In this document: one piece after another, positions 1 through 64,000 of the stretch
How positions within the stretch are numbered: position 1 is the first letter of the stretch
Layout: the number at the start of each line of letters is the position of its first letter
Source of the DNA: Parvularcula marina
GTDB lineage: Bacteria > Pseudomonadota > Alphaproteobacteria > Caulobacterales > Parvularculaceae
Assembly (NCBI RefSeq): GCF_003399445.1
Contig: NZ_QUQO01000001.1
Span: 2,415,001-2,479,000 of the forward strand
Length of the DNA stretch: 64,000 nt
Reading direction: 5' to 3'
Made by a program: the position numbers and the translations under genes
Notes under the pieces: generated by a model
Told to the model about the DNA's origin: nothing
Seen by the model: the letters and a program-made list of their open reading frames with translations, nothing else
The model's database searches: none

Positions 1-1
1 T

Positions 2-1672
2 ATGAATGGCGAAGCCCAGCGGACCCATGCCACAGGTGAGCTGGTGCCCGAATGGGAGATTTCCCCGACAGGCAAGCATGTCGCCTTCCGCGACAATTAC
101 GGCGCTTACGTCATGCCGCTCCTGCCCGGACCGCAAAAAGTCGGCGGCGGCAAAGGTGGCTCAGCTGTGCCTGTCGTCAAGGCAAGTGAAGGTGGGGCCA
201 CCTTCATGAGCTGGTCCGAGGACGGAGAGACCCTCAACTGGACGCTCGGCCCGGTGCTTTATTCGGCGGGTCTCGATGAAATGGTCCCGACTGCCCCGAA
301 AGGTGAAGATGACGAGGGCTACACCCCGCCGGAGTCGGGTGTATCACTCAGCATCGATGTGCGGGCGGACAAGCCTAATGGCGCGGTCATCCTGTCCGGC
401 GCGAAGATCGTAACCATGGCGGATGAAGATGGCGGGGTCATCGAAGATGGCGTCATCGTCGTTCAGAATAATCGCATTGTTGGCATCGGCAAGGCGGGCG
501 AGGTGCCCGAGCCATCAGGCGCCAAGCGCGTTGATGTCAGTGGCAAGACGATTGTTCCCGGCTTTGTCGATGCTCACGCGCACGGCCCATATTCGGATGA
601 CGGGATCGTGCCGGACCAGAACTGGTCGACCATCGCGCATCTCGCACTGGGCGTGACGACGATCTTTGATCCCTCAACATCCTATGACAGCTTTGCGGCA
701 TCCGAGATGCAGCGGGCCGGGATGATCCTCGCGCCGCGGATCTATACAACGGGTGAGATCGTCTATGGCGCCAAATCGCCTTACCGCTATGCTGATATTC
801 AGACCTATGATGATGCGCTAGCGCATGTTCATCGCCTGAAAACCCAAGGGGCGCATGGCATCAAGAACTACAACCAGCCGCGCCGCGACCAGCGCCAGCA
901 GGTGGTGAAAGCAGCGATTGAGGAAAACCTGATCGTCGTGCCGGAGGGCGGCTCGCTTTTCACCATGGACATGTCGCTGATCCAGGATGGCAACACCTCC
1001 GTTGAGCACAACATCCCGCAGCGGGTGCTTTATGAGGATGTCCTTTCCTTCTGGGAGCAGACGGAAGTCGCCTATACCCCGACGCTGGTTGTGACGTATG
1101 GGGGCCTCGGTGGTGATCCATATTGGCGCTACAAGATGGATGTCTGGAAGCATCCGATCCTGTCGGCCCATGTGCCGCCGCATATCCTTCAGCCTTCAAG
1201 CGTTCGCAGCACGAAAGCGCCTGAAGAGGACTTCGTCGATCAGTATGCCGCGCATCAGGCTAAGCGTCTTGCCGATCGCGGGATCAAGGTGTCAATCGGC
1301 GCCCATGGTCAGGAAGAGGGGCTCGCCGCCCATTGGGAGATGTGGTCCTTTGCTCGCGGTGGGATGAGCCCCATCGAAGTCCTGCGCACGGCAACGGTTT
1401 CACCAGCCCAGCATCTCGGTTTCTGGGCGGATATCGGCTCACTCGAAGAGGGGAAACTGGCAGACCTTGTCATCCTTGATGCGGATCCGCTGGAGGATAT
1501 CAGCAACACGGACAAAATCTCGTACGTCATGCAGAATGGCCGCCTTTATGAGGCCGACACGATGAATGAGACCGTGACGGGGGATCGCCAGCGGGCGCCT
1601 TATTACTGGGAGACCTCCGGCGGCGGTGTCCGGCCCGTCGGTGGTGTCGCGCATACGGCGCATCAGGATTGA
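2..1672 (+). CDS. Amidohydrolase with TolB-like propeller remnant, 5' truncated
   Basis: This is the C-terminal 556 residues of a metal-dependent amidohydrolase; the gene almost certainly begins before the window. The first residues (SPTGKHVAF...) look like one blade of a TolB/PD40 beta-propeller, which in this family precedes the amidohydrolase domain. The barrel carries the metal-binding DAHAHG motif near residue 191, a GIKNYN lysine candidate for the carboxylated metal bridge, a VEHN histidine, and a late GAHGQ segment. The end has the usual LGFWADIGSLEEGKLADLVI composite-domain signature. The substrate is unknown; relatives include imidazolonepropionase-like and peptidase-like enzymes. 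A strong hairpin terminator follows the stop. Confidence 0.85.
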   Translation: MNGEAQRTHATGELVPEWEISPTGKHVAFRDNYGAYVMPLLPGPQKVGGGKGGSAVPVVKASEGGATFMSWSEDGETLNWTLGPVLYSAGLDEMVPTAPKGEDDEGYTPPESGVSLSIDVRADKPNGAVILSGAKIVTMADEDGGVIEDGVIVVQNNRIVGIGKAGEVPEPSGAKRVDVSGKTIVPGFVDAHAHGPYSDDGIVPDQNWSTIAHLALGVTTIFDPSTSYDSFAASEMQRAGMILAPRIYTTGEIVYGAKSPYRYADIQTYDDALAHVHRLKTQGAHGIKNYNQPRRDQRQQVVKAAIEENLIVVPEGGSLFTMDMSLIQDGNTSVEHNIPQRVLYEDVLSFWEQTEVAYTPTLVVTYGGLGGDPYWRYKMDVWKHPILSAHVPPHILQPSSVRSTKAPEEDFVDQYAAHQAKRLADRGIKVSIGAHGQEEGLAAHWEMWSFARGGMSPIEVLRTATVSPAQHLGFWADIGSLEEGKLADLVILDADPLEDISNTDKISYVMQNGRLYEADTMNETVTGDRQRAPYYWETSGGGVRPVGGVAHTAHQD

Positions 1673-1678
1673 TCGGAG

Positions 1679-1703
1679 AGGGGCGGCATTGGCCGCCCCT
1701 TTT
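1679..1703 (+). terminator. Rho-independent terminator after the amidohydrolase
   Basis: A 9-bp perfect stem (AGGGGCGGC / GCCGCCCCT) with an ATTG loop is followed by TTTT. It sits between two convergent genes and touches the stop codon of the minus-strand hydrolase, so it mainly serves the plus-strand amidohydrolase. Confidence 0.8.
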
Positions 1704-2542
1704 CATTCGCGGATATCAAGCCAGGCCCGAACCGTCTTCCCGGCGAGTTCGGGTTTTTCATGATGGACCCAGTGCCCGGCCCCCGGCACGGTCATCAGTG
1801 TCAGGTCATTTTCGGCATAGTTCCAGCTATTGTCATGTCCGGAGGTCGCAAGCGCCACATCATCCGTTCCGTGTATGATGAGGGTCGGCGCCTTCACCTT
1901 CGGCAGGGCATCCGGGTCCGCGGGGCGAGGCCCCGTGCCTTTCGGGAAGGCTTTGCGGTACATGTTCATCATGCCGCGAAAGCTGGAGCGCTCGAAGGCG
2001 GCGCGGTATTTTTCGATTTTCGCCTCATCTTCGAGCTTCATGATGCCGAGGATCTTGTCCACGCTTAAACGATCTTCCGACCCTTCGGTCTGGAAATTCC
2101 GGGCATACTGGCTGCGCTCTTTCTGCTCAGGGTTGGCGCCGATCTCCTGACGGAAGAGGACGGGGTGCGGTGTTGAAAAAACGATCAGGTGACTGACAAG
2201 CTGGGGTGAGAAAATCGCCAATTGCCAGGCAAGCGCGCCGCCGAAATCATGCCCCATGATGATCGCGCGCTCCTCCCCCTCGGCGCGGATGACTGCCGCC
2301 ACATCGGTGCACAGCGTCCTGATGTCATAGGCGTCAACATCATCAGGCTGGTCTGAGAGGTTATAGCCGCGCAGATCCATCGCCGCGACGCGATAGCCGT
2401 CTTCAAGATAGGGGAGGATATCATCCCAGCTGCCATGGTAATCAGGAAATCCGTGTACGGCAACAATCAGCGGGCCATCGCCCCCGACGCTGTAATGAAT
2501 GCGGATGCCGTCATTCTCGGCAAATTTCGATTGGCGTGTCAT
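1703..2542 (-). CDS. Alpha/beta hydrolase, epoxide hydrolase / dehalogenase-like
   Basis: A 279-residue cytoplasmic alpha/beta-hydrolase. The HGFPDYHGSW segment forms the oxyanion region, GHDFGGALAW carries an aspartate nucleophile, and GHWVHHEKPE near the C-terminus supplies the catalytic histidine. The aspartate (not serine) nucleophile places it with epoxide hydrolases and haloalkane/fluoroacetate dehalogenases. I chose the ATG giving MTRQSKFAENDG because the longer start adds only non-conserved residues. It lies downstream of rpoH on the same strand, but a probable terminator separates them. The substrate cannot be read from the sequence. Confidence 0.85.
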   Translation of the reverse strand: MTRQSKFAENDGIRIHYSVGGDGPLIVAVHGFPDYHGSWDDILPYLEDGYRVAAMDLRGYNLSDQPDDVDAYDIRTLCTDVAAVIRAEGEERAIIMGHDFGGALAWQLAIFSPQLVSHLIVFSTPHPVLFRQEIGANPEQKERSQYARNFQTEGSEDRLSVDKILGIMKLEDEAKIEKYRAAFERSSFRGMMNMYRKAFPKGTGPRPADPDALPKVKAPTLIIHGTDDVALATSGHDNSWNYAENDLTLMTVPGAGHWVHHEKPELAGKTVRAWLDIRE

Positions 2543-2628
2543 GCGCGCAGAATGGCACATATCGCAGCCTGCGCGTAGGGCAGAGTTCATGGGGGGCAGG
2601 CCCGGGGCGACGAATGTAGAGATCCGCC

Positions 2629-2681
2629 AAAAAAGCAGATCCCCGCTGGAGTTCAGCCCGGACCTGATCCGGGCCGGGGAT
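2629..2681 (-). terminator. Probable terminator downstream of rpoH (REP-like hairpin)
   Basis: On the minus strand the stem ATCCCCGGCCCGGA pairs with TCCGGGC and CGGGGAT, with a 10-nt bulge between them, followed after four bases by TTTTTT. The core GCCCGGA-CCTGA-TCCGGGC resembles short palindromes often dispersed in alphaproteobacterial genomes. It would end rpoH transcription before the hydrolase gene. Confidence 0.55.
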
Positions 2682-2712
2682 GAGCGGCGCCTTGGGTGGG
2701 AGAAAAACTCGC

Positions 2713-3624
2713 TTAGTGCAGCGTTTCTGACCGCATTTCCTTGTCGAGGCGTTTGACGGCCTTCTGGACTTTCTCGAAAGCGCGCACCTCGATCTGGCGG
2801 ATGCGTTCGCGGGAGACATTATACTCCGTGGACAGCTCTTCGAGCGTCTTGGGCTCTTCGGCGAGGCGGCGCTCGGTGAAGATATGCCGTTCGCGTTCGT
2901 TCAGCTCCCCCATGGCCTGTTGCAACAGGTCCATTCGGGTGTCGAATTCGTCTTCGCGGGCCAGCTGGGCCTCGGCATTGACGGCATCTTCATCGACAAG
3001 CCAGTCCTGCCATTCCGCACTGCCGCCATCTTCGCCCTGACGCATCGGCGCGTTGAGCGAATTGTCCGATCCCGACATACGCCGGTTCATCGAGATAACG
3101 TCACCCTCGGAGACACCGAGCTTGGTCGCGATATGCTCGACTTCTTCCGGCTTCAGATCACCATCATCGACAGCGTCGATCTGGCCCTTGATCTTGCGGA
3201 GGTTGAAGAAGAGCTTTTTCTGCGCGGCCGTCGTGCCGATTTTCACAAGGCTCCAGCTGCGCAGGATATATTCTTGGATCGAGGCGCGGATCCACCACAT
3301 CGCATAGGTCGAAAGGCGGAAGCCCTTGTCCGGATCGAATTTCTTGACCGCCTGCATCAGGCCGACATTGCCCTCGGAGATCACTTCGCCCGTCGGCAGT
3401 CCATAGCCGCGATAGCCCATGGCGATTTTCGCAACGAGCCGGAGGTGAGACGTGATCAGCTGCTGGGCAGCATCAGGGTCCTGATGCTCCTTGAAGCGTT
3501 TCGCCAGCATGAATTCCTGATCTTTTTCAAGCATCGGGAATTTGCGGATTTCGGACAGGTAGCGCGAAAGGCCCCCTTCCGGGGTCAGGGCAGCACCCGT
3601 CGACGTAGTCAGCGCATTGGCCAT
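2713..3624 (-). CDS. rpoH: RNA polymerase sigma-32 (heat-shock) factor RpoH
   Basis: A 303-residue sigma factor that directs RNA polymerase to heat-shock promoters. Region 2 is complete (SHLRLVAKIAMGYRGYGLP, EGNVGLMQAVKKFDP, TYAMWWIRASIQEYI), followed by the RpoH-specific box QKKLFFNLRKIK, which separates it from RpoD. Region 4 ends with the helix-turn-helix SREYNVSRERIRQIE-type segment (NVSRERIRQIEVRAFEKVQ). The length is normal for RpoH. The start codon is preceded by a GAGGG Shine-Dalgarno lying directly after a strong leader hairpin, suggesting post-transcriptional control (see the separate entry). Sigma-32 stability in this group is usually also controlled by DnaK and FtsH. Confidence 0.96.
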   Translation of the reverse strand: MANALTTSTGAALTPEGGLSRYLSEIRKFPMLEKDQEFMLAKRFKEHQDPDAAQQLITSHLRLVAKIAMGYRGYGLPTGEVISEGNVGLMQAVKKFDPDKGFRLSTYAMWWIRASIQEYILRSWSLVKIGTTAAQKKLFFNLRKIKGQIDAVDDGDLKPEEVEHIATKLGVSEGDVISMNRRMSGSDNSLNAPMRQGEDGGSAEWQDWLVDEDAVNAEAQLAREDEFDTRMDLLQQAMGELNERERHIFTERRLAEEPKTLEELSTEYNVSRERIRQIEVRAFEKVQKAVKRLDKEMRSETLH

Positions 3625-3644
3625 GGTAGTATTCGTTCCCTCGG

Positions 3645-3687
3645 AGCGGGCATCACGCCTAACATGGCGAAAAGAGCGATGCCCGCT
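3645..3687 (-). promoter_or_regulatory. Nested hairpin in the rpoH 5' leader
   Basis: On the rpoH transcript, AGCGGGCATC pairs perfectly with GATGCCCGCT. Inside it a second stem, CGCC-ATGTTA-GGCG, can form. The structure ends only a few bases before the GAGGG ribosome-binding site and about 21 nt before the start codon. No U-run follows, so it is not a terminator. It may be an mRNA element or an inverted-repeat operator. Confidence 0.5.
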
Positions 3688-3808
3688 AATTTCCGGTCAT
3701 TTGGTGTTTATCTGCCGCCAAGAAAAGAGGGCGGCGCGCAATAGTTTATTCGATCCTGCGCAAACGGGGGTTACTCTTCGAGTATCTACGGGGAATTCCG
3801 ATCTCTTC

Positions 3809-4819
3809 TTATAGTTGACGCAGTACGTCCCGCAGCTTCTCAAAATCCTTGGGCGGGTCGGTTTCGAACCGCAGCTCCTCGCCGGTCAGCGGGTGCTCAA
3901 AGCCTAGGATTGCGGCGTGCAGCGCCTGGCGCTTGAACTTTGCAACGACGGCGAGGGCTTTTTCGGCCGCCTCATCGCTGGGCCTCAGCCCCGGAATGCC
4001 GGGCCGGCCATAAAGCGGATCGCCGACCAGCGGATGCCCGATATGGCTCATATGAACCCGGATCTGGTGAGTGCGGCCGGTCTCGAGCCGGCATTCAATC
4101 AGGCTGGCAATCGCATCGCCTTCGAGCTTCGCGCGGCCAATGCCGTAGGGCTCGATCCGTTTGAAATGGGTCGTCGCTTCTTTGCCCTCGGGCCGGTCAA
4201 AACCGACGACAGCCATTTTCTTGCGGTCCCCTGAGGAGCGCGCGAGCGGCCAGTCGATCGTGCCCATGGTTGGGCGCGGGCTGCCATGCACGATTGCCAA
4301 ATAGGCGCGCTCAATATCGTGGGTCTGCCATTGCTCGGACAGGCCCTGATGCGCCCGGTCATTCTTGGCGACGACCATGACGCCGGACGTTTCCTTGTCG
4401 AGCCGGTGAACGATGCCGGGCCGGATCACTCCGCCAATCCCCGACAGCGTATCGCCGCAATGATAAAGAAGCGCGTTGACCAGCGTGCCCGACCAGTTCC
4501 CGGCGGCGGGGTGGACGACAAGGCCCGCCGGCTTGTTGATGACGATCAGGTCGCCATCCTCGAACAGGACATCGAGCGGGATGTCTTGCGGCTTCGGGGT
4601 TGGATCCTCTGGCGGCGGCGGAAGGAGGGTGAAGACCTCGCCTTCGCGCAACTTCCATTTGGGATCGGCAAAAACCTCGCCATCACGGGAGAGGGCGCCG
4701 CCCTCAATCATGGCTTTCACCCGCGCACGGCTGAAGGCGTCCGTCTGGTCGGAAATCCATTTGTCGAGCCGCGCGCCCGCATCTTCGGGGCCGACCGTGA
4801 AGGTCAAATCATCTGTCAT
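3809..4819 (-). CDS. rluD: 23S rRNA pseudouridine synthase, RluD family
   Basis: A 336-residue RluA/RluD-type pseudouridine synthase. The N-terminal S4-like domain (GARLDKWISDQTDAFSRARVK) precedes the catalytic domain with the GIVHRLDKETSGVMVVAKND motif, whose aspartate is the catalytic nucleophile, and the late GRTHQIRVHMSHIGHP block. It modifies uridines in helix 69 of 23S rRNA, which supports 50S assembly. The chosen ATG (MTDDLTFTV) matches family length; the open frame runs 85 residues further upstream but overlaps a divergent membrane-protein gene. The two start codons lie about 50 bp apart, so they share one divergent promoter region. Confidence 0.93.
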   Translation of the reverse strand: MTDDLTFTVGPEDAGARLDKWISDQTDAFSRARVKAMIEGGALSRDGEVFADPKWKLREGEVFTLLPPPPEDPTPKPQDIPLDVLFEDGDLIVINKPAGLVVHPAAGNWSGTLVNALLYHCGDTLSGIGGVIRPGIVHRLDKETSGVMVVAKNDRAHQGLSEQWQTHDIERAYLAIVHGSPRPTMGTIDWPLARSSGDRKKMAVVGFDRPEGKEATTHFKRIEPYGIGRAKLEGDAIASLIECRLETGRTHQIRVHMSHIGHPLVGDPLYGRPGIPGLRPSDEAAEKALAVVAKFKRQALHAAILGFEHPLTGEELRFETDPPKDFEKLRDVLRQL

Positions 4820-4868
4820 GGGAAAGGGGAGGTGCGCGGGCCTGCGCTTTATGTCAAACGCCATCGCC

Positions 4869-5192
4869 ATGACGGAAGAAACACAACACGACCTGCCCGA
4901 GAGCGGCCCCAATCTGATGGTCCTTAAGGGAATCGTCTGGGGGCTTGGTGTCCTGATCCTGATGGGCCTCGGCCTTGTCGCCTGGAAGATCTCGCAAGGG
5001 CCGGTCTCGACCGCGCCAAGAGAGGATCTTGCTCTGGTGATCGAGGAAGGCGACAGGATCGTCTCTTCGAGCATGGATAATGATCAGCTAATTGCTGTGA
5101 TTGAGCGCGACGGAATGCCCCACCGCATCATGATAGTCGATATGCGGACGAATGAGGTGAAGGAAATTCCTGTGGAACGGCGCGTCCCCTGA
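4869..5192 (+). CDS. Small single-span membrane protein (DUF6476-like)
   Basis: A 107-residue protein with a short acidic N-terminus, one strong transmembrane helix (LMVLKGIVWGLGVLILMGL) and an extramembrane domain rich in I/V (SSSMDNDQLIAVIERDGMP...). In many alphaproteobacteria a protein of this shape (DUF6476) is divergent to rluD, exactly as here. An alternative ATG lies six codons upstream (4851). The function is unknown; the length and one-gene unit suggest a regulator or assembly factor, but nothing catalytic is visible. Confidence 0.75.
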   Translation: MTEETQHDLPESGPNLMVLKGIVWGLGVLILMGLGLVAWKISQGPVSTAPREDLALVIEEGDRIVSSSMDNDQLIAVIERDGMPHRIMIVDMRTNEVKEIPVERRVP

Positions 5193-5202
5193 CGGAAATG
5201 TC

Positions 5203-5231
5203 ATCACGTAACTGCGTGATACCCCTTTTTT
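5203..5231 (+). terminator. Possible weak terminator
   Basis: ATCACG pairs with CGTGAT around a 6-nt loop and, five bases later, six T residues follow. It stands 10 bases after the stop of the small membrane protein. The distance from stem to T-run makes it weaker than a canonical terminator. Confidence 0.45.
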
Positions 5232-5278
5232 GCCGGATATGGCATCCCATCTCTTCCTCAGGACGCGAGAGCGTTCCC

Positions 5279-5326
5279 GCGGGGCGCCGTTAATCCCCCC
5301 TCGTTCCCCCCTCAACGGCGTCCCGC
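5279..5326. repeat. Long imperfect inverted repeat between convergent genes
   Basis: A 13-base arm (GCGGGGCGCCGTT) matches its inverted partner with one mismatch around a 22-base loop. The loop contains two copies of a C-rich CCCCCCTC word. No T-run follows on either strand. It lies in the convergent gap between the small membrane protein and rarD and may block read-through or stabilise the rarD 3' end. Confidence 0.55.
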
Positions 5327-5341
5327 ACTCTCTCCTTTAAT

Positions 5342-6289
5342 TCATTCAGAGGACTGTGCAGCGGCGACCTGCATGATGGGTTTTTCGTTGCGGTGCGGAC
5401 GGTGCCGAAGGGCATCAAAAGCAAAGATCGCGACCGCGACCCAGATAAAGCCAAAGCAGATCTGGCGCGCCAGCGTGAAGGGCTCGCCGTCAACGACGGC
5501 AACAAGGAACTGCAGTGTCGGGCCGATGAATTGCAGGAAGCCCAAGGTCGCAAGCGTCAGGCGCCGTGCTGCCATCGCAAAGAACAGCAGTGGAATGACA
5601 GTCAGTGGCCCGGCGAGAGCGAGTAGGCCGACGAGTCCCGCATTTCCTGCAAGGCCCTGCTCCATCCCGGTGTCTTTTGTAGCGATCAAAAACCACAGCC
5701 AGCCCGCCGCGAAAGGCGCGAGCAACAGGGTCTCGATGAACAGGCCCGGCATGGCGCCGATCTGCACTTTCTTTCTGGCATAGCCATAGATTGTGAAGGT
5801 GATCGCGAGCGTGAAGGCGATGGTCGGGAAGACCCCGCCATAAAAAGTCAGCACAAGGACTCCAATGGTCGCGAGCACGACGGCGGCGATCTGCGCACGG
5901 CGCAGCTTTTCACCGAGGACGACAACCCCGACCAGCACATAAATCAGCGGATTGATGTAATAGCCAAGCGAGGCCTGCATCGTGTTTTCCGACTGAACGG
6001 CGGAGATATAGACAAGCCAGTTGAGTGCGATGACGGTTGCCGAAAGCAGTAACCACAGCATGACGCGCGGCGAGCGTAAGCCCGCCAGCACTTCGGGCCA
6101 TTGCGACCGGCCCCAGATGATCAGCGCGCCGAAGGGCACGGCAAAAAGGATGCGGTCCGCGAGCACCTCATCCGCCGCGACACCGCGCAGCAGAATGAAA
6201 TAGATGGGGAAGAACCCCCAGAACGTGTAGCAGAGGAGCCCCGACAGGAGCCCCGTTACTTGCGTATTTTGCTGTGTTTCGCTTCCCAT
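5342..6289 (-). CDS. rarD: EamA-family transporter RarD
   Basis: A 315-residue polytopic inner-membrane protein of the drug/metabolite transporter superfamily. It has about ten hydrophobic helices and the RarD signature near the start (GLLCYTFWGFFPIYFILLRG, then VLADRILFAVPFGALI), distinguishing it from generic EamA proteins, which usually have two EamA halves of other sequence. RarD is named for chloramphenicol sensitivity, but its physiological substrate is unknown. The ATG producing MGSETQQNTQV is preferred over an upstream start that would add 28 polar residues. It is transcribed away from the AraC-family regulator. Confidence 0.88.
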   Translation of the reverse strand: MGSETQQNTQVTGLLSGLLCYTFWGFFPIYFILLRGVAADEVLADRILFAVPFGALIIWGRSQWPEVLAGLRSPRVMLWLLLSATVIALNWLVYISAVQSENTMQASLGYYINPLIYVLVGVVVLGEKLRRAQIAAVVLATIGVLVLTFYGGVFPTIAFTLAITFTIYGYARKKVQIGAMPGLFIETLLLAPFAAGWLWFLIATKDTGMEQGLAGNAGLVGLLALAGPLTVIPLLFFAMAARRLTLATLGFLQFIGPTLQFLVAVVDGEPFTLARQICFGFIWVAVAIFAFDALRHRPHRNEKPIMQVAAAQSSE

Positions 6290-6462
6290 GGGCACCCGAT
6301 AGGCCCGAGGCGCATGAAGCGCTAGCGGTGATCGGACGATCTCTTCTAAAGGCCGTTCAACATTTCCTTCCAATCAAGACGCGTTCTTGCCCGGAGGGGA
6401 AAGCACCTTGACCGCTCGGCGCGTTTTCACCAGCTCGCCGAGCGTGCTATGATCAGAGGCAC

Positions 6463-7578
6463 ATGAGGGAAATGAGCAAATCTGCGATCGCGATGGCGGA
6501 CCTGCCGCCGACGCGCTGCCATATCAGGCACGCGCTCGACCTTCTCAATGCCTCCGGCCTCGATACCGCCGAAGTCACCGGTGATCTGGGGCTTGCGCAG
6601 AATGCACTCGACCGTCAGTCAGGCGGCAGTCTGCCGCTGGCCGATTTCTTCCGTATAAGATCCTATATCGCTGCGCGGGTTCGCGATGAGACATGCAATA
6701 TGTCGGCGCGCCAGCTCCTGCCCGGATCGACCGATTTCGTGATGAGCCATCTGCCGGCAGAAGGCACGCTGGCCGATGTCATGGGTATCGTCGCGCGGTC
6801 TTATAACCTCCTGCATGGCGGCGAATACAACAAAGTCGAAGAGCATATGGGGGAGGTTGTCTTTTGTATCGACGACCGGACTTTTCCCTATACGGTCAAA
6901 GATGACCTTGAGCCTGTCTATTTCGCGATGGAATCAACGCTGCTGTTCCTGCACGCGCTGCTGACCATTGTGGCGCCGGGGCAGGCTGCGCGCGGGCTGT
7001 CGCATCTGTCCGTGAGGCGCCTGCATAAGGAAGAGGCCCCGCATCTGGAATACTGGTCCGTGCCCGTCCGGTACGCCGCCGCCCGATACGAGGTTGCCTA
7101 TAAGAGCGAGCATGCCCACCGGATCGTGCGCTTTCCGCCGCCCGAGCGGCTGACCAGTGACGCGATTGATTCCCAGATCCGTCGGCTGCTCGATGACGGG
7201 CCGACGACATTGCGGGATATGTCCGGCCCTGTTGTGGATCTTGTTCGGGAGCTGATCTCCCAAGGCACGATTGAGCAATCAGCCGTCTCTGATTCGCTCG
7301 GCATGAGCCCGGCGACCTTACGGCGTCGGCTGACGGCGGAAGGGGAGACGTTCCGGAACCTGCGGCGCGAAATCCTCGACCGGGAAGCAAAATCCCAGTT
7401 GCTGCAGGGGATGTCGATTACCACGCTGTCGGATCGTCTGGGCTTTTCGGATGTCCGCAGCTTCAATCGGGCCTTCAAATCCTGGAACGGCGTGACGCCA
7501 AAAACCTTCCAGGATGATGGAAATGTCAGTGACGCAAAAAGCACAGCGGATGAGGAAGCCTCATCTGACGGGCTTTGA
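6463..7578 (+). CDS. AraC-family transcriptional regulator (arabinose-binding-like N-domain)
   Basis: A 371-residue regulator. The N-terminal two-thirds matches the effector domain of the OruR/ArgR-type AraC group (Arabinose_bd, roughly residues 25-215). The C-terminal AraC DNA-binding domain with two helix-turn-helices runs from about 265 to 350 (VSDSLGMSPATLRRRL, then TTLSDRLGFSDVRSFNRAF and WNGVTPKTF). It is immediately upstream of a TonB-dependent receptor, followed by a hydrolase and an MFS transporter, so it is the likely ligand-responsive activator of that set. Nested inverted repeats after its stop could be its operator. The effector is unknown. Confidence 0.88.
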   Translation: MREMSKSAIAMADLPPTRCHIRHALDLLNASGLDTAEVTGDLGLAQNALDRQSGGSLPLADFFRIRSYIAARVRDETCNMSARQLLPGSTDFVMSHLPAEGTLADVMGIVARSYNLLHGGEYNKVEEHMGEVVFCIDDRTFPYTVKDDLEPVYFAMESTLLFLHALLTIVAPGQAARGLSHLSVRRLHKEEAPHLEYWSVPVRYAAARYEVAYKSEHAHRIVRFPPPERLTSDAIDSQIRRLLDDGPTTLRDMSGPVVDLVRELISQGTIEQSAVSDSLGMSPATLRRRLTAEGETFRNLRREILDREAKSQLLQGMSITTLSDRLGFSDVRSFNRAFKSWNGVTPKTFQDDGNVSDAKSTADEEASSDGL

Positions 7579-7619
7579 GCGATATTGTTCACTGCGGTTG
7601 CGCGAAGCAGTCATATCGC
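7579..7619 (+). repeat. Nested inverted repeats upstream of the TonB receptor
   Basis: GCGATAT pairs with ATATCGC, and inside it ACTGC pairs with GCAGT, around a central GGTTGCGCGAA. The element begins at the regulator stop codon and lies about 70 bp before the receptor start. There is no T-run. It could be a regulatory operator or an mRNA hairpin that separates expression of the two genes. Confidence 0.4.
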
Positions 7620-7686
7620 CCGGATTCCTTGCCTCTTACTAATCAGGCTTAGAATTCACGCCTTGAGAAGCGTGTTTGTGGAGGGA

Positions 7687-10002
7687 ATGATGTCTATCAA
7701 TTCGATCAGCCGCACTCGTCGGCTCCGCACCCTTATTGCTGGTGCTTCTGTTTCTGCTCTTGCCACCGCGCTTCTGCCGGCCGTGACGGCTCAGGCACTT
7801 GCGGCCCAGGGCGCCCAGGAAAATGAAGACGTTATCGTCGTTAGCGCACGTCGCCGCGACGAGACGCTGCAGGACGTGCCGGTCGCCGTGACCGCTGCCA
7901 CGGCCGAACAACTCGACAATATCGGCGCTGTCGACATCACGTCAGTCCAGCGCATCACGCCGAACGCGACCATCGAAGTCGCTCGTGGTTCGAACTCGAC
8001 CCTGATCGCCTTCATCCGCGGCGTCGGCCAGCAGGACCCGCTTTGGGGTTTTGAGCCGGGCGTTGGTGTTTATATCGACGACGTTTTCGTGGCCCGTCCG
8101 CAAGGCGCTGTCCTCGACATCTTCGACCTTGAGCGCATCGAAGTGCTCCGTGGTCCGCAAGGTACACTTTACGGTCGCAACACCATCGGCGGCGCGATCA
8201 AATACGTCACCAAAGACCTCAACCTTGCTGCGCCGGAATTCAAAGCGCGCGTGAACGTCGGCACCTATGGCCAGTTCGATCAGGTTGTCTCTGCCTCTGT
8301 GCCGCTCGGCGATACATTCGCCATCGGCGGCGCTGTTGCCAATTACTATCGTCAGGGCTTCGGTGAGAACCTCTTCACCGGTGTCGATCACTACGACAAA
8401 GACGTGACGGCCTACCGCCTGAGCGCTCTCTGGCAGCCTGCTGACAATTTCAAAGTCGAAGTTTCAGTTGACGAAACGCAAGACGATTCAAACGCCAAGC
8501 ACGGCCACCGCCTCGTGCCGAGCACGGATGGCACGTTCCAGGTCACGGACAATGTCTATGACACGCGTGCTGGTGCTGGCGACAAGAACTCGGTTGAAAC
8601 CCGCGGCGTCTCATTGACGGCCGAGTGGGGTCTCAATGACATGCTCACGCTGAAATCGATCACGGCTTACCGCGAAGGCGAAACGGTTACCCCGATCGAC
8701 TTCGACGCACTGCCGCAGATCGATTTTGACGTTCCGGCGATCTATGCTGACGATCAGTTCAGCCAGGAATTCCAGGTTCTGGTCAACCGTGACCGTCTCT
8801 CTGGTGTTGCCGGGATCTACTACCTCGACGGTAATGCATCGGGCGCCTTTGACGCGATCCTCAGCGCGCTAGGTCTGACGATCTACACCGCTGGTGACCA
8901 GACGAAAGAGAACTTCTCGATCTATGGTGACTTCACCTATGAAGTGACGGATCGTCTCGATGTCTCGCTCGGCGGGCGGTACACGGAAGATGAGACCACA
9001 GCAGACGTTCAGCGCGATGTCTGGCTCGGCCTCGGCTCCGGCTCGCTTGATCCGACGAACATGACGTCTGTCTTCTTCGCAACGCAGACGGGCTATCAGG
9101 GCCTCAACCGGACAGATGACAATTTCTCTCCGCGCGTGTCCGTTTCCTACGAAGTGTCGCCGACTCTGGATGTCTATGCATCCTATTCGGAAGGCTTCAA
9201 GGCTGGCGGTTTCGACCCGCGTGCCCGTGCTGACCTCGACCCGACCGGTGCTTCGCAAGAGGGTTTCGCACCTGAAACTGTCACAAGCTACGAAGTCGGT
9301 TTCAAAGGGGCGCTCGGCGACTCGAACCAGCTGACCTATGCTGTTGCTGCGTTCTTCGCTGACTACTCTGATCAACAGATCACGGTTCAGCGCGGCGTTG
9401 ATACGGATAATGACAATATCAACGACACCTTTGTTTCGACGGTCTTCAACGCTGGTAAGTCCGAGTACAAAGGGCTTGAAGTTGAATCAGCCCTTCGTGT
9501 GACCGACAGCTTCACGGCGACGGCGATGATCGGCCTGATCGACGCTGAGATCGAAGAGATCATCTCTGGCGGGGTGAACGTTGCTGATCAGTACGTCACG
9601 CAGAACACGCCGGAATTCCAAAGCCGGTTCGGCTTCATCTATGAGCCGGTGGCAGATGTCTGGGGCGGTAACCTCCAGATCAACGGTTCTGCTGAATATC
9701 GTGACGAGTACAATCTCTTCAATATCGATAACGAAGGCAGCGCTTCGGGTGCCCTTGGTCTGCCGGCAGGCACGCCGCCGCTCGATCCGGAAGCCTACAC
9801 GCTCTACAACATGTCCGTGAACTGGACGAGCGACAACGACCGCTGGAAACTCGGCCTGCATGGCCGGAACCTCGGCGATCAGAAGTATCGCGTGGCTGGC
9901 TATAACTTCTACGGTGCCGGGCAGCTCGGTGCTGATGGGGCCTATTCCGCCTTCTACGGTGCGCCGCGGACCTTCACGGCAAGCCTTGAGTTCCGCTACT
10001 AA
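7687..10002 (+). CDS. TonB-dependent outer-membrane receptor
   Basis: A receptor of about 771 residues. It starts with a signal peptide (RTLIAGASVSALATALLPAVTAQALA), then the TonB-box-like EDVIVVSA, the plug domain (RDETLQDVPVAVTAATAEQL to about residue 165, including LRGPQGTLYGRNTIGGAI) and a long beta-barrel ending in LEFRY with a terminal aromatic residue. GAGG precedes tandem ATGs at 7687 and 7690; I used the first. It belongs to the large FecA/CirA-like receptor class typical of Caulobacter, sphingomonads and hyphomonads. Neighbouring hydrolase and MFS genes suggest uptake of an ester, glycoside or terpenoid-like compound rather than siderophore iron, but the ligand is unknown. Confidence 0.94.
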   Translation: MMSINSISRTRRLRTLIAGASVSALATALLPAVTAQALAAQGAQENEDVIVVSARRRDETLQDVPVAVTAATAEQLDNIGAVDITSVQRITPNATIEVARGSNSTLIAFIRGVGQQDPLWGFEPGVGVYIDDVFVARPQGAVLDIFDLERIEVLRGPQGTLYGRNTIGGAIKYVTKDLNLAAPEFKARVNVGTYGQFDQVVSASVPLGDTFAIGGAVANYYRQGFGENLFTGVDHYDKDVTAYRLSALWQPADNFKVEVSVDETQDDSNAKHGHRLVPSTDGTFQVTDNVYDTRAGAGDKNSVETRGVSLTAEWGLNDMLTLKSITAYREGETVTPIDFDALPQIDFDVPAIYADDQFSQEFQVLVNRDRLSGVAGIYYLDGNASGAFDAILSALGLTIYTAGDQTKENFSIYGDFTYEVTDRLDVSLGGRYTEDETTADVQRDVWLGLGSGSLDPTNMTSVFFATQTGYQGLNRTDDNFSPRVSVSYEVSPTLDVYASYSEGFKAGGFDPRARADLDPTGASQEGFAPETVTSYEVGFKGALGDSNQLTYAVAAFFADYSDQQITVQRGVDTDNDNINDTFVSTVFNAGKSEYKGLEVESALRVTDSFTATAMIGLIDAEIEEIISGGVNVADQYVTQNTPEFQSRFGFIYEPVADVWGGNLQINGSAEYRDEYNLFNIDNEGSASGALGLPAGTPPLDPEAYTLYNMSVNWTSDNDRWKLGLHGRNLGDQKYRVAGYNFYGAGQLGADGAYSAFYGAPRTFTASLEFRY

Positions 10003-10022
10003 GCGACTCTGAGGGGGGCGAG

Positions 10023-10061
10023 ACGGAGGGGTGCGTCCCTGGCGCCCCTCCGTTTCTCTTT
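10023..10061 (+). terminator. Rho-independent terminator after the TonB receptor
   Basis: ACGGAGGGG pairs perfectly with CCCCTCCGT, followed by TTTCTCTTT. It lies 20 bases after the receptor stop, so the hydrolase and MFS genes probably need their own promoter or partial read-through. Confidence 0.75.
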
Positions 10062-10093
10062 GTGGGCCATAGTGCCCTTCTGGAGGTGGTCAC

Positions 10094-11050
10094 ATGCGTT
10101 TAGTCAATGTTCTCGGTGTGCTGATTGTTCTCGCCGCCGGCGCGGGAGGGCTGTGGTACTGGCAATCTCGTGATGCGAGCCCGGTCGAGGAAACCGAGAC
10201 GGTCAGTGCCGAGCCGGTCACCTCAGAACCCGTCGAGCGTTTCGTCGACGTGGCAGGGGCCACCATCCGCATCCGCGAGGAGGGGCCTGCCGATGCACCG
10301 GTCCTGCTTCTCCTTCACGGATTTACCTATTCACTTGAGACCTGGGATGGCTGGGCCGAAGAGCTGTCGGACCGCTACCGGATCATTCGCTATGACCTGC
10401 TCGGCCATGGCCTGACGGGCCCTGACCCACAGGAGCGTTATGCGCCCAAAGAACGCGCGCAATTCGTCGGTGAAGTGATGGATGCCCTCGAGCTCGATCA
10501 TGCGATCATTGGCGGCAATTCGCTCGGCGGACTTGCGGCGTGGCGCTTTGCATCGATGTCGCCTGAGCGTGTCGATGCAATGATCCTTGTCAGCCCCGGC
10601 GCCTATCCGATGAATGGGGTTGGTGATGAGGCTGCACCCGTGCCGCCTGCACTCAGCATCTATCTTCAAACCGTGCCAGACATTGCGCTGCGCGCCTCCA
10701 TTGCGCGGATCTATGCTGATCCTGCAAGCGTGCCTGAAGAACGCATTCAGGAAATCGGCGCCATGATGCGTCGCGAGGGTAATGGCGACGCGATGATCAA
10801 ATCGCTCGAGGAATTCACCCTACCGGATCCCGAGGAAGACCTCCGTAAACTGACCATGCCGGTTCTCCTCCTCTGGGGTGAGGCCGATCAGGTGATCCCG
10901 CCTGAACATGCCGAACGCCTGATGGCGGTTCTGCCGGATGCAATGCTGATCACCTATCCGGGTGTCGGCCATGTCACCCACGAAGAGGAAACAGCGAAAA
11001 GCGCAGCGGATGTCGCCGCCTTCCTCTCAGATCACGGCCTGGAGAAATAA
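10094..11050 (+). CDS. Membrane-anchored alpha/beta hydrolase
   Basis: A 318-residue hydrolase with an uncleaved-looking N-terminal hydrophobic anchor (LVNVLGVLIVLAAGAGGLWYW), then a proline/glutamate-rich linker and the catalytic domain. LLLHGFTYSLETWD forms the oxyanion region, GGNSLGGLAAW carries the serine nucleophile and GVGHVTHEEE the catalytic histidine. A GGAGG Shine-Dalgarno precedes the ATG. It probably acts in the periplasm or at the inner membrane. The next gene, an MFS permease, starts one base after its stop. This suggests cleavage of a compound brought in by the upstream TonB receptor and export or import of the product. The substrate is unknown. Confidence 0.85.
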   Translation: MRLVNVLGVLIVLAAGAGGLWYWQSRDASPVEETETVSAEPVTSEPVERFVDVAGATIRIREEGPADAPVLLLLHGFTYSLETWDGWAEELSDRYRIIRYDLLGHGLTGPDPQERYAPKERAQFVGEVMDALELDHAIIGGNSLGGLAAWRFASMSPERVDAMILVSPGAYPMNGVGDEAAPVPPALSIYLQTVPDIALRASIARIYADPASVPEERIQEIGAMMRREGNGDAMIKSLEEFTLPDPEEDLRKLTMPVLLLWGEADQVIPPEHAERLMAVLPDAMLITYPGVGHVTHEEETAKSAADVAAFLSDHGLEK

Positions 11051-11051
11051 T

Positions 11052-12383
11052 GTGACGACAAAGACAGCGGATCAGCACCCGTCTTCTGCTTACAGGGCCT
11101 ATGTGCTCTTCATCCTTGTCGTCGTTTACACGTTCAACTTCATAGACCGGCAGATCATCGGTATCCTGAAGGAGCCGATCAAGGAAGATCTTGGCCTGAC
11201 GGACAGCCAGCTCGGCCTGATGGGCGGGGTGCCGTTCGCGCTGTTCTATGCGACTTTAGGCATTCCGATTGCGTGGCTTGCCGACCGCACCAACCGGACA
11301 TGGATCATGACCGCCGCCCTGACCATCTGGTCAGGCATGACGGCGGTCTGCGGGCTGGCCACCAGCTTCGTCGGCCTTCTCCTTGCCCGGATGGGGGTGG
11401 GTGCTGGCGAAGCGGGCGGGGTCGCCCCTGCCTATTCGCTGATTGCGGATTATTTCCCGCCGGAGAAACGCGCGCGCGCGCTTGCCATTTATGCCTTTGG
11501 TATTCCGATCGGCAGCGCCATCGGCATCGTTCTGGGCGGTGTGCTGCTCGATATCGTCGGTTGGCGGACAGCCTTTATCACCGTAGGTCTTTTGGGGGTC
11601 GTCATTGCGCCGATCTTCCTTCTCACCGTGCGCGAGCCAGTGCGCGGCGGCTATGACAAGCAGGGACAGGCCACCAAGGCGGCAGGCTTCTTTGAAGTCT
11701 TCTCTTACGTCTCGAAAAAGCCGAGCTTCTGGACCATGTCGGTCGGGGCGGCGAGTTCCTCGATGATGGGCTATGGCCTCATCTACTGGCTGCCGTCCTA
11801 TTATTACCGCAGCTTTGGCGATGCATTGCCGGAATTCTTCTCATGGATGCCGGACTTCCTCGTGCCTGATAATCCGAGCCCGCTGCTTTATGCCTCATAC
11901 TTTTATGGCGCGATCCTTCTCGTCGGCGGCATGATCGGCGTCTGGGCGGGCGGCGCGATCGCGGATGCCTTCGGCAAGAAGCACAAGGGCGCCTATGCGC
12001 TGATCCCGTCGATCGCCTTTGCGCTGACGGTGCCGTTCTTCCTTGCGGGCGTCCTGTCGAAATCGCTGCTGGTTGTGTTCATCGCCTTCCTCTTCATCCA
12101 GTCACTCAGCCTTGTCTGGCTGGGGCCGATCACAGCGGCGTTCCAGCATATCGTGCCGGCCAATATGCGGGCGACGGCCTCGGCGATCTTCCTCCTGATC
12201 AACAATCTGATCGGCATTGCGGTTGGCACACAGGTGATCGGCACGCTGTCCGATGTGCTCAAAGATCAGTATGGGGATGAGAGCCTGCGCTATTCGCTGC
12301 TCTGCGGCACGGTGTTCTACGCAATTGCCGCGATCCTGCTTTATATCTCGTCCAAACGCCTGAAGAAGGACTGGGTCAACTAG
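11052..12383 (+). CDS. MFS transporter, spinster/anion-symporter-like
   Basis: A 443-residue, 12-helix major-facilitator permease. The first helix contains YTFNFIDRQIIGILKEPIK, the N-terminal signature of the spinster-like MFS proteins common in sphingomonads and hyphomonads. Loop 2-3 reads GIPIAWLADRTNR and helix 5 PIGSAIGIVLGG. The likely start is GTG at 11052, with GGAG seven bases upstream; longer frames start inside the hydrolase gene. Together with the hydrolase it forms a two-gene transcription unit. The substrate is unknown. Confidence 0.87.
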   Translation: MTTKTADQHPSSAYRAYVLFILVVVYTFNFIDRQIIGILKEPIKEDLGLTDSQLGLMGGVPFALFYATLGIPIAWLADRTNRTWIMTAALTIWSGMTAVCGLATSFVGLLLARMGVGAGEAGGVAPAYSLIADYFPPEKRARALAIYAFGIPIGSAIGIVLGGVLLDIVGWRTAFITVGLLGVVIAPIFLLTVREPVRGGYDKQGQATKAAGFFEVFSYVSKKPSFWTMSVGAASSSMMGYGLIYWLPSYYYRSFGDALPEFFSWMPDFLVPDNPSPLLYASYFYGAILLVGGMIGVWAGGAIADAFGKKHKGAYALIPSIAFALTVPFFLAGVLSKSLLVVFIAFLFIQSLSLVWLGPITAAFQHIVPANMRATASAIFLLINNLIGIAVGTQVIGTLSDVLKDQYGDESLRYSLLCGTVFYAIAAILLYISSKRLKKDWVN

Positions 12384-12390
12384 AGAGGTT

Positions 12391-12509
12391 TTCCTCCCCC
12401 TGTGGGGGAGGTGCCCGCAGGGCGGAGGGGGCACGACGCCCCAAGATGACCAGGGGACGGTACGCCCCCATCCCCTCGCGATGCTCGGGACTTCCCCCAC
12501 AGGGGGAAG
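12391..12509. repeat. Pair of inverted palindromes (REP/MITE-like element)
   Basis: The left palindrome CCTCCCCCTGTGGGGGAGG and the right palindrome, which in inverted orientation reads CTTCCCCCTGTGGGGGAAG, bound about 80 bp of G/C-rich sequence. The two ends are near-copies of each other in opposite direction, as in REP doublets and small non-autonomous elements. The interior also has short C/G blocks (GGCGGAGGGGGCACGACGCC). It fills the convergent gap between the MFS gene and asd, and may also terminate both. Confidence 0.6.
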
Positions 12510-12514
12510 AAATT

Positions 12515-13531
12515 CTATCCCACCAACCCCCGGTTCACCAGAAGCTCCGCAATCTGAACGGCGTTGAGCGCCGCGCCCTTGCGCAGGTTGTCGGAGACGA
12601 CCCAGATATTGAGGCCGTTCTCGACCGTCGGGTCGACGCGGATGCGGCTGATGAAGGTCGCAAAGTCGCCTGCGCATTCGACGGGGGTCATATACCCGCC
12701 ATCCTCGCGCTTATCGATGACAAGGCAGCCCGGCGACTCGCGCAGGATGTCGCGTGCATCGTCATCGGAAATCTCTTCCTCGAATTCGATATTCACGGCT
12801 TCGGAGTGCCCGACAAAGACCGGTACACGGACGGCTGTCGCGGTCAGCTTGATCTTCGGGTCGAGGATCTTTTTGGTCTCGGCGACCATCTTGAACTCTT
12901 CCTTGGTCGAGCCATCATCCATGAAGACATCAATATGCGGGATCACGTTAAAGGCGATCTGCTTGGTGAAGTTCGCCGGGGTCGGCTCGTCATTGACGAA
13001 AATGCCTTTCGTCTGGGTGAAGAGCTCATCTGCGGCTTCTTTGCCGGCGCCGGACACCGACTGATAGGTCGAGACGACGACGCGCTTGATCTTGGCCTGC
13101 TTGTGAAGGGGCGCGAGCGCCACTACGAGCTGGGCGGTCGAGCAGTTCGGGTTCGCGATGATGTTCCGCTTGCGGAAGCCTTCGACGGCATCCGCATTCA
13201 CTTCCGGCACGATCAGGGGAACGTCCGGGTCGAGACGGAATTTCGAGGAATTGTCGATGACGATGCAGCCGGCCTTTGCGGCCTTGGGTGCATACTCCGC
13301 GGAGACATCGCCGCCTGCCGCGAAGATCGCGATATCCGTGCCGGCAAAATCATATTGCGCGAGGTCTTTGCATTTGAGTGTCTTGTCGCCGTAGGAAACT
13401 TCACGGCCGAGCGAATTGCGCGAGGCAAGGGCGATCACTTCTTCTGCGGGGAACAGACGTTCCTCGAGAATGTTGAGGACTTCGTGCCCCACCATGCCGG
13501 TGGCGCCGACGACAGCGACTTTCAGGCCCAT
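12515..13531 (-). CDS. asd: Aspartate-semialdehyde dehydrogenase
   Basis: A 338-residue NADP-dependent enzyme that reduces aspartyl-4-phosphate to aspartate-4-semialdehyde, the branch point to lysine, diaminopimelate, threonine and methionine. The N-terminal VAVVGATGMVGHEVLNIL is the nucleotide-binding loop, CIVIDNSSKFRLD is conserved, and NPNCSTAQLVVAL carries the catalytic cysteine. The C-terminal half includes the tetramer-forming domain with SVSGAGKEA. I start at the ATG (MGLKVAVVG) rather than the adjacent upstream GTG. It is a single gene divergent from a small RTX protein. Confidence 0.95.
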   Translation of the reverse strand: MGLKVAVVGATGMVGHEVLNILEERLFPAEEVIALASRNSLGREVSYGDKTLKCKDLAQYDFAGTDIAIFAAGGDVSAEYAPKAAKAGCIVIDNSSKFRLDPDVPLIVPEVNADAVEGFRKRNIIANPNCSTAQLVVALAPLHKQAKIKRVVVSTYQSVSGAGKEAADELFTQTKGIFVNDEPTPANFTKQIAFNVIPHIDVFMDDGSTKEEFKMVAETKKILDPKIKLTATAVRVPVFVGHSEAVNIEFEEEISDDDARDILRESPGCLVIDKREDGGYMTPVECAGDFATFISRIRVDPTVENGLNIWVVSDNLRKGAALNAVQIAELLVNRGLVG

Positions 13532-13748
13532 CACATATTTCCTTCGGATAAGAACAGCGCCCGGAGGTGCCGTTCGCGGCGTGCCGCGTCAAGGCATTGT
13601 GCGGGGAAAATCTCTCCGAACCCAGTAGTTTTCCTAAGCTTTCGTTTAATTTTTGCCGTCAATTCTTGGAGCAGGATCGTCTCATCAGCCGTATCCTGAC
13701 CATGGTAGCGTTTCTGTTTGGCCAGTCACAAATAAACAGGTGAGTGTC

Positions 13749-14432
13749 ATGTTGCGCGCCTTTGTCCTCTTCGTGATTACCCTCGGCATCTTTTCAGTGA
13801 TCGGCGTCAATCTCTTTCGCCCGGTCGCCGAGGAACGCGCGCCGGCGCCTGACTATCTTGCGCTTTGCGGTCCTGAATATTCGCCGGAGACTTCGCGGAC
13901 TTATTTTGGGCCGAAGGAAATCTCCCGCCCGCCGCTGGATGGTGAGAAGTTCGAGATCACCAAAAGAAGCCGGTCATTTGAGGAATTTGCCGCGCGGCGC
14001 AGCGATGCAGGCTCGCTCGGCAACGATATTTACCGCGGGCGCGGGCTCGATGACTATTTCTTCTCCGGCCCCGGGGATGATGCGATGATCAGTGGCGACG
14101 GCAAGGATCTCTTTGATGCGGGCGAGGGGGATGACTGCCTGATCTCGACAGGCGGGCATAACCGGCTGATCAGCGGGCCGGGCAGCGATCGCTATATCAT
14201 TGTTGATGCGCCGGGCATGAGCCGGACGGACATTATTTCCGATTTCGACGTCAATCGCGACCGGATCATCCTTGTTGGCTTCGATCCTGACGAGCTCTCG
14301 ATCCAGAGCATGATCCGCGAGATGGAAGTCGAGGGAGGCCGCCAGACGGCCGTGATATCGCCCACCCACCGGCTGATCTTTGAGAGCCAAGAAGAAATCT
14401 CAATCCGGCCCGGGAATTTCGTGATCCGCTAG
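13749..14432 (+). CDS. Small membrane-anchored protein with RTX calcium-binding repeats
   Basis: A 227-residue protein. An N-terminal hydrophobic segment (LRAFVLFVITLGIFSVIGV) acts as signal or anchor. After about 100 residues without a recognised domain come at least five tandem glycine/aspartate nonapeptide-like repeats (GRGLDDYFF, GPGDDAMIS, GDGKDLFDA, GEGDDCLIS, GPGSDRYII), then DIISDFDVNRDRIIL, as seen after RTX blocks of serralysin-type proteins. RTX repeats bind calcium and fold as a beta-roll outside the cell. Most RTX proteins are large type-I-secreted proteins without signal peptides; this one is small and has an export signal. No protease or toxin domain is visible. Confidence 0.75.
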   Translation: MLRAFVLFVITLGIFSVIGVNLFRPVAEERAPAPDYLALCGPEYSPETSRTYFGPKEISRPPLDGEKFEITKRSRSFEEFAARRSDAGSLGNDIYRGRGLDDYFFSGPGDDAMISGDGKDLFDAGEGDDCLISTGGHNRLISGPGSDRYIIVDAPGMSRTDIISDFDVNRDRIILVGFDPDELSIQSMIREMEVEGGRQTAVISPTHRLIFESQEEISIRPGNFVIR

Positions 14433-14588
14433 GCCGGAGCGGCATTTTGAGCGGCGCGGGCTTACCTAACCAAACTTTTGGGATCCGCTTGCCTCGCCAG
14501 TGTCACAAATTCCGTGTTATTGCGGCACGGAACGGGCGGGACGGCGATTCGCCCCCGCGATAGAGTTGGGCACGAGGAGCAGGTCTTC

Positions 14589-15299
14589 ATGGAAGAAACG
14601 GTTGAGGTGACGGGCGAGCTCGGCACCGATTTCTCGATCTGGGGGCTGATCGCCCAGGCAGATATCGTGGTGCAGGGCGTCATGCTGCTGCTGGTCGTCA
14701 TGAGCGTATGGTCCTGGGCCATCATGATCGACAAATCGATGACCTTTGGTTCTATCAAGAGCAAGGCGAAGCGCTTTGAGGACCAGTTCTGGTCCGGCAA
14801 GTCGCTCGATGATCTTTATCGCCGCCTTCGCGAGCGCGCTGACCATCCAATGGCGCGGGTCTTCGTTTCCACCATGGATGAGTTTGGCCGTGACCGGCCG
14901 GCAGATGGCGGACGGCTCGTCCCCGGTGCTTCCGAGCGACTCGACAAGGTCGCGCATGTCGCGGTCAACCGTGAGCTTGAAGGCGTGCAGAAGAACCTCT
15001 CTGTCCTTGCGACCATCGGGTCGGCAGCGCCTTTCATTGGCCTTTTCGGCACGGTTTGGGGGATCCTCAACGCGTTCCGCGGGATCGGCATGTCGGGTGA
15101 TGCGAACCTCGCCGTTGTGGCGCCCGGGATCGCCGAAGCGCTCTTTGCGACCGCGCTCGGCCTTGTCGCCGCTATCCCGGCGGTCATCGGCTATAACCGC
15201 TATGCGGCCATGCTGAATTCCTACGCGACGCGCCTTGAGGGCTTTGCGACGGAGTTCACGACCATCCTTTCACGCCGTCTCGGCGGCGGGCAGGGCTGA
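14589..15299 (+). CDS. tolQ: Tol-Pal system protein TolQ
   Basis: A 236-residue inner-membrane protein of the TolQ/ExbB/MotA family. It has a first helix after a short periplasmic N-terminus (ADIVVQGVMLLLVVMSVWSW), a long cytoplasmic loop, and the paired helices carrying NLSVLATIGSAAPFIGLFGTVWGI and APGIAEALFATALGLVAAIPAV. With TolR it forms the proton channel that energises TolA at the division site. Only four bases separate it from tolR, which starts at 15304. The start (MEETVEVTG) is preceded by GAGGAG. It is the first gene of tolQRAB-pal. Confidence 0.95.
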   Translation: MEETVEVTGELGTDFSIWGLIAQADIVVQGVMLLLVVMSVWSWAIMIDKSMTFGSIKSKAKRFEDQFWSGKSLDDLYRRLRERADHPMARVFVSTMDEFGRDRPADGGRLVPGASERLDKVAHVAVNRELEGVQKNLSVLATIGSAAPFIGLFGTVWGILNAFRGIGMSGDANLAVVAPGIAEALFATALGLVAAIPAVIGYNRYAAMLNSYATRLEGFATEFTTILSRRLGGGQG

Positions 15300-15303
15300 C
15301 GCC

Positions 15304-15717
15304 ATGGTGATGGGCCTCAAACAGCAAGGCGGGCGGGGCAAGTTCTCGCCTATGGCGGAAATCAACGTCACACCCATGGTCGATGTCATGCTCGTTCTGC
15401 TGATTATTTTCATGGTCGCCGCCCCCCTCCTGACGGTGGGGATCGAGGTGAACCTGCCTGATACCGAGGCGCAGAACCTTTCCGAGCAGACCGAGCCGCT
15501 GACGGTGTCGGTAACGGCGGAGGGCAATATCTTCGTGCAGGACACTCAGATTGAATATGACAATCTCGTCCCGCATCTGACGGCGATTGCGCAGGCCGGC
15601 TACGATCAGGCGATCTATGTCCGCGGCGACAAGGATGTCGACTGGGATCGCGTCGCCAAAGTTCTCGGGCAGCTCTCGAAAGCGGGCTTCCGTCAAATCA
15701 GTCTGGTCACGGATTAA
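15304..15717 (+). CDS. tolR: Tol-Pal system protein TolR
   Basis: A 137-residue ExbD/TolR protein with a single N-terminal transmembrane helix. The sequence MAEINVTPMVDVMLVLLIIF contains the conserved proton-path aspartate, and a periplasmic domain follows (VEVNLPDTEAQ..., ending QISLVTD). It pairs with TolQ to harvest proton-motive force. It is four bases downstream of tolQ and fourteen upstream of tolA, so all three are co-translated or at least co-transcribed. Confidence 0.95.
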   Translation: MVMGLKQQGGRGKFSPMAEINVTPMVDVMLVLLIIFMVAAPLLTVGIEVNLPDTEAQNLSEQTEPLTVSVTAEGNIFVQDTQIEYDNLVPHLTAIAQAGYDQAIYVRGDKDVDWDRVAKVLGQLSKAGFRQISLVTD

Positions 15718-15731
15718 AGGCGGACGATTTC

Positions 15732-16607
15732 TTGCGTTTTCTGTCGCTTCCTCTTTCGCTGATCCTCCATCTGGGGGCAGTGGCGATCTTCGTGTTCGCA
15801 GCGTTCAACGCTCGCGGGCCGGAGACGAGATATGTCCCGCCGATCCCGGTGGACATCATCTCAGAGGCGGAGCTTGCGGACCGGATCTCGATCCCCGAAA
15901 TGACGCGCACGGAAGACCCCGTCGAAGAGCAGCCCGCAGCAGAAGAGCCCGAACCGGAACCCGTTGCGCCTGATCCACAGCCAGACCCTGAGCCCATTGC
16001 GCCGGAGCCGGAGCCTGAACCCGAGCCGATTGCCCCTGAGCCTGAAGTCGAGGAGGCGCCCGTTGAGGAGCAGCCCGATCCCGAGCCTGCGGTCGTAGAA
16101 GAAGAGCCCGAGCCGGAACCCGAGCCTGTGAAGCCGGAGCCCGAACCAGTCGAGGAGGAAGAAGACCTCCTTGGTGACCTCGCCAATGACCTCAAGGATC
16201 TCGATCCTGACAAGGATCGTAACCGACCGAATATCGTCAATCCGGGGGCAGCCGCTGGCGATCGCGATCAGGAGCGTGTCGGCGAAGGTCGCGAGCTGAC
16301 CATCACCGAAGAGGCGCTGCTGCAGGCCTGCGTTGAGCAGAAATACCGCGTCGACAAGAATGCGCGCGGCTGGGAGCAATTCATCATCCGCGTCCGCGTG
16401 CAGCTCAATATTGATGGCTCCATGTCTGGTCCAATCGAGGTGCTCAATCAGGGTGAGATCGCCCGGTCAGGGAATGCGGCCTATCAGGCTGCCGCCCGCA
16501 ACGCCGTCGCCGCCATCTCTTCCTGCTTCCCGCTCGATGGGCTGGATCCAGCGCGCTACAGCAACTGGAAGAGTTTCACCTACAATTTCCGGCCGGAGGA
16601 CTACTGA
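15732..16607 (+). CDS. tolA: TolA-like energy-transducing protein
   Basis: A 291-residue protein with one N-terminal transmembrane helix (LSLILHLGAVAIFVFAAF). A long spacer made mainly of proline and glutamate follows (residues about 55-145, repeated EPEPEP). The C-terminal globular domain of about 95 residues (ACVEQKYRVDKNARGWEQF to NFRPEDY) corresponds to TolA domain III, which contacts TolB and Pal. The E. coli spacer is alanine/lysine-rich and helical; the Pro-Glu spacer here is TonB-like. The best start is TTG at 15732, as no ATG lies near. Position between tolR and tolB supports the assignment. Confidence 0.88.
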   Translation: MRFLSLPLSLILHLGAVAIFVFAAFNARGPETRYVPPIPVDIISEAELADRISIPEMTRTEDPVEEQPAAEEPEPEPVAPDPQPDPEPIAPEPEPEPEPIAPEPEVEEAPVEEQPDPEPAVVEEEPEPEPEPVKPEPEPVEEEEDLLGDLANDLKDLDPDKDRNRPNIVNPGAAAGDRDQERVGEGRELTITEEALLQACVEQKYRVDKNARGWEQFIIRVRVQLNIDGSMSGPIEVLNQGEIARSGNAAYQAAARNAVAAISSCFPLDGLDPARYSNWKSFTYNFRPEDY

Positions 16608-16698
16608 CCGTGAACAGTTGGCAACGTCCTTCTGTTCGGCGCGTTATCCCGCTAACCTTACCGATATTGGGCATCCCTAGTTTGAGGAACATCTGTTC

Positions 16699-18033
16699 AT
16701 GACCGTTACGCTTCGTTCGCTGAAAGCCATGGTTCTTGCTGGGCTCGCCGCCCTTTTATGCGGCGGTATCGCTGTCGCGCAGGATGATCCGGTGATCGAC
16801 ATTGTCGGCTCGAATGCCGATCCGATGCCGATTGCACTGCCGACCTTCATCGGCACGACGCCGGAGACGGCAGAGGCCGGCGCGACCCTGTCAGAAGTCA
16901 TCGAGAACAACCTCCAGCGCTCAGGGCTCTTTGCGCCGATCGACAAGCGCGCCTTTATCCAGCGCCTCGACACGGTGAACACGCTGCCGAAATTCGCCGA
17001 CTGGCGGATCATCAATGCCCGCGTGCTCCTCGTCGGTGAGGTCACCGAGGACAAGGATGGCCGGGTGCAGGTTTCTGCCCGCCTCTGGGATGTCGGCGGC
17101 TCCAAACAGCTCGGCACGATTGCCTTCAAGACTCCGAGCTCGAACCTGCGCAAAGCCGCGCACGAGATTTCCGACTTCGTCTATGAGCAGCTGACGGGTG
17201 AGCCCGGCTATTTCGACACCAAAGTCGTCTATGTCGCTGAAACCGGCCCCCGGGATTCCCGCCGCAAGCGCCTGATGATCATGGATCAGGATGGCGCAAA
17301 CCCCTCGATCCTGACCGATGGCGTCAATTTCGATGCGCTGACGCCGCGCTTCTCGCCGTCAGAGCAGCAGATCATCTTCCTTGCGCTCTTCGAGGACCGT
17401 CCCAGCCAGGTCTATCTCTACGACATCTCGACGACCGAGCTTGAGGCGCTGGGCGCCTGGCGGGGCATGACCTTCGCGCCGCGCTTCACGACGGATGGCT
17501 CAGGTGTGCTCCTATCGATCGAGGAGAACGGCAACACCGATATTGCGCGGATGAGCCTGCCGACACGGCGGATCACGCGGCTGACCAATAACCCTGCGAT
17601 TGATACCTCGCCCTCCATGTCACCCGATGGTGATTTCATTACCTTCGCCAGTGACCGGGGCGGCAGCCAGCAGATCTATGTCATGAATGCCGACGGTACC
17701 AATCAGCGCCGGATCACCTTTGGTGAAGGCATTTACGGGACCCCTGTCTGGAGCCCTCGAGGCGACCTCATCGCCTTCACGCGCCAGTATAAAAGCCGGT
17801 TCTACATCGGTGTTGTGCGCCCTGATGGCACCGGAGAACGCCTCCTTACCGAAAGTTATCTCGATGAAGGGCCAACCTGGTCACCGAACGGCCGTGTCAT
17901 CATGTTCTTCCGCGAAGATCGTCCGGGCGGTCCGGTTGGCCTCTATGCCATTGATCTGACAGGACATAACCTTCGCAAAGTGCCCACAGGCACCGAAGCA
18001 TCTGACCCTGCCTGGTCCCCGCTACTTGACTAA
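16699..18033 (+). CDS. tolB: Tol-Pal system periplasmic protein TolB
   Basis: A 444-residue periplasmic protein. The signal peptide ends at GGIAVAQ, followed by the N-terminal mixed domain (PIALPTFIGTTPETAEAGATL, LFAPIDKRAFIQ) and a six-bladed propeller with repeated PD40 words such as SPDGDFITFASDRGGSQQIYV and SPRGDLIAFTRQ. TolB binds Pal and TolA and links energy transduction to outer-membrane constriction. About 90 bases separate it from tolA. The start has AGGAA ten bases upstream. Confidence 0.96.
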   Translation: MTVTLRSLKAMVLAGLAALLCGGIAVAQDDPVIDIVGSNADPMPIALPTFIGTTPETAEAGATLSEVIENNLQRSGLFAPIDKRAFIQRLDTVNTLPKFADWRIINARVLLVGEVTEDKDGRVQVSARLWDVGGSKQLGTIAFKTPSSNLRKAAHEISDFVYEQLTGEPGYFDTKVVYVAETGPRDSRRKRLMIMDQDGANPSILTDGVNFDALTPRFSPSEQQIIFLALFEDRPSQVYLYDISTTELEALGAWRGMTFAPRFTTDGSGVLLSIEENGNTDIARMSLPTRRITRLTNNPAIDTSPSMSPDGDFITFASDRGGSQQIYVMNADGTNQRRITFGEGIYGTPVWSPRGDLIAFTRQYKSRFYIGVVRPDGTGERLLTESYLDEGPTWSPNGRVIMFFREDRPGGPVGLYAIDLTGHNLRKVPTGTEASDPAWSPLLD

Positions 18034-18230
18034 AATTTTTGTGAGCCGATCCTGAAGCCTTGGAGTCATATTGTAAGGAATACGGCATCAGCATAGATTT
18101 CGTCAGAAAATGGACATGGTTTTGAGATAAAGCTCGACCGTCCATGGGGAACAACCAGCCTCTTTATTGCCTGCGAGGGGGCGGTCCACGCTACGGTTAG
18201 GGTAGTTTGGGCGTAACGGCAGGAGAAATT

Positions 18231-18254
18231 ATGGAGCTTGGAACTAATGCTTAA
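18231..18254 (+). other. Seven-codon mini-ORF overlapping the pal start
   Basis: An ATG preceded by a good AGGAG site (five bases away) opens a seven-codon frame, MELGTNA, whose TAA lies just inside the pal coding region in another frame. The pal start itself has only a weaker GGAG located within this mini-ORF. It could couple or attenuate translation of pal, or be chance. Confidence 0.35.
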
Positions 18255-18774
18255 AAAAGTGATGGGCCGGGGTGTGGCCCTTGTCGCTCTTGCAACGCTC
18301 GCTGCATGTGCGAGCACCAATACGTCCGATGAGATGGCGGATGCGGAAACGGTCGTTCCGGAACGCTCGTCTTCGATGACGCCAGCAACGCAAGGCCCCG
18401 CACCGGGATCGCAAGCCGATCTTGAGCAGAATGTCGGTGCCCGCGTTCACTTCGGCTACAACCAGTACAACCTCACCAATGAAGCCCAGGGCATTCTCCG
18501 CCGTCAGGCTGCATGGCTGAAGGAATATCCGAATGCCCGTATCCGTCTCGAAGGCAATGCCGACGAGCGGGGCACGCGTGAATATAACCTCGCCCTTGGT
18601 GCCCGCCGCGCAAATGCTGCCAAAGCCTATCTTGTGGCGCTCGGCATCGACGATTCCCGCGTGACGGTCGTTTCCTACGGTAAGGAACGTCCGGTCGATC
18701 CGCGTTCGACCCCGGAAGCCTGGGCGATGAACCGCAACTCGACCACTGTTCTGCGGACCACGGTCGGCTCGTAA
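18247..18774 (+). CDS. pal: Peptidoglycan-associated lipoprotein Pal
   Basis: A 175-residue outer-membrane lipoprotein. The lipoprotein signal MLKKVMGRGVALVALATLAA is followed by the lipobox cysteine. A short linker leads to the OmpA-like domain (VHFGYNQYNLTNEAQGILRR, then LEGNADERGTREYNLALGARR and a C-terminal NRNSTTVLRTT), which holds meso-diaminopimelate in peptidoglycan. It is the last gene of the tol cluster; a perfect terminator follows. The intergenic gap from tolB is about 210 bp, larger than elsewhere in the cluster, so pal may have its own promoter. Confidence 0.95.
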   Translation: MLKKVMGRGVALVALATLAACASTNTSDEMADAETVVPERSSSMTPATQGPAPGSQADLEQNVGARVHFGYNQYNLTNEAQGILRRQAAWLKEYPNARIRLEGNADERGTREYNLALGARRANAAKAYLVALGIDDSRVTVVSYGKERPVDPRSTPEAWAMNRNSTTVLRTTVGS

Positions 18775-18799
18775 GCTGGTCAAGATTACTGCTATGAAG

Positions 18800-18834
18800 C
18801 GCCCGGGAAGCAGACCGCTTCCCGGGCGTTTTTC
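18800..18834 (+). terminator. Strong rho-independent terminator after pal
   Basis: CGCCCGGGAAGC pairs over 12 bases with GCTTCCCGGGCG around an AGACC loop, followed by TTTTT. It ends the tol-pal transcript. Confidence 0.92.
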
Positions 18835-18847
18835 TTTGGGGGGAGCC

Positions 18848-19402
18848 ATGATCAAGAAAGCGTTTTTCGAAGCCGCCTTCGTCGTCTTCGGCGTGGTGCT
18901 CGCGCTGGCCGCCAATGAATGGCGTGAAGGCCGGGCCGATAGGGCCGAAGCGCGTGATGCGCTCGCGGCGATCCATGAGGAAATTCGTCTCAACCGGGAC
19001 ATGGTCGCAGAAGCCATTTCTGCGCATGAGGCCCGTTTAGTCGCCATAGGTGACCCGACAACTGCCGCGCCGCCTGACATGAGCGCTTTCAGCGATGGGT
19101 TCATGAAGCCAGCAACAGCGCTTTCGACCGCCGCATGGGACTCCGCGGCCCAGACCGGCATTTTCAGCCATATGGAATTCGAGACGGTGCGCAAGCTGGG
19201 GACGCTCTACGCTCATCAGGATCGATATCACGATCAGGTCTCAAGCTATGCGTCGCTGATTTATGAGACGCTCTACAGGGACGGCTATCAGTCGATCTTT
19301 GGGAACAAAAGAGGCCTGCTGACGATGATACGTACCCTGAAATATCAGGAAGAGGCGCTGCTCGGTGTCTATGACACCTTCCTGACCGGCCTTGAGAGCT
19401 GA
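18848..19402 (+). CDS. Membrane-anchored protein of unknown function (DUF6090-like)
   Basis: A 184-residue protein with an N-terminal helix FFEAAFVVFGVVLALAANEWRE, a phrase shared by a widespread but uncharacterised family of anchored helical proteins. The remainder is predicted helical and largely soluble (HEEIRLNRDMVAEAISAHEAR). I start at the ATG preceded by GGGAG just past the pal terminator. In many proteobacteria cpoB (ybgF) follows pal; this protein does not resemble CpoB (no tetratricopeptide repeats seen). The family name is from memory and tentative. Confidence 0.65.
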   Translation: MIKKAFFEAAFVVFGVVLALAANEWREGRADRAEARDALAAIHEEIRLNRDMVAEAISAHEARLVAIGDPTTAAPPDMSAFSDGFMKPATALSTAAWDSAAQTGIFSHMEFETVRKLGTLYAHQDRYHDQVSSYASLIYETLYRDGYQSIFGNKRGLLTMIRTLKYQEEALLGVYDTFLTGLES

Positions 19403-19412
19403 GCAGGCGTTT

Positions 19413-19655
19413 CTACCCGGCAGGCAGAACAGGCGGCGGCGGTTTCCGGGCAATTGAGATCGCCGCGACCCGCAGGGCAGAGGCCAAGGGTTGGCTGCCG
19501 CGCTTGCGGTCGATCTCCGCGACAAGGCGAGAGCACGGCACGGACTGACGGGCCGCTTCTTCATCCAGCAGCGTCCAGAACTCGGCCTCAAGTGACACGC
19601 TGGTGCGGTGCCCCTGCAGCGTCACGCTGCGTTTGATCAGATGTCCCGCGCCCAA
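19413..19655 (-). CDS. Ribbon-helix-helix domain protein (RHH_4)
   Basis: An 80-residue protein matching the RHH_4 family: RTSVSLEAEFWTLLDEEAA forms the beta strand and first helix, SRLVAEIDRKRG and LASALRVAAI follow. Such proteins are common in alphaproteobacteria and are presumed DNA-binding, although the family is barely studied. The frame has only alternative starts: TTG at 19655, which would overlap the end of the upstream gene by 19 bases, or GTG at 19625, closer to the conserved domain. It is the second gene of a minus-strand pair and ends 10 bases from the DUF6090-like stop. Confidence 0.75.
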   Translation of the reverse strand: MGAGHLIKRSVTLQGHRTSVSLEAEFWTLLDEEAARQSVPCSRLVAEIDRKRGSQPLASALRVAAISIARKPPPPVLPAG

Positions 19656-19858
19656 TTATCAACCCCATGCTGGCGGATCCGCGAAGAGGCGACATTCATG
19701 CCGTCGAGGACGCCTGCAAGGTGGGCAAGGGCGCCGTCATCGACATTGCCCATCTCGATGCCGAGCGCGGCCAGCAACTCATCGACTTCGATCGCCTGCG
19801 CGATACAGAACTGGGCAAGGGCGATGCGGATGCGGGCATCGGACGGTTTCTCGGACAT
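19637..19858 (-). CDS. Small protein of unknown function
   Basis: A 73-residue soluble protein (starts MSEKPSDARIRIALAQFCIA). It has alternating helical heptads, LLAALGIEMG and LAHLAGVLDGM, that could form a small helical bundle. The start has AGAGAG ten bases upstream, no other gene fills this interval, and the end overlaps the probable start of the RHH gene, suggesting translational coupling. I do not recognise the family. Confidence 0.55.
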   Translation of the reverse strand: MSEKPSDARIRIALAQFCIAQAIEVDELLAALGIEMGNVDDGALAHLAGVLDGMNVASSRIRQHGVDNWARDI

Positions 19859-19934
19859 CGGTCTACTCTCTGACAGCCCCGCCCGGCGAGGGCGGGGGAA
19901 CGCGGAATTACAAGGCGGGCCCTAGCACAAAAGC

Positions 19935-20654
19935 TCAGAGAAATCCCAATGTCCTGAAGCTGACATGGCTGCCGCGCCCGATGACGAGATGGTCATGAAC
20001 CGAGACGCCGACGGCCTTTGCGGCCTCGACAATCTGGTCCGTCATCTGAATATCGGCCTGCGAGGGGGTGGGATCACCTGAGGGGTGGTTATGGACAAGG
20101 ATAATCGCGCTGGCGTGAAGCTCGAGCGCGCGCTTGACGACCTCACGCGGATAGACCGGCGTGTGATTGACCGTGCCGGTCTGCTGCTTCTCATCGGCGA
20201 TGAGCGCATTCTTGTGATTGAGAAAGAGAATGCGGAACTGCTCGATCGGCTCATAGGCAACAGCCGCCTGACAGTAATCAAGCAGCGCCTGCCATGAGGA
20301 GAGGACCGGGCGGTTGAGCACATTGGCCTGCGAGAGCTGGAGCGAGGCGGCGCGCACGAGCGCGAATTCATCCGCTGCTCGCTCACCCATGCCAAGCGTC
20401 TTGCCGTCGGCGAGCTTCACTTTGATCTCAAGCAGGCGCTCGCGCGGGGCGGAGAGGACATCCGCGACCGTGCCGAATGTCTGGAGCAGGGCTTTCGCCA
20501 GCGGTTTGACGTCTCGCCGGGGAATGCCGTTGAAAAGGATCAGTTCAAGGATCTCATAATCCTGAAGCCCGTCCGCACCAGCACGGCGAAACCGTTCCCG
20601 CAGGCGCGCGCGGTGACCGGCAGGAGAGCTGGCATCAATGACATCCTTTGTCAT
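19935..20654 (-). CDS. radC: RadC/JAB-domain DNA repair family protein
   Basis: A 239-residue protein. The N-terminal helix-hairpin-helix-like region ([25 protein letters not shown]) is followed by the MPN/JAB metallo-domain with the zinc-binding motif [16 protein letters not shown]. The conserved HDHLVIG segment is near the end. RadC was named from a radiation phenotype, later questioned; the JAB domain suggests metal-dependent hydrolase activity of unknown target. It is 21 bp downstream of map on the same strand, a common pairing in alphaproteobacteria. Confidence 0.92.
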
Positions 20655-20675
20655 GCCGTCCCCCGAAGATACGCG

Positions 20676-21539
20676 TCAGCCGATGGCGTAAGGCGGGCGA
20701 TCCAAACCGGCGGGGGAGCCGGTGAAGATCTCATAGCCGTCCGCTGTCACCCCGATCGAATGCTCGAACTGGGCGGTCAGGGACCTGTCGCGTGTCACGG
20801 CCGTCCAGCCATCTTTCAGCATGCGGACATCGGGCTTGCCGGCATTGATCATCGGCTCGATGGTGAAGAACATGCCTTCGACGAGTTCCGTGTTCGGGGC
20901 CATATGCTTGTTGCCGAGGCGGTCCTTATACTCCGCATAGTGAACGACGCTGGGGGAGATATGGAATTGGCGCCCAAGCCCATGCCCGCAGAAATCACGG
21001 ACGATGGAGAAGCCTTCGGCCTCCGCATGGGTCTGAATGGCGCGGCCAATATCGCGCAAAGTGGCGCCGGGGCGGACAACCTCAATCCCCTTCCACATCG
21101 CCTCGAAGGTCGTGTCGACAAGGCGGCGAGCCTTCACATTCGGCTCGCCGACGAAATACATCCGGCTCGTATCACCATGCCAACCATCGACGATGACGGT
21201 GACATCGATATTGGCAATGTCGCCATCGCGCATCGGCTTGCCGTTGATAGGCTTGAGCCCCGGAATGCCGTGGCAGATAACGTGGTTCGGCGAGATGCAC
21301 AGCGAATGGCGGTAGCCGCGATAGCCCACGGTTGCGGGCAGGGCGCCATGATCGCAGATGAACTCATAGGCGAGCTTGTCGAGATCGGCCGTATCGACGC
21401 CAGGTTTCACCTCGCCTGCGATCATGTCGAGGCAGCTGGCGGCCAGTTTGCCGGCTGCGCGCATGCCTTGAAAACCTTCTTCCCCATAGGTGGGGATCAG
21501 GCGGGACCGGCTCGGCGCTTCCATCATATCATTATCCAT
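20676..21539 (-). CDS. map: Methionine aminopeptidase, type I
   Basis: A 287-residue enzyme that removes the initiator methionine from nascent proteins. The five metal ligands are visible: D in NIDVTVIVDGWHGD, D in WHGDTSRM, H in CGHGLGRQFH, E in TIEPMINAG and E in QFEHSIGV. The conserved substrate-site histidine is in GYRHSLCISPN. An N-terminal extension of about 20 residues (MDNDMMEAPSRSRLIP) is typical of alphaproteobacterial versions. It precedes radC and is probably co-transcribed with it. Confidence 0.96.
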   Translation of the reverse strand: MDNDMMEAPSRSRLIPTYGEEGFQGMRAAGKLAASCLDMIAGEVKPGVDTADLDKLAYEFICDHGALPATVGYRGYRHSLCISPNHVICHGIPGLKPINGKPMRDGDIANIDVTVIVDGWHGDTSRMYFVGEPNVKARRLVDTTFEAMWKGIEVVRPGATLRDIGRAIQTHAEAEGFSIVRDFCGHGLGRQFHISPSVVHYAEYKDRLGNKHMAPNTELVEGMFFTIEPMINAGKPDVRMLKDGWTAVTRDRSLTAQFEHSIGVTADGYEIFTGSPAGLDRPPYAIG

Positions 21540-21673
21540 CGCGGAGACTTAGGCGCTTTGGGGCGCAGTGAACAGGGGCCGCTCCTTCATGCTTGCGTAA
21601 TGATGACTGGCGGATGCCTTGCCTTGTATGCCAACACGAGCCACGACTTTGCGGCATTTATTCGGAGTACCAG

Positions 21674-22147
21674 ATGACCGGCGCGATCCTTCTTCTTCTC
21701 ACAGCCCTTACGGCGTCCCCCAGCGATTCAGAGCTTGTCGGCAAATGGCATTGCGAAGCGGATGATGGGCAGGTCGAAATGGTGCTCCAAACCGATTTCA
21801 AATCCGACTACACGGCGGACTTTGATATCGTGGCGACGATGCAGCTCGACCCCGACACGACCGGTGTGATGAACATGCTGGCTGGCTATGATTGGTCGAT
21901 CTCTGGCGACACGCTGTCGATGATCAACACGGGCGTGCAGCTCAAGAAGTTCCTGATGAACGGTCAGACCCTCGCTGAAGTGCTCGGCGATGCGGAAGCT
22001 GCCAAGCTGATCGAGCAGGAAGTCAGTGTGGGTCTTGTTGAGGACATGGCTGGCGAGACGCAGGACCGGATTGATGTGCTGACCAAGACCTCGCTGGTCT
22101 TTGTCAGCGAAGGCGACAATCTGGTGACGACCTGCTCGCGCAAATAA
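21674..22147 (+). CDS. Exported small protein of unknown function
   Basis: A 157-residue protein beginning with a hydrophobic signal-like segment (MTGAILLLLTALTASPSD), then a beta-rich domain starting LVGKWHCEADDGQVEMVLQ, which resembles small lipocalin-like or DUF-type domains that measure polypeptide stability or stress. Two cysteines (KWHCEA and VTTCSRK) could form a disulfide in the periplasm. I place the start at the ATG following GGAGTACCAG. A strong terminator follows. No family was recognised. Confidence 0.65.
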   Translation: MTGAILLLLTALTASPSDSELVGKWHCEADDGQVEMVLQTDFKSDYTADFDIVATMQLDPDTTGVMNMLAGYDWSISGDTLSMINTGVQLKKFLMNGQTLAEVLGDAEAAKLIEQEVSVGLVEDMAGETQDRIDVLTKTSLVFVSEGDNLVTTCSRK

Positions 22148-22180
22148 GCGCGGAATTCGAGGGCAATACCCTCCGTATAG

Positions 22181-22215
22181 GGACGCTCATCCGGCAGGAT
22201 GTGGCGTCCTTTTTT
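22181..22215 (+). terminator. Rho-independent terminator
   Basis: GGACGC pairs with GCGTCC, enclosing a second stem CATCC-GGCA-GGATG; TTTTTT follows. It ends the transcript of the exported protein before the convergent VOC gene. Confidence 0.88.
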
Positions 22216-22226
22216 ATGCGCCTTTT

Positions 22227-22610
22227 TTATGATTGCGCGGCAGGGGTCATCCAGCCGATGACGGCGCCGCCGGGCTCCTTGAGCATGGCGATGCGGCCGA
22301 CATCCGGGACGTCAAAGGGCGCGCGCAGGATGATGGCGCCCTTCATCCTGGCTTTCTCCAGCGCCTCATCGAGATCATCGACATGCAGATAGGCCATCCA
22401 GCCTTCTGCCGTGCCGTCGAATTCGGGGCCCTGCATGGTGAAGATGCCAGCGACCGGCCCGCCCGCGGCGTGCGCGACGAAATAGGACGGGCCTTCGCCC
22501 ATATTCATCTCTTCAAAGGTCCAGCCGATCGTGTCCGCGTAGAAATCCTTCGCCTTGCCTGCATTGCGGGTCATCAGCTCATTCCAGTGAAACTGGCCGT
22601 GCACGGTCAT
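22227..22610 (-). CDS. VOC-family (glyoxalase-like) protein
   Basis: A 127-residue vicinal-oxygen-chelate protein. It has the two beta-alpha-beta-beta-beta modules (FHWNELMTRNAGKAKDFY, then WMAYLHVDDLDEALEKAR) and the late VGRIAMLKEPGGAVIGW typical of antibiotic-resistance/bleomycin-binding and CFP-30B-like members. Possible metal ligands are His8 and Glu residues in the two modules. The ATG giving MTVHGQFHW is chosen. The substrate is unknown. Confidence 0.82.
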   Translation of the reverse strand: MTVHGQFHWNELMTRNAGKAKDFYADTIGWTFEEMNMGEGPSYFVAHAAGGPVAGIFTMQGPEFDGTAEGWMAYLHVDDLDEALEKARMKGAIILRAPFDVPDVGRIAMLKEPGGAVIGWMTPAAQS

Positions 22611-22706
22611 AAGGCGCTCCCTGTTAGATGATCGCGGGGCAGAGTGTGCGCAACGGACGGCCTGCCGCCAAGCGGACAGAGCAGCGCAGGGGGGGAGCAA
22701 CTCGCC

Positions 22707-23075
22707 TTACGCTTTTGCCCAACGGCCTGAGAGGAGGGCGAGGAGGAGGGCCGCTGCACCCGGGACGGCCTGTATCCAGAGGATAGAAAGACTGACCGAC
22801 CAGGCGCCGACCGCGCCCGCCACAATCACGCAGAGGAGAAAGAAGATCGCCACATCCCGGCGGCTGGTGACGGCCGCCCATAAAAGGCCTGCGGCGAGAA
22901 AGCCATTATAAAGCCCCTGATTGAGCGCCAGCGCCGCGCTCTCTTCGGCAAAATCCGCCGTCGTGCCGAAAATCTCCTGCCCCGTCGGTGTCGTCCAGAG
23001 GACCATCTCCAGATAGAGAAATCCAAGATGAAGAAGGCCGATCAGGGTGGCAGCGATACGGGCGAGAAGGGTCAT
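22707..23075 (-). CDS. Small four-helix membrane protein (DUF1304-like)
   Basis: A 122-residue integral membrane protein with four hydrophobic helices. Its N-terminus (LLHLGFLYLEMVLWTTPTG) and QGLYNGFLAAGLLW motif match DUF1304, a widespread family without known function. It is monocistronic or weakly linked to the DUF3299 gene 45 bp upstream on the same strand. Confidence 0.85.
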   Translation of the reverse strand: MTLLARIAATLIGLLHLGFLYLEMVLWTTPTGQEIFGTTADFAEESAALALNQGLYNGFLAAGLLWAAVTSRRDVAIFFLLCVIVAGAVGAWSVSLSILWIQAVPGAAALLLALLSGRWAKA

Positions 23076-23119
23076 GACGGGCTCCCGGATATTGTTTTGA
23101 CCGCCACCTTAGCCGCTTC

Positions 23120-23743
23120 TCACTCAAAGGGCTTGAGAGAAATCAGCTTGAGCGAATAGGCCGAGTTCCCAAGGTCATTCTCGAACCGGCCCGTCGTGAT
23201 GATCCCCTCCACCCAGAACGCATCCCATATATCCTTGACCTTGATCGGCTCATCCGTCGTGACAAAGACGAGCTGGTTCGGCGGTGGCGGCGGGGTGTGG
23301 ATGCAGGCGCCGAAATAGGGGACCAACAGGAAGGTCCGCAATTTCTCACGGGCATCATATTCGAGCGGGACAATGAAACCGGGGAGGCGAACATGTTCGC
23401 CATCAAGGTCTTCGACGACATTATAGGTTCCGAGCTGCGGCATCTCATCTAGGTCGGAGCCCTCGGAAATTATACCCATATCGCCGTTCCGCGCAGCCTC
23501 AGACAGTGTCTGCTGAGGCAGTTGAGCGATCCGCCGGTCAAGATCGATATAGAACTCCGTATAAAGCTCATCGAGCACTTCTTCCTCTCCTTCAGGAAGA
23601 AGATCATCCCAGTCGAGCGTCAGGACGGCGCTATCCGCAGGGGGGCTGTTCTCCGCGCCGGCATCGGATCGGTTACAGGAAGAGATCAGACATGCCGCAA
23701 TGAAAAGAAGGGAGATCAGGCGCGGTCTGGCCGATGGCGTCAT
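23120..23743 (-). CDS. DUF3299 lipoprotein, zinc-uptake associated
   Basis: A 207-residue predicted lipoprotein: signal LISLLFIAACLISS followed by the lipobox cysteine. The C-terminal half, GFIVPLEYDAREKLRTFLLVPYFGACIHTPPPPPNQ split over its length, is the DUF3299 core, including the conserved cysteine-histidine pair CIH and a TPPPPPNQ turn. Its start overlaps the stop of the ZrgA-like gene by four bases (ATGA), so they form an operon. In Vibrio and relatives, DUF3299 proteins lie with ZrgA-type zinc-scavenging genes and an ABC transporter. No ABC transporter is present here. Confidence 0.85.
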   Translation of the reverse strand: MTPSARPRLISLLFIAACLISSCNRSDAGAENSPPADSAVLTLDWDDLLPEGEEEVLDELYTEFYIDLDRRIAQLPQQTLSEAARNGDMGIISEGSDLDEMPQLGTYNVVEDLDGEHVRLPGFIVPLEYDAREKLRTFLLVPYFGACIHTPPPPPNQLVFVTTDEPIKVKDIWDAFWVEGIITTGRFENDLGNSAYSLKLISLKPFE

Positions 23744-24294
23744 TTGAACTTTATCCGTGGACGTTGTGGAAGCAGGATATCAGCTGTCTGCTGGCCATTC
23801 AAAAAGGCAATTGCATTGATCCGCGCGATCGCCGGGAATTCCTCAAAAAGCAGGGTCTCCACCTCTTTGAGCTTTCGCGGGGAGCGGCATGACCAATGAT
23901 AGGTCGCGGAGATGACCAGATGCGCCTCATGATGGTCGTCCTCATGGTCCTCTCCCTTATCATGCGGCTCTTCATGACCATCGGCGCCGGGAAGACCGGA
24001 GACCTCCATGCCGGAAAATTCGCAACTGGCGGAAGCCGTGAGAGCGAAGAGCTTCTCAGCCGCGGAAAGCCGGGCCGGCAGTTCCTCCAGAATATGGATT
24101 TCCTCGGCTGACCGGGGGGCGGTCTCAAAACCGGCGAGATCAGCCTGATGGGCTTCGAAGGTGACGCTCAGCGCCTCTTCTTCAAGCACGATGACCATAT
24201 TGGCCTTGCCGTGATCGTGGTCATGCTCGTGTGAGGTGGACATGAAGCCGCTGAGGGCGGCGGTCATGCCTGCAGCCATAAGAACCTGAATCAT
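23740..24294 (-). CDS. ZrgA-like zinc-binding protein (DUF2796)
   Basis: A 184-residue exported protein. It has a signal-like N-terminus (MIQVLMAAGMTAALSGF) and a first His/Asp cluster, HEHDHDHGK. A core beta domain follows (MVIVLEEEALSVTFEAHQADLAGFE), then a second His-rich loop in the middle (HEEPHDKGEDHEDDHHEAH). The fold and both His clusters match DUF2796/ZrgA, a periplasmic zinc-scavenging component. The ATG at 24294 lies 54 bp from a palindrome resembling a Zur box, and a Zur-like gene is nearby, so derepression under zinc limitation is likely. Confidence 0.86.
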   Translation of the reverse strand: MIQVLMAAGMTAALSGFMSTSHEHDHDHGKANMVIVLEEEALSVTFEAHQADLAGFETAPRSAEEIHILEELPARLSAAEKLFALTASASCEFSGMEVSGLPGADGHEEPHDKGEDHEDDHHEAHLVISATYHWSCRSPRKLKEVETLLFEEFPAIARINAIAFLNGQQTADILLPQRPRIKFK

Positions 24295-24347
24295 CTGACA
24301 TTCCGTTTGTTCTGACGTCGCTGGCATCCAGTGTAGCCTGCCAGCGG

Positions 24348-24364
24348 ATGTTATACGATCACAC
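24348..24364 (-). promoter_or_regulatory. Candidate Zur operator for the ZrgA-DUF3299 operon
   Basis: The sequence ATGTTATA-C-GATCACAC agrees with 13 of 16 palindromic positions of the ATGTTATA-N-TATAACAT type Zur box. It lies 54 bp before the ZrgA-like start in a divergent promoter region. A weaker 8-of-10 match, TGTGATAACG (24422-24431), overlaps the start of the opposite gene. Confidence 0.5.
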
Positions 24365-24422
24365 AGCTTGGGGATGCATCCGAGCGCTCCTTACCGATTG
24401 AGGTAGGGCGAGGGCCGGAAAT

Positions 24423-24758
24423 GTGATAACGTTCCTGCTGATGATGAGGGATCTTCAAGAGAGACGGGCCGCCCACCGCTGGCAGGCCCTGGGCTTGCAC
24501 ATGCTGGCCGTCTTTTGCCTCGTCTTCGCAACCGTCAGCGCCGCGCAGCACGATCATGATGACCATGAAGCGCATCCCGAATGCGCGGCCTGCCATCTCA
24601 GCGTCGGGGGGAAGACCCTCAGCGCGCCGCCCGTACTCGCAAGCCTTGCCGCGCCCGTGGTTCTGTCATCGGATCTGCCCGACCTTACAGCGGTGATCCG
24701 TGTCGAGAAACACGACCTCACCCGATCCTCACGCGGACCGCCTCTGATCCTCTCCTGA
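24423..24758 (+). CDS. His-rich exported protein (DUF2946-like)
   Basis: A 111-residue protein with a positively charged N-terminus and one hydrophobic signal/anchor (LGLHMLAVFCLVFATVSAAQ), followed immediately by a metal-binding stretch QHDHDDHEAHPECAACHLS with a CxxCH group. The remaining segment is low in recognised features. This arrangement resembles DUF2946-type proteins found beside metal-transport genes. The GTG at 24423 has GAGGG eight bases upstream; ATGs at 24441 and 24444 are alternatives. It lies between the ZrgA operon and the Zur-like gene, all plausibly zinc-controlled. Confidence 0.65.
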   Translation: MITFLLMMRDLQERRAAHRWQALGLHMLAVFCLVFATVSAAQHDHDDHEAHPECAACHLSVGGKTLSAPPVLASLAAPVVLSSDLPDLTAVIRVEKHDLTRSSRGPPLILS

Positions 24759-24811
24759 ACAACTGAACATCCATTTGTCTCAGTAGAAAGATTAATCAGA
24801 GAGAACAGGAC

Positions 24812-25240
24812 ATGACCTTAAGTCTTCAAGGGGTGCACGAGCACGCCGCGCATGACGACTCGCCGCCGGATGAAAAGTTATCCCTTCCGCTCAATGCCCG
24901 GCTGGTCCTCGAGGCGCTGGTTGAGGCCGATGAGCCGTGTAAAGCCTATAATCTTCTGGAGCGGTTACGCGACAAGGGGGTCTCGGCGCCGATGACGGTT
25001 TACCGGGCGCTCGATCGGCTGACGGAGCTTGGCCATATCAGGCGGATTGAGAGCCTGAATGCCTATATCGCCCTGCCTGCCGAGCTGCATGACCAGCCTG
25101 TTGCGTTCCGGATCTGCCGGCGATGCCACCGTACCGAAATCATTCCGCTTGATCGGTCGACGCTTCGCCGTCTCGATAAATCAGGAATCCTCGACGGGGA
25201 GGCCTATATCGAGGTCTATCACGATTGTTGCCTGTGTTAG
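24812..25240 (+). CDS. zur: Fur-family regulator, Zur-like
   Basis: A 142-residue metalloregulator. The winged-helix domain reads LNARLVLEALVEADEPCKAYNLLERL and PMTVYRALDRLTELGHIRRIE, the Fur-family recognition region. The C-terminal domain has RICRRCHRTEIIPL with a CxxCH structural zinc site and ends YHDCCLC. A short N-terminal HEHAAHDD cluster could add metal ligands. Gene context (ZrgA, His-rich proteins) points to zinc rather than iron or peroxide. The family resemblance is secure; the Zur assignment is inferred from context. Confidence 0.82.
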   Translation: MTLSLQGVHEHAAHDDSPPDEKLSLPLNARLVLEALVEADEPCKAYNLLERLRDKGVSAPMTVYRALDRLTELGHIRRIESLNAYIALPAELHDQPVAFRICRRCHRTEIIPLDRSTLRRLDKSGILDGEAYIEVYHDCCLC

Positions 25241-25249
25241 TGGCAGTGG

Positions 25250-25284
25250 GCCCTGCCGGGATGCTAGCGCAATCCCGGCAGGGC
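25250..25284. repeat. Perfect 13-bp hairpin over the carboxypeptidase stop
   Basis: GCCCTGCCGGGAT pairs with ATCCCGGCAGGGC around GCTAGCGCA. It lies between the convergent zur-like and carboxypeptidase genes and contains the latter's stop codon. Neither side has a T-run; it may still stop or stabilise both transcripts. Confidence 0.6.
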
Positions 25285-26400
25285 TGCCCAGATGGCATCA
25301 AGGCAGGTGCGGCCAAGATCGCGGCAGCGTTCTGGTGACCAGCCAACGCGCGGGTCAGGCAGGATATTGGCTTCCTTGAACGGCATCTCCAGCGTCATGG
25401 AGAGGCAATCGAAGCGTTCCCCAATCTGATTGGCGGCAATCTTGAGATTGGCCGTGCCCGGCGCATTGACAGGATAGCCTTCGGCCTTCTGGAAGGCAGG
25501 TGAAAGCGCCATCAGGGTATCCTTGAAATGGTCGAGCCGTTTCTGGTGAGTCTCCGTCCAGCAGGGGACGCCTTCGCTGCCGGCGATGAAATTGTTCGCA
25601 ATCGCTTCATCGCCATGGACATCAAGGAAGAAGTCGCATCCCGTTTCATCCATCCGGTTGCGGATGGCGAAGACCTCGGGGCTACGCTCCGGCGTGGGTT
25701 CTGCCCATTCGCGGTTGAGATCGGCACCGGCCGCATTGGTGCGAAGATGCCCGCGCCGCGCGCCGTCTATATTCACCAGCGGCACGACATAAATCACTGC
25801 CTTCTCGCGCAGCGCCATAGCGACCGCATCGCCTTCATCAAGAAGGCGGGGCAGGAAGCCCTCCATCCACCAGCTGCCCATGGTCTCGCCCGGATGCTGC
25901 CGGGCAATGACCCATAGATTGAGCTTACTGTCGGCGGGCTCCCCAAAGCGGAAGAGGTCGAGAGGCTCGCCATCGAGCGTTGCGCCCAATGGTTCGTAGA
26001 CGGCCTCATCAAGATCGACGAGTTCGGCAATGAATTGCCGGTAGCGCTCGGTCGGGTAGGGGGCGAAGTACGCGTAATAGACGCTGTCCCGTTCCGCCGT
26101 GTGCTGAAATTTCAGATGCCCGTCCTCATAGCTCGTCTCGATCCGGAACCAGTCCTCAAGATCGTAAGACGCGCAGACCTGATAGTCCTTCCAGCCATCG
26201 ACATAGGACGAGCTCCCGGCATTCTCGATTGCGTAGCTGGCGTTCTGCCCGCCCGCGCCCGTCACCCGGAAATAGAACCATTGATGGAACTTTGCCTTGC
26301 CGTCCTCACGGATATTGAGGCGGATCTTGGCGGCGTTCGAGGCATCGAGAACCTCGATATTACCGGAATCGTGCGGGGCGGAGATATGGATGTTGGTCAT
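25264..26400 (-). CDS. M14 metallocarboxypeptidase, cytosolic CCP/Nna1-like
   Basis: A 378-residue zinc carboxypeptidase without a signal peptide. An N-terminal beta domain (residues about 1-110, FRVTGAGGQNASYAIENAG) precedes the catalytic domain. Zinc ligands are in RQHPGETMGSWWMEG (HxxE) and LDVHGDE (H). The DLNREW motif positions the arginine that binds the substrate carboxylate, and TLEMPFKEAN carries the catalytic glutamate. This layout matches bacterial members of the cytosolic carboxypeptidase (Nna1-like) group, whose eukaryotic relatives remove polyglutamate from tubulin. The bacterial substrate is not known. It is divergent from the Clp-fold protease gene. Confidence 0.88.
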   Translation of the reverse strand: MTNIHISAPHDSGNIEVLDASNAAKIRLNIREDGKAKFHQWFYFRVTGAGGQNASYAIENAGSSSYVDGWKDYQVCASYDLEDWFRIETSYEDGHLKFQHTAERDSVYYAYFAPYPTERYRQFIAELVDLDEAVYEPLGATLDGEPLDLFRFGEPADSKLNLWVIARQHPGETMGSWWMEGFLPRLLDEGDAVAMALREKAVIYVVPLVNIDGARRGHLRTNAAGADLNREWAEPTPERSPEVFAIRNRMDETGCDFFLDVHGDEAIANNFIAGSEGVPCWTETHQKRLDHFKDTLMALSPAFQKAEGYPVNAPGTANLKIAANQIGERFDCLSMTLEMPFKEANILPDPRVGWSPERCRDLGRTCLDAIWAALPGLR

Positions 26401-26513
26401 GGCCGCCCCATAGGCGTGTCTTGCGCCCTCGAAAAGGGTGCCCCGCAGGGGCTAGCCCTCGAGGCAATTCTGAGGGAAGGTAGCCCCCGCGAGTATGTGG
26501 GGTATGGGGCCGG

Positions 26514-27500
26514 ATGGAATCGCTGATCCTTTGGGTATTGTTTTTCTTCATGCTGTTCGTCCTGCCGGCCATGACCCGGCGGCGGCATGCGGCAGCTGTT
26601 GAAGCTGAGTTCACCCGCGTCCAGAAAAAGCGCAAAAGCCGCATCATTGCGATCGTTCACCGGCAGGAATCGATGGGCCTGCTGGGGCTGGCGCAGCTTC
26701 GCTATATCGATCTCAATGACGCCGAGGATGTGCTGAATGCCATCCGTTCGACGCCTAAGAACATGCCGCTCGAATTCATCCTGCACACGCCGGGTGGCCT
26801 CGTCCTGCCGGCGCTGCAGATTGCGCGCGCAATCAAGGCGCACCCCGCGCCGACCCGCGTTTTCGTGCCGCATTATGCGATGTCGGGCGGCACGCTGATC
26901 GCGCTTGCCGCCGATGAGATCGTGCTCAACCCGCATGCCGTGCTGGGGCCGATTGACCCACAGATCGCCGGGCTGCCCGCGGCCTCGATCGCCGCCGTGA
27001 CCCAGCAGAAAAAGCCTGACGCGATCGATGATTACACGCTCGTTCTCGCCGATGTGGCGCGCAAAGCGCAGGCGCAGCTTGAACGCGCCGCTGAGGAGCT
27101 GCTCGCCGGGACAGTCTCGGAGAATGCCGCCCGCGCTGTCGCCGAGCAGATGTCGTCTGGCCGCTGGACGCATGATTATCCGATTGAGGCCGAAGAGGCC
27201 GCCGGCATGGGGCTGAACGTCAACAACCAGATGCCAGCGGAGATCAACGGGCTGATGGCGCTGTTCCCTGATCGGGCCTCTGGCCGCTCGGTCAGCTATA
27301 CCGCGCCCGCCGTGCGCCTGCCGTTCTTCGGCAAGAAGAAAGAGGCCCCGATGGCCCCGCCGCCGGCCCCGCAAATGGACCGCACGCCCTTTGTCGGCTT
27401 TGAGCCCGGCCCCGGATCACGCAGCTTCTCTTATGGACCGTGGAACCCGAGCGATCTTCGCCGCGGACCTTCCGAACGGGACATCCGCCGCGAACGGTAG
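26514..27500 (+). CDS. Membrane-bound ClpP-fold serine protease (SDH_sah family)
   Basis: A 328-residue protein with one N-terminal transmembrane helix (LILWVLFFFMLFVLPAM). The protease domain follows from about 40 to 240: EFILHTPGGLVLPAL, then HYAMSGGTLIALAADEIVLNP, where the serine of SGG is the candidate nucleophile and histidine/aspartate residues are close by. It belongs to the serine-dehydrogenase-proteinase/SppA-like group (PF01972). The C-terminal tail after 260 is proline-rich, low complexity (MAPPPAPQMDR...). The natural substrate is unknown; membrane-protein or signal-peptide degradation is likely. Confidence 0.85.
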   Translation: MESLILWVLFFFMLFVLPAMTRRRHAAAVEAEFTRVQKKRKSRIIAIVHRQESMGLLGLAQLRYIDLNDAEDVLNAIRSTPKNMPLEFILHTPGGLVLPALQIARAIKAHPAPTRVFVPHYAMSGGTLIALAADEIVLNPHAVLGPIDPQIAGLPAASIAAVTQQKKPDAIDDYTLVLADVARKAQAQLERAAEELLAGTVSENAARAVAEQMSSGRWTHDYPIEAEEAAGMGLNVNNQMPAEINGLMALFPDRASGRSVSYTAPAVRLPFFGKKKEAPMAPPPAPQMDRTPFVGFEPGPGSRSFSYGPWNPSDLRRGPSERDIRRER

Positions 27501-27527
27501 GAGAGCAAACCAGAGGAAAGCGGCGTG

Positions 27528-29093
27528 ATGAAGAATCTCTGGCCTTTTCTCCTTGGTCTTCTTGTCGTCTCCTGCACCTCGACCGCTGAGACCGGACGGA
27601 CGAGCAAGTCCGGGTACGCCCCATGTGAGATAGGCCCTCAGCTCGTTCTGTGTTCCATGACAGAGGAAGAGCTGTCTTTCGATGCGGTGCTGGCCGCAGA
27701 CGAACAGGAATATTCAGATCTCGTCAGCGCCGGGGATAATCGCCGTGATGTTTATGCAATTGCCGTCATGTCAGGGGCGAGGCTGACAGAGGAGTCAGCA
27801 CTTCGCCGTCAACTTCATCAGCGCGCGTTTGAAGCGGCGAACTTTGTTCCGGCCAAAGAAGGATTACGCTTTTTTGTGATGGGACGGCTTGGTCAGGAAG
27901 CCTTCCGGCTGGGTGATCTGACGACGGCATGGAAGTCGCATGAGGTTCGTCGTCAACTGGCAGTCGATAAAAGCCCGGACGAGGTCTGGGTTGAGCGAAA
28001 CTATGATGTCATCATTCCTCTCAATGATGAAGGTATCTGGCGTGAGCTCTATCTAGAGGCGGCGCAGTATGGCGATGTCGCGCTTGCGCGCAATCTCGTC
28101 TCTCAAGCTAAATTCGAAAAACCTCCTTCTAAAGATGAATTAGACATCATCGTGCTTTCCATTCTGAAGGCGGCAGGCGATTTTGATGAAGCGGGAGAAC
28201 TCGCTTCTTCTCTCTTTCAAAAAGTTCGCAACACGACGGACGAGGAGAGGGACGAAATTGGTATTACCGAGACCGATCTTCTCGTGGCGATGATCGAGGC
28301 TAAAGCCAACATGCAAGAGAACTTTGGGGCTGAATGGAACCTGCTTCGGCTTGAATTGGCCTATGAACAACAATCGATATCAAGTCATCAGATTACTTAC
28401 TATTTTAAAGCATCAGAATTTTCTACATTTTCGCCAGAGTATGGAAGAATGCTGGTCCATTTCGGGCGAGCCATGAATGATTTATATGAGCGGGATGTGT
28501 TTGATAGAGCATATCCCGAGGCGTGGATTTGCGAAGATCTTGGTATGGATGATTGCGTGCTCGATGTTGCTCAAGATGAAGAACGCTTGGTGCGGGAATT
28601 GAAGTTGGAATTGGACGGAGCGGAGAATTTCATTCTCTATTTACTCGGCGACGTGGCATCAATTTATGCAGGTGCCGGAGATTATGCGTCTACGGATCGG
28701 CTCATCAAGGAAGTCTCATCTAAGAGCTGTGTGCCGCGCGCGCGGGTGACGGCATTTAACCGTCTTGTGAAAGAGGGGGAGCTGGAGGAGGCTGAACGCT
28801 GGCTACTCGGTTGGCTCGAATGTCAGCTGGATGAGGACCCGAATTACGCGGCCTGGTGGGGGCATGGCGGCAACATCTGGACCGCTTTTTCCACCGCCTA
28901 TGGCGATCTCTCGCGACAATACACAGAGCGGGGGGATATTGCGCGAGCACGCGAATATGCCCGGCTGGCCTATGGATTCGCAATAGAAGCAGACCGGAGT
29001 TGGGGTGAGGAAAATCGCTCACACAGGAGGAGGGGGATGGCGGAAGCATATGGTTCGGCAATAGGGGCTTTTGCTGTCGCGGATAGCCAGTGA
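27528..29093 (+). CDS. Large lipoprotein with TPR-like helical repeats, A/T-rich
   Basis: A 521-residue lipoprotein: signal LWPFLLGLLVVS then the lipobox cysteine. The rest is largely helical with repeated A-x3-G/A-L words resembling degenerate tetratricopeptide or Sel1-like repeats (MGRLGQEAFRLGDLTTAWKSHEV, LYLEAAQYGDVALARNLV, YGDLSRQYTERGDIARAREYARL). I do not recognise a named family. The middle of the gene (about 28100-28760) is visibly richer in A/T and uses codons (AAA, ATT, TTT) rare in neighbours, suggesting foreign origin. The adjacent GTG at 27525 is a possible alternative start. Confidence 0.7.
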   Translation: MKNLWPFLLGLLVVSCTSTAETGRTSKSGYAPCEIGPQLVLCSMTEEELSFDAVLAADEQEYSDLVSAGDNRRDVYAIAVMSGARLTEESALRRQLHQRAFEAANFVPAKEGLRFFVMGRLGQEAFRLGDLTTAWKSHEVRRQLAVDKSPDEVWVERNYDVIIPLNDEGIWRELYLEAAQYGDVALARNLVSQAKFEKPPSKDELDIIVLSILKAAGDFDEAGELASSLFQKVRNTTDEERDEIGITETDLLVAMIEAKANMQENFGAEWNLLRLELAYEQQSISSHQITYYFKASEFSTFSPEYGRMLVHFGRAMNDLYERDVFDRAYPEAWICEDLGMDDCVLDVAQDEERLVRELKLELDGAENFILYLLGDVASIYAGAGDYASTDRLIKEVSSKSCVPRARVTAFNRLVKEGELEEAERWLLGWLECQLDEDPNYAAWWGHGGNIWTAFSTAYGDLSRQYTERGDIARAREYARLAYGFAIEADRSWGEENRSHRRRGMAEAYGSAIGAFAVADSQ

Positions 29094-29151
29094 GCCTCCG
29101 CCGCGAGCGGTAGGGCTTGGCGCGGGCGCGCGTCTCACCTATCTTCCCCTC

Positions 29152-29538
29152 ATGATCGTGTTCCGCCTCGTCGCCATTCTGGCATGGCTTGTTGCCTCGA
29201 CCCTGTCGGCGAGCGCGGCTGAGCATGACGCCTCGCGCCAGATGTCGATGCGCAGCGGCGGTCATCAGGGCCATGACATGGCCTCCTCTTCCATGACGCA
29301 TGATCACGCCACAATGATGTCCCATCAAACGGACACAGATGCCGGGGGCGGCGATTGCGATGAAAGCTGCTGCGATGGCCTGTGCCTTTGCGGTGCCGCG
29401 CCTGCGCCTGCGGTGATCGAGCCTGCCATTCTCGAAGCGGCTGTTGCGGCGCCGCTCAATGCGAAATTTGCGATTCTGGAGCAGGGGGCTGATCCCGGTC
29501 CTCAAAGCATCGAAAGCCCGCCCCCCCGACTTGTCTGA
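29152..29538 (+). CDS. CopL-like Met/His/Cys-rich metal-binding exported protein
   Basis: A 128-residue exported protein. A signal (IVFRLVAILAWLVASTLSASAA) is followed by a Met- and His-rich stretch (HDASRQMSMRSGGHQGHDM, MTHDHATMMSHQ) and a dense cysteine cluster CDESCCDGLCLCG. This matches CopL-family proteins, small copper-sensing or copper-binding proteins first seen upstream of copAB. The C-terminal part after 85 is unremarkable. The family assignment rests on composition and pattern. It heads the metal/thiol gene group. Confidence 0.68.
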   Translation: MIVFRLVAILAWLVASTLSASAAEHDASRQMSMRSGGHQGHDMASSSMTHDHATMMSHQTDTDAGGGDCDESCCDGLCLCGAAPAPAVIEPAILEAAVAAPLNAKFAILEQGADPGPQSIESPPPRLV

Positions 29539-29588
29539 ATGCTGACGACCTCATGCATCCGCATGGGGAATTCCATCATTCAGACAAG
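29530..29588 (+). repeat. Perfect 12-bp inverted repeat covering a stop codon and reaching the next RBS
   Basis: CTTGTCTGAATG (29530-29541) is exactly complementary to CATTCAGACAAG (29577-29588), separated by 35 bases. The left arm contains the CopL-like stop codon (TGA) and the right arm runs into the AAGGAG ribosome-binding site of the next gene. No T-run follows. The structure could restrict translation of the downstream gene. Confidence 0.55.
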
Positions 29589-29596
29589 GAGAACTC

Positions 29597-30265
29597 ATGT
29601 CATCAAGGCTGGTGAGGGCGCTTTGCGCTCTTGGGGCAGCCGCCGGTTTCAGCCTCACGATAAGTGAAGCCCGGCCCGTCTCATATCCCGAGGCGTGGAC
29701 CGTGCAGACCTTTAACGAAGCCGAACGCAACGCGCTGCTCATACATTACACAACGACGCCGAAGGCCGCTTACGGCTTGCGGATCGAGGACCGGGGCTAT
29801 GACGACCACGTCTTTTACGGCGGTCAGCATAACCGGCTCCTCAAACGCTGGAACGCGCCGGATAGCCAAGCCAATCTTTACCTCAAGCTTGGGGCAGGGG
29901 TGGCGGCTGGCGACTTCAACACAGGCGACACGGAGAGCAAGGCCGCAGGTTTTGCGCAAATCGCCGCTGACTGGGAGAACCGTCATGTGTTCTTCTCAGC
30001 CGCCGCCGGCACCTATGCCGTCGAGGGCGCAATGATGACGGAGCAGTCCGCCCGTATCGGCGTTGCTCCCTATGCGGCGGAGTTCGGCGCGCTTCACACC
30101 TGGGTCATGGTGCAGGTCGACCATCGCCCTGAGGTGGATGAGACCTTGGGCGCAGAGGAGCTGACGGTCACGCCGCTCCTGCGGTTCTTCAAGGGACCGG
30201 CTCTCATGGAGATTGGCTACAGCTCGAATGATGAGCCGCTCTTCAACTTCACCTATCGATTCTAA
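29597..30265 (+). CDS. Small predicted outer-membrane beta-barrel protein
   Basis: A 222-residue exported protein (signal ends near ARPVSYPEAW) with alternating hydrophobic strands, e.g. LYLKLGAGVAAGDFNTGD and LHTWVMVQVDHRPEVDETL, and a terminal phenylalanine (FNFTYRF), a sorting feature of outer-membrane barrels. It lies between the CopL-like protein and an HMA protein, so a role in metal passage or resistance is inferred, possibly as a small channel. I do not recognise its family with certainty; CopB-like copper-resistance proteins are larger and methionine-rich. Confidence 0.62.
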   Translation: MSSRLVRALCALGAAAGFSLTISEARPVSYPEAWTVQTFNEAERNALLIHYTTTPKAAYGLRIEDRGYDDHVFYGGQHNRLLKRWNAPDSQANLYLKLGAGVAAGDFNTGDTESKAAGFAQIAADWENRHVFFSAAAGTYAVEGAMMTEQSARIGVAPYAAEFGALHTWVMVQVDHRPEVDETLGAEELTVTPLLRFFKGPALMEIGYSSNDEPLFNFTYRF

Positions 30266-30277
30266 AAGGAAAAAATC

Positions 30278-30688
30278 ATGAAACTGATCTCTACACTGAC
30301 CGCCTCTATCGTTCTTCTCGCCTCCCCTGCCTTTGCGCAGGATCATCAGGATCACGGCGACCATGGCGAAAAGCATGAGCACGAATCTCATGATCATGGC
30401 GACGGGCATCACGAGGATATGGCGTCCGATGAGATGGCCTCATCTGAAATCGAAGCTGCCGAAGGCCGTACTGTGACGGTCAAGGTCAACGGCATGGTCT
30501 GCGATTTCTGCGCCCGGTCCCTGACAAAGGTGCTCAAGAAAAAGGACGCCGTCGAAGACGTCGCCATCAGCCTTGAGGACAAGACCGTGACGATCCTTCT
30601 TAAAGAAGGCTCGGCGATGTCCGATGAGGAGATCGAAAAGGCCGTCAAGAATGCCGGCTATAATCTCGCCGCCATCGAGCGCGCTTAA
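30278..30688 (+). CDS. Periplasmic heavy-metal-associated (HMA) protein, His-rich
   Basis: A 136-residue protein. A clear signal peptide (ISTLTASIVLLASPAFA) precedes a His-rich zone (QDHQDHGDHGEKHEHESHD). The C-terminal HMA fold follows from about residue 63: VTVKVNGMVCDFCARSLTKV contains the metal-binding CxxC, and it ends VKNAGYNLAA. MerP, the periplasmic mercury carrier, is the closest functional model; copper carriers of the CopZ type have the same fold. The stop overlaps the MerT-like start (TAATG), so the pair is translationally linked. Confidence 0.87.
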   Translation: MKLISTLTASIVLLASPAFAQDHQDHGDHGEKHEHESHDHGDGHHEDMASDEMASSEIEAAEGRTVTVKVNGMVCDFCARSLTKVLKKKDAVEDVAISLEDKTVTILLKEGSAMSDEEIEKAVKNAGYNLAAIERA

Positions 30689-31068
30689 TGGCGGGCCTCT
30701 TCCAGCGGCAGGCACTGGCACCCGTGCTCTCGCTTTTTGCGAGCACGGGGACGCTGGTCTGCTGTGCCCTGCCGGCGCTGTTCATCACGCTGGGCATGGG
30801 CGCGACCTTTGCAGGGCTGGTGACGGCAGTGCCGCAACTCGTCTGGCTCAGTCAGTATAAGGCCTATGTCTTCACCGGCGCGGGCGCGATGCTGGCCTTT
30901 GCCTGGTGGATGCGTTGGCGCAGCCGGAACGATCCCTGTCCGGCCGACCCGGCGCAGGCAAAAGCCTGTGCGCGGATGCGGACGATCGGCGGTGTCGTGC
31001 TCTATCTCTCGATAGGGCTCTTTGCGACGGGGGCGTTCTTTGCCTTCATCGCGCCGCGTTTTATCTAA
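30688..31068 (+). CDS. MerT-like membrane protein with vicinal cysteines
   Basis: A 126-residue membrane protein with three or four helices. The first helix holds the adjacent pair in GTLVCCALPALFITLGMG, like the CC pair in MerT helix 1. A hydrophilic loop between helices has two further cysteines (NDPCPADPAQAKACARM). MerT takes metal from MerP in the periplasm and passes it to cytosolic thiols. Sharing the start/stop overlap with a MerP-like HMA protein supports the same model. No mercuric reductase (merA) or merR is nearby, so the metal may not be mercury. Confidence 0.75.
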   Translation: MAGLFQRQALAPVLSLFASTGTLVCCALPALFITLGMGATFAGLVTAVPQLVWLSQYKAYVFTGAGAMLAFAWWMRWRSRNDPCPADPAQAKACARMRTIGGVVLYLSIGLFATGAFFAFIAPRFI

Positions 31069-31085
31069 TCACTGGAGATCCTGAA

Positions 31086-31856
31086 ATGGATATGCCGGAA
31101 CAAAAAGGGGCGGCCGTCAAGGTCGCCCATCTCTACCGGATGGTCATGGAGAAACATGTCTGTCCGTATGGGCTCAAATCCAAATGGCTACTGGAGCGGC
31201 ATGGTTATCAGGTTGATGACCACTGGCTGACGACCCGCGAGGAAACGGACAGCTTCAAGGCCGAGCATGACGTTAAAACGACACCGCAGACCTTTATCGG
31301 TGGTGAGCGCATTGGCGGCTTCGACCAGCTAAATGAATGGCTGACGGGGCATAAGGTCGATCCGAATAAGCCGACCTATACGCCAGTCCTCGTCATTTTC
31401 GGGATTTGCGCGTTGATGGCTGTCGCTATGTCTTTCGCCGCTTACGGAACAGTCTTTTCGTGGCGCGGTATCGAGTGGTTCGCTGCTTTCTCGATGTGCG
31501 TCCTCGCCGTTCAGAAACTGCGGGACATTGAAAGTTTCAGCAGCTCCTTCCTGAATTACGACCAGTTGGCAAAAAGATGGGTGCCCTATGCTTACGCCTA
31601 TCCGTTCGCTGAGGCTGCGGCGGGCGTCCTGATGGTCGCAGGCGGGGTATTCGGACTTATTGGCGCACCTATCGCTCTTTTTGCCGGAACTGTCGGCGCG
31701 GCCAGCGTCTTCAAAGCCGTCTACCTTGATAAGCGGGAGCTCAAATGCGCCTGTGTTGGCGGGAATTCCAATGTGCCCCTCGGTTTTGTCAGCCTGACCG
31801 AGAACCTCGTTATGATGGCGATGGGCATCTGGATGCTCCTCAAGCCATGGGTCTAG
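31086..31856 (+). CDS. Glutaredoxin-MauE/DoxX-type membrane fusion
   Basis: A 256-residue protein. The N-terminal 75 residues form a glutaredoxin-like domain with KHVCPYGLKSKWLLERHGY (CPYG, one active-site cysteine) and TTPQTFIGGERIGGFDQL. A membrane domain follows with four or five helices matching MauE/DoxX redox-associated proteins. The last loop contains LKCACVGGNSNVPLG, a CxC pair near the membrane. MauE-type proteins help disulfide formation or reduction in the periplasm. The soluble domain lacks a signal peptide, so it probably faces the cytosol and may pass electrons from glutathione to the membrane cysteines. Confidence 0.8.
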   Translation: MDMPEQKGAAVKVAHLYRMVMEKHVCPYGLKSKWLLERHGYQVDDHWLTTREETDSFKAEHDVKTTPQTFIGGERIGGFDQLNEWLTGHKVDPNKPTYTPVLVIFGICALMAVAMSFAAYGTVFSWRGIEWFAAFSMCVLAVQKLRDIESFSSSFLNYDQLAKRWVPYAYAYPFAEAAAGVLMVAGGVFGLIGAPIALFAGTVGAASVFKAVYLDKRELKCACVGGNSNVPLGFVSLTENLVMMAMGIWMLLKPWV

Positions 31857-31921
31857 CGGGGTGCCAAGGCCCCGCCTTTCCGCTACGAGATCTCCGAGCC
31901 AATGCGAGAGTGCGCACTGAC

Positions 31922-34066
31922 ATGAAATCCCGACTGCTGCCGGTTTTCCTGAGCTTCCTGTTCCTGTTCAGCTTTGCGCACGCCCAGATCGGCGCGCCGG
32001 TGACGACCGGGAATGCCGAAAGCCGGCTGGTCGCCGAGGATGAGGCGGCCGTGCCGGGGCAGATTGTCACCGTCGCCCTGATGCAGACCTTGCGCGAGGG
32101 CTGGCATGTCTATTGGCAGAACCCCGGGGATTCAGGCCTGCCCCTGACGCTGAACTGGACGCTGCCGGAGGGGTTTGAGGCCGTAGCGCCGCTTTATCCG
32201 TTGCCGCACCGCCTGCCGCTCGGCCCACTGGTCAATTACGGGCATGAGGGCGAGCCGATCTTCCTGATCGATATTGCCGTGCCTGAAAGCGCCGTGCCCG
32301 GAGATGTCGCGGAACTGGCCGTCGATGCAAGCTGGCTGATCTGTGCCGATGTCTGTGTGCCCGAAGACGCGCGCCTGACCTTGACGCTGCCGATTGCAGC
32401 GGCGCGGGGGGCGGGCAATGGCCGCTATTCGGTCGAGATCGACCGGGCCCGCCGCAGTCAGCCGCGAAAGGCGGATTTCGAGGCGGTCTATTACCATACC
32501 GATCGGGGCCCTGCCTTGCGCCTGACCGGCGCGCCTGAAGGCAAGCTTGAATTTTATCCGTATGCCCCGTCACTGGTTGAGCCTTCGGGCGCCACGGTCG
32601 AGCGGCAGGATGGTGAGGATATCTATCTGGGGATGCAGGCCGGTTTTGCTTACCGGGCGCGCCAGCCAGAGTCGCTGGCAGGTGTCCTGACAGTTGAGAC
32701 GGCAAACTCCCGCCGCGGCTATGAGGTCTTTGCGCCCAAGATTGACCAGCCCGCCGGCGCGCTTGATCTGACTCCCATCAACACCAATGCCCAGCCGGAG
32801 ATGCCGGGGGCGGAGGGGCCAGGCCTGCCACTGGAGGCGGACTCAGGATCGCCGCTTCTCCTGCCGACGCTCCTTCTCGCGTTTCTCGGCGGCATCATCC
32901 TCAATGTCATGCCATGCGTCTTTCCCATCGTCTTTTTGAAGGCGGCAGGCTTTGCGGCAGTGGCAAAGGAAGACCGGCAGGTCATCCGCCTTCACGGTAT
33001 TCTTTATACGGCAGGCATCTTGGTCGCCTTTGCCGGGCTCGCCGGGCTCCTGATCGGATTGCGCGCCGGCGGGGAGCAGCTCGGCTGGGGCTTCCATCTG
33101 CAATCCCCCATTGCGATTGCGGTCTTTGCCATTGTGCTCTTCCTGATCGGGCTCAATCTTTTTGGCCTCTTCGAGGTCGGATCCTCCGTACAGGGCGTCG
33201 GGAATAGTCTTGCGTCCAAGGGCGGGGCGGTTGGCGCCTTCTTCACCGGGCTTCTCGCCGTCGCGGTGGCGGCGCCCTGCATCGGCCCGCTGCTGGGCGG
33301 TGCGGTCGGGCTTGCGCTCAGCCAGTCGGCCCTGACGGGACTTCTTATCTTCCTTGCCATCGGGCTGGGGCTCGCTTTCCCCTATCTGCTCCTGAGCCTG
33401 ATCCCGGCGGCGGCCTCCATCCTGCCGCGTCCGGGCCCGTGGATGGTCACCCTGCGCCAGCTTTTTGCTTTCGCGATGTTCGCGACCGTCATCTGGCTCG
33501 TCTGGGTTCTCTCTATGCAGGCAGGGCCGAGCGGTATCCTGAAACTCGGGCTCGCCATGCTGGCGGCAAGTTTCGGCGCGTGGATCTTTGGCCGGGTACA
33601 GCGCGGGCAGTCAGGCTTGGTCGGCCGCATCGCCGCGGCCGCCATGCTCATTCTTGCCGTCATCCCACTCTCGCGGATCACGACAGCAGAGGCGGGGACA
33701 TCCTCGCTCTCCTCGCTGGGCGTGGTCGAGACCGCCGTCTGGTCAGAAGCTACGCTGGCCGAATATCGCGCTGCTGGAACGCCCGTCTTTGTTGATTTCA
33801 CGGCCGCCTGGTGCATCACCTGTCAGGTCAACAAGCAGACTGTGCTCAACACTTCTCGCGTCAAACAGGCCTTCATCGAGAATAACGTCGTCTACATGGT
33901 CGCCGACTGGACGAACCGGGATGATGAAATCACAGCGGCTTTAGAAGCGCTGGGTCGCGCGGGCGTGCCGGTTTATCTATATTATGCTCCGAATGCCGAG
34001 GCCCCCATCATCCTGCCCCAATTATTGAGCACAAAGGGCGTGATCGGCGTTATTGAGGGATCTTAG
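31922..34066 (+). CDS. DsbD/ScsB-type thiol:disulfide transmembrane reductase
   Basis: A 714-residue protein. A signal peptide (LLPVFLSFLFLFSFAHA) precedes an N-terminal periplasmic domain with the cysteine pair LICADVCVPEDARL. An eight-helix core carries one cysteine in NVMPCVFPIVFLKAAGF and one in VAAPCIGPLLGGAVG, and the C-terminal thioredoxin domain has AAWCITCQVN. All six functional cysteines of DsbD are therefore present. It moves electrons from cytosolic thioredoxin to periplasmic targets. The long N-terminal domain (about 270 residues) resembles ScsB, which lies in copper-sensitivity suppressor operons. Here, too, it is beside metal-binding proteins. Confidence 0.9.
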   Translation: MKSRLLPVFLSFLFLFSFAHAQIGAPVTTGNAESRLVAEDEAAVPGQIVTVALMQTLREGWHVYWQNPGDSGLPLTLNWTLPEGFEAVAPLYPLPHRLPLGPLVNYGHEGEPIFLIDIAVPESAVPGDVAELAVDASWLICADVCVPEDARLTLTLPIAAARGAGNGRYSVEIDRARRSQPRKADFEAVYYHTDRGPALRLTGAPEGKLEFYPYAPSLVEPSGATVERQDGEDIYLGMQAGFAYRARQPESLAGVLTVETANSRRGYEVFAPKIDQPAGALDLTPINTNAQPEMPGAEGPGLPLEADSGSPLLLPTLLLAFLGGIILNVMPCVFPIVFLKAAGFAAVAKEDRQVIRLHGILYTAGILVAFAGLAGLLIGLRAGGEQLGWGFHLQSPIAIAVFAIVLFLIGLNLFGLFEVGSSVQGVGNSLASKGGAVGAFFTGLLAVAVAAPCIGPLLGGAVGLALSQSALTGLLIFLAIGLGLAFPYLLLSLIPAAASILPRPGPWMVTLRQLFAFAMFATVIWLVWVLSMQAGPSGILKLGLAMLAASFGAWIFGRVQRGQSGLVGRIAAAAMLILAVIPLSRITTAEAGTSSLSSLGVVETAVWSEATLAEYRAAGTPVFVDFTAAWCITCQVNKQTVLNTSRVKQAFIENNVVYMVADWTNRDDEITAALEALGRAGVPVYLYYAPNAEAPIILPQLLSTKGVIGVIEGS

Positions 34067-34079
34067 AGGAGAGACCATC

Positions 34080-34676
34080 ATGAATATGCTTATCGCCGCA
34101 CTCGCGTTCTTGGGTGTCAGCTCGACCGCCGCCCCGATTGTCGGCTCGACCGCGCCCGATTTCACAGGCACGACCACGACAGGCGAGACCATCTCGCTCA
34201 GCCAGTTCGAGAACCAGAAGGTCATTCTCGAATGGTCCAATCACGGCTGCCCTTACGTCCAGAAGCACTATAATTCGGGCAATATGCAGTCGGTGCAGAA
34301 ACGCACGACCGCCGAAGGCGTCGTCTGGATCACGATCATTTCCTCCGCGCCGGGCGAGCAGGGCTATGTCAACGCCGCCGAGGCCGATGATCTGACCCAC
34401 TCCCGCAAAGCGGCCCCCACCTATGTCGTTCTCGACCCCGAAGGGGAGATCGGCCGGCTTTATGCGGCAAAGACCACGCCGCACATGTTCCTGATCGATG
34501 AGGATCAGACCCTGCAATATGCGGGCGCGATTGATTCCATCCCGACCGCGAATGTGAACGATATTGCGCGGGCGGAGAATTTCGTGATGGCCGCGTTCCG
34601 CTCGCTCCAGAACGGGCAGGCCGTCGTCACCAAGCAGAGCCAGCCCTATGGCTGCGCGGTGAAATACGCATCCTGA
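34080..34676 (+). CDS. Exported thioredoxin-fold redoxin, single CPYV cysteine
   Basis: A 198-residue protein with a short hydrophobic signal (MNMLIAALAFLGVSSTAA). The thioredoxin/AhpC fold includes APDFTGTTTTGETISLSQF and the active-site phrase ILEWSNHGCPYVQKHY; ADDLTHSRKAAPTYVVLDPEGEI and TTPHMFLIDEDQTLQY follow. CPYV lacks the second cysteine of CxxC, so it acts as a peroxiredoxin-like single-cysteine enzyme or uses the late cysteine in QPYGCAVKY. It is 13 bp after the DsbD gene, its likely electron donor. Confidence 0.82.
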   Translation: MNMLIAALAFLGVSSTAAPIVGSTAPDFTGTTTTGETISLSQFENQKVILEWSNHGCPYVQKHYNSGNMQSVQKRTTAEGVVWITIISSAPGEQGYVNAAEADDLTHSRKAAPTYVVLDPEGEIGRLYAAKTTPHMFLIDEDQTLQYAGAIDSIPTANVNDIARAENFVMAAFRSLQNGQAVVTKQSQPYGCAVKYAS

Positions 34677-34716
34677 ATTGCTGCCTCGACCGGGGCGGGC
34701 AAATAACTTAATGGAC

Positions 34717-34743
34717 ACCGGCCTCCCTTGGGGGCCGGTTTTT
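34717..34743 (+). terminator. Rho-independent terminator before pgi
   Basis: ACCGGCC pairs with GGCCGGT around a 9-nt loop, followed by TTTT. It closes the metal/thiol operon and separates it from pgi. Confidence 0.85.
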
Positions 34744-34762
34744 CATGACGAGGAGACTGGAT

Positions 34763-36403
34763 ATGTCCCGTACTGACCTTTCAGAATGGCAGGCGCTGGA
34801 GGCGCTGGCGGCAACGGACGGGGCCCGCCATTTAAGGGATCTGTTTGCCGAGGATGAAGGCCGGTTCGAGCGCTTCTCGGCGGAAGCCGCGGGACTCTTT
34901 GTCGATTACTCCAAGACGCGCATCACAAGCGATGTCCTTGACGGGCTTCTGGATCTGGCGCGGGCCACACGACTCGAGGACCGCCGCACGGACATGTTCC
35001 GGGGCGAGAAGATCAACGCGACCGAGGGGCGGGCTGTCCTCCATGTCGCCTTGCGTGATACGGCGAAGGGCAAATATTTCGTGGACGGAGCGGATGTCAT
35101 GGACGATATCCAGTCTGTTCTCTCCCAGATGGAAGCCTATTGCGACAGCGTTCATTCCGGCGCGCGGATGGGCCATACCGGCAAGCCGCTCGACACGGTT
35201 GTGAACATCGGGATTGGCGGCTCGGACCTTGGCCCTGTGATGGTGACAGAGGCCCTGAAGCCTTATGCGCTTGAGGGCCGGGCAACGCATTTCGTCTCCA
35301 ATGTCGACGGCACGCATCTGGCGGAAGTCCTTAAACGGATTGACCCCGAGCGCACACTTTTCGTGATCGCGTCGAAGACCTTCACGACGCAAGAGACGAT
35401 GACCAATGCGGCCAGCGCGCGCGAATGGTTCCTTGCCTCCGGCGCGCCTGAAAGTGCGGTAGCGGATCATTTCATCGCGCTCTCGACCAATGAAGCGGCG
35501 GTCACCGAATTCGGGATTAATGCCGAGAACATGTTCCCTTTCTGGGAGTGGGTCGGCGGGCGCTACTCGCTGTGGTCGGCTATCGGCCTGCCGATTGCGC
35601 TGTCGGTCGGGTGGAAGAATTACCGGGCGCTTCTCGATGGAGCTGCCGCCATGGACCGGCATTTCGAGACCGCACCGATGAAGGAGAACCTGCCGGTCCT
35701 CCTCGCGCTGATCGGTGTCTGGCACCGCAGCTTCCTTGGGATGCAGGCCAATGCGGTCCTCCCTTATGACCAGTATCTGCATCGCCTGCCCGCCTATCTT
35801 CAGCAGGCGGACATGGAATCAAATGGCAAGTCGGTGACCATGGCGGGTGCGCACGTGACCTATGGCACGGGACCGGTCCTTTTCGGGGAGGCGGGCACCA
35901 ATGGCCAGCACGCCTTCTACCAGCTCATCCATCAGGGAACGGACATCATTCCGTGCGATTTCATCGCGGCAGCCGAGAGCCATAATCCGCTCGGGGATCA
36001 TCACGAGAAACTGCTCGCGAATTTCCTTGCCCAACCCGAGGCGCTCGCCATGGGCAAGACGCCCGATGAAGTGCGCGAAGACCTCAAAGGCAGCGGCATG
36101 GCGGACGCCGAGATTGAGGCGCTGGTGCCGCACAAGGTCTTTACCGGGAACCGGCCGACCGTCTCGATCCTGATGGAGCGGCTGGAGCCCAGAACGCTCG
36201 GTTCACTGATCGCGCTCTATGAGCACCGGATTTTCTGCCAGTCGGTGATCTGGGATATCAACGCATTCGATCAGTGGGGCGTGGAGCTTGGCAAAGTGCT
36301 CGCCAAAGCGATCCTGCCTGAGCTGAAGGGTTGGGCCGATGTGAAGCATGACAGCTCGACATCGGGCCTGATCGCGCGGATCAACCGGCTGCGGCGCAGC
36401 TAG
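34763..36403 (+). CDS. pgi: Glucose-6-phosphate isomerase
   Basis: A 546-residue enzyme interconverting glucose-6-phosphate and fructose-6-phosphate. Family signatures are present: [19 protein letters not shown] in the substrate loop, [16 protein letters not shown], the DQWGVELGK block with the catalytic lysine, and the central [19 protein letters not shown]. The length matches bacterial Pgi. The ATG producing MSRTDLSEW has GAGGAGA 8-14 bases upstream; the earlier ATG at 34745 overlaps the terminator. Its end overlaps the convergent GGDEF-like gene by 23 bases. Confidence 0.96.
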
Positions 36404-36986
36404 CCTCTTCTGCCACCTTCTCTCCGTCGGCATCGACATCTTCGAATTCGATGGAGAGTTTCGGGAACAGGGTTTCGTCCTTGAACGTCACGGGCGCGTG
36501 CTCGATCCGTTTGGTCAGGCGCTCCATTTTCTCGCGCACATTCTTTTTGTCGGCAAAGCCGAAGAAGATCGCGAAAGTCCCGCTGCCGACCCGGCCGACA
36601 AGATCGGTCTGGCGGACATGGCCGCCAAGCCAGCTGCCGACGCTGACGCAAAGCTCTTCTGCCGCCTCGTCACCGAAGCCCTCGCGGACCGCATCGAAAT
36701 TGCCGATCGAGATGCGGGCCACACAGCCATGAATGGTCACGCCGGGGCCAAGCCGGCGGGCAAGGCTCGCCACGAACTTGCCGCGCGAGAGAATGGGGGA
36801 GGGTTTCTGGCTCGACGCCCGTTTCTTCAGGGCATCGATTTCTTCCAATGCTGCATCAAGCCGTGCCCGGAGGGACGCGATGTCTTCAAGCGCCGTCTCG
36901 GCGTCCAGAACAGGGCTGGCCTCAGGTGCTGAACCTGTCGTTTCTGCCTGCGGCAGCCGGAGTGTTTTGCGTTTCGTCGCACTCAT
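36381..36986 (-). CDS. Degenerate GGDEF-domain protein
   Basis: A 201-residue cytosolic protein. The first 60 residues are polar with a coiled-coil-like stretch ([26 protein letters not shown]). The GGDEF fold follows from about 70 ([34 protein letters not shown]). Where an active diguanylate cyclase has GGDEF, this one has [11 protein letters not shown], and the allosteric RxxD site is not evident. It is therefore probably inactive as a cyclase and may bind GTP or c-di-GMP or act structurally. No sensory or EAL domain is visible. Confidence 0.7.
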
Positions 36987-37161
36987 CGGGGCCTCCCACT
37001 CAATGCTTTTGGGAGAAAGTATCCGCGAAACCTGTTGAAACCGCGTTTCGAAACGAGACCACTGTCGTAAAGGGAAGGTGAAGACGAGGCGGCGCATTTG
37101 GGGTTTCCCTTGGACCCCTATTCGTAGTATTGGCGTCGCTTTTTCGCGGGATCAGGTGAAA

Positions 37162-37665
37162 ATGACGGACCAGCCCCAAGTGGCCATCGTGATGGGATCG
37201 ACCTCCGACTGGCCGACCATGAAAGAAGCCGCCGACGCTCTCGACGTGCTTGCCGTCAGCCATGAGGATCTGATCGTCTCGGCCCACCGGACACCTGACC
37301 GGCTTTATGAATTTGCCAAGGGCGCACGGGCGCGCGGGGTGAAGGTCATCATCGCGGGCGCCGGCGGCGCGGCTCACCTGCCGGGCATGGTTGCATCCAT
37401 GACCTCCCTGCCGGTCTTGGGCGTGCCGGTTCAGTCAAAAACCCTGTCCGGTCTCGATAGCCTTCTTTCCATCGTACAGATGCCGAAAGGCGTGCCGGTC
37501 GGCACGCTCGCCATCGGCACGGCGGGGGCGGCGAATGCGGGGCTTCTTGCGGCTTCGATCCTGTCGATCAGCGATCAGGATCTGGCAGCCCGGCTCGATG
37601 CCTGGCGGCAGGCCCAGACCGATGGGGTCGTTGAATGCCCGCCCAGCCAGCCGATGACGGATTAA
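37162..37665 (+). CDS. purE: N5-carboxyaminoimidazole ribonucleotide mutase PurE
   Basis: A 167-residue class I PurE. It carries [19 protein letters not shown], the SAHRTPDRL loop with the catalytic histidine, and [16 protein letters not shown], followed by [22 protein letters not shown]. It converts N5-CAIR to CAIR in purine biosynthesis, after PurK. The gene lies five bases before the likely purK start, so the pair is an operon. The start is the ATG giving MTDQPQVAI. Confidence 0.96.
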
Positions 37666-37670
37666 ATCAG

Positions 37671-38735
37671 ATGCTGGAGCCGGGATCGACCATCGGCATT
37701 CTTGGCACTGGCCAGCTTGGCCGGATGCTGGCGGCCGCGGCCGCAAAGCTCGGCTTCCGCGTTGAGACCTACGGGCCTGAAATCTCTCCGCCTGCGGCGC
37801 AGCTTGCGAATGAGCACCATGCGGCGGACTATACCGATATTGAGAGCCTGCGGGCCTTTGCCCACCGGATTGATGCGGCGACATTCGAATTTGAGAACAT
37901 CCCGCCCGAAACCGTCCGGACCCTGATCGAAGAAGGCGTGCCGGTTCGGCCCGACGAGCGCATTCTGGCGGTCTGTCAGGACCGGGTGCCGGAGAAGAAA
38001 TTCCTGCGTGAGCATGGCTTTGCGACCGCGCCCTTCGCCGATATTCAGACAGCAGAAGACCTTGAGAAAGCTGTTGCCGAGATCGGCCCCGAGGGCATCC
38101 TGAAAACCCGCCGCTTTGGCTATGACGGCAAGGGGCAGGTCCGAATCCGGCCCGGCATGGATCTTGGCGCCGCCTTTGCGGAGCTGAACGCCCCCTCGAT
38201 CTATGAGGGACTGGTTGAGTTCGATGCAGAGGTCTCGCTGATCGCCGCGCGCAGTGTCAGTGGTGACATCCGTTTCTTTGACATGCCGCATAATGATCAT
38301 TCAGGCGGCATCCTTCGGATTTCGACGGTGCCGGCGAACCTGCCGATCGAGGCGGAGGAGGCTAAGTCCTCCGTGTGCCATCTTCTTGAGGCGCTCGATT
38401 ATGTCGGCGTCATGACGGTCGAGTTCTTCTGGTCGAAATCGCGTGGCCTGATCGCCAATGAGATCGCGCCCCGCGTGCACAATTCAGGGCACTGGACGCA
38501 TGAGGCCTGCGCGGTCTCGCAGTTCGAGCAGCATATCCGCGCGGTCGCAGGCTGGCCGCTGGGCGATCCGGTACGTCATTCCGATGCGGTGATGGCGAAT
38601 CTGATCGGCATGGATGCGGAAGAATGGGCAATGCTTGCCGAGGATCCGGCGCTCGCGATCACGCTTTACGGCAAGTCAGAAGCCCGCGCGGGCCGTAAGA
38701 TGGGCCACACGGTCAAAATTTTCCCGAAAAGCTGA
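37671..38735 (+). CDS. purK: N5-carboxyaminoimidazole ribonucleotide synthase PurK
   Basis: A 354-residue ATP-grasp ligase that carboxylates AIR to N5-CAIR using bicarbonate and ATP. IGILGTGQLGRMLAAAA begins the preATP-grasp domain, and the ATP-grasp fold has LKTRRFGYDGKGQVRI and the late NEIAPRVHNSGHWT motif containing metal and substrate residues. The alternative ATG at 37635 would overlap purE by 31 bases. I prefer the start beginning MLEPGSTIGIL, which gives normal family length. Confidence 0.95.
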   Translation: MLEPGSTIGILGTGQLGRMLAAAAAKLGFRVETYGPEISPPAAQLANEHHAADYTDIESLRAFAHRIDAATFEFENIPPETVRTLIEEGVPVRPDERILAVCQDRVPEKKFLREHGFATAPFADIQTAEDLEKAVAEIGPEGILKTRRFGYDGKGQVRIRPGMDLGAAFAELNAPSIYEGLVEFDAEVSLIAARSVSGDIRFFDMPHNDHSGGILRISTVPANLPIEAEEAKSSVCHLLEALDYVGVMTVEFFWSKSRGLIANEIAPRVHNSGHWTHEACAVSQFEQHIRAVAGWPLGDPVRHSDAVMANLIGMDAEEWAMLAEDPALAITLYGKSEARAGRKMGHTVKIFPKS

Positions 38736-38744
38736 AATCTCGGA

Positions 38745-39032
38745 TCAGTAGGTTTCCCACTCGCCCAGATCGCCGGGGCGGTTGTCGAGATCGTCCATGC
38801 GGCGGCACTGGGTGTAGCCTGCGCGCCAGCCGGCCTGATAGCTCGGTTCGGTCTTGAAGAGATGCTCGTCGCGGTGCCGTTTGACGCCAAAGCTCGACTG
38901 GATCGCCTCTGCCGTACGGCAGCCATCCGAATAGCCCGCCGGGTAGTAAGCCCCGTCATCGCCCACTTGCGGAGATGCGCAGGCGGCCACGCCAAGAGCG
39001 GCAGAAAGGGCAATCAGAAGGCGGCGGTCCAT
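38745..39032 (-). CDS. Small lipoprotein of unknown function
   Basis: A 95-residue predicted lipoprotein: signal RRLLIALSAALGVAA then the lipobox cysteine. The mature part contains YYPAGYSDGCRTAEAIQSSF and YQAGWRAGYTQCRRMD, paired GW/GY..C words seen in small uncharacterised periplasmic proteins. Two further cysteines could form a disulfide. It is divergent from the DUF2336 gene, with about 107 bp between. Confidence 0.75.
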   Translation of the reverse strand: MDRRLLIALSAALGVAACASPQVGDDGAYYPAGYSDGCRTAEAIQSSFGVKRHRDEHLFKTEPSYQAGWRAGYTQCRRMDDLDNRPGDLGEWETY

Positions 39033-39139
39033 GGCATCACTCCGGTCAGTATTCCCGTCTTCACCATGTCTAGCTGGCGCCTGCGGGGCTGGCCAGCGGA
39101 AACCGCGTATTAAGGCTGGTGCCCTAGATAACGGCGATC

Positions 39140-40282
39140 ATGATGAACGCTGTGGCCCAGGACCCCGATAATTCGGAGGAAAAGAAAGGCAGAGCCCCTG
39201 AAATCCAGCGGGCTGAGCTTGCCAGTCGGCTCGTCGATGTCCTGTCTCTGCCTGCCGGGCAGATGAACGAGAATGAACGCGCCTTCACCGCGGACATTCT
39301 CGACCAGCTGTTCGATCACGTGCCTCTCAAGGTGAAGATCGACATCAGCACGCGGCTGTCCCGGGTTCTTGCCCCGCCAGCGCTCCTCCTGCGCCGGATG
39401 CTGCTCGAGCAGATCGAGGTTGCGACCCCGCTCCTCAAAGAACTCAAGGAAATCACGGATGTCCAGCTGATAGAAGTTGCTGGCGTCAGCGTTGCGCACC
39501 GTCAGGTGATCGCCCGCCGCCTGAAGCTGAATGAGGCCGTCATTGATAGCCTGCTCAGCTATCCGGATATCGAAGTTGTGCTGCACCTGCTGCAGCGCCC
39601 GGATGTCCGTATCGGCGAGCGCCGCCTTGATGAGCTGGTTGCGATGACCGAGGAGAATTACGTCCTGCGCGAGCCGCTCCTGACCCGTCGAGAGCTGACG
39701 CCGCGCCACGGCTTCACGATGTTCTGGTGGCTCGACCGGCCGGCGCGGCGCAAAGTGCTTTCGCGTTTCGCAATGGACCGTTCGGTGCTGCAGGACGCGC
39801 TGAAGAACCTCTATTGCGAGGTCTTCCCGGATCCAGAACCCGATCCCGTGACAAAAGGCGTTCTCAAGCTTTGTGACCGCCGCCACCGGGCGAGGGGCCC
39901 AAATGGTGAGACGGTCTCGCTCGAGGTCGTCCAGAAAACCTTCACCAACGCCTTTGCCAATCCTACGCCAGAGCTCTGCATGGCGGTCGGCTTCATGGCA
40001 GGCGTCTCCTCCGAGACGGCAAAGCGGATTCTCTTTGATCGCGGCGGCGAGCCTTTCGCGGTCATGTGCAAGTCGGCCGGGATGTCGCGGAGTGATTTCT
40101 CCGACCTTCTGGTGCGGGCACGGCTGATTCGGGACCCGGAAAGCCGGGGGCCGGAGGTCTCCGAGCAGGATTGTGAATATCTTCTCGGGATTTTCGACAT
40201 GATGGCCCGCGACTACTCGCGCACGGCGCTCAGATATTGGGATTGGCGGCGCGGAATTCAGCTCGATCCGCTCGGCGATTAG
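39140..40282 (+). CDS. DUF2336 domain protein
   Basis: A 380-residue soluble helical protein. DUF2336 (PF10098) is a mainly alphaproteobacterial family of helical repeats, visible here in the long run of LxxLLL-type helices (LRRMLLEQIEVATPLLKEL, HLLQRPDVRIGERRLDELV). Some Caulobacter members have been implicated in cell-cycle-linked gene control, but the biochemical role is unknown. Its C-terminus contains YLLGIFDMMARDYSRTAL. A second DUF2336-like gene lies near 63 kb. Confidence 0.8.
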   Translation: MMNAVAQDPDNSEEKKGRAPEIQRAELASRLVDVLSLPAGQMNENERAFTADILDQLFDHVPLKVKIDISTRLSRVLAPPALLLRRMLLEQIEVATPLLKELKEITDVQLIEVAGVSVAHRQVIARRLKLNEAVIDSLLSYPDIEVVLHLLQRPDVRIGERRLDELVAMTEENYVLREPLLTRRELTPRHGFTMFWWLDRPARRKVLSRFAMDRSVLQDALKNLYCEVFPDPEPDPVTKGVLKLCDRRHRARGPNGETVSLEVVQKTFTNAFANPTPELCMAVGFMAGVSSETAKRILFDRGGEPFAVMCKSAGMSRSDFSDLLVRARLIRDPESRGPEVSEQDCEYLLGIFDMMARDYSRTALRYWDWRRGIQLDPLGD

Positions 40283-40338
40283 CCCTTTCTACCCCTCTCG
40301 GCTGAGAAAACTCTCTAAATTCCCGTCTCCGGGTGTTG

Positions 40339-40429
40339 CTTTCGGCGAAAATCTTGCGATTTTGCGCGCCACGCTCTCCGGCCACGGGTGGCGTCGATCT
40401 TAACGCCGTCGCTGCGGTAATCCCGCAGC
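40339..40429 (+). promoter_or_regulatory. Leader of the antiporter operon with two hairpins
   Basis: The 165-bp leader before the antiporter genes contains an imperfect palindrome, CGAAAATC-TTGC-GATTTTGCG (about 40344-40366), and a perfect 7-bp stem GCTGCGG-TAATC-CCGCAGC (40411-40429) about 20 bases before the first start codon. Either could be an operator or RNA element controlling expression. Confidence 0.35.
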
Positions 40430-40447
40430 CTCTCTCGCTAGGGAATT

Positions 40448-40999
40448 ATGCTCAGAAACCTTGTCAGACAGGCCGGACGTCCGCTGGCATTGGGCCTGAG
40501 CCTGTTTGCGCTCTGGCTGCTGCTGTCGGGATATTTCACCCATGCGACGCTGCTTTGCTTTGGCGTGGCGAGCGTGATGCTCACAGTCTGGCTCTCTGAC
40601 CGTGCGGGCGTCATGGATGGCGAAGGTGTGCCGACCCGCGTCTTCCCCGGTATCGTCACTTACATGCTCTGGCTGACATTCGAGATCGGCAAGGCGAATA
40701 TCGCCGTTGCCCGCGAGGTCCTCCGCCCGAAGCTGAAACTCTCGCCGAAGATGATCCACATTCCCGCCCGACAGGCGAGCGATCTGGGCAAAACCATTTT
40801 TGGCAACTCGATCACGCTGACGCCGGGCACGGTGACGATCGATCTGCATGACGACAGTATTCTCGTTCACGCGCTGACCGAAGACCTCGCTGATGTCGAG
40901 GGGATCATCTCGATGGGCGAAAAGGTTTGCGCCTTTGATGGCGAAGAGGGCCGGGATTGGGCCCGCAATCGCAAGAATGGCGGGGAGGGCGCATCCTGA
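40448..40999 (+). CDS. mrpE: Cation/proton antiporter subunit E (MrpE/MbhA)
   Basis: A 183-residue inner-membrane subunit with two N-terminal helices (LALGLSLFALWLLLSGYF) and a cytosolic C-domain carrying PARQASDLGKTIFGNSITLTPGTV split across the conserved family block, followed by the LVHALTEDLADVEGI region. MrpE is required for assembly or activity of the complex. It is the first of ten overlapping genes; its stop shares one base with the next start. Confidence 0.93.
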   Translation: MLRNLVRQAGRPLALGLSLFALWLLLSGYFTHATLLCFGVASVMLTVWLSDRAGVMDGEGVPTRVFPGIVTYMLWLTFEIGKANIAVAREVLRPKLKLSPKMIHIPARQASDLGKTIFGNSITLTPGTVTIDLHDDSILVHALTEDLADVEGIISMGEKVCAFDGEEGRDWARNRKNGGEGAS

Positions 41000-41319
41000 T
41001 GTTTGTTGCTGCCGCCGCTGCCATTGTAGTCGGGATGGTCATCGTCCTTGCCCGCGCCATTGCCGGGCCGACGCTTTATGACCGTGTGCTCGCGGTCAAC
41101 TCCTTCGGTACCAAGACAGTCCTTCTCCTCGCCGTTGTCTTCTTCATGGCGGGGCGGCCGGAATTTCTCGATGTCGCGCTGCTCTATGCGCTGCTCAATT
41201 TCGTGGCGACCATCGCGATCCTGAAATTCTTCCGTTACGAAGCGCTTTCTCCTGTCATGGAAGGCGGCGCACTTGCCGAAAATCCCGGCACGGATATGGG
41301 AGGGCCGACCGAGTCATGA
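40999..41319 (+). CDS. mrpF: Cation/proton antiporter subunit F (MrpF/MbhB)
   Basis: A 106-residue three-helix membrane protein. The conserved IAGPTLYDRVLAVN motif, with its buried aspartate, lies between helices 1 and 2, and DVALLYALLNFVATIAI follows. This is the typical MrpF pattern. Stop and start codons overlap on both sides (TGATG and ATGA). Confidence 0.93.
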   Translation: MFVAAAAAIVVGMVIVLARAIAGPTLYDRVLAVNSFGTKTVLLLAVVFFMAGRPEFLDVALLYALLNFVATIAILKFFRYEALSPVMEGGALAENPGTDMGGPTES

Positions 41320-41678
41320 GCGGCATTCTCGATATTCTCTCCTGGATCCTGTTTGTCGCTGGCGGCGGGCTTGTCGTCATTGGCGCGATCGGTGTCTGGC
41401 GGTTCCCGGATTTCTATACCCGTCTGCATGCCGCAGGCGTGACGGACACATTCGGGGCGGACCTCGTTCTTCTGGCACTTGCGCTGCAGGCGGATAATTT
41501 CCTGATCGTGGTCAAGCTGCTCTTCATTTTCATCTTCCTTGTGCTCACGAGCCCTGTTTCGACCCATGCTGTCGCGCACGCAGCTTTGGTCGGTGGGTTG
41601 AAGCCGAAGCTTGGGTCTGACCTGCACACCGCGAAGACCGCAGCGGAAGCGCGCGGAGAGACGGGAGGCGGCGCATGA
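41316..41678 (+). CDS. mrpG: Cation/proton antiporter subunit G (MrpG/MbhC)
   Basis: A 120-residue three-helix subunit with the signature VWRFPDFYTRLHAAGVTDTF, diagnostic of MrpG, and SPVSTHAVAHAAL in the last helix. The C-terminal 30 residues are hydrophilic. It overlaps its neighbours by four bases on either side (ATGA). Confidence 0.94.
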   Translation: MSGILDILSWILFVAGGGLVVIGAIGVWRFPDFYTRLHAAGVTDTFGADLVLLALALQADNFLIVVKLLFIFIFLVLTSPVSTHAVAHAALVGGLKPKLGSDLHTAKTAAEARGETGGGA

Positions 41679-42370
41679 GCCCTGTGGACGCGACGACAGT
41701 TGCTTACGAAGCGCATGTCTCTCCGACTTTCCTGCTCGACCTTTCGTTGCTCGCCATGCTGGTCGCTTGCGCCTTTGCCATGGTCACCCAGCGGCGTCTT
41801 TTTGCCGTTGCCATGCTGTCGGGCGTTTACAGCTTCGTCTCCGCTCTCTTCTTTGTGCTGATGGATGCTGTCGATGTGGCATTCACAGAAGCTGCGGTGG
41901 GCGCGGGCGTCTCGACCGTCCTGGTCCTTTCAGGGATGGCGCTTGCCTCCCGGCGGGAAGCGCCGGTGTCCAAACAGCGTAAGATCCTGCCTCTGCTGGT
42001 CGTTGCGATTGTTGGGGCAGCGCTGATCTACGCATCATTCGATCTGCCCGCATTGGGAGATCCGAACAGCCCTGCAAACTCTTATGTCGGCATGGCGTAT
42101 ATCGATGTCTCACCCACCGACATCACTGTGCCGAACATCGTCACCGGCGTTCTCGCCAGCTATCGCGGCTATGACACGATGGGCGAGGTGCTGGTCGTCT
42201 TCACCGCAGGCCTTGCCTGTCTGATGCTGCTCGGCGCTGGCTCGATCAGGGGCGGGCGCCGCGTTTCCGATCAGGCGCCACCGACTCCGCTAATCGAAGC
42301 CCAACACACCTTTGAGCAGGAAATGAAGGCGCGGGCCGACCACCCAGAAGCGGGGGAGGAGCGCACATGA
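41675..42370 (+). CDS. Fused MbhD/MbhE-like subunit (MrpA C-terminal region)
   Basis: A 231-residue membrane protein combining two modules that in classical Mrp form the C-terminal part of the large MrpA. The first module (DUF4040/MbhD) has VAFTEAAVGAGVSTVLVLSGM, and the second (MbhE/MrpB N-terminal-like) has PNIVTGVLASYRGYDTMGEVLVVF. In archaeal Mbh complexes the corresponding units are separate genes, D and E. Their fusion here, without an attached NuoL-like domain, indicates an MbhD/E-type subunit. A cytosolic tail (HTFEQEMKARADH) completes the protein. Confidence 0.85.
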   Translation: MSPVDATTVAYEAHVSPTFLLDLSLLAMLVACAFAMVTQRRLFAVAMLSGVYSFVSALFFVLMDAVDVAFTEAAVGAGVSTVLVLSGMALASRREAPVSKQRKILPLLVVAIVGAALIYASFDLPALGDPNSPANSYVGMAYIDVSPTDITVPNIVTGVLASYRGYDTMGEVLVVFTAGLACLMLLGAGSIRGGRRVSDQAPPTPLIEAQHTFEQEMKARADHPEAGEERT

Positions 42371-42810
42371 TGGGCCACGTCATCCTCCGCGTGACGATCA
42401 AGCTATTGTTCGCGCCGATCATCCTTTTTGCGCTCTATGTGCAGTTCCATGGCGATTACGGTCCAGGCGGCGGCTTTCAGGCTGGCGTGGTTCTCGCGGT
42501 TGCTTTCGTTCTCCATGCGCTCGGCTTCGGTATCGAGGCGACCAAGAAAGTCATTTCACCGAATATCCTGCCCTGGGGCATGGCACTCGGTGTCCTCTTC
42601 TATGCAGGGACCGGCGTGCTGACGCTTCTTCTGGGGGCGAACTTCCTCGAATACGATATTCTTGCACCGGACAGCCACCACAACGCGGGCCAGCATATGG
42701 GGATCCTGTTCGTTGAATTCGGCGTCGGGCTCGCCGTTGCCTCGACCATGCTGCAGATTTTTTACGTTTTCACAGGGCGCGACCCCGAACCCGCGGATGA
42801 CGCCTGGTAG
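42367..42810 (+). CDS. mrpB: Cation/proton antiporter subunit B (MrpB/MbhF)
   Basis: A 147-residue membrane protein with four helices and the MnhB signature YVQFHGDYGPGGGFQAGVVL, including the H-G-x-x-x-P-G-G-G-F-Q core, and HMGILFVEFGVGLAVASTM. MrpB is conserved in all Mrp-type complexes. Four-base overlap with the previous gene; four bases separate it from subunit C. Confidence 0.94.
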   Translation: MMGHVILRVTIKLLFAPIILFALYVQFHGDYGPGGGFQAGVVLAVAFVLHALGFGIEATKKVISPNILPWGMALGVLFYAGTGVLTLLLGANFLEYDILAPDSHHNAGQHMGILFVEFGVGLAVASTMLQIFYVFTGRDPEPADDAW

Positions 42811-42814
42811 ACCG

Positions 42815-43672
42815 ATGATCGATTTTATCCTTGCCAGATATAACTATTGGATCGTCATCATCCTGATGCTGACGGGGCTCTATATCGTTTATTCGCGAGG
42901 CAATCTCGTGAAGACGGTTATCGGGCTGAACGTCTTCCAGACCTCTGTTTTCATTTTCTACATCACGCTGGGGAAAGTCGTCGGCGGTACGGCGCCAATC
43001 CTGCTGGGCGCGCATAGCGCAGGCCATGGTGGGCCCAGCGCACGCGGCGCGGCGGGCGGCGATCATGGCGATGGTCATGGTGCAGACGGTCATGACACTG
43101 GTGGGCACGGTGAGGACCATGCCGCTGACCCGCATCAGGCGGCCTCTAGCCATGAGGCCCCGGTCCATGCGGATGTCCAGCACGGCACACCGCTTACTGA
43201 GGAAGAGGCGCTCGAAGTCCTCTCGGGGCAGATGTCGAATTCGCTGGAGCCGAATGCGGCAGGCGATGTCTCAGGCCAGAGTGATGTACCCGCCGAGAGC
43301 CTTCATGATTTCTCCGAAATTGACGCCTCGAACTCGCTGACCCCGCAAATGCCGGACACACATGAGCCGGCACCTGTCGACCCCGGCATCACCATCACGC
43401 CGGGCGGGCATGAAACGGCGGCCGATCCTCAGGCCGCGCTCGATGCCGGGCATGAAGCGATGACCCATGCAGCAGAGGTCGTTTATTCAAACCCGCTGCC
43501 GCATGTGCTGATCCTGACAGCGATTGTCGTCGGCGTTGCAACGACCGCAGTGGGGCTCGCCCTCGCGGTGCGCATCCGCGAAGCCTATGGCACGATCGAG
43601 GAAGATGCGCTGGAGCGCATGGACAATGAGGCCGCGACCGGGTCTCCCACCGGGGAGGGCGGCAAGGCGTGA
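42815..43672 (+). CDS. mrpC: Cation/proton antiporter subunit C (MrpC/MbhG) with His-rich insertion
   Basis: A 285-residue NuoK/MrpC-type subunit, where family members are usually 100-150 residues. Helices 1 and 2 (WIVIILMLTGLYIVYSRGN, VKTVIGLNVFQTSVFIFYI) and helix 3 (NPLPHVLILTAIVVGVATT) fit MrpC. Between helices 2 and 3, however, lies an insertion of about 155 residues (66-220), rich in His, Asp, Gly and Glu, with 16 histidines, e.g. HGDGHGADGHDTGGHGEDHA. The second half of the insertion is acidic rather than His-rich. It is in frame with neighbours and uses normal codons, so it is not a frameshift product. The insertion faces whichever side of the membrane the helix 2-3 loop does. Confidence 0.9.
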   Translation: MIDFILARYNYWIVIILMLTGLYIVYSRGNLVKTVIGLNVFQTSVFIFYITLGKVVGGTAPILLGAHSAGHGGPSARGAAGGDHGDGHGADGHDTGGHGEDHAADPHQAASSHEAPVHADVQHGTPLTEEEALEVLSGQMSNSLEPNAAGDVSGQSDVPAESLHDFSEIDASNSLTPQMPDTHEPAPVDPGITITPGGHETAADPQAALDAGHEAMTHAAEVVYSNPLPHVLILTAIVVGVATTAVGLALAVRIREAYGTIEEDALERMDNEAATGSPTGEGGKA

Positions 43673-45168
43673 ATATTATCGAACAGCTTCCCGTGCTGCC
43701 GGTTGTCCTTCCGCTGGTGGCAGCTCCCATCTGTGTGCTGCTGCCGAAGGGCAATCTGCCCTGGGCGTTTGCAACCTTTATTTCGGTGCTGACCTTTATC
43801 CTGTCGCTGATGCTTCTGCGCGAAGTTCATGCGGTCGGAGTTATTGAGTACCAACTCGGCAACTGGCCGTCGCCATACGGGATCATCTACCGGATCGACA
43901 TGGTCTCAGCGCTGATCATCACGCTTGTATCCGGTATCGCCGCCACGGTTTTCCCTTACGCCAAGCAGAGCGTCGCGAGAGAGATCGCTCATCAGCAAAC
44001 GTCTTTCTTCTATGGCATGATGCTGATCACCTTTGCGGGCCTCCTTGGCGTCGTCGCAACGGGGGATGCGTTCAACGTCTTTGTCTTCCTCGAGATTTCC
44101 TCGCTCTCGACCTATACGCTGGTCGCGATGGGCGCGCGGCAGGACCGCCGGGCTTTAACCGCAGCCTTTACCTATCTCGTGCTCGGGACGATCGGGGCGA
44201 CCTTCTTTGTGATCGGGCTCGGCCTTCTTTATGCGGCCACCGGTACGCTCAACATGATCGACCTGCATGAGCGGTTGGTCGGTATGGACAACAAGGTCGT
44301 CCGTGCAGGGTTTGCTTTCATCATCACGGGCTTCGGTCTGAAGCTTGCGATGTTCCCGCTGCATCGCTGGCTGCCCGACGCCTACACATTCGCGCCTTCA
44401 GCCGTGACGAGCTTCCTGGCCGCAACAGCGACCAAGGTGGCTGTCTATGTGATGCTGCGCTTCGTCTTCACGGTGTTCGGCTTCTCCTTCGTCTTCCTCG
44501 ATGTCGCGCTGACCTTCTTCATCATCCTCGGCCTTGCGGGCATGTTCATCGCCTCGCTGGTCGCGGTCTTCCGGGATGATGTGAAGCAGATGCTCGCTTA
44601 TTCATCAGTGGCACAGATCGGCTACATGCTGGTCGGCATCTCCTTTGCGACCGTCGAAGGGGTCTCGGCGGCGCTCGTGCACGTCTTCAACCACGCGCTG
44701 ATGAAGGCCGCGCTCTTCATGGCCGTCGGCGCTGTCTTCTATGCCATTGGTTCGCACCGGATCTCGGCCTTCCGCGGGCTGGGCAAGACGATGCCGTTCA
44801 CGGCGGCCTGTTTCGTCGTTGCGGGCCTCTCCCTCGTCGGCGTGCCGTTCACTGGCGGCTTTGTCTCTAAATACCTGCTCATCGATGGCGCCTTCTCGGC
44901 AGTGCTCGATGTGCCTTCGCTCGTCATCGTGCTGATGATTGTCGCCTCATCGCTGCTCGCCGTCGCCTATATCGGCCGGGTCGTTTATGAGATGTATCTT
45001 GCCGAGCCTGTCGAAGGGGTGAAGGTCGATCGCGTGCCGCTGGGCATGCTGATCCCGCTTGGGTTCATGACGGCGGCGAATGTCTATGCAGGGCTCGATG
45101 CGGAGGGGCTGACGACATACGCCCGCCGTGCAGCGGATATCCTGCTTGGTGTGGGGATGGCTGAATAA
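43669..45168 (+). CDS. mrpD: Antiporter-type subunit D-1 (MrpD/MbhH)
   Basis: A 499-residue, about 14-helix NuoL/M/N-type proton pump subunit. The key acidic residue is in NVFVFLEISSLSTYTLVAMG and the helix 7 lysine in GFGLKLAMFPLHRWLPDAY; AVTSFLAATATKVAVYVM adds the TM8 lysine. It starts at GTG (43669), which shares four bases with the previous stop. The gene order places it as the MrpD/MbhH counterpart. Confidence 0.93.
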   Translation: MNIIEQLPVLPVVLPLVAAPICVLLPKGNLPWAFATFISVLTFILSLMLLREVHAVGVIEYQLGNWPSPYGIIYRIDMVSALIITLVSGIAATVFPYAKQSVAREIAHQQTSFFYGMMLITFAGLLGVVATGDAFNVFVFLEISSLSTYTLVAMGARQDRRALTAAFTYLVLGTIGATFFVIGLGLLYAATGTLNMIDLHERLVGMDNKVVRAGFAFIITGFGLKLAMFPLHRWLPDAYTFAPSAVTSFLAATATKVAVYVMLRFVFTVFGFSFVFLDVALTFFIILGLAGMFIASLVAVFRDDVKQMLAYSSVAQIGYMLVGISFATVEGVSAALVHVFNHALMKAALFMAVGAVFYAIGSHRISAFRGLGKTMPFTAACFVVAGLSLVGVPFTGGFVSKYLLIDGAFSAVLDVPSLVIVLMIVASSLLAVAYIGRVVYEMYLAEPVEGVKVDRVPLGMLIPLGFMTAANVYAGLDAEGLTTYARRAADILLGVGMAE

Positions 45169-46658
45169 TGACCCCGAACGACGCCCTTCTCATTGCGCTC
45201 TTCCTGCCCGTCATCGGGGCCTTCGGCATCATGCTGACAGGCAAGCACCCGAATGTCCGCGAGAGCCTGATCCTCGTCATGGCCGTTGCCACCTTCTTCT
45301 TTGTGCTGATGGTGGCGCGCGCAACGGCTGCTGGAGACCTTGCCGATGTCACCCTGTTCGAGGTGATGCCCGGCCTCTCGATCAGCTTCAAGCTCGAGCC
45401 GCTTGGCGCGATGTTCGCGGTGATTGCGAGTGGGCTCTATATCGTCAATTCGCTCTATTCGATCGGCTATATGCGCGGCACGAATGAGAAGAATCAGACG
45501 CGGTTCTATGTCTGTTTCGCGATCGCCATTTCCGCCGCGCTGGGGATCGCCTTTGCCGGCAACCTGCTCACCTTCTTCACCTTCTATGAGATCCTGACCC
45601 TCTCCACCTTCCCGCTGGTGACGCATAAGGGCGATGCCAAGGCGCGGGCCGGAGGCCGGGTCTATCTTGGCATCCTGATGGGGACATCGATCGGGCTTCT
45701 TCTGCCTGCGATCATCTGGACCTGGGTAATGACAGGGACGACGGATTTCGTGGCCGGCGGTATTCTGGGCGATGCGGCCGATTTCCGCAGCTGGGTTCCG
45801 GTCGTCCTCCTCGGGCTTTACCTCTTCGGTATTGGCAAGGCGGCGCTGATGCCGATCCATCCATGGCTGCCCAATGCCATGGTCGCGCCGACACCTGTTT
45901 CCGCTTTCCTCCACGCCGTTGCGGTCGTGAAGGCAGGCGTCTTCGGTGTGCTGAAAATTGCGGTTTATACGTTTGGCATCGACACCTTGCGTGAAACCAA
46001 TATCAGCGAGATTTTCATGTGGATTGCGGCAGGCTCGATCCTGCTGGCTTCCGCTATCGCCATGACGCAGGACAACCTCAAGGCGCGGCTTGCCTATTCG
46101 ACGGTCAGCCAGCTTTCCTATGTCACGCTTGGCGCGATGATCGCGACAAATCTCGGTGTCATGGGCGGCGCGATGCAGATTGCAGCGCACGCGCTCGGCA
46201 AGATGACTCTCTTCATGTGCGCAGGCGCGATCTATGTCGCCCACCACAAGACGCTGGTGTCCGAGATGCGCGGTCTTGGCCGGTTGATGCCTTTCACCTT
46301 TGGCGCATTCTTCATCGGGGCGATGTCGATTGTTGGCCTGCCGCCCATGGCAGGGTCATGGCCGAAATTTTTCCTGATGCTGGGCGCCGTTGATGCGGGA
46401 CAGCTGGCGATCATTGCGGTGCTGATCATCTCGTCGCTGCTCAATGTGGTCTATCTCTTGTCGATCCCTGTGAAGGCGTTCTTTGGCAAGCCGGCAGGCG
46501 AGGCACAGCCCGCACCGATTGGGTGGAAGACGCTTCAGGAGGCGCCGATCTTCTGTCTTGTACCGCCGCTTCTTACTGCCGCAGGGACGATCATCCTCTT
46601 CTTCTATTCGGACCCGCTCTTTAATTTCCTCTTGCCACTGATTGGCGGTGCGGGATGA
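45168..46658 (+). CDS. Antiporter-type subunit D-2 (MrpD/MrpA N-terminal-like)
   Basis: A 496-residue NuoL/M-type proton-conducting subunit. The conserved glutamate is in FFTFYEILTLSTFPLVTHK and the lysine in GIGKAALMPIHPWLPNAMV; the second lysine region reads AVAVVKAGVFGVLK. It is not a copy of the preceding subunit, having quite different sequence (e.g. GDAKARAGGRVYLGILMG). Starts within the previous stop (TAATG). It may replace the NuoL-like N-terminal half of MrpA, missing as a single large protein here. Confidence 0.9.
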   Translation: MTPNDALLIALFLPVIGAFGIMLTGKHPNVRESLILVMAVATFFFVLMVARATAAGDLADVTLFEVMPGLSISFKLEPLGAMFAVIASGLYIVNSLYSIGYMRGTNEKNQTRFYVCFAIAISAALGIAFAGNLLTFFTFYEILTLSTFPLVTHKGDAKARAGGRVYLGILMGTSIGLLLPAIIWTWVMTGTTDFVAGGILGDAADFRSWVPVVLLGLYLFGIGKAALMPIHPWLPNAMVAPTPVSAFLHAVAVVKAGVFGVLKIAVYTFGIDTLRETNISEIFMWIAAGSILLASAIAMTQDNLKARLAYSTVSQLSYVTLGAMIATNLGVMGGAMQIAAHALGKMTLFMCAGAIYVAHHKTLVSEMRGLGRLMPFTFGAFFIGAMSIVGLPPMAGSWPKFFLMLGAVDAGQLAIIAVLIISSLLNVVYLLSIPVKAFFGKPAGEAQPAPIGWKTLQEAPIFCLVPPLLTAAGTIILFFYSDPLFNFLLPLIGGAG

Positions 46659-46683
46659 ACAGCGTGCTGAAAGGACAGCTCCC

Positions 46684-47010
46684 ATGAGCGATCCCCAGAA
46701 CAATCCTCACGAGGAGCATGGTCACGGGCCGCGCCCCGGCGAGAAGAAATACTGGCTCGACAATCCGAAGAATGTCGACCTGATCTGGTACGCGCTGGCT
46801 GGCGCCTGTTTTCTGCTGTTTGTCGCCGATTTCTTCGTGGAGAAGCATCCGCATTTTCCGATTGAGGAGTGGGTGAACTTTTATGGCTTTTACGGCTTCA
46901 TCGGTTGCGTCTTCCTCGTGCTTGCCGCGGCCCAGCTGCGCAAAGTGCTTATGCGTGACGAGGATTATTACGAGCGCAAAAGCGATGAAGACGGGAAGGG
47001 TCAGCAATGA
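46684..47010 (+). CDS. Small two-helix membrane protein of the antiporter operon
   Basis: A 108-residue protein with a His/Pro-rich N-terminus (NPHEEHGHGPRPGEK), two membrane helices (LIWYALAGACFLLFVADFF, NFYGFYGFIGCVFLVLAAA) and a charged tail (LMRDEDYYERKSDED). Similar unnamed proteins occur next to Mrp/Mbh-type subunits in other bacteria, so it is a probable accessory subunit. It overlaps the next start by four bases (ATGA), arguing that it is part of the complex. Confidence 0.8.
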   Translation: MSDPQNNPHEEHGHGPRPGEKKYWLDNPKNVDLIWYALAGACFLLFVADFFVEKHPHFPIEEWVNFYGFYGFIGCVFLVLAAAQLRKVLMRDEDYYERKSDEDGKGQQ

Positions 47011-48764
47011 TCGGTGAACTCTCTCCCGCTCTGATCGTCATTATCGGCTCGGCACTGACGGTGTTCTTCCCCGGCGGTTGGCCGCGCAACATTTTCTCAC
47101 TCGCCGTCATCGCGCTTGCGGGATATCAGCTCCATGCACTCGGTCTCGGTGAATACGGACAATATTCGCTTTTCGGCGAAACCCTGACGCTCACCCGCAT
47201 TGATGGCCTTGCCCGCATTTTCGCGGTGATCTTCCTGATCGCGATGGCGCTCAACACGGTCTATGGCTGGTGGTTGCGTGACGCAGGGCAGCAGGCCGTA
47301 TCGCTGGCCTATCCCGGTGCGGCGCTCGGCGGGGTGCTGGCAGGCGATCTTGTGACGCTGTTTGTCTTCTGGGAGCTGGCCGCGATTACGTCCGTGTTCC
47401 TCATCTGGGCCGGAAATAACGAGCGCTCCTTTGGCGCAGGGATGCGCTACCTTGTCTGGCAGATCGGGTCTGGCGTTCTGCTGCTTGCCGGTATTGCCCT
47501 TTTCTACCGCTCGACAGGATCGTTCGCGTTCGAGAACTTCATCGATGGCGGCATGTCACTGACCGATCCGGCCGTGCTGTGCATCTTCATCGCCTTTGGG
47601 ATCAAGTCAGCGTTCCCGCTGCTCCATAACTGGGTGCAGGACGCCTATCCCGAAAGTACGGTGACCGGCACAATCATCTTGTCTGTCTTCACGACCAAGA
47701 TGGCGGTTGCGTCGATTGCGCGCGGCTTCGCCGGGGTGGAAGCACTGGTTTATATCGGCGCGGTCATGACGGCGTTCCCGATTTTCTTCGCGGTGATCGA
47801 GAACGATTTGCGCCGGGTTCTGACCTATTCGCTGAACAACCAGGTCGGCTTCATGATCGTCGGCATTGGCATCGGCACGCCGATGGCCTTGAACGGCGCG
47901 GCGGGCTACGCCTTCTGTAACATCCTCTTCGAGGGCCTATTGTTCATGGCCATGGGGGCGGTGCTTTACCGGACCGGCACGATCAAGGGCTCTGAGCTAG
48001 GCGGGCTTTATAAGACCATGCCGCTCACCGCATTTTTCTGCATCATTGGAGCAGCGTCGATCTCGGCATTCCCTCTGTTCTCAGGCTTCATCACCAAGGG
48101 CCTGATCATCAGCGGCGCGGCGGAAGGACATTATTTCTGGGTCTGGATGACGCTGTTGTTCGCAGCCGCTGGTGTGTTCCACCATTCGGGGATCAAGATT
48201 CCGTACTTTGCCTTCTTCGCTCATGATTCAGGCAAACGTCCTGACGAAGCACCGCTCTCCATGCTGATTGCCATGGGGATCACAGCGGCGCTCTGCGTCG
48301 GTATCGGTGTGGCGCAGATATTCACCGGGCCTGAAGGCGATCCGCTCTATGCGCTGATGCCGTTCGAGGTGGTGATCGAGAAATCCTACTCGCCCTATAT
48401 CTCCTATACGGCGCCGCACGTCCTCACCCAGATGCAGATCCTGTTCTTCTCAGGTCTGGCATTCGCTGTGCTCCAGAAAACCGGCCTCTATCCGCCGGAG
48501 CTACGGTCGACCAATCTGGATACGGACTGGTTCTACCGCGTGCCGGGGCGGGTTGCGCTGCTCGGTATCGTTGGCGGAGTGGTCGCCCTATGGCGGGCCG
48601 TCTGGGGCGTCACCAAGGGACTCATCGGCGGCGCGGTCAGCGGGCTTTATCACTCCCATGGGCCAGAGGGGCGCATGGCCCGGACCTGGTCGGTGGGGTA
48701 CACGGCCCTCTTCACTGCGATTGTTCTTGGCATCGCGCTGATCGCTGTCTTCAGTGTAAGGTAG
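47007..48764 (+). CDS. Antiporter-type subunit D-3 (long NuoN/NuoM-like)
   Basis: A 585-residue, about 14-16-helix proton-conducting subunit. It has the helix 5 glutamate (LVTLFVFWELAAITSVFLI), the helix 7 lysine (GIKSAFPLLHNWVQDAYPE) and a TTKMAVASIARGF segment. The C-terminal extension of about 100 residues (after 480) adds two more helices and LYHSHGPEGRMART. It is the third antiporter-type subunit of the operon and the most distant in sequence. A terminator follows. Confidence 0.9.
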   Translation: MIGELSPALIVIIGSALTVFFPGGWPRNIFSLAVIALAGYQLHALGLGEYGQYSLFGETLTLTRIDGLARIFAVIFLIAMALNTVYGWWLRDAGQQAVSLAYPGAALGGVLAGDLVTLFVFWELAAITSVFLIWAGNNERSFGAGMRYLVWQIGSGVLLLAGIALFYRSTGSFAFENFIDGGMSLTDPAVLCIFIAFGIKSAFPLLHNWVQDAYPESTVTGTIILSVFTTKMAVASIARGFAGVEALVYIGAVMTAFPIFFAVIENDLRRVLTYSLNNQVGFMIVGIGIGTPMALNGAAGYAFCNILFEGLLFMAMGAVLYRTGTIKGSELGGLYKTMPLTAFFCIIGAASISAFPLFSGFITKGLIISGAAEGHYFWVWMTLLFAAAGVFHHSGIKIPYFAFFAHDSGKRPDEAPLSMLIAMGITAALCVGIGVAQIFTGPEGDPLYALMPFEVVIEKSYSPYISYTAPHVLTQMQILFFSGLAFAVLQKTGLYPPELRSTNLDTDWFYRVPGRVALLGIVGGVVALWRAVWGVTKGLIGGAVSGLYHSHGPEGRMARTWSVGYTALFTAIVLGIALIAVFSVR

Positions 48765-48769
48765 AAAAT

Positions 48770-48798
48770 ACCGGGAGCGCATCAGCCTCCCGGTTTTT
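48770..48798 (+). terminator. Rho-independent terminator of the antiporter operon
   Basis: ACCGGGAG pairs with CTCCCGGT around a 9-nt loop, followed by TTTTT. It lies six bases after the last subunit's stop. Confidence 0.92.
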
Positions 48799-48930
48799 CG
48801 ATATAGCTACAATTTAAATCAAATGCGCGCGGGATGATCCGGTAAAACTTATCCCCGCTGTGGTTGTATGCCCTATCATCCTACAGCCGGAAGGGAGTCC
48901 GGTTTAAGGTTTGAGTAAGAGGGCTGAAGA

Positions 48931-49326
48931 ATGTCGAAAGGGCACAGCCACGGGAAAGCCGTGGACTGGCACGCTCTGACGGCTCGTCGCGTGGTGGCAG
49001 GCGAGTTCGGAGTGTCAGTAGAGGAATTAATGGCGCCAACGCGCGCCAGGGCGGAGATTGCGTTCGCCCGGCAGGTGGCGATGTATCTCGCCCATGTCGT
49101 CTATCAGATGTCGTATAATGAGGTGGCGGAAGCCTTCGACCGTGAACGGACGACTGTTGCCTATGCCTGCGCCGTTGTTGAGGACGCGCGGGATGATGCA
49201 GAGCTTGATGCGCGCATGGAGCGGCTCGAAGCGCAGCTGACGCGGCTCGACCGTTTGCGCGAAGGGCGCAGGATCGACCGTTGCGGTCGTCTGGCCATCA
49301 TCCTTGAATGCTGTCCGGCGGGGTGA
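48931..49326 (+). CDS. Orphan DnaA domain IV-like DNA-binding protein
   Basis: A 131-residue soluble protein. Residues about 30-90 correspond to DnaA domain IV: RARAEIAFARQVAMYLAHVV (helices with the phosphate-contacting arginine) and YNEVAEAFDRERTTVAYACA, matching the DnaA signature in which DHTTV reads a DnaA box. Here the recognition positions are E-R-T-T-V. There is no AAA+ domain, so it cannot initiate replication alone; it may compete for DnaA boxes or act as a regulator. A C-terminal helix (ARMERLEAQLTRLDRLREG) might dimerise. The ATG has a nearby GAGGGCTGA. Its end overlaps gluQRS by 29 bases. Confidence 0.78.
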   Translation: MSKGHSHGKAVDWHALTARRVVAGEFGVSVEELMAPTRARAEIAFARQVAMYLAHVVYQMSYNEVAEAFDRERTTVAYACAVVEDARDDAELDARMERLEAQLTRLDRLREGRRIDRCGRLAIILECCPAG

Positions 49327-50161
49327 GCCCGAGACGGGCATAGACCTCAAGCGGCGAGGCGCCTCGCGCCCGTATATCGGCGAGGGTCGCGGCCTTGTCC
49401 CGCTTGGCGAGCCGCTTGCCGTCTTCATCCGTGATCAGAGGGTGATGGCGGTAGATCGGCGGCGGCGCCTCAAACAGGGCATAGAGCAGCCGGTGAAGTC
49501 CGGCCGCTTCGGCCAGATCCTCCCCCCGGATGATATGGGTGATGCCGCTTTCGATATCATCATGGACCGAGGCGAGGTGATAGCTGGTGCCGACATCCTT
49601 CCGGCCAAGGACGACATCGCCAAACCTTGCCGCCGAGGCGAGGACGTCGTTGATGGTGCCATCCTCGTCGAGAAGGAAGGTCAGTTCATCGAAGGGCGCG
49701 CCAATCTCCTCGCGCACGGCCTTCATATCGAGCCGCCAGGCGAAGGGCGTTTCTTTTGCGAGCAGTGCCTCTTCCTCCGAGGGCGGCATCGGCCCCGGTG
49801 AATAGGCCGCGCCGAGCGGCCCGTGCGGGGCGGAACTCATTTCCTCAAGCTCCTTGCGGGTCTTAAAACAGCGATAGACGAGCCCGCGCTTAATCAGCGT
49901 CTCAAGGCGCGCCTCATAGTCGGCGAGCCGTTCGGATTGCCGCCAGATCGGCGGATCGAAGGTCAGGCCGAGCCAGCCGAGATCTTCGACGATGGCAACT
50001 TCATATTCGAACCGGCAACGACCCTTATCGATATCCTCGATGCGCAGGAGGATCGATCCGCCAGCCTCAACTGCGGCCTGCCATGTCAGGATCGCCGAAT
50101 AGGCATGGCCAAGGTGCAAATGCCCCGTTGGGGAGGGCGCAAAGCGGGTGATAAAGCTCAT
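49298..50161 (-). CDS. gluQ: Glutamyl-Q tRNA(Asp) synthetase
   Basis: A 287-residue class I synthetase-like enzyme (GluQRS/YadB) that attaches glutamate to queuosine in tRNA-Asp. The N-terminal TRFAPSPTGHLHLGHAYSA contains the HIGH-like motif, LLRIEDIDKGRC follows, and KRLAKRDKA replaces KMSKS. The C-terminal anticodon-binding domain of GluRS is missing, the hallmark of GluQRS. The zinc-binding region (YRCFKTRKEL...) is only partly conserved, with a single cysteine visible. Confidence 0.92.
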   Translation of the reverse strand: MSFITRFAPSPTGHLHLGHAYSAILTWQAAVEAGGSILLRIEDIDKGRCRFEYEVAIVEDLGWLGLTFDPPIWRQSERLADYEARLETLIKRGLVYRCFKTRKELEEMSSAPHGPLGAAYSPGPMPPSEEEALLAKETPFAWRLDMKAVREEIGAPFDELTFLLDEDGTINDVLASAARFGDVVLGRKDVGTSYHLASVHDDIESGITHIIRGEDLAEAAGLHRLLYALFEAPPPIYRHHPLITDEDGKRLAKRDKAATLADIRARGASPLEVYARLGLTPPDSIQG

Positions 50162-50322
50162 CGCAGGGCGGCTCCGACTTTTTCAGGGCGCCCAACCGCC
50201 CATAAATCAAAGAAAATCTGCCAACCGGGGCGAAAAATTACCTCTCCCGGCAACTTATTGGGGCGAATTGGCAGGGCGTTTGCACTCATCGACATGCGAA
50301 AGACTTAGGGAAGGTCGCGTCC

Positions 50323-50775
50323 ATGTTCGAGACAACTCAGCTGCGCCGCACGCGGGAAAAGATCGAAGCCAGCATTCGGCTGTCCAATGGGGACACGATC
50401 GAGGGCTTCCTGTTCCTCGCCAAGCAGGAACGCGTCTCGGACCTTCTCAATGATGACCGAGCCTTCCTGCCGGTTGAAACAGGCCACGATACGGTCGTCA
50501 TCTCAAAAGCGCAGATTGCCGAAGTGCGGATCCATGAAACTCATGACGAAAGCGGCGTGACCGACCCTTATGAGATGCTGCGGGTTGAGCCGACGGCGAG
50601 CGATGCGGAAGTGCGCTCGGCATGGATGGCGCGGGTGAAAAGCTGCCACCCCGACCGGCTGGCGTCACTCAATCTCGACCCCGAGATCGTGCAGGCGGCC
50701 CGCCGGGTGAGCCAGCGGATCAATGCGGCCTATGATCAGGTGATCCGCCAGCGCAAAGCTGAACGCGCCGCCTGA
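50323..50775 (+). CDS. J-domain protein with N-terminal beta domain
   Basis: A 150-residue protein. The first 75 residues form a small beta-rich domain (ASIRLSNGDTIEGFLFLAK, VVISKAQIAEVRIHE), also seen in short alphaproteobacterial proteins. The C-terminal J domain follows (DPYEMLRVEPTASDAEVRSAW, then VKSCHPDRLASL with the HPD tripeptide). J domains stimulate DnaK; the order here is reversed compared with canonical DnaJ, which is N-terminal. It is divergent from gluQRS. Confidence 0.82.
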   Translation: MFETTQLRRTREKIEASIRLSNGDTIEGFLFLAKQERVSDLLNDDRAFLPVETGHDTVVISKAQIAEVRIHETHDESGVTDPYEMLRVEPTASDAEVRSAWMARVKSCHPDRLASLNLDPEIVQAARRVSQRINAAYDQVIRQRKAERAA

Positions 50776-50777
50776 TC

Positions 50778-52241
50778 TTACTGGGACATCAGCATGGTGA
50801 TGAGGTGCCGGGCTGTCCGCAGACGGTTGACCTCTGTTGCACCCTCGCGAAGCTCGGCCAGCCCTTGCCGGTCAAACCAGACCCCATGGATCATCATGCC
50901 GTCGAGATCCCGCAAAAGCGTAATATCCGATAGCGGATCACCATCGACGAGGATCAGGTTCGCGACATAATCTTTGCGGACCTGACCGCGCCATGACAGC
51001 CCCAGCGCATCAGCGGAAGTGACGGTTGCGGATTCGAGCACCTGACGGGGCGTCAGGCCCGCATCGATCAGCAGGTCGAATTCGTCATGCAGGGTTTCGC
51101 CGGGTGTGTTGGTGAAGATCCCCGCATCGGTCCCGGCAATCAGCGGCACGCCCGCATCGGCCATCTTCTTCGTTGCGAGCTTGTAGAACTCGGCGCGCGG
51201 CGCTTCGCGAGGGGCAGGGTCCATCTGGCTCCAATATTCATAGGTGCCGGCATCAAAGGCCTTGAGAACGGGATTGATCGTCTCCGTGCCCGGACGGTTC
51301 AGATAGGCGCCTTTGCTTTCCGCCACCCGGATCAGATTGGCGTGGGCGACAAGCGTCGGGGTGACGACGACATCGGCTGCCGCGATCTTTTCGGCGAGTG
51401 CGTCCATTGCCGCTTCATCAAGCTGGTCCCGCAGGCCATGCCAGACGATCGATTCTGTGTGCTCGATGGTCCGGAAACCGTCATCGAGAATGTCCTCGAA
51501 ACTCATTTCGAAAGGCTTCTCATAGGGCATACCCTCGGTGCGGTGCCCCTCAGGCGTATGTCCGCTGACGGAGAGGCCCAGCTTTTCGGCTTCATCGAGG
51601 ATCGCCGCATAGGGCTCAGGGTAGAGGTTCGAATAGACCTTGAGGTGCTCATAGCCGGCATCCGCCTGTTTGCGGACAGCCGCGCGGGCTTCTTCATCCG
51701 TGGCCACTAGAACGTGATTGTCCTGCTGGTTTGCTCCCGGCGAGTTGAGGATCGGCCCGGTCGTCAGAAGGTCTGGCCCGATCAGCCCGCCATCCTCGAT
51801 GCGGCGCGACAGCGGCAGGTGGAAGGGCATGCCCGACATGTTCCGCACACTGGTCACGCCATAACCCAGATACCCGGCAAGCTCCGCCTCATCCCAGACA
51901 TGCACATGCGCGTCGATCAGGCCGGGAAGGAGGGTGCGATCATCGCCTTTGACAAGCTGAACTTCCGTGCCCAGCCGGTCGGCTGCCGTGCGAACGGCGG
52001 CGACATCGCCGACTTCCACGATCTGGCCATCAACGACGAGGACGGACTGATCCGGGATGGCATCGGGCGCGCCCGGCATCATGGAGATGACGCGGACATT
52101 CTCGATCAGGACGGCGCGGGGGGCGTTACTGTCCGGCTTAAGCGCGCCGGGCAGGGAAGTGATGGCCAGCAGGAACCAGCCAGCAGCCAACAGGAGAAGG
52201 AACAGAATTCCCAGTTTGATCGGGTGGCGACGGAACATCAT
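50778..52241 (-). CDS. Membrane-anchored amidohydrolase
   Basis: A 487-residue metal-dependent hydrolase with an N-terminal membrane anchor (IKLGILFLLLLAAGWFLLA). The barrel has HxH in GLIDAHVHVWDE, a lysine candidate for carbamylation in YEHLKVYSNL, metal histidines in VSGHTPEGH and RTIEHTESI, and the aspartate in LIAGTDAGIF. The composite domain ends with KDYVANLILVDGDPLSDI. It resembles imidazolonepropionase-like and prolidase-like periplasmic amidohydrolases, and the first gene of the window. The substrate is unknown. Confidence 0.85.
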   Translation of the reverse strand: MMFRRHPIKLGILFLLLLAAGWFLLAITSLPGALKPDSNAPRAVLIENVRVISMMPGAPDAIPDQSVLVVDGQIVEVGDVAAVRTAADRLGTEVQLVKGDDRTLLPGLIDAHVHVWDEAELAGYLGYGVTSVRNMSGMPFHLPLSRRIEDGGLIGPDLLTTGPILNSPGANQQDNHVLVATDEEARAAVRKQADAGYEHLKVYSNLYPEPYAAILDEAEKLGLSVSGHTPEGHRTEGMPYEKPFEMSFEDILDDGFRTIEHTESIVWHGLRDQLDEAAMDALAEKIAAADVVVTPTLVAHANLIRVAESKGAYLNRPGTETINPVLKAFDAGTYEYWSQMDPAPREAPRAEFYKLATKKMADAGVPLIAGTDAGIFTNTPGETLHDEFDLLIDAGLTPRQVLESATVTSADALGLSWRGQVRKDYVANLILVDGDPLSDITLLRDLDGMMIHGVWFDRQGLAELREGATEVNRLRTARHLITMLMSQ

Positions 52242-52308
52242 AGATAACTCTTAACGGTACATTCGTGTTCGGATCAAAAGAGGGGCATCAGGCAGATGCC
52301 CCCAAAGG

Positions 52309-53724
52309 TCAGGCGCCAGCGCCGCCGACGGTCAGCCGGTCAATCTTGAGGCTCGGCTGGCCGACGCCGACAGGCACACCCTGTCCTGCCTTGCCGCAGA
52401 CGCCGATGCCCGGATCGAGCGAGAAGTCATTGCCGATCATGGAGACGCGTTTCATCACGGTCGGACCATCCCCGATCAATGCGACATTTTTAAGGGGCGC
52501 GCCGATCTTGCCGCCTTCAATGCGGTAGGCTTCAGTGCAGTTGAAGACGAATTTGCCGGAGGTGATGTCGACCTGACCGCCGGAGAAGTTGACGGCGAAA
52601 ATGCCGTCCTTGACGCTCTCGATCAGCTCCGCCTGCGAATGGTCACCGCCCAGCATGTAGGTATTGGTCATGCGCGGCATGGGCGAATGCTCAAAGCTTT
52701 CGCGGCGGCCATTACCGGTGGGGGCAACGCCCATCAGGCGGGCATTGAGCCGGTCCTGCATGAAGCCCTTGAGGATACCGTCTTCGATCAGAACGGTTTT
52801 CGAGGTCGGCGTGCCTTCATCATCGACGGTGAGAGAGCCGCGGCGCCCTTCGAGAGTGCCGTCATCAATGACGGTCACGCCTTTGGCGGCGACCTGCTCA
52901 TTCAAAAGACCGGCAAAGGCCGAGGTTTTCTTGCGGTTGAAATCGCCTTCAAGGCCGTGCCCGACCGCCTCATGAAGAAGGACGCCCGTCCAGCCCGGCC
53001 CGAGCACGACTTCCATTTCGCCTGCAGGGGCAGGGACGGCTTCGAGATTGACCAGGGCCATGCGCAGGGCCTCATCGACTTGCGCCTGCCAGAAATCAGG
53101 GGCGAGGAGGCGGTCATAAGTCTCGCGCCCACCGGCACCGGTCGAACCTGATTCCTGCTTATCGCCTTCGCCGGCTGTGACCGAGACATTGAGACGCACC
53201 AAAGGGCGGACATCGCGTACGATCAGCCCGCCGGGGCGCATGATTTCCACAACAGCCCATTCGCCGGAGAGGGAAGCTGAGACCTGCCGGACGCGCGGGT
53301 CTTTCGCGCGGGCATAGGCGTTGATCTCTTCGAGCAGCTTGGTTTTGACGTCGAAGGGGACCGCTTCGAGCGGATTGGCATCCGTATATAAAGTGCGATT
53401 GGTGCGGGGCGGGCCTTCACCTAGTGTGCCGGAGGCACCTGTCCGGACGGCCGCCACCGAGCTGGCCGCGCGTTTGAGCGATTCCTCGGAAAGCTCGGAC
53501 GCATGCGCGTAAGCGCTTGTTTCTCCAAGCACTGCGCGAAGGCCGAGGCCCTGGCTCACGTCATAGCTGGCGGTTTTCAGCCGGCCGTCGTCAAAGACAA
53601 AGGCCTCTGATTGCGCATATTCGAGATAAAGCTCGCCATCGTCGCAGCCCGACAGGGCGTCATCGACAATGCGCTGGGAGCGGGCGGCATCGAGTTCGGT
53701 ACGGTCGAAGAAAGAAAAGCTCAT
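52309..53724 (-). CDS. tldD: Metalloprotease TldD
   Basis: A 471-residue zinc protease of the TldD/PmbA family. The metal motif HEAVGHGLEGDF (HExxxH) is present, with the conserved GRRESFEHSPMPRMTN and NCTEAYRIEGGKIG near the end. TldD forms a heterodimer with PmbA/TldE, degrades unfolded peptides and matures microcin-type peptides; no pmbA or peptide precursor is in the window. The chosen ATG is the first and matches family length. Confidence 0.94.
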   Translation of the reverse strand: MSFSFFDRTELDAARSQRIVDDALSGCDDGELYLEYAQSEAFVFDDGRLKTASYDVSQGLGLRAVLGETSAYAHASELSEESLKRAASSVAAVRTGASGTLGEGPPRTNRTLYTDANPLEAVPFDVKTKLLEEINAYARAKDPRVRQVSASLSGEWAVVEIMRPGGLIVRDVRPLVRLNVSVTAGEGDKQESGSTGAGGRETYDRLLAPDFWQAQVDEALRMALVNLEAVPAPAGEMEVVLGPGWTGVLLHEAVGHGLEGDFNRKKTSAFAGLLNEQVAAKGVTVIDDGTLEGRRGSLTVDDEGTPTSKTVLIEDGILKGFMQDRLNARLMGVAPTGNGRRESFEHSPMPRMTNTYMLGGDHSQAELIESVKDGIFAVNFSGGQVDITSGKFVFNCTEAYRIEGGKIGAPLKNVALIGDGPTVMKRVSMIGNDFSLDPGIGVCGKAGQGVPVGVGQPSLKIDRLTVGGAGA

Positions 53725-53882
53725 ATCCCCTCATCTAGGTGGCCTTCACCTCAACGTCGAGCGGTCAACGCCAAAGCCCTGATCCCTTCTGACAAGAAAC
53801 TTCCTGAATGAGGTAAATTAAATAAGGTGTATCTGCGGCACTCCGGACGCTTGATGAGCTGGGTGGAAGCGCGCATAAGCGC

Positions 53883-56911
<3,029 letters not shown>

Positions 56912-56928
56912 CCGCCGGCGCTTCGGAC

Positions 56929-57861
56929 ATGGAAAAGGGGAGGGGCGCTGCGGCGCCCCTTTCGCATGATGGTGCCGCTGCCCGCACCTCGCTCGCGAGC
57001 CCGCGTGATTACCTTGCGCTGCTCAAGCCGCGGGTGATGAGTCTCTCGATCTTTACCGCGCTCGCCGGCATGGTCGCCGCCCCGGGGCCGATCACCAGCT
57101 GGCCGCTCGCGCTCTTCTCGCTGCTCGCGATCGCGCTCGGCGCAGGTGCCTCGGGCGCTCTCAATATGTGGTATGACGCCGATATCGATGCGCTCATGAC
57201 ACGGACGAAAAACCGGCCGATCCCGGCAGGCAAGGTGCCGCGCCCTGAGGCCCTCGTCTTTGGCGGTCTTCTCGCGCTTCTTTCTGTCTGGCTTCTCGCG
57301 CTGACCTCGAACTATCTGGCAGCCGGGCTTCTGGCCGCGACGATCCTTTTTTATGTCATCATCTATTCGATGGGGCTGAAACGCTCGACGCCGCAGAATA
57401 TCGTCATCGGCGGCGCGGCAGGGGCGCTCCCGCCTGTCGTCGGCTGGGCTGCGGTGACGGGCTCTGCGCCTTATGAAGCGTGGCTTTTGTTCGCGATCAT
57501 CTTCATCTGGACACCGCCGCATTTCTGGGCGTTGGCACTCGTTAAATCCGCCGATTACGACGCGGCGGGCATTCCGATGATGCCGAATGTGAAAGGCGCC
57601 GAGCACACGCGCCTTCAGATCTGGATCTATTCGCTGATCCTGATCCCGGTGGCGATCTCGCCCTTCTTTTTCGATTTTGCGAGCTGGCTCTATCTCGCCG
57701 TTGCAGCCATTGGCGGCCTTGCCTTCCTTCACGCCGCATTCGGTGTCTGGCGGCAGGGCACGGACAAACAGGCATGGCGACTTTTTGCCATCTCGATTTT
57801 CTACCTGTTCGGTCTCTTTCTGGCCCTCATCATTGAACACTGGGGAGGCCTGCATGGCTGA
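56929..57861 (+). CDS. ctaB: Protoheme IX farnesyltransferase
   Basis: A 310-residue UbiA-type membrane enzyme that makes heme O from protoheme for the oxidase. The Asp-rich prenyl-diphosphate motif is NMWYDADIDALMTRTKNRPI, and the second is ADYDAAGIPMM. Eight to nine helices; LKPRVMSLSIFTALAG starts helix 1. The alternative GTG at 56908 would overlap the coxA stop by four bases, a common coupling pattern; the ATG at 56929 is used here as the conserved domain starts well downstream. Confidence 0.93.
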   Translation: MEKGRGAAAPLSHDGAAARTSLASPRDYLALLKPRVMSLSIFTALAGMVAAPGPITSWPLALFSLLAIALGAGASGALNMWYDADIDALMTRTKNRPIPAGKVPRPEALVFGGLLALLSVWLLALTSNYLAAGLLAATILFYVIIYSMGLKRSTPQNIVIGGAAGALPPVVGWAAVTGSAPYEAWLLFAIIFIWTPPHFWALALVKSADYDAAGIPMMPNVKGAEHTRLQIWIYSLILIPVAISPFFFDFASWLYLAVAAIGGLAFLHAAFGVWRQGTDKQAWRLFAISIFYLFGLFLALIIEHWGGLHG

Positions 57862-58030
57862 TGACGACTATCGTGATCCCATCGAGGATGCCCCGGCACC
57901 TTTGAGCGACGAAGAAGTCAAAGCCCGCCGCAAGCGGAGCATTGCCATCGCGCTTGGCATCGCGGCTTTCATTGCCATCGTCTATCTGACGACGATCTTC
58001 CGCTACGCGGCGAACAACGCAGCAGGGTAG
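57854..58030 (+). CDS. Small single-helix protein between ctaB and ctaG (CoxF-like)
   Basis: A 58-residue protein: acidic N-terminus (DDDYRDPIEDAPAPLSDEE), a basic RRKRS patch and one membrane helix (IAIALGIAAFIAIVYLTTIF). Short proteins of this form occupy the ctaB-ctaG interval in many alphaproteobacteria (often called CoxF or hypothetical) and may assist oxidase assembly. It overlaps the ctaB stop by eight bases and is seven bases before ctaG. Confidence 0.8.
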   Translation: MADDDYRDPIEDAPAPLSDEEVKARRKRSIAIALGIAAFIAIVYLTTIFRYAANNAAG

Positions 58031-58036
58031 GCGGCG

Positions 58037-58609
58037 ATGGACCGGAACACGAAAACAGTTCTGGGCGTTCTTGGCATGATCACGTTCATGACCGTGCTCG
58101 TGATCAATGCGCCGGCGCTCTATCGCACTTTCTGTCAGATCACGGGCTTTGACGGCACGACGCGCAAGGCGGATGCAGCGTCCACGGAAGTCCTTGAGCG
58201 CAAGGTGACGATCCGGTTCGATGCGAGCATGGCGGACAATCTGCCCTGGAGTTTCCACCCCGCGCAGGTCAGCCAGACCCTCCATATCGGTGAAAGTGGG
58301 CTTGCCTTTTATGAGGCGGAGAACCGCGCCGATTATCCCGTCATCGGCACCGCGAGCTATAACGTCCAGCCGGCCAAGGCGGGGCAGTATTTCATGAAGG
58401 TCGAATGCTTCTGCTTTACCGAGCAATTGCTGGCGCCTGGCGAAAAGGTGCAGATGCCGGTGACCTATTTCATCGACCCGGCCATGGCGGATGATCGGAG
58501 CCTCGATGAGGTCCGTGAGATCACACTGTCTTATACCTTCTACCGCAATGAAGTTGCCGAAAAGCGGCTCGCGGCGGCCGGCGGCGGCGCAGCGCCCGGC
58601 AGCAAATAG
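58037..58609 (+). CDS. ctaG: Cytochrome c oxidase assembly protein CtaG (Cox11)
   Basis: A 190-residue Cox11-type copper chaperone. One N-terminal helix (GVLGMITFMTVLVINAPAL) anchors a periplasmic beta domain with the copper-binding motif KVECFCFTEQLLAPGE and the conserved PVTYFIDPAM. It delivers copper to CuB. In most alphaproteobacteria ctaE (subunit III) follows; here a lipoprotein hydrolase does. Confidence 0.94.
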   Translation: MDRNTKTVLGVLGMITFMTVLVINAPALYRTFCQITGFDGTTRKADAASTEVLERKVTIRFDASMADNLPWSFHPAQVSQTLHIGESGLAFYEAENRADYPVIGTASYNVQPAKAGQYFMKVECFCFTEQLLAPGEKVQMPVTYFIDPAMADDRSLDEVREITLSYTFYRNEVAEKRLAAAGGGAAPGSK

Positions 58610-58662
58610 AAAAGCAGCGCGGCTGATTTCGCTCACTTTCTTCCTGCGGTAAGTCTGGAGAC

Positions 58663-59637
58663 ATGGAAATATCATGTCGCCCCTCCCGCCGGTTGCTCCT
58701 GCTGCTGAGCATGATGGCCCTCTCTGCCTGCACGGTGGATCTTGAGGAGGATTTCCTCTTCTGGGTGCCAAAGGATGTCGATTTCGTCGAGACGGAGGAG
58801 GCGGGGACGGGGCTTTTCATGGGCCGGGCGCTGCTTGAGCCGATGGAGCGTGACCTGACGGCGCGCGGTTACTGGACGACCAAGGTCGAGTTCCGCCTGC
58901 GGCCTGAGGATTTCATCCCGGTAGAGATCAGCCGGGACACGGTCCCTTATGACGGCGGGGAGCTGGCAGTCTTACGTGTCGACCGTCAGGAAAGTGATCC
59001 GGAGGCGCCGGTTTTTCTTCACTGCGCCGGGATCGGGCAGAGCCTTTATAATAATGGCGTCCAGCATGCCCTCAAACTTCTGCCCTATGGCGATGTCATC
59101 CAGTTCGACATGCCGGGCCACGGGATCAGCACTGGCAAGGCGACGATCGACGACCTTGATGAGGCTGTCACGCAAATGGCGGCCTATGCCGTGGAGGAGG
59201 CAGAAGGACGCCCACTGATCTTTTATGGTCACTCGCTCGGCGGCTATATCTGCGCGGGCATGGCGGCGCGTGCCGCCCGTGCCGATGGCCTTGTGATCGA
59301 GGCGAGCGGCAAGGATGCTGAATCCGTTGCCAATGCCTGGGTGCCGCGCATGATGCGGCCCTTATTCAGGATCAGGACGCCGGACGCGGTCGATCCCTAT
59401 AACATTCCGCAGCTGCTTGAGAATTTCGACAGGCCGATCCTCACCATTGGCGGTGAGGAAGATGTCATCGTGCCCGCCCGGCTGGTCCGCGACATGGCGG
59501 ATGCGCTCGGCCATCAGGGACATGATGTCGTCTATGCGGAAATGACGGGCAGGGATCATTCTACGATCGCCTTTGCCGATGCCTACCGACCCACGGTGAC
59601 TGCGTATTTTAACCGTCTTGGGATGCCACAGCCCTGA
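58663..59637 (+). CDS. Lipoprotein alpha/beta hydrolase
   Basis: A 324-residue predicted lipoprotein. The signal LLLLLSMMALSA precedes the lipobox cysteine. The hydrolase core includes APVFLHCAGIGQSLYNNG (oxyanion region with a cysteine-alanine rather than the usual HG), FYGHSLGGYICAGMAA with the serine nucleophile, and GRDHSTIAFAD near the end with the histidine. Serine aminopeptidase/lysophospholipase-like (Hydrolase_4). Its stop overlaps sufE by 29 bases on the opposite strand. Acts at the inner or outer membrane face; substrate unknown. Confidence 0.84.
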   Translation: MEISCRPSRRLLLLLSMMALSACTVDLEEDFLFWVPKDVDFVETEEAGTGLFMGRALLEPMERDLTARGYWTTKVEFRLRPEDFIPVEISRDTVPYDGGELAVLRVDRQESDPEAPVFLHCAGIGQSLYNNGVQHALKLLPYGDVIQFDMPGHGISTGKATIDDLDEAVTQMAAYAVEEAEGRPLIFYGHSLGGYICAGMAARAARADGLVIEASGKDAESVANAWVPRMMRPLFRIRTPDAVDPYNIPQLLENFDRPILTIGGEEDVIVPARLVRDMADALGHQGHDVVYAEMTGRDHSTIAFADAYRPTVTAYFNRLGMPQP

Positions 59638-60025
59638 TCTTTGCGATCATGCTCGTCACCCCGTTCGAGCGTTGCGGCGTGATGTGATCTTTCAGGTCGA
59701 GCTTTGCGAGTTCCTCCTCGGCGGAGATGGCGAGGATCTCGGATTTGGTCTTGCCCGAATAAAGCGACAGCAGAAGCGCAATCAGTCCCCGGACGATGGC
59801 GGCATCGCTGTCCCCGACAATGTCGAGCCGGTCGCCATTTTGCGTGAAATAAAGCCAGACCTGACTAGCGCAGCCCCGGATGCGGGTGTCTTCGCCGCGC
59901 TCATTCTCAGGGAAGGCGGGCAGCTGTCCGCCCAGATCAATGAGATAGCGGTAGCGCTCATCCCAGTCGTCAAGGAAGGCAAAATCACCGGCAATGGTGT
60001 CGAAATCGGGCAGGGCAGAACTCAT
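59609..60025 (-). CDS. sufE: Cysteine desulfuration protein SufE
   Basis: A 138-residue SufE. The persulfide-receiving cysteine is in DTRIRGCASQVWLYF; FAFLDDWDERYRYLIDLGG and LLSLYSGKTKSEIL are family features. It takes sulfur from SufS and passes it to the SufBCD scaffold for Fe-S assembly. No other suf gene is nearby. The ATG giving MSSALPDF is preferred over starts 3 and 9 codons upstream. Confidence 0.93.
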   Translation of the reverse strand: MSSALPDFDTIAGDFAFLDDWDERYRYLIDLGGQLPAFPENERGEDTRIRGCASQVWLYFTQNGDRLDIVGDSDAAIVRGLIALLLSLYSGKTKSEILAISAEEELAKLDLKDHITPQRSNGVTSMIAKIRAVASQDG

Positions 60026-60050
60026 GCCCGGCATGTAGGAAGGATTGGCC

Positions 60051-60084
60051 AAAGAAGAAAGCCGGGACCAAGGCCCCGGCTTTT
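60051..60084 (-). terminator. Hairpin terminator between sufE and the exported unknown gene
   Basis: AGCCGGG pairs with CCCGGCT. On the minus strand the stem is followed by TTCTTCTTT, and on the plus strand by TTT, so it can act in both directions. It ends the transcript of the 60113-61081 gene upstream of sufE. Confidence 0.7.
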
Positions 60085-60112
60085 CACAATCACAGAAATC
60101 GAGAGCTAGGGA

Positions 60113-61081
60113 TCAGCCCTTCGGCGTGCCCCCCCCGGCAATCCAGCCGACGCAGCGCGACATGTCGTTGAGGCCATGCGTGCCGAGACAGAAGGCTTCC
60201 TCAACGGCCGTCCGGCTGGCGGAGACGCATTGGGCAAGGTTCATCTGGGCGTAATTATAGCAGCGCTGGCTCTCCTTATCGGTCCCGAAGGCTGAGACGT
60301 GACCTTCATTGAGGTCATCGAGCGTGTAGCGTACGGCCAGAACGAGGGTCTTTGTCAGATAGATCTGGCGTTTGGTGTCGAGGTCGATCGGCCGGGGCGG
60401 GGTGATGGCGGACCATTGGGTCGACCAGTTGGCAGCACCATTGAGATTGGGCTGGCGGTTCCCGGCATCAGAGACGATCCGCGGCGGATTGCCGATCGCG
60501 GGCCAGTCGCGCTTCATCGCAAAGGCCTTGGCCTGGTTCACCCGCTGGGTGCCGTTGGCGGGCAGTTTTGCGCGCGCCCAGCCGGTTTCCTGAAGGCGAT
60601 AGGCATCAGCGATATAGCGCTCACCGGCCTGACCGATGCGGGCAGCATCGCGGGCCGCGACCTGACGGATGGCTTCAATGGCTTCGTTCGAGCCTTCGAG
60701 TTCCCGGACCATGGCCGGGTTGTTGCGTAGATCGGCGAGGAACTGCTCGCGCTTTTTGGGTTTGTTCGCCCGGCGCTCGATCGCGGCGGCAAAGGCCGGC
60801 GTATCGGCAGCGACAAGGGCGGCATAGGCCATCTGGCCGGAGCTGATCCGGGCGGGATCATGGGAGCTGATGGTTTCGTGGACGGTCCGGGTGACCTTGG
60901 CGTTGCTGAGGGCCGCATTGTCGGCAAAATCGAAATCCGACCGCATATGCACGAAGGGGGTCGCTGTCTGCTCAAGCAGGGGAGTAGCTGGCGCTGCTTC
61001 CGGTGTGGTTGCCGGGTCTGCGGCCGAAACGCCTCCCCACATCGTTGCGACGATCGCAACGAGAGCTGCTGACTTACCCAT
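60113..61081 (-). CDS. Exported helical protein of unknown function
   Basis: A 322-residue protein with a signal peptide (KSAALVAIVATMWGGVSAA). The mature part is mainly helical (AYAALVAADTPAFAAAIERRA, NEAIEAIRQVAARDAARIG), with repeated R/A-rich heptads, and contains four cysteines close to the end (CYNYAQMNLAQC, AFCLGTHGLNDMSRC), probably forming two disulfides. I do not recognise a family; the C-terminal cysteine pattern resembles small alphaproteobacterial periplasmic proteins. The chosen start has GAGGAC directly upstream. Confidence 0.7.
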   Translation of the reverse strand: MGKSAALVAIVATMWGGVSAADPATTPEAAPATPLLEQTATPFVHMRSDFDFADNAALSNAKVTRTVHETISSHDPARISSGQMAYAALVAADTPAFAAAIERRANKPKKREQFLADLRNNPAMVRELEGSNEAIEAIRQVAARDAARIGQAGERYIADAYRLQETGWARAKLPANGTQRVNQAKAFAMKRDWPAIGNPPRIVSDAGNRQPNLNGAANWSTQWSAITPPRPIDLDTKRQIYLTKTLVLAVRYTLDDLNEGHVSAFGTDKESQRCYNYAQMNLAQCVSASRTAVEEAFCLGTHGLNDMSRCVGWIAGGGTPKG

Positions 61082-61187
61082 TCTGTCCTCCGCTAATCTG
61101 CCCGATGGAGCGCATGCCCGCCGCCCGGTGAACGGTGTAACACATTCATTCGAGAAGCGGAGCCTTCCGCACCGGATGGAGGAAAAT

Positions 61188-61287
61188 TTAACCATGGTGG
61201 CCGGTCTCCCTGACGTCCCGCAATCGAGGAGCAGTCTGGCGGTAAGAACATTCAGCTTCCGTTAACAGTCCCGGATATATTGTTAAC
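61188..61287 (+). promoter_or_regulatory. Candidate regulatory region with a TTAACCAT word and GTTAAC inverted repeat
   Basis: TTAACCAT (61188-61195), like the CtrA half-site of Caulobacter, and an inverted repeat GTTAACA...TGTTAAC (61261-61267 and 61281-61287, centres about 20 bp apart) precede the histidine kinase gene. They could be binding sites for CtrA-type or other dimeric regulators. The assignment is by pattern only. Confidence 0.35.
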
Positions 61288-61292
61288 TAGTG

Positions 61293-62477
61293 ATGCTGGA
61301 AGCCTTTCGATCTCGTTTCAAATCCCGCGAACCGGGCCCTGAGGTCTGGGAAGGACTGGGCGATGACGTCATTGCGACGCATGGCCCGGACGGGCGTTTC
61401 TGCAAGGTTTCGGGCGGCTCGCTGACGACCTTCGGGCTCAAACCCGAAGAGATGTCCGGGCGGCGGCTGATGGAAATCGTCGCGCCTGAGTTCCAGCCCT
61501 CTCTTCTCTCTGCGATGGCGGAAGTTGCGGATCCGGACGGCCCCGGCTGGGCGCGGTTCGAGTTCCGCCTCTCTCGTGAATGCCAGCGTGGCCCGGCTCT
61601 CGAAATGGTGCTGTCGCGCATTCCGGGCGGCTTCCGCAGCGTCACCCGCAATATCGAGCACCGGCTGGCCCGCGAGGCGCAGGTCCGTAAGGAAGCGCGC
61701 GACACGATGGATGTCGCGGTGCGCCATAATGAGCAGCTTGCGAATTTCAGCCATGAACTCCGTACCCCGCTCAATGCGGTGATCGGGTTTGCGGGCGCCA
61801 TTCATGGCGAGCAGTTCGGGCCGCTCGGCTCAGACCGCTACCGGGACTATGCCCGCATCATCCATGAAAGCGGCGAGCACCTTCTCTCTCTGATCTCCGA
61901 CATTCTCGATCTCAACAAGGCCGAGGCGAATGAAACCGCCGCCATGATGAGCGAAGAATCAGTCGAGCGGCTTGTTCGGTTCTGTACGGATCTTATCCAC
62001 CTGCGCGCGGATGAAGCCGGGCTGTCGGTCGAGATCTCCGTTGCGCCGGGCATCGACAAGGCCATGCTGGATGCCAAGATCGTCCGGCAGATCCTTCTCA
62101 ACCTTCTCTCCAATGCGCTCAAATTCACCGAAGAGGGCGGCATCATCGTGACGGCCGCACTCGATGGCGACATGCTCGAAATCTCGGTGATGGATTCAGG
62201 CGTCGGGATGTCCCCGGATGATCTGGCGATTGTTGGCACGCGCTTCCGTCAGGCCCGTAAAGAAGGCGTGCGCGGCACGCGCGGCTCGGGCATCGGTCTT
62301 GCACTTTCGAAAGCGCTGGCCCGTGTCCATGGCGGGGAGCTGATCCTGCAAAGCGCGGCAGGCGCTGGCACAACAGCGGTCCTGCGGCTGCCTTACCTGC
62401 CGGTCGAGGAAAAACCGGCAGTCAAGAATATCCGGCATACGGATAATGTCGTGCCGCTGGCGGCAGCGCGGGCGTGA
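61293..62477 (+). CDS. Soluble sensor histidine kinase (PAS-HisKA-HATPase)
   Basis: A 394-residue histidine kinase without membrane segments. A PAS-like domain occupies about residues 20-125. The HisKA domain has QLANFSHELRTPLNAVIGFA (phospho-acceptor His154), typical of the PleC/DivJ group. The HATPase domain shows N-box LLNLLSNALKFTEEGG, G1 DSGVGMSPDD and G2 GSGIGLALSKAL. The GTG at 61290 precedes the ATG used here. No response regulator is adjacent; the DUF1491 gene overlaps its end by four bases. A candidate CtrA-type element lies upstream. Confidence 0.92.
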   Translation: MLEAFRSRFKSREPGPEVWEGLGDDVIATHGPDGRFCKVSGGSLTTFGLKPEEMSGRRLMEIVAPEFQPSLLSAMAEVADPDGPGWARFEFRLSRECQRGPALEMVLSRIPGGFRSVTRNIEHRLAREAQVRKEARDTMDVAVRHNEQLANFSHELRTPLNAVIGFAGAIHGEQFGPLGSDRYRDYARIIHESGEHLLSLISDILDLNKAEANETAAMMSEESVERLVRFCTDLIHLRADEAGLSVEISVAPGIDKAMLDAKIVRQILLNLLSNALKFTEEGGIIVTAALDGDMLEISVMDSGVGMSPDDLAIVGTRFRQARKEGVRGTRGSGIGLALSKALARVHGGELILQSAAGAGTTAVLRLPYLPVEEKPAVKNIRHTDNVVPLAAARA

Positions 62478-62806
62478 CCACGCGCCTCAGAAGCGATTTT
62501 CAGGTATCGGCGATCCGGCAGGCGGCAAAAGCGCATGGCGCATTCTGCACCATCCTAAAACATGGCCATGACGAAGCCGGGATGATCCATCTTGTCTGGC
62601 GCAAGGGAGGCTCGGTGTCGGTCTGGTCGGAAAGTTCAGGCGAGGGCGGTTCAAGGGGCTGGCGCCTCCGCGCTGCGGATGTCACCGAAGAGGCCGCCGA
62701 TACGATGCTTGAAAAAGAGAAGAAGTTCGATCCCGATCTATGGGTTGTCGAGCTTGATGGCGACATCTCTCGCGACGCGCTGCCCGGCGACTTCTTCGAT
62801 CAGTAA
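62474..62806 (+). CDS. DUF1491 protein
   Basis: A 110-residue soluble protein of the alphaproteobacterial DUF1491 family: LRSDFQVSAIRQAAKAHGAF at the start and EKKFDPDLWVVELDGD near the end are typical. It starts with GTG overlapping the kinase stop by four bases (GTGA), so the two are co-translated. Its function is unknown. Confidence 0.87.
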   Translation: MTTRLRSDFQVSAIRQAAKAHGAFCTILKHGHDEAGMIHLVWRKGGSVSVWSESSGEGGSRGWRLRAADVTEEAADTMLEKEKKFDPDLWVVELDGDISRDALPGDFFDQ

Positions 62807-62824
62807 TGGGATGAAAATGCCCGC

Positions 62825-63796
62825 TTAGCTGGCTTCGGCAAGCGCCGGGTCTTCATGCCCGCCAGCAAGGTCGCTGACCCGGACGCGCAGGAAACGGATC
62901 GCCCGCTCTGCTGATTCCGGCATCAGCCGGTCATAAAGCGGCAGCACGGTTTCGGACACATCATGGTCCGTCCGGCGGTCCTGAAAACCGGAGATGACCT
63001 TGGCAAAGGTCGCCCGACGGATATTGTTCGACTTCATCAGGATCGCAAGGCTCTGAAAGCTCGTATCATTCACCGTGCGGATCATCGTTGCGGGGTCGAT
63101 ATCGAACATCGCGGAGGCGGCAAGGACGAACTCGGTCATCGCACGCGCTTCGAGCAGCTCGGTCAGGACCTGCTCGGTCATCGATTGCCGCCGTGTCCAG
63201 TCAGCTATGGTCCGTCTTGCCACGACCAACTCGTCACGGCCTGACTCGCTTGCATGCTTGATGATCTGCTCGCGGAACCTTTTCGCCGTGCGCTCCATCA
63301 GGCCGACACGGTCGACACCGATCTTGGGCGTCAACGCATCGCGATAGACGGTGAGCTGGTAATGAAACATCCAGGTGAGAATTGCGGAAGGCAATTGCAC
63401 GGAATTGCCGTCATCAAGGCTCAAGCTCTCTGGCAGTTCGTTCTCTGCGACATCGGCATTTTCCTCAAGGAAGGTCTGGATGTCCTTCACCGTTTGCAAC
63501 ACGCTGCGGCGAAGCAGGCGCTCATTCGCGGACGGCACTTTGAGGAGGGCGAGTTTGACATGCTCGTCGCGCGCACCCGCACGGATGAGGGTCAGGACGA
63601 TGAGCTTTTTGAGCCTCAGATCCATCGCATTTGCGGTGCGCGAGAGCAGAAGGTCGAACAGGGCCATGTGACGCCGGCCATAACGGTCGGGCGCGACGAT
63701 GAAGCTGTCTGTCACTTCCCGCAAAACCTCGCGGCGTTCTTCGCTTGAGGTCTTGGGATCGAGAGCGATCAGCCGTTCTAATGGGCCCGTGCTCAT
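62825..63796 (-). CDS. DUF2336-like helical protein
   Basis: A 323-residue soluble protein of helical repeats, e.g. ALFDLLLSRTANAMDLRLKKL and VLTELLEARAMTEFVLAASA, with FDIDPATMIRTVNDTSFQSL resembling the DUF2336 core. It is a distant relative of the 39140-40282 protein. No catalytic motif is visible. Its gene ends 18 bases from the convergent DUF1491 gene. Confidence 0.65.
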   Translation of the reverse strand: MSTGPLERLIALDPKTSSEERREVLREVTDSFIVAPDRYGRRHMALFDLLLSRTANAMDLRLKKLIVLTLIRAGARDEHVKLALLKVPSANERLLRRSVLQTVKDIQTFLEENADVAENELPESLSLDDGNSVQLPSAILTWMFHYQLTVYRDALTPKIGVDRVGLMERTAKRFREQIIKHASESGRDELVVARRTIADWTRRQSMTEQVLTELLEARAMTEFVLAASAMFDIDPATMIRTVNDTSFQSLAILMKSNNIRRATFAKVISGFQDRRTDHDVSETVLPLYDRLMPESAERAIRFLRVRVSDLAGGHEDPALAEAS

Positions 63797-63883
63797 GGAT
63801 CTCCCCCGGCTAGACGGACTTCTGCAACCGCCAGTATCGCGAAATACGGTTTCAAAACCCTGAAGATTGGCCGAAACGGGGCG

Positions 63884-64000
63884 TTACTGCCCGTCGTTTT
63901 CAGGCTCAGTTTCCAGTCCTGGCGCTGCATTGCCGACGACACCTGGGCTTTGCGGCTGGACCGGGCCTTGCGGCTCGGGATCGGGCCGAGAACCGAGCCC
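63884..64000 (-). CDS. C-terminus of a proline-rich protein, truncated by the window edge
   Basis: The last 38 codons of a minus-strand frame reach the window edge. The peptide is rich in proline, glutamine and glycine (RPDPEPQGPVQPQSPGVVG, ending ETEPENDGQ), as in an unstructured C-terminal tail. Nothing more can be said; it lies about 87 bp upstream of the DUF2336-like start, on the same strand. Confidence 0.45.
   Translation of the reverse strand, partial: GLGSRPDPEPQGPVQPQSPGVVGNAAPGLETEPENDGQ

Follow-up and report, generated by a model that had tools for sequence, protein, structure and literature searches.

The mrpC gene of the window (the whole stretch of 64,000 nucleotides of Parvularcula marina DNA analyzed here) shows that a small NuoK-like antiporter subunit, 109 to 117 residues long in four matched PDB sequences, can accommodate a loop that exceeds its core in size. 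How ions pass through Mrp antiporters and their complex I relatives is described as debated (PMC9568556), and an acid- and histidine-rich loop gained beside the proposed exit, together with a sub-clade in which the loop has shrunk, offers a natural experiment on the ion path. The structure of the gene, the place of the insert, and its spread are established below, and we infer its function.

The product of mrpC is assigned by sequence models to the MrpC/NuoK-like family, with family models matched on both sides of the insert. Pfam PF00420 (Oxidored_q2) matches two flanking stretches with a score of 67.2 bits (cut-off, 26.1); several NCBIfam MrpC models match, NF005624 (cut-off, 95) likewise in two stretches, and NF005621, at 123.8, falls slightly below its cut-off of 126. 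In an AlphaFold2 model (26 sequences; mean pLDDT, 60.3), helices at residues 2 to 26, 31 to 54, and 227 to 257, mostly with pLDDT values of 70 to 90, give the three-helix fold. The original prediction had described a small three-helix NuoK-like protein with normal flanking helices and a histidine-rich insertion in the loop between helices 2 and 3, and both parts of this description hold: the interval that it gave, 43010 to 43474, comprises 155 codons inside a 162-residue insert (residues 64 to 225) and includes all 16 of its histidines. The reading frame also proved to run intact from ATG to TGA, overlapped by the start of the next gene.

Features of the mrp locus, with positions in the window
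Feature	Position	Strand	Basis and remarks
mrpE	40448..40999	+	Pfam
mrpF	40999..41319	+	Pfam match (queried from 41032); putative start, an ATG inside the ORF
mrpG	41316..41678	+	Pfam
MbhD/MbhE-like gene	41675..42370	+	Pfam; MbhD above cut-off, MbhE just below its own
mrpB	42367..42810	+	Pfam
mrpC	42815..43672	+	ATG to TGA, 285 aa; PF00420, 1.1e-18; NF005624, 117.1 bits
TM helices 1 and 2 of MrpC	42815..43003	+	Residues 1-63
Insert	43004..43489	+	Residues 64-225, between APIL and NPLPH; helix 2-helix 3 loop
His-Gly-acid head of insert	43010..43186	+	Residues 66-124; holds 11 of the 16 His
First SNSL word	43235..43246	+	Residues 141-144; N-x-[LMFI] in excess in family inserts
SLH word	43298..43306	+	Residues 162-164; 97% of 58 rows have His at this alignment column
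Second SNSL word	43328..43339	+	Residues 172-175; alignment and word counts
Ala-rich tail	43427..43471	+	Residues 205-219; low-confidence model helix
TM helix 3 and C terminus of MrpC	43490..43672	+	Residues 226-242 align with MrpC 66-82 (7qru_C)
First mrpD-like gene	43669..45168	+	Pfam; GTG start; 4-base overlap with mrpC stop
Second mrpD-like gene	45168..46658	+	Pfam
Small protein	46684..47010	+	No Pfam or NCBIfam match; putative start; between second and third mrpD
Third mrpD-like gene	47007..48764	+	Pfam, NCBIfam

Besides its 16 His, the insert contains 28 Asp/Glu and a single Lys/Arg by residue count. In the Parvularculaceae insert, a His-Gly-acid head follows helix 2, the SLHxxP, K-I-x-N, and N-x-L words lie in the middle, and an Ala-rich tail leads into helix 3. 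In the window, the repeated HG words that had been pointed out are HGDGHG and HGEDH, and the SLH word lacks the Pro of SLHxxP. Among the 58 family inserts that could be read, [STAGE]LH occurs in 53 and LHxxP in 44, while K[IVL]xN is missing from 30, that of the window included. Against residue shuffles, in which kinship among the rows is uncorrected, these 58 inserts contain 102 rather than 18 copies of [STAGE]LH, 46 rather than 2 of NDL, 64 rather than 1.4 of K[IVL]xN, and 133 of N-x-[LMFI], for which the shuffle mean is 32. Neither LHxxP nor NDL occurs in any of the 113 inserts from two other families of the order; DAAH-type repeats occur in 35 of those 113 loops.

The AlphaFold2 model assigns a pLDDT under 50 to 95 or more of the 162 insert residues and places short helices at residues 129 to 136 and 205 to 219, and the insert is predicted to be mostly disordered, not a folded domain. 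The statement that no described Mrp with such a domain was known must be reworded to that extent, but its substance agrees with the literature searched: no description of a long MrpC loop was found among the listed titles and abstract openings of open-licence papers. The possibility that the insert is a known domain, or was copied from another place, was considered and rejected, as Pfam matches the core only, the PDB matches are MrpC-type chains, and the insert has no second copy in its own genome (E values up to 10). A search of the mrpC gene for inverted repeats found none.

The operon has the order E-F-G-(MbhD/E)-B-C-D-D-small-D by Pfam and NCBIfam and brings B, C, D, E, F, and G together with subunits resembling the C terminus of MrpA. 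By gene content it is Mrp-type, with Na+(K+)/H+ antiport as its predicted activity. Many outgroup operons have the same gene order as far as their contigs reach, with some subunits unmatched. In MBH, the separate MbhD and MbhE proteins match the MrpA C terminus (PMC7419157), and the operon likewise has an MbhD/MbhE-like protein. No family-specific insert of at least 8 columns was found in E, F, G, MbhDE, B, the three D proteins, or the small protein (10 family rows and 19 to 31 outgroup rows), and Pfam revealed no metal gene among the operon genes. The small protein stands at the same place in many outgroup operons from several phyla; it has two hydrophobic stretches, judged by eye, and an HEEHGHG word near its N terminus.

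Chain C of 7qru (Bacillus pseudofirmus MrpC) and chain C of 6z16 share the three-helix NuoK-like core, and the two halves of 7qru chain C align at the ends of the insert; the helix 2-3 loop has 8 residues in 7qru chain C and 162 in the window protein. The best PDB sequence matches are chain G of MBS (6u8y; 3.7e-15) and chain G of MBH (6cfw; 2.9e-08), archaeal MrpC relatives of 114 and 117 residues that belong to redox-driven complexes and lack a long helix 2-3 loop. A structural search with the model likewise returned chains of NDH, complex I, MBS, and MBH as its best matches, none with an E value under 0.001, probably because of the insert.

A phmmer alignment to 7qru chain C equates K33 of the window protein with R27, T43 with H37, F46 with H40, N226 with D66, and H230 with Q70. 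H37 and H40 form a helix 2 His pair that is called conserved in Mrp and is absent from complex I (PMC7419157). In the window this pair is replaced by Thr and Phe, and no His stands in either column in any of 27 aligned rows, outgroups included; its absence is a trait of this Mrp branch and not of the insert. As Q42 is invariant in the aligned MrpC rows and the pair is missing, the ion site of the branch may differ from that of the studied antiporters.

The same alignment bears on the side of the membrane that the insert occupies. A connection to the cytosol is described near R27 of B. pseudofirmus MrpC, and residues 66 to 82 are named among the conserved regions around a proposed periplasmic sodium exit tunnel (PMC9568556). 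With R27 on the cytosolic side and 66 to 82 at the periplasmic exit in the homologue, the helix 2-3 loop would be periplasmic by homology. The insert ends at N226, which aligns with D66, where the exit region begins, and by homology to solved complexes it probably lies on the periplasmic side, beside the proposed Na+ exit. The periplasmic face over MrpA-N and MrpD carries negative charge, said to help gather protons, and the face above the small Mrp subunits carries positive charge (PMC7419157); the acidic insert departs from the positive-charge pattern reported there for the small subunits.

Far from being an oddity of one genome, the insert is an order-level trait of highly variable length (17 to 235 aa). 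The closest named matches are labeled Parvularcula, Marinicaulis, or Parvularculaceae. MrpC was matched in 60 of 62 Parvularculaceae genomes, and all 58 that are readable, P. marina included, have an insert of 90 to 235 aa with 3 to 20 His; two family genomes (L087 and L096) and L063 were left out as unreadable across both halves. A sequencing artefact or frameshift (an artefact being one of two outcomes that would have undone the original prediction) is excluded by the presence of an insert in 58 of 58 readable family genomes. Over the whole order, 188 of 299 sampled genomes gave a match: 59 from the family, 16 weak ones (E above 1e-10), assigned to other Mrp types, and 113 strong ones from outside the family, all of which come from two further families. 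Loops in the latter 113 genomes are 17 to 138 aa long (median, 45) with 0 to 17 His, 16 of them without any. Asp/Glu exceed Lys/Arg in all 58 family rows and in 112 of the 113 rows of the other two families, and pooled Lys/Arg contents are 3.7% and 2.9%, respectively. Matches to mrpB and mrpD lie on the same strand of the fetched stretch in all 113 other-family loci; in the family, the corresponding counts are 57 of 58 for mrpB and 58 of 58 for mrpD.

In the proposed comparison of MrpC length across the Alphaproteobacteria, no insert was seen outside the order among the rows read. A short-loop MrpC query matched 123 of 385 genomes of the class, a sample that included a few genomes of the order. 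In 101 rows from 99 genomes of other alphaproteobacterial orders (E of ≤2.2e-25, rows above this value being other Mrp types that were left out), the net excess over the query was −1 to +7 codons, and these 99 genomes therefore have no insert. The helix 2-3 loop measures 8 to 16 aa in the 30 named-record outgroup loci that could be read. A MAG labeled Klebsiella pneumoniae (L062) also carries this Mrp operon; its MrpC clusters with one from a gammaproteobacterial MAG, and the label may be wrong.

Trees were built on the MrpC core alone, with the insert removed (103 columns), and have many forks unresolved. The insert-bearing families stand together on one side of a branch, with support of 99/94 in a first tree and 100/99 in a thinned tree of 18 family rows and 20 outgroup rows (L038, with its ambiguous, frame-broken end, was left out here and from the structure alignment). 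Parvularculaceae form one group in the first tree (95/90) but not in the thinned tree, where they are grouped in 47% of bootstrap trees. Nested among the insert bearers in the thinned tree is a reduced clade of another family of the order (L193-L197, L217, L219, and L222-L225), whose loops have 17 residues and no His and whose mrpB and mrpD are kept alongside; one member inside it has 20 residues and 3 His. With this nesting, the simplest reading of the 103-column trees would be one gain, much change in length, and one reduction. The loop is dispensable for basic activity, to judge from the 16 His-free rows among 113 and from the clade that keeps mrpB and mrpD with 17 residues and no His, and the reduced clade represents a natural loss experiment.

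Composition was compared with 2,000 shuffles of the window insert that kept codon-position composition. The insert has 16 His against a shuffle mean of 8.6 (maximum, about 20) and 1 Lys/Arg against a mean of 12.6 (minimum, 4); its shortage of Lys/Arg is outside all 2,000 shuffles, and its excess of His is within their range. Among 113 distinct inserts (58 from the family and 55 from the other families, drawn from the best-scoring matches, with His-rich loops over-represented), His is above its own shuffle mean in 97% and Lys/Arg below it in 96%, individually at the 0.05 level in 63% and 53%, respectively. The remaining 58 other-family genomes added short and His-free loops, which weaken the idea that His is obligatory in the loop. 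Insert GC is 9 to 10 points above that of the core.

Selection was followed in 20 nonoverlapping pairs of close relatives with ungapped inserts, as gapped alignments would favor His matches. This set excludes duplicates, inserts shorter than 30 aa, rows that contain N or have a short core, gapped pairs, and pairs with identities below 55% or above 99%; 19 of the pairs come from the two other families and one (L004/L019) from Parvularculaceae, and 8 of the 20 belong to one of the seven genera covered. Insert dN/dS had a median of 0.06 and a maximum of 0.32 (one pair gave no value), compared with 0.01 for the core, an insert estimate that is too low because the pairs were chosen ungapped and at least 55% identical. 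His was the most retained residue, at 96% versus about 84% for the other residues (difference, 0.128; bootstrap over pairs, 0.088 to 0.162), and Arg was kept in 95% of 21 cases; His was kept better than the rest in five of the seven genera but not in g19 and g31, which have 4 His cases in all. In the family itself, 14 nonoverlapping pairs were aligned blind to the tested residue, with gaps counted as losses, and retention was 85% for Lys, 82% for Leu, 78% for His, 72% for Asn, 65% for Ala, 64% for Asp, 59% for Gly, and 57% for Glu. In Parvularculaceae, retention is highest for the residues that make up the conserved words; His is one of these and outranks the remaining common residues. Many of the insert histidines appear to be maintained by selection, and purifying selection is seen within the limits of the pair choice.

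The histidines almost never stand at HxH or HxxH spacing. With HG words kept intact in the shuffles and inserts with fewer than 3 His dropped, the 58 family inserts contain 3 HxH and 5 HxxH where 40 and 39 are expected, and 75 other-family inserts contain 1 and 6 where 50 and 48 are expected. HxxxH is enriched in both sets, as is a spacing of 5 in the family and of 7 in the others. Of the Escherichia coli controls, SlyD shows the HxH spacing 10 times in its richest 60 residues, and ZnuA contains HDH and HHH. The E. coli ZnuA loop and SlyD tail, both of which bind metal, are rich in His and acidic residues like the insert, but their HxH/HHH clusters are nearly absent from it. The insert histidines are thus spread out, unlike those of ZnuA and SlyD. 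Repeat units of 4 or more residues that each contain a single His may partly explain this spacing, which therefore weighs against a chelating design while leaving room for metal binding.

Several functions can be weighed against these results. HxxxH, which allows metal chelation when it falls on a helix, the presence of histidines in every family insert, and their retention above Ala, Gly, Asp, and Glu would suit a periplasmic loop that captures Zn, Ni, or Cu through its His and acidic residues and serves the antiporter as a sink, sensor, or gate, and there is precedent elsewhere for periplasmic loops, disordered and His-rich, with a part in zinc binding (PMC8561739). The deficit of HxH and HxxH sets the insert apart from SlyD and ZnuA, however, Cys occurs in only one family insert of the named-record set (which has two), and the operon genes include no metal gene. 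Metal binding stays a candidate, less favored than the original prediction implied and the least probable function considered here. A permissive surface loop that tolerates repeat expansion, with acidic and small residues kept since basic or hydrophobic ones would harm a membrane protein, would account for the range of lengths within one order, the DAAH-type repeats, the raised GC, and the reduction in one clade. Such a filler would not be expected to show the low insert dN/dS, even allowing for its underestimation by pair choice, the retention of His, only twofold degenerate, above Ala and Gly, the His excess over codon-position shuffles (seen in a biased sample), or the conserved words of Parvularculaceae, and we consider it improbable.

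Those words would fit a docking segment, much as in the extra-subunit option of the original prediction: the middle of the Parvularculaceae insert (SLHxxP, K-I-x-N, and N-x-L) would bind another protein or part of the complex, with the His-rich part as a spacer. The excess of [STAGE]LH, NDL, and K[IVL]xN over shuffles (uncorrected for kinship), the near-constant His of the SLH column, and the fact that Lys, Leu, His, and Asn, the best-kept family residues, are letters of the words all argue for docking, as does MrpC-Q70A, adjoining the loop end, which is reported to keep activity and to lose the monomeric complex on native gels (PMC5703873). As LHxxP and NDL are absent from all 113 other-family inserts, the loop probably did not arise as a docking segment; about half of the family inserts, the window's too, lack K[IVL]xN, any partner is hypothetical, and a search of the window's own genome found no further match to the insert. 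Docking is a doubtful explanation, though it would fit the words of the family.

The reading that we prefer, to which we give a probability of a little over one in three, is that the insert is a periplasmic antenna or buffer for protons and cations. A disordered, strongly acidic, His-bearing loop would hang from the periplasmic face of MrpC at the proposed outer ion mouth, where its Asp/Glu would hold monovalent cations and protons close by and its His could bind and pass on protons at periplasmic pH, and with so few Lys/Arg it would stay away from the anionic membrane. The acidic, His-bearing, base-poor composition is present, and the side of the membrane and closeness to the ion path are predicted from homology; the retention and scatter of His, the position at the exit, and the lack of a family-specific insert in the other subunits also argue for an antenna. 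Proton-collecting surface antennas of bioenergetic proteins are rich in Asp, Glu, and His and lie near a proton path; those known to us are folded surface patches, and none is a 160-residue loop. A search of open-licence literature for a His proton antenna found nothing useful. The original prediction had listed proton buffering at the channel mouth among its options: the periplasmic place by the proposed ion exit agrees with it by homology, and buffering itself is tentatively favored.

Several observations count against an antenna, among them the lack of His in 16 of 113 other-family rows and the shrinking of the loop in one clade. With a His pKa near 6 to 7, most of the histidines would carry no proton at the pH of seawater. 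The close-pair set comes mostly from the other families, and g19 and g31 show no better His retention; in Parvularculaceae, the better retention of Lys and Leu than of His points to the conserved words instead. The positive periplasmic charge reported over the small subunits (PMC7419157) also speaks against it. It is possible, at a lower probability, that a lineage-specific disordered ion antenna was grafted onto a NuoK-like subunit as a tunable periplasmic proton/Na+ buffer, with its length adjusted by evolution and shed by one clade. If so, the effect of an antenna on antiport could be read by comparing close relatives.

The genes that flank the operon recur in the family. Directly after the operon, positions 48931 to 49326 encode a short protein with a DnaA C-terminal helix-turn-helix (PF08299), and a match to it follows the operon in eight of nine named Parvularculaceae loci. 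Upstream of mrpE, positions 39140 to 40282 encode a DUF2336 protein, with a match at that place in six of the nine loci.
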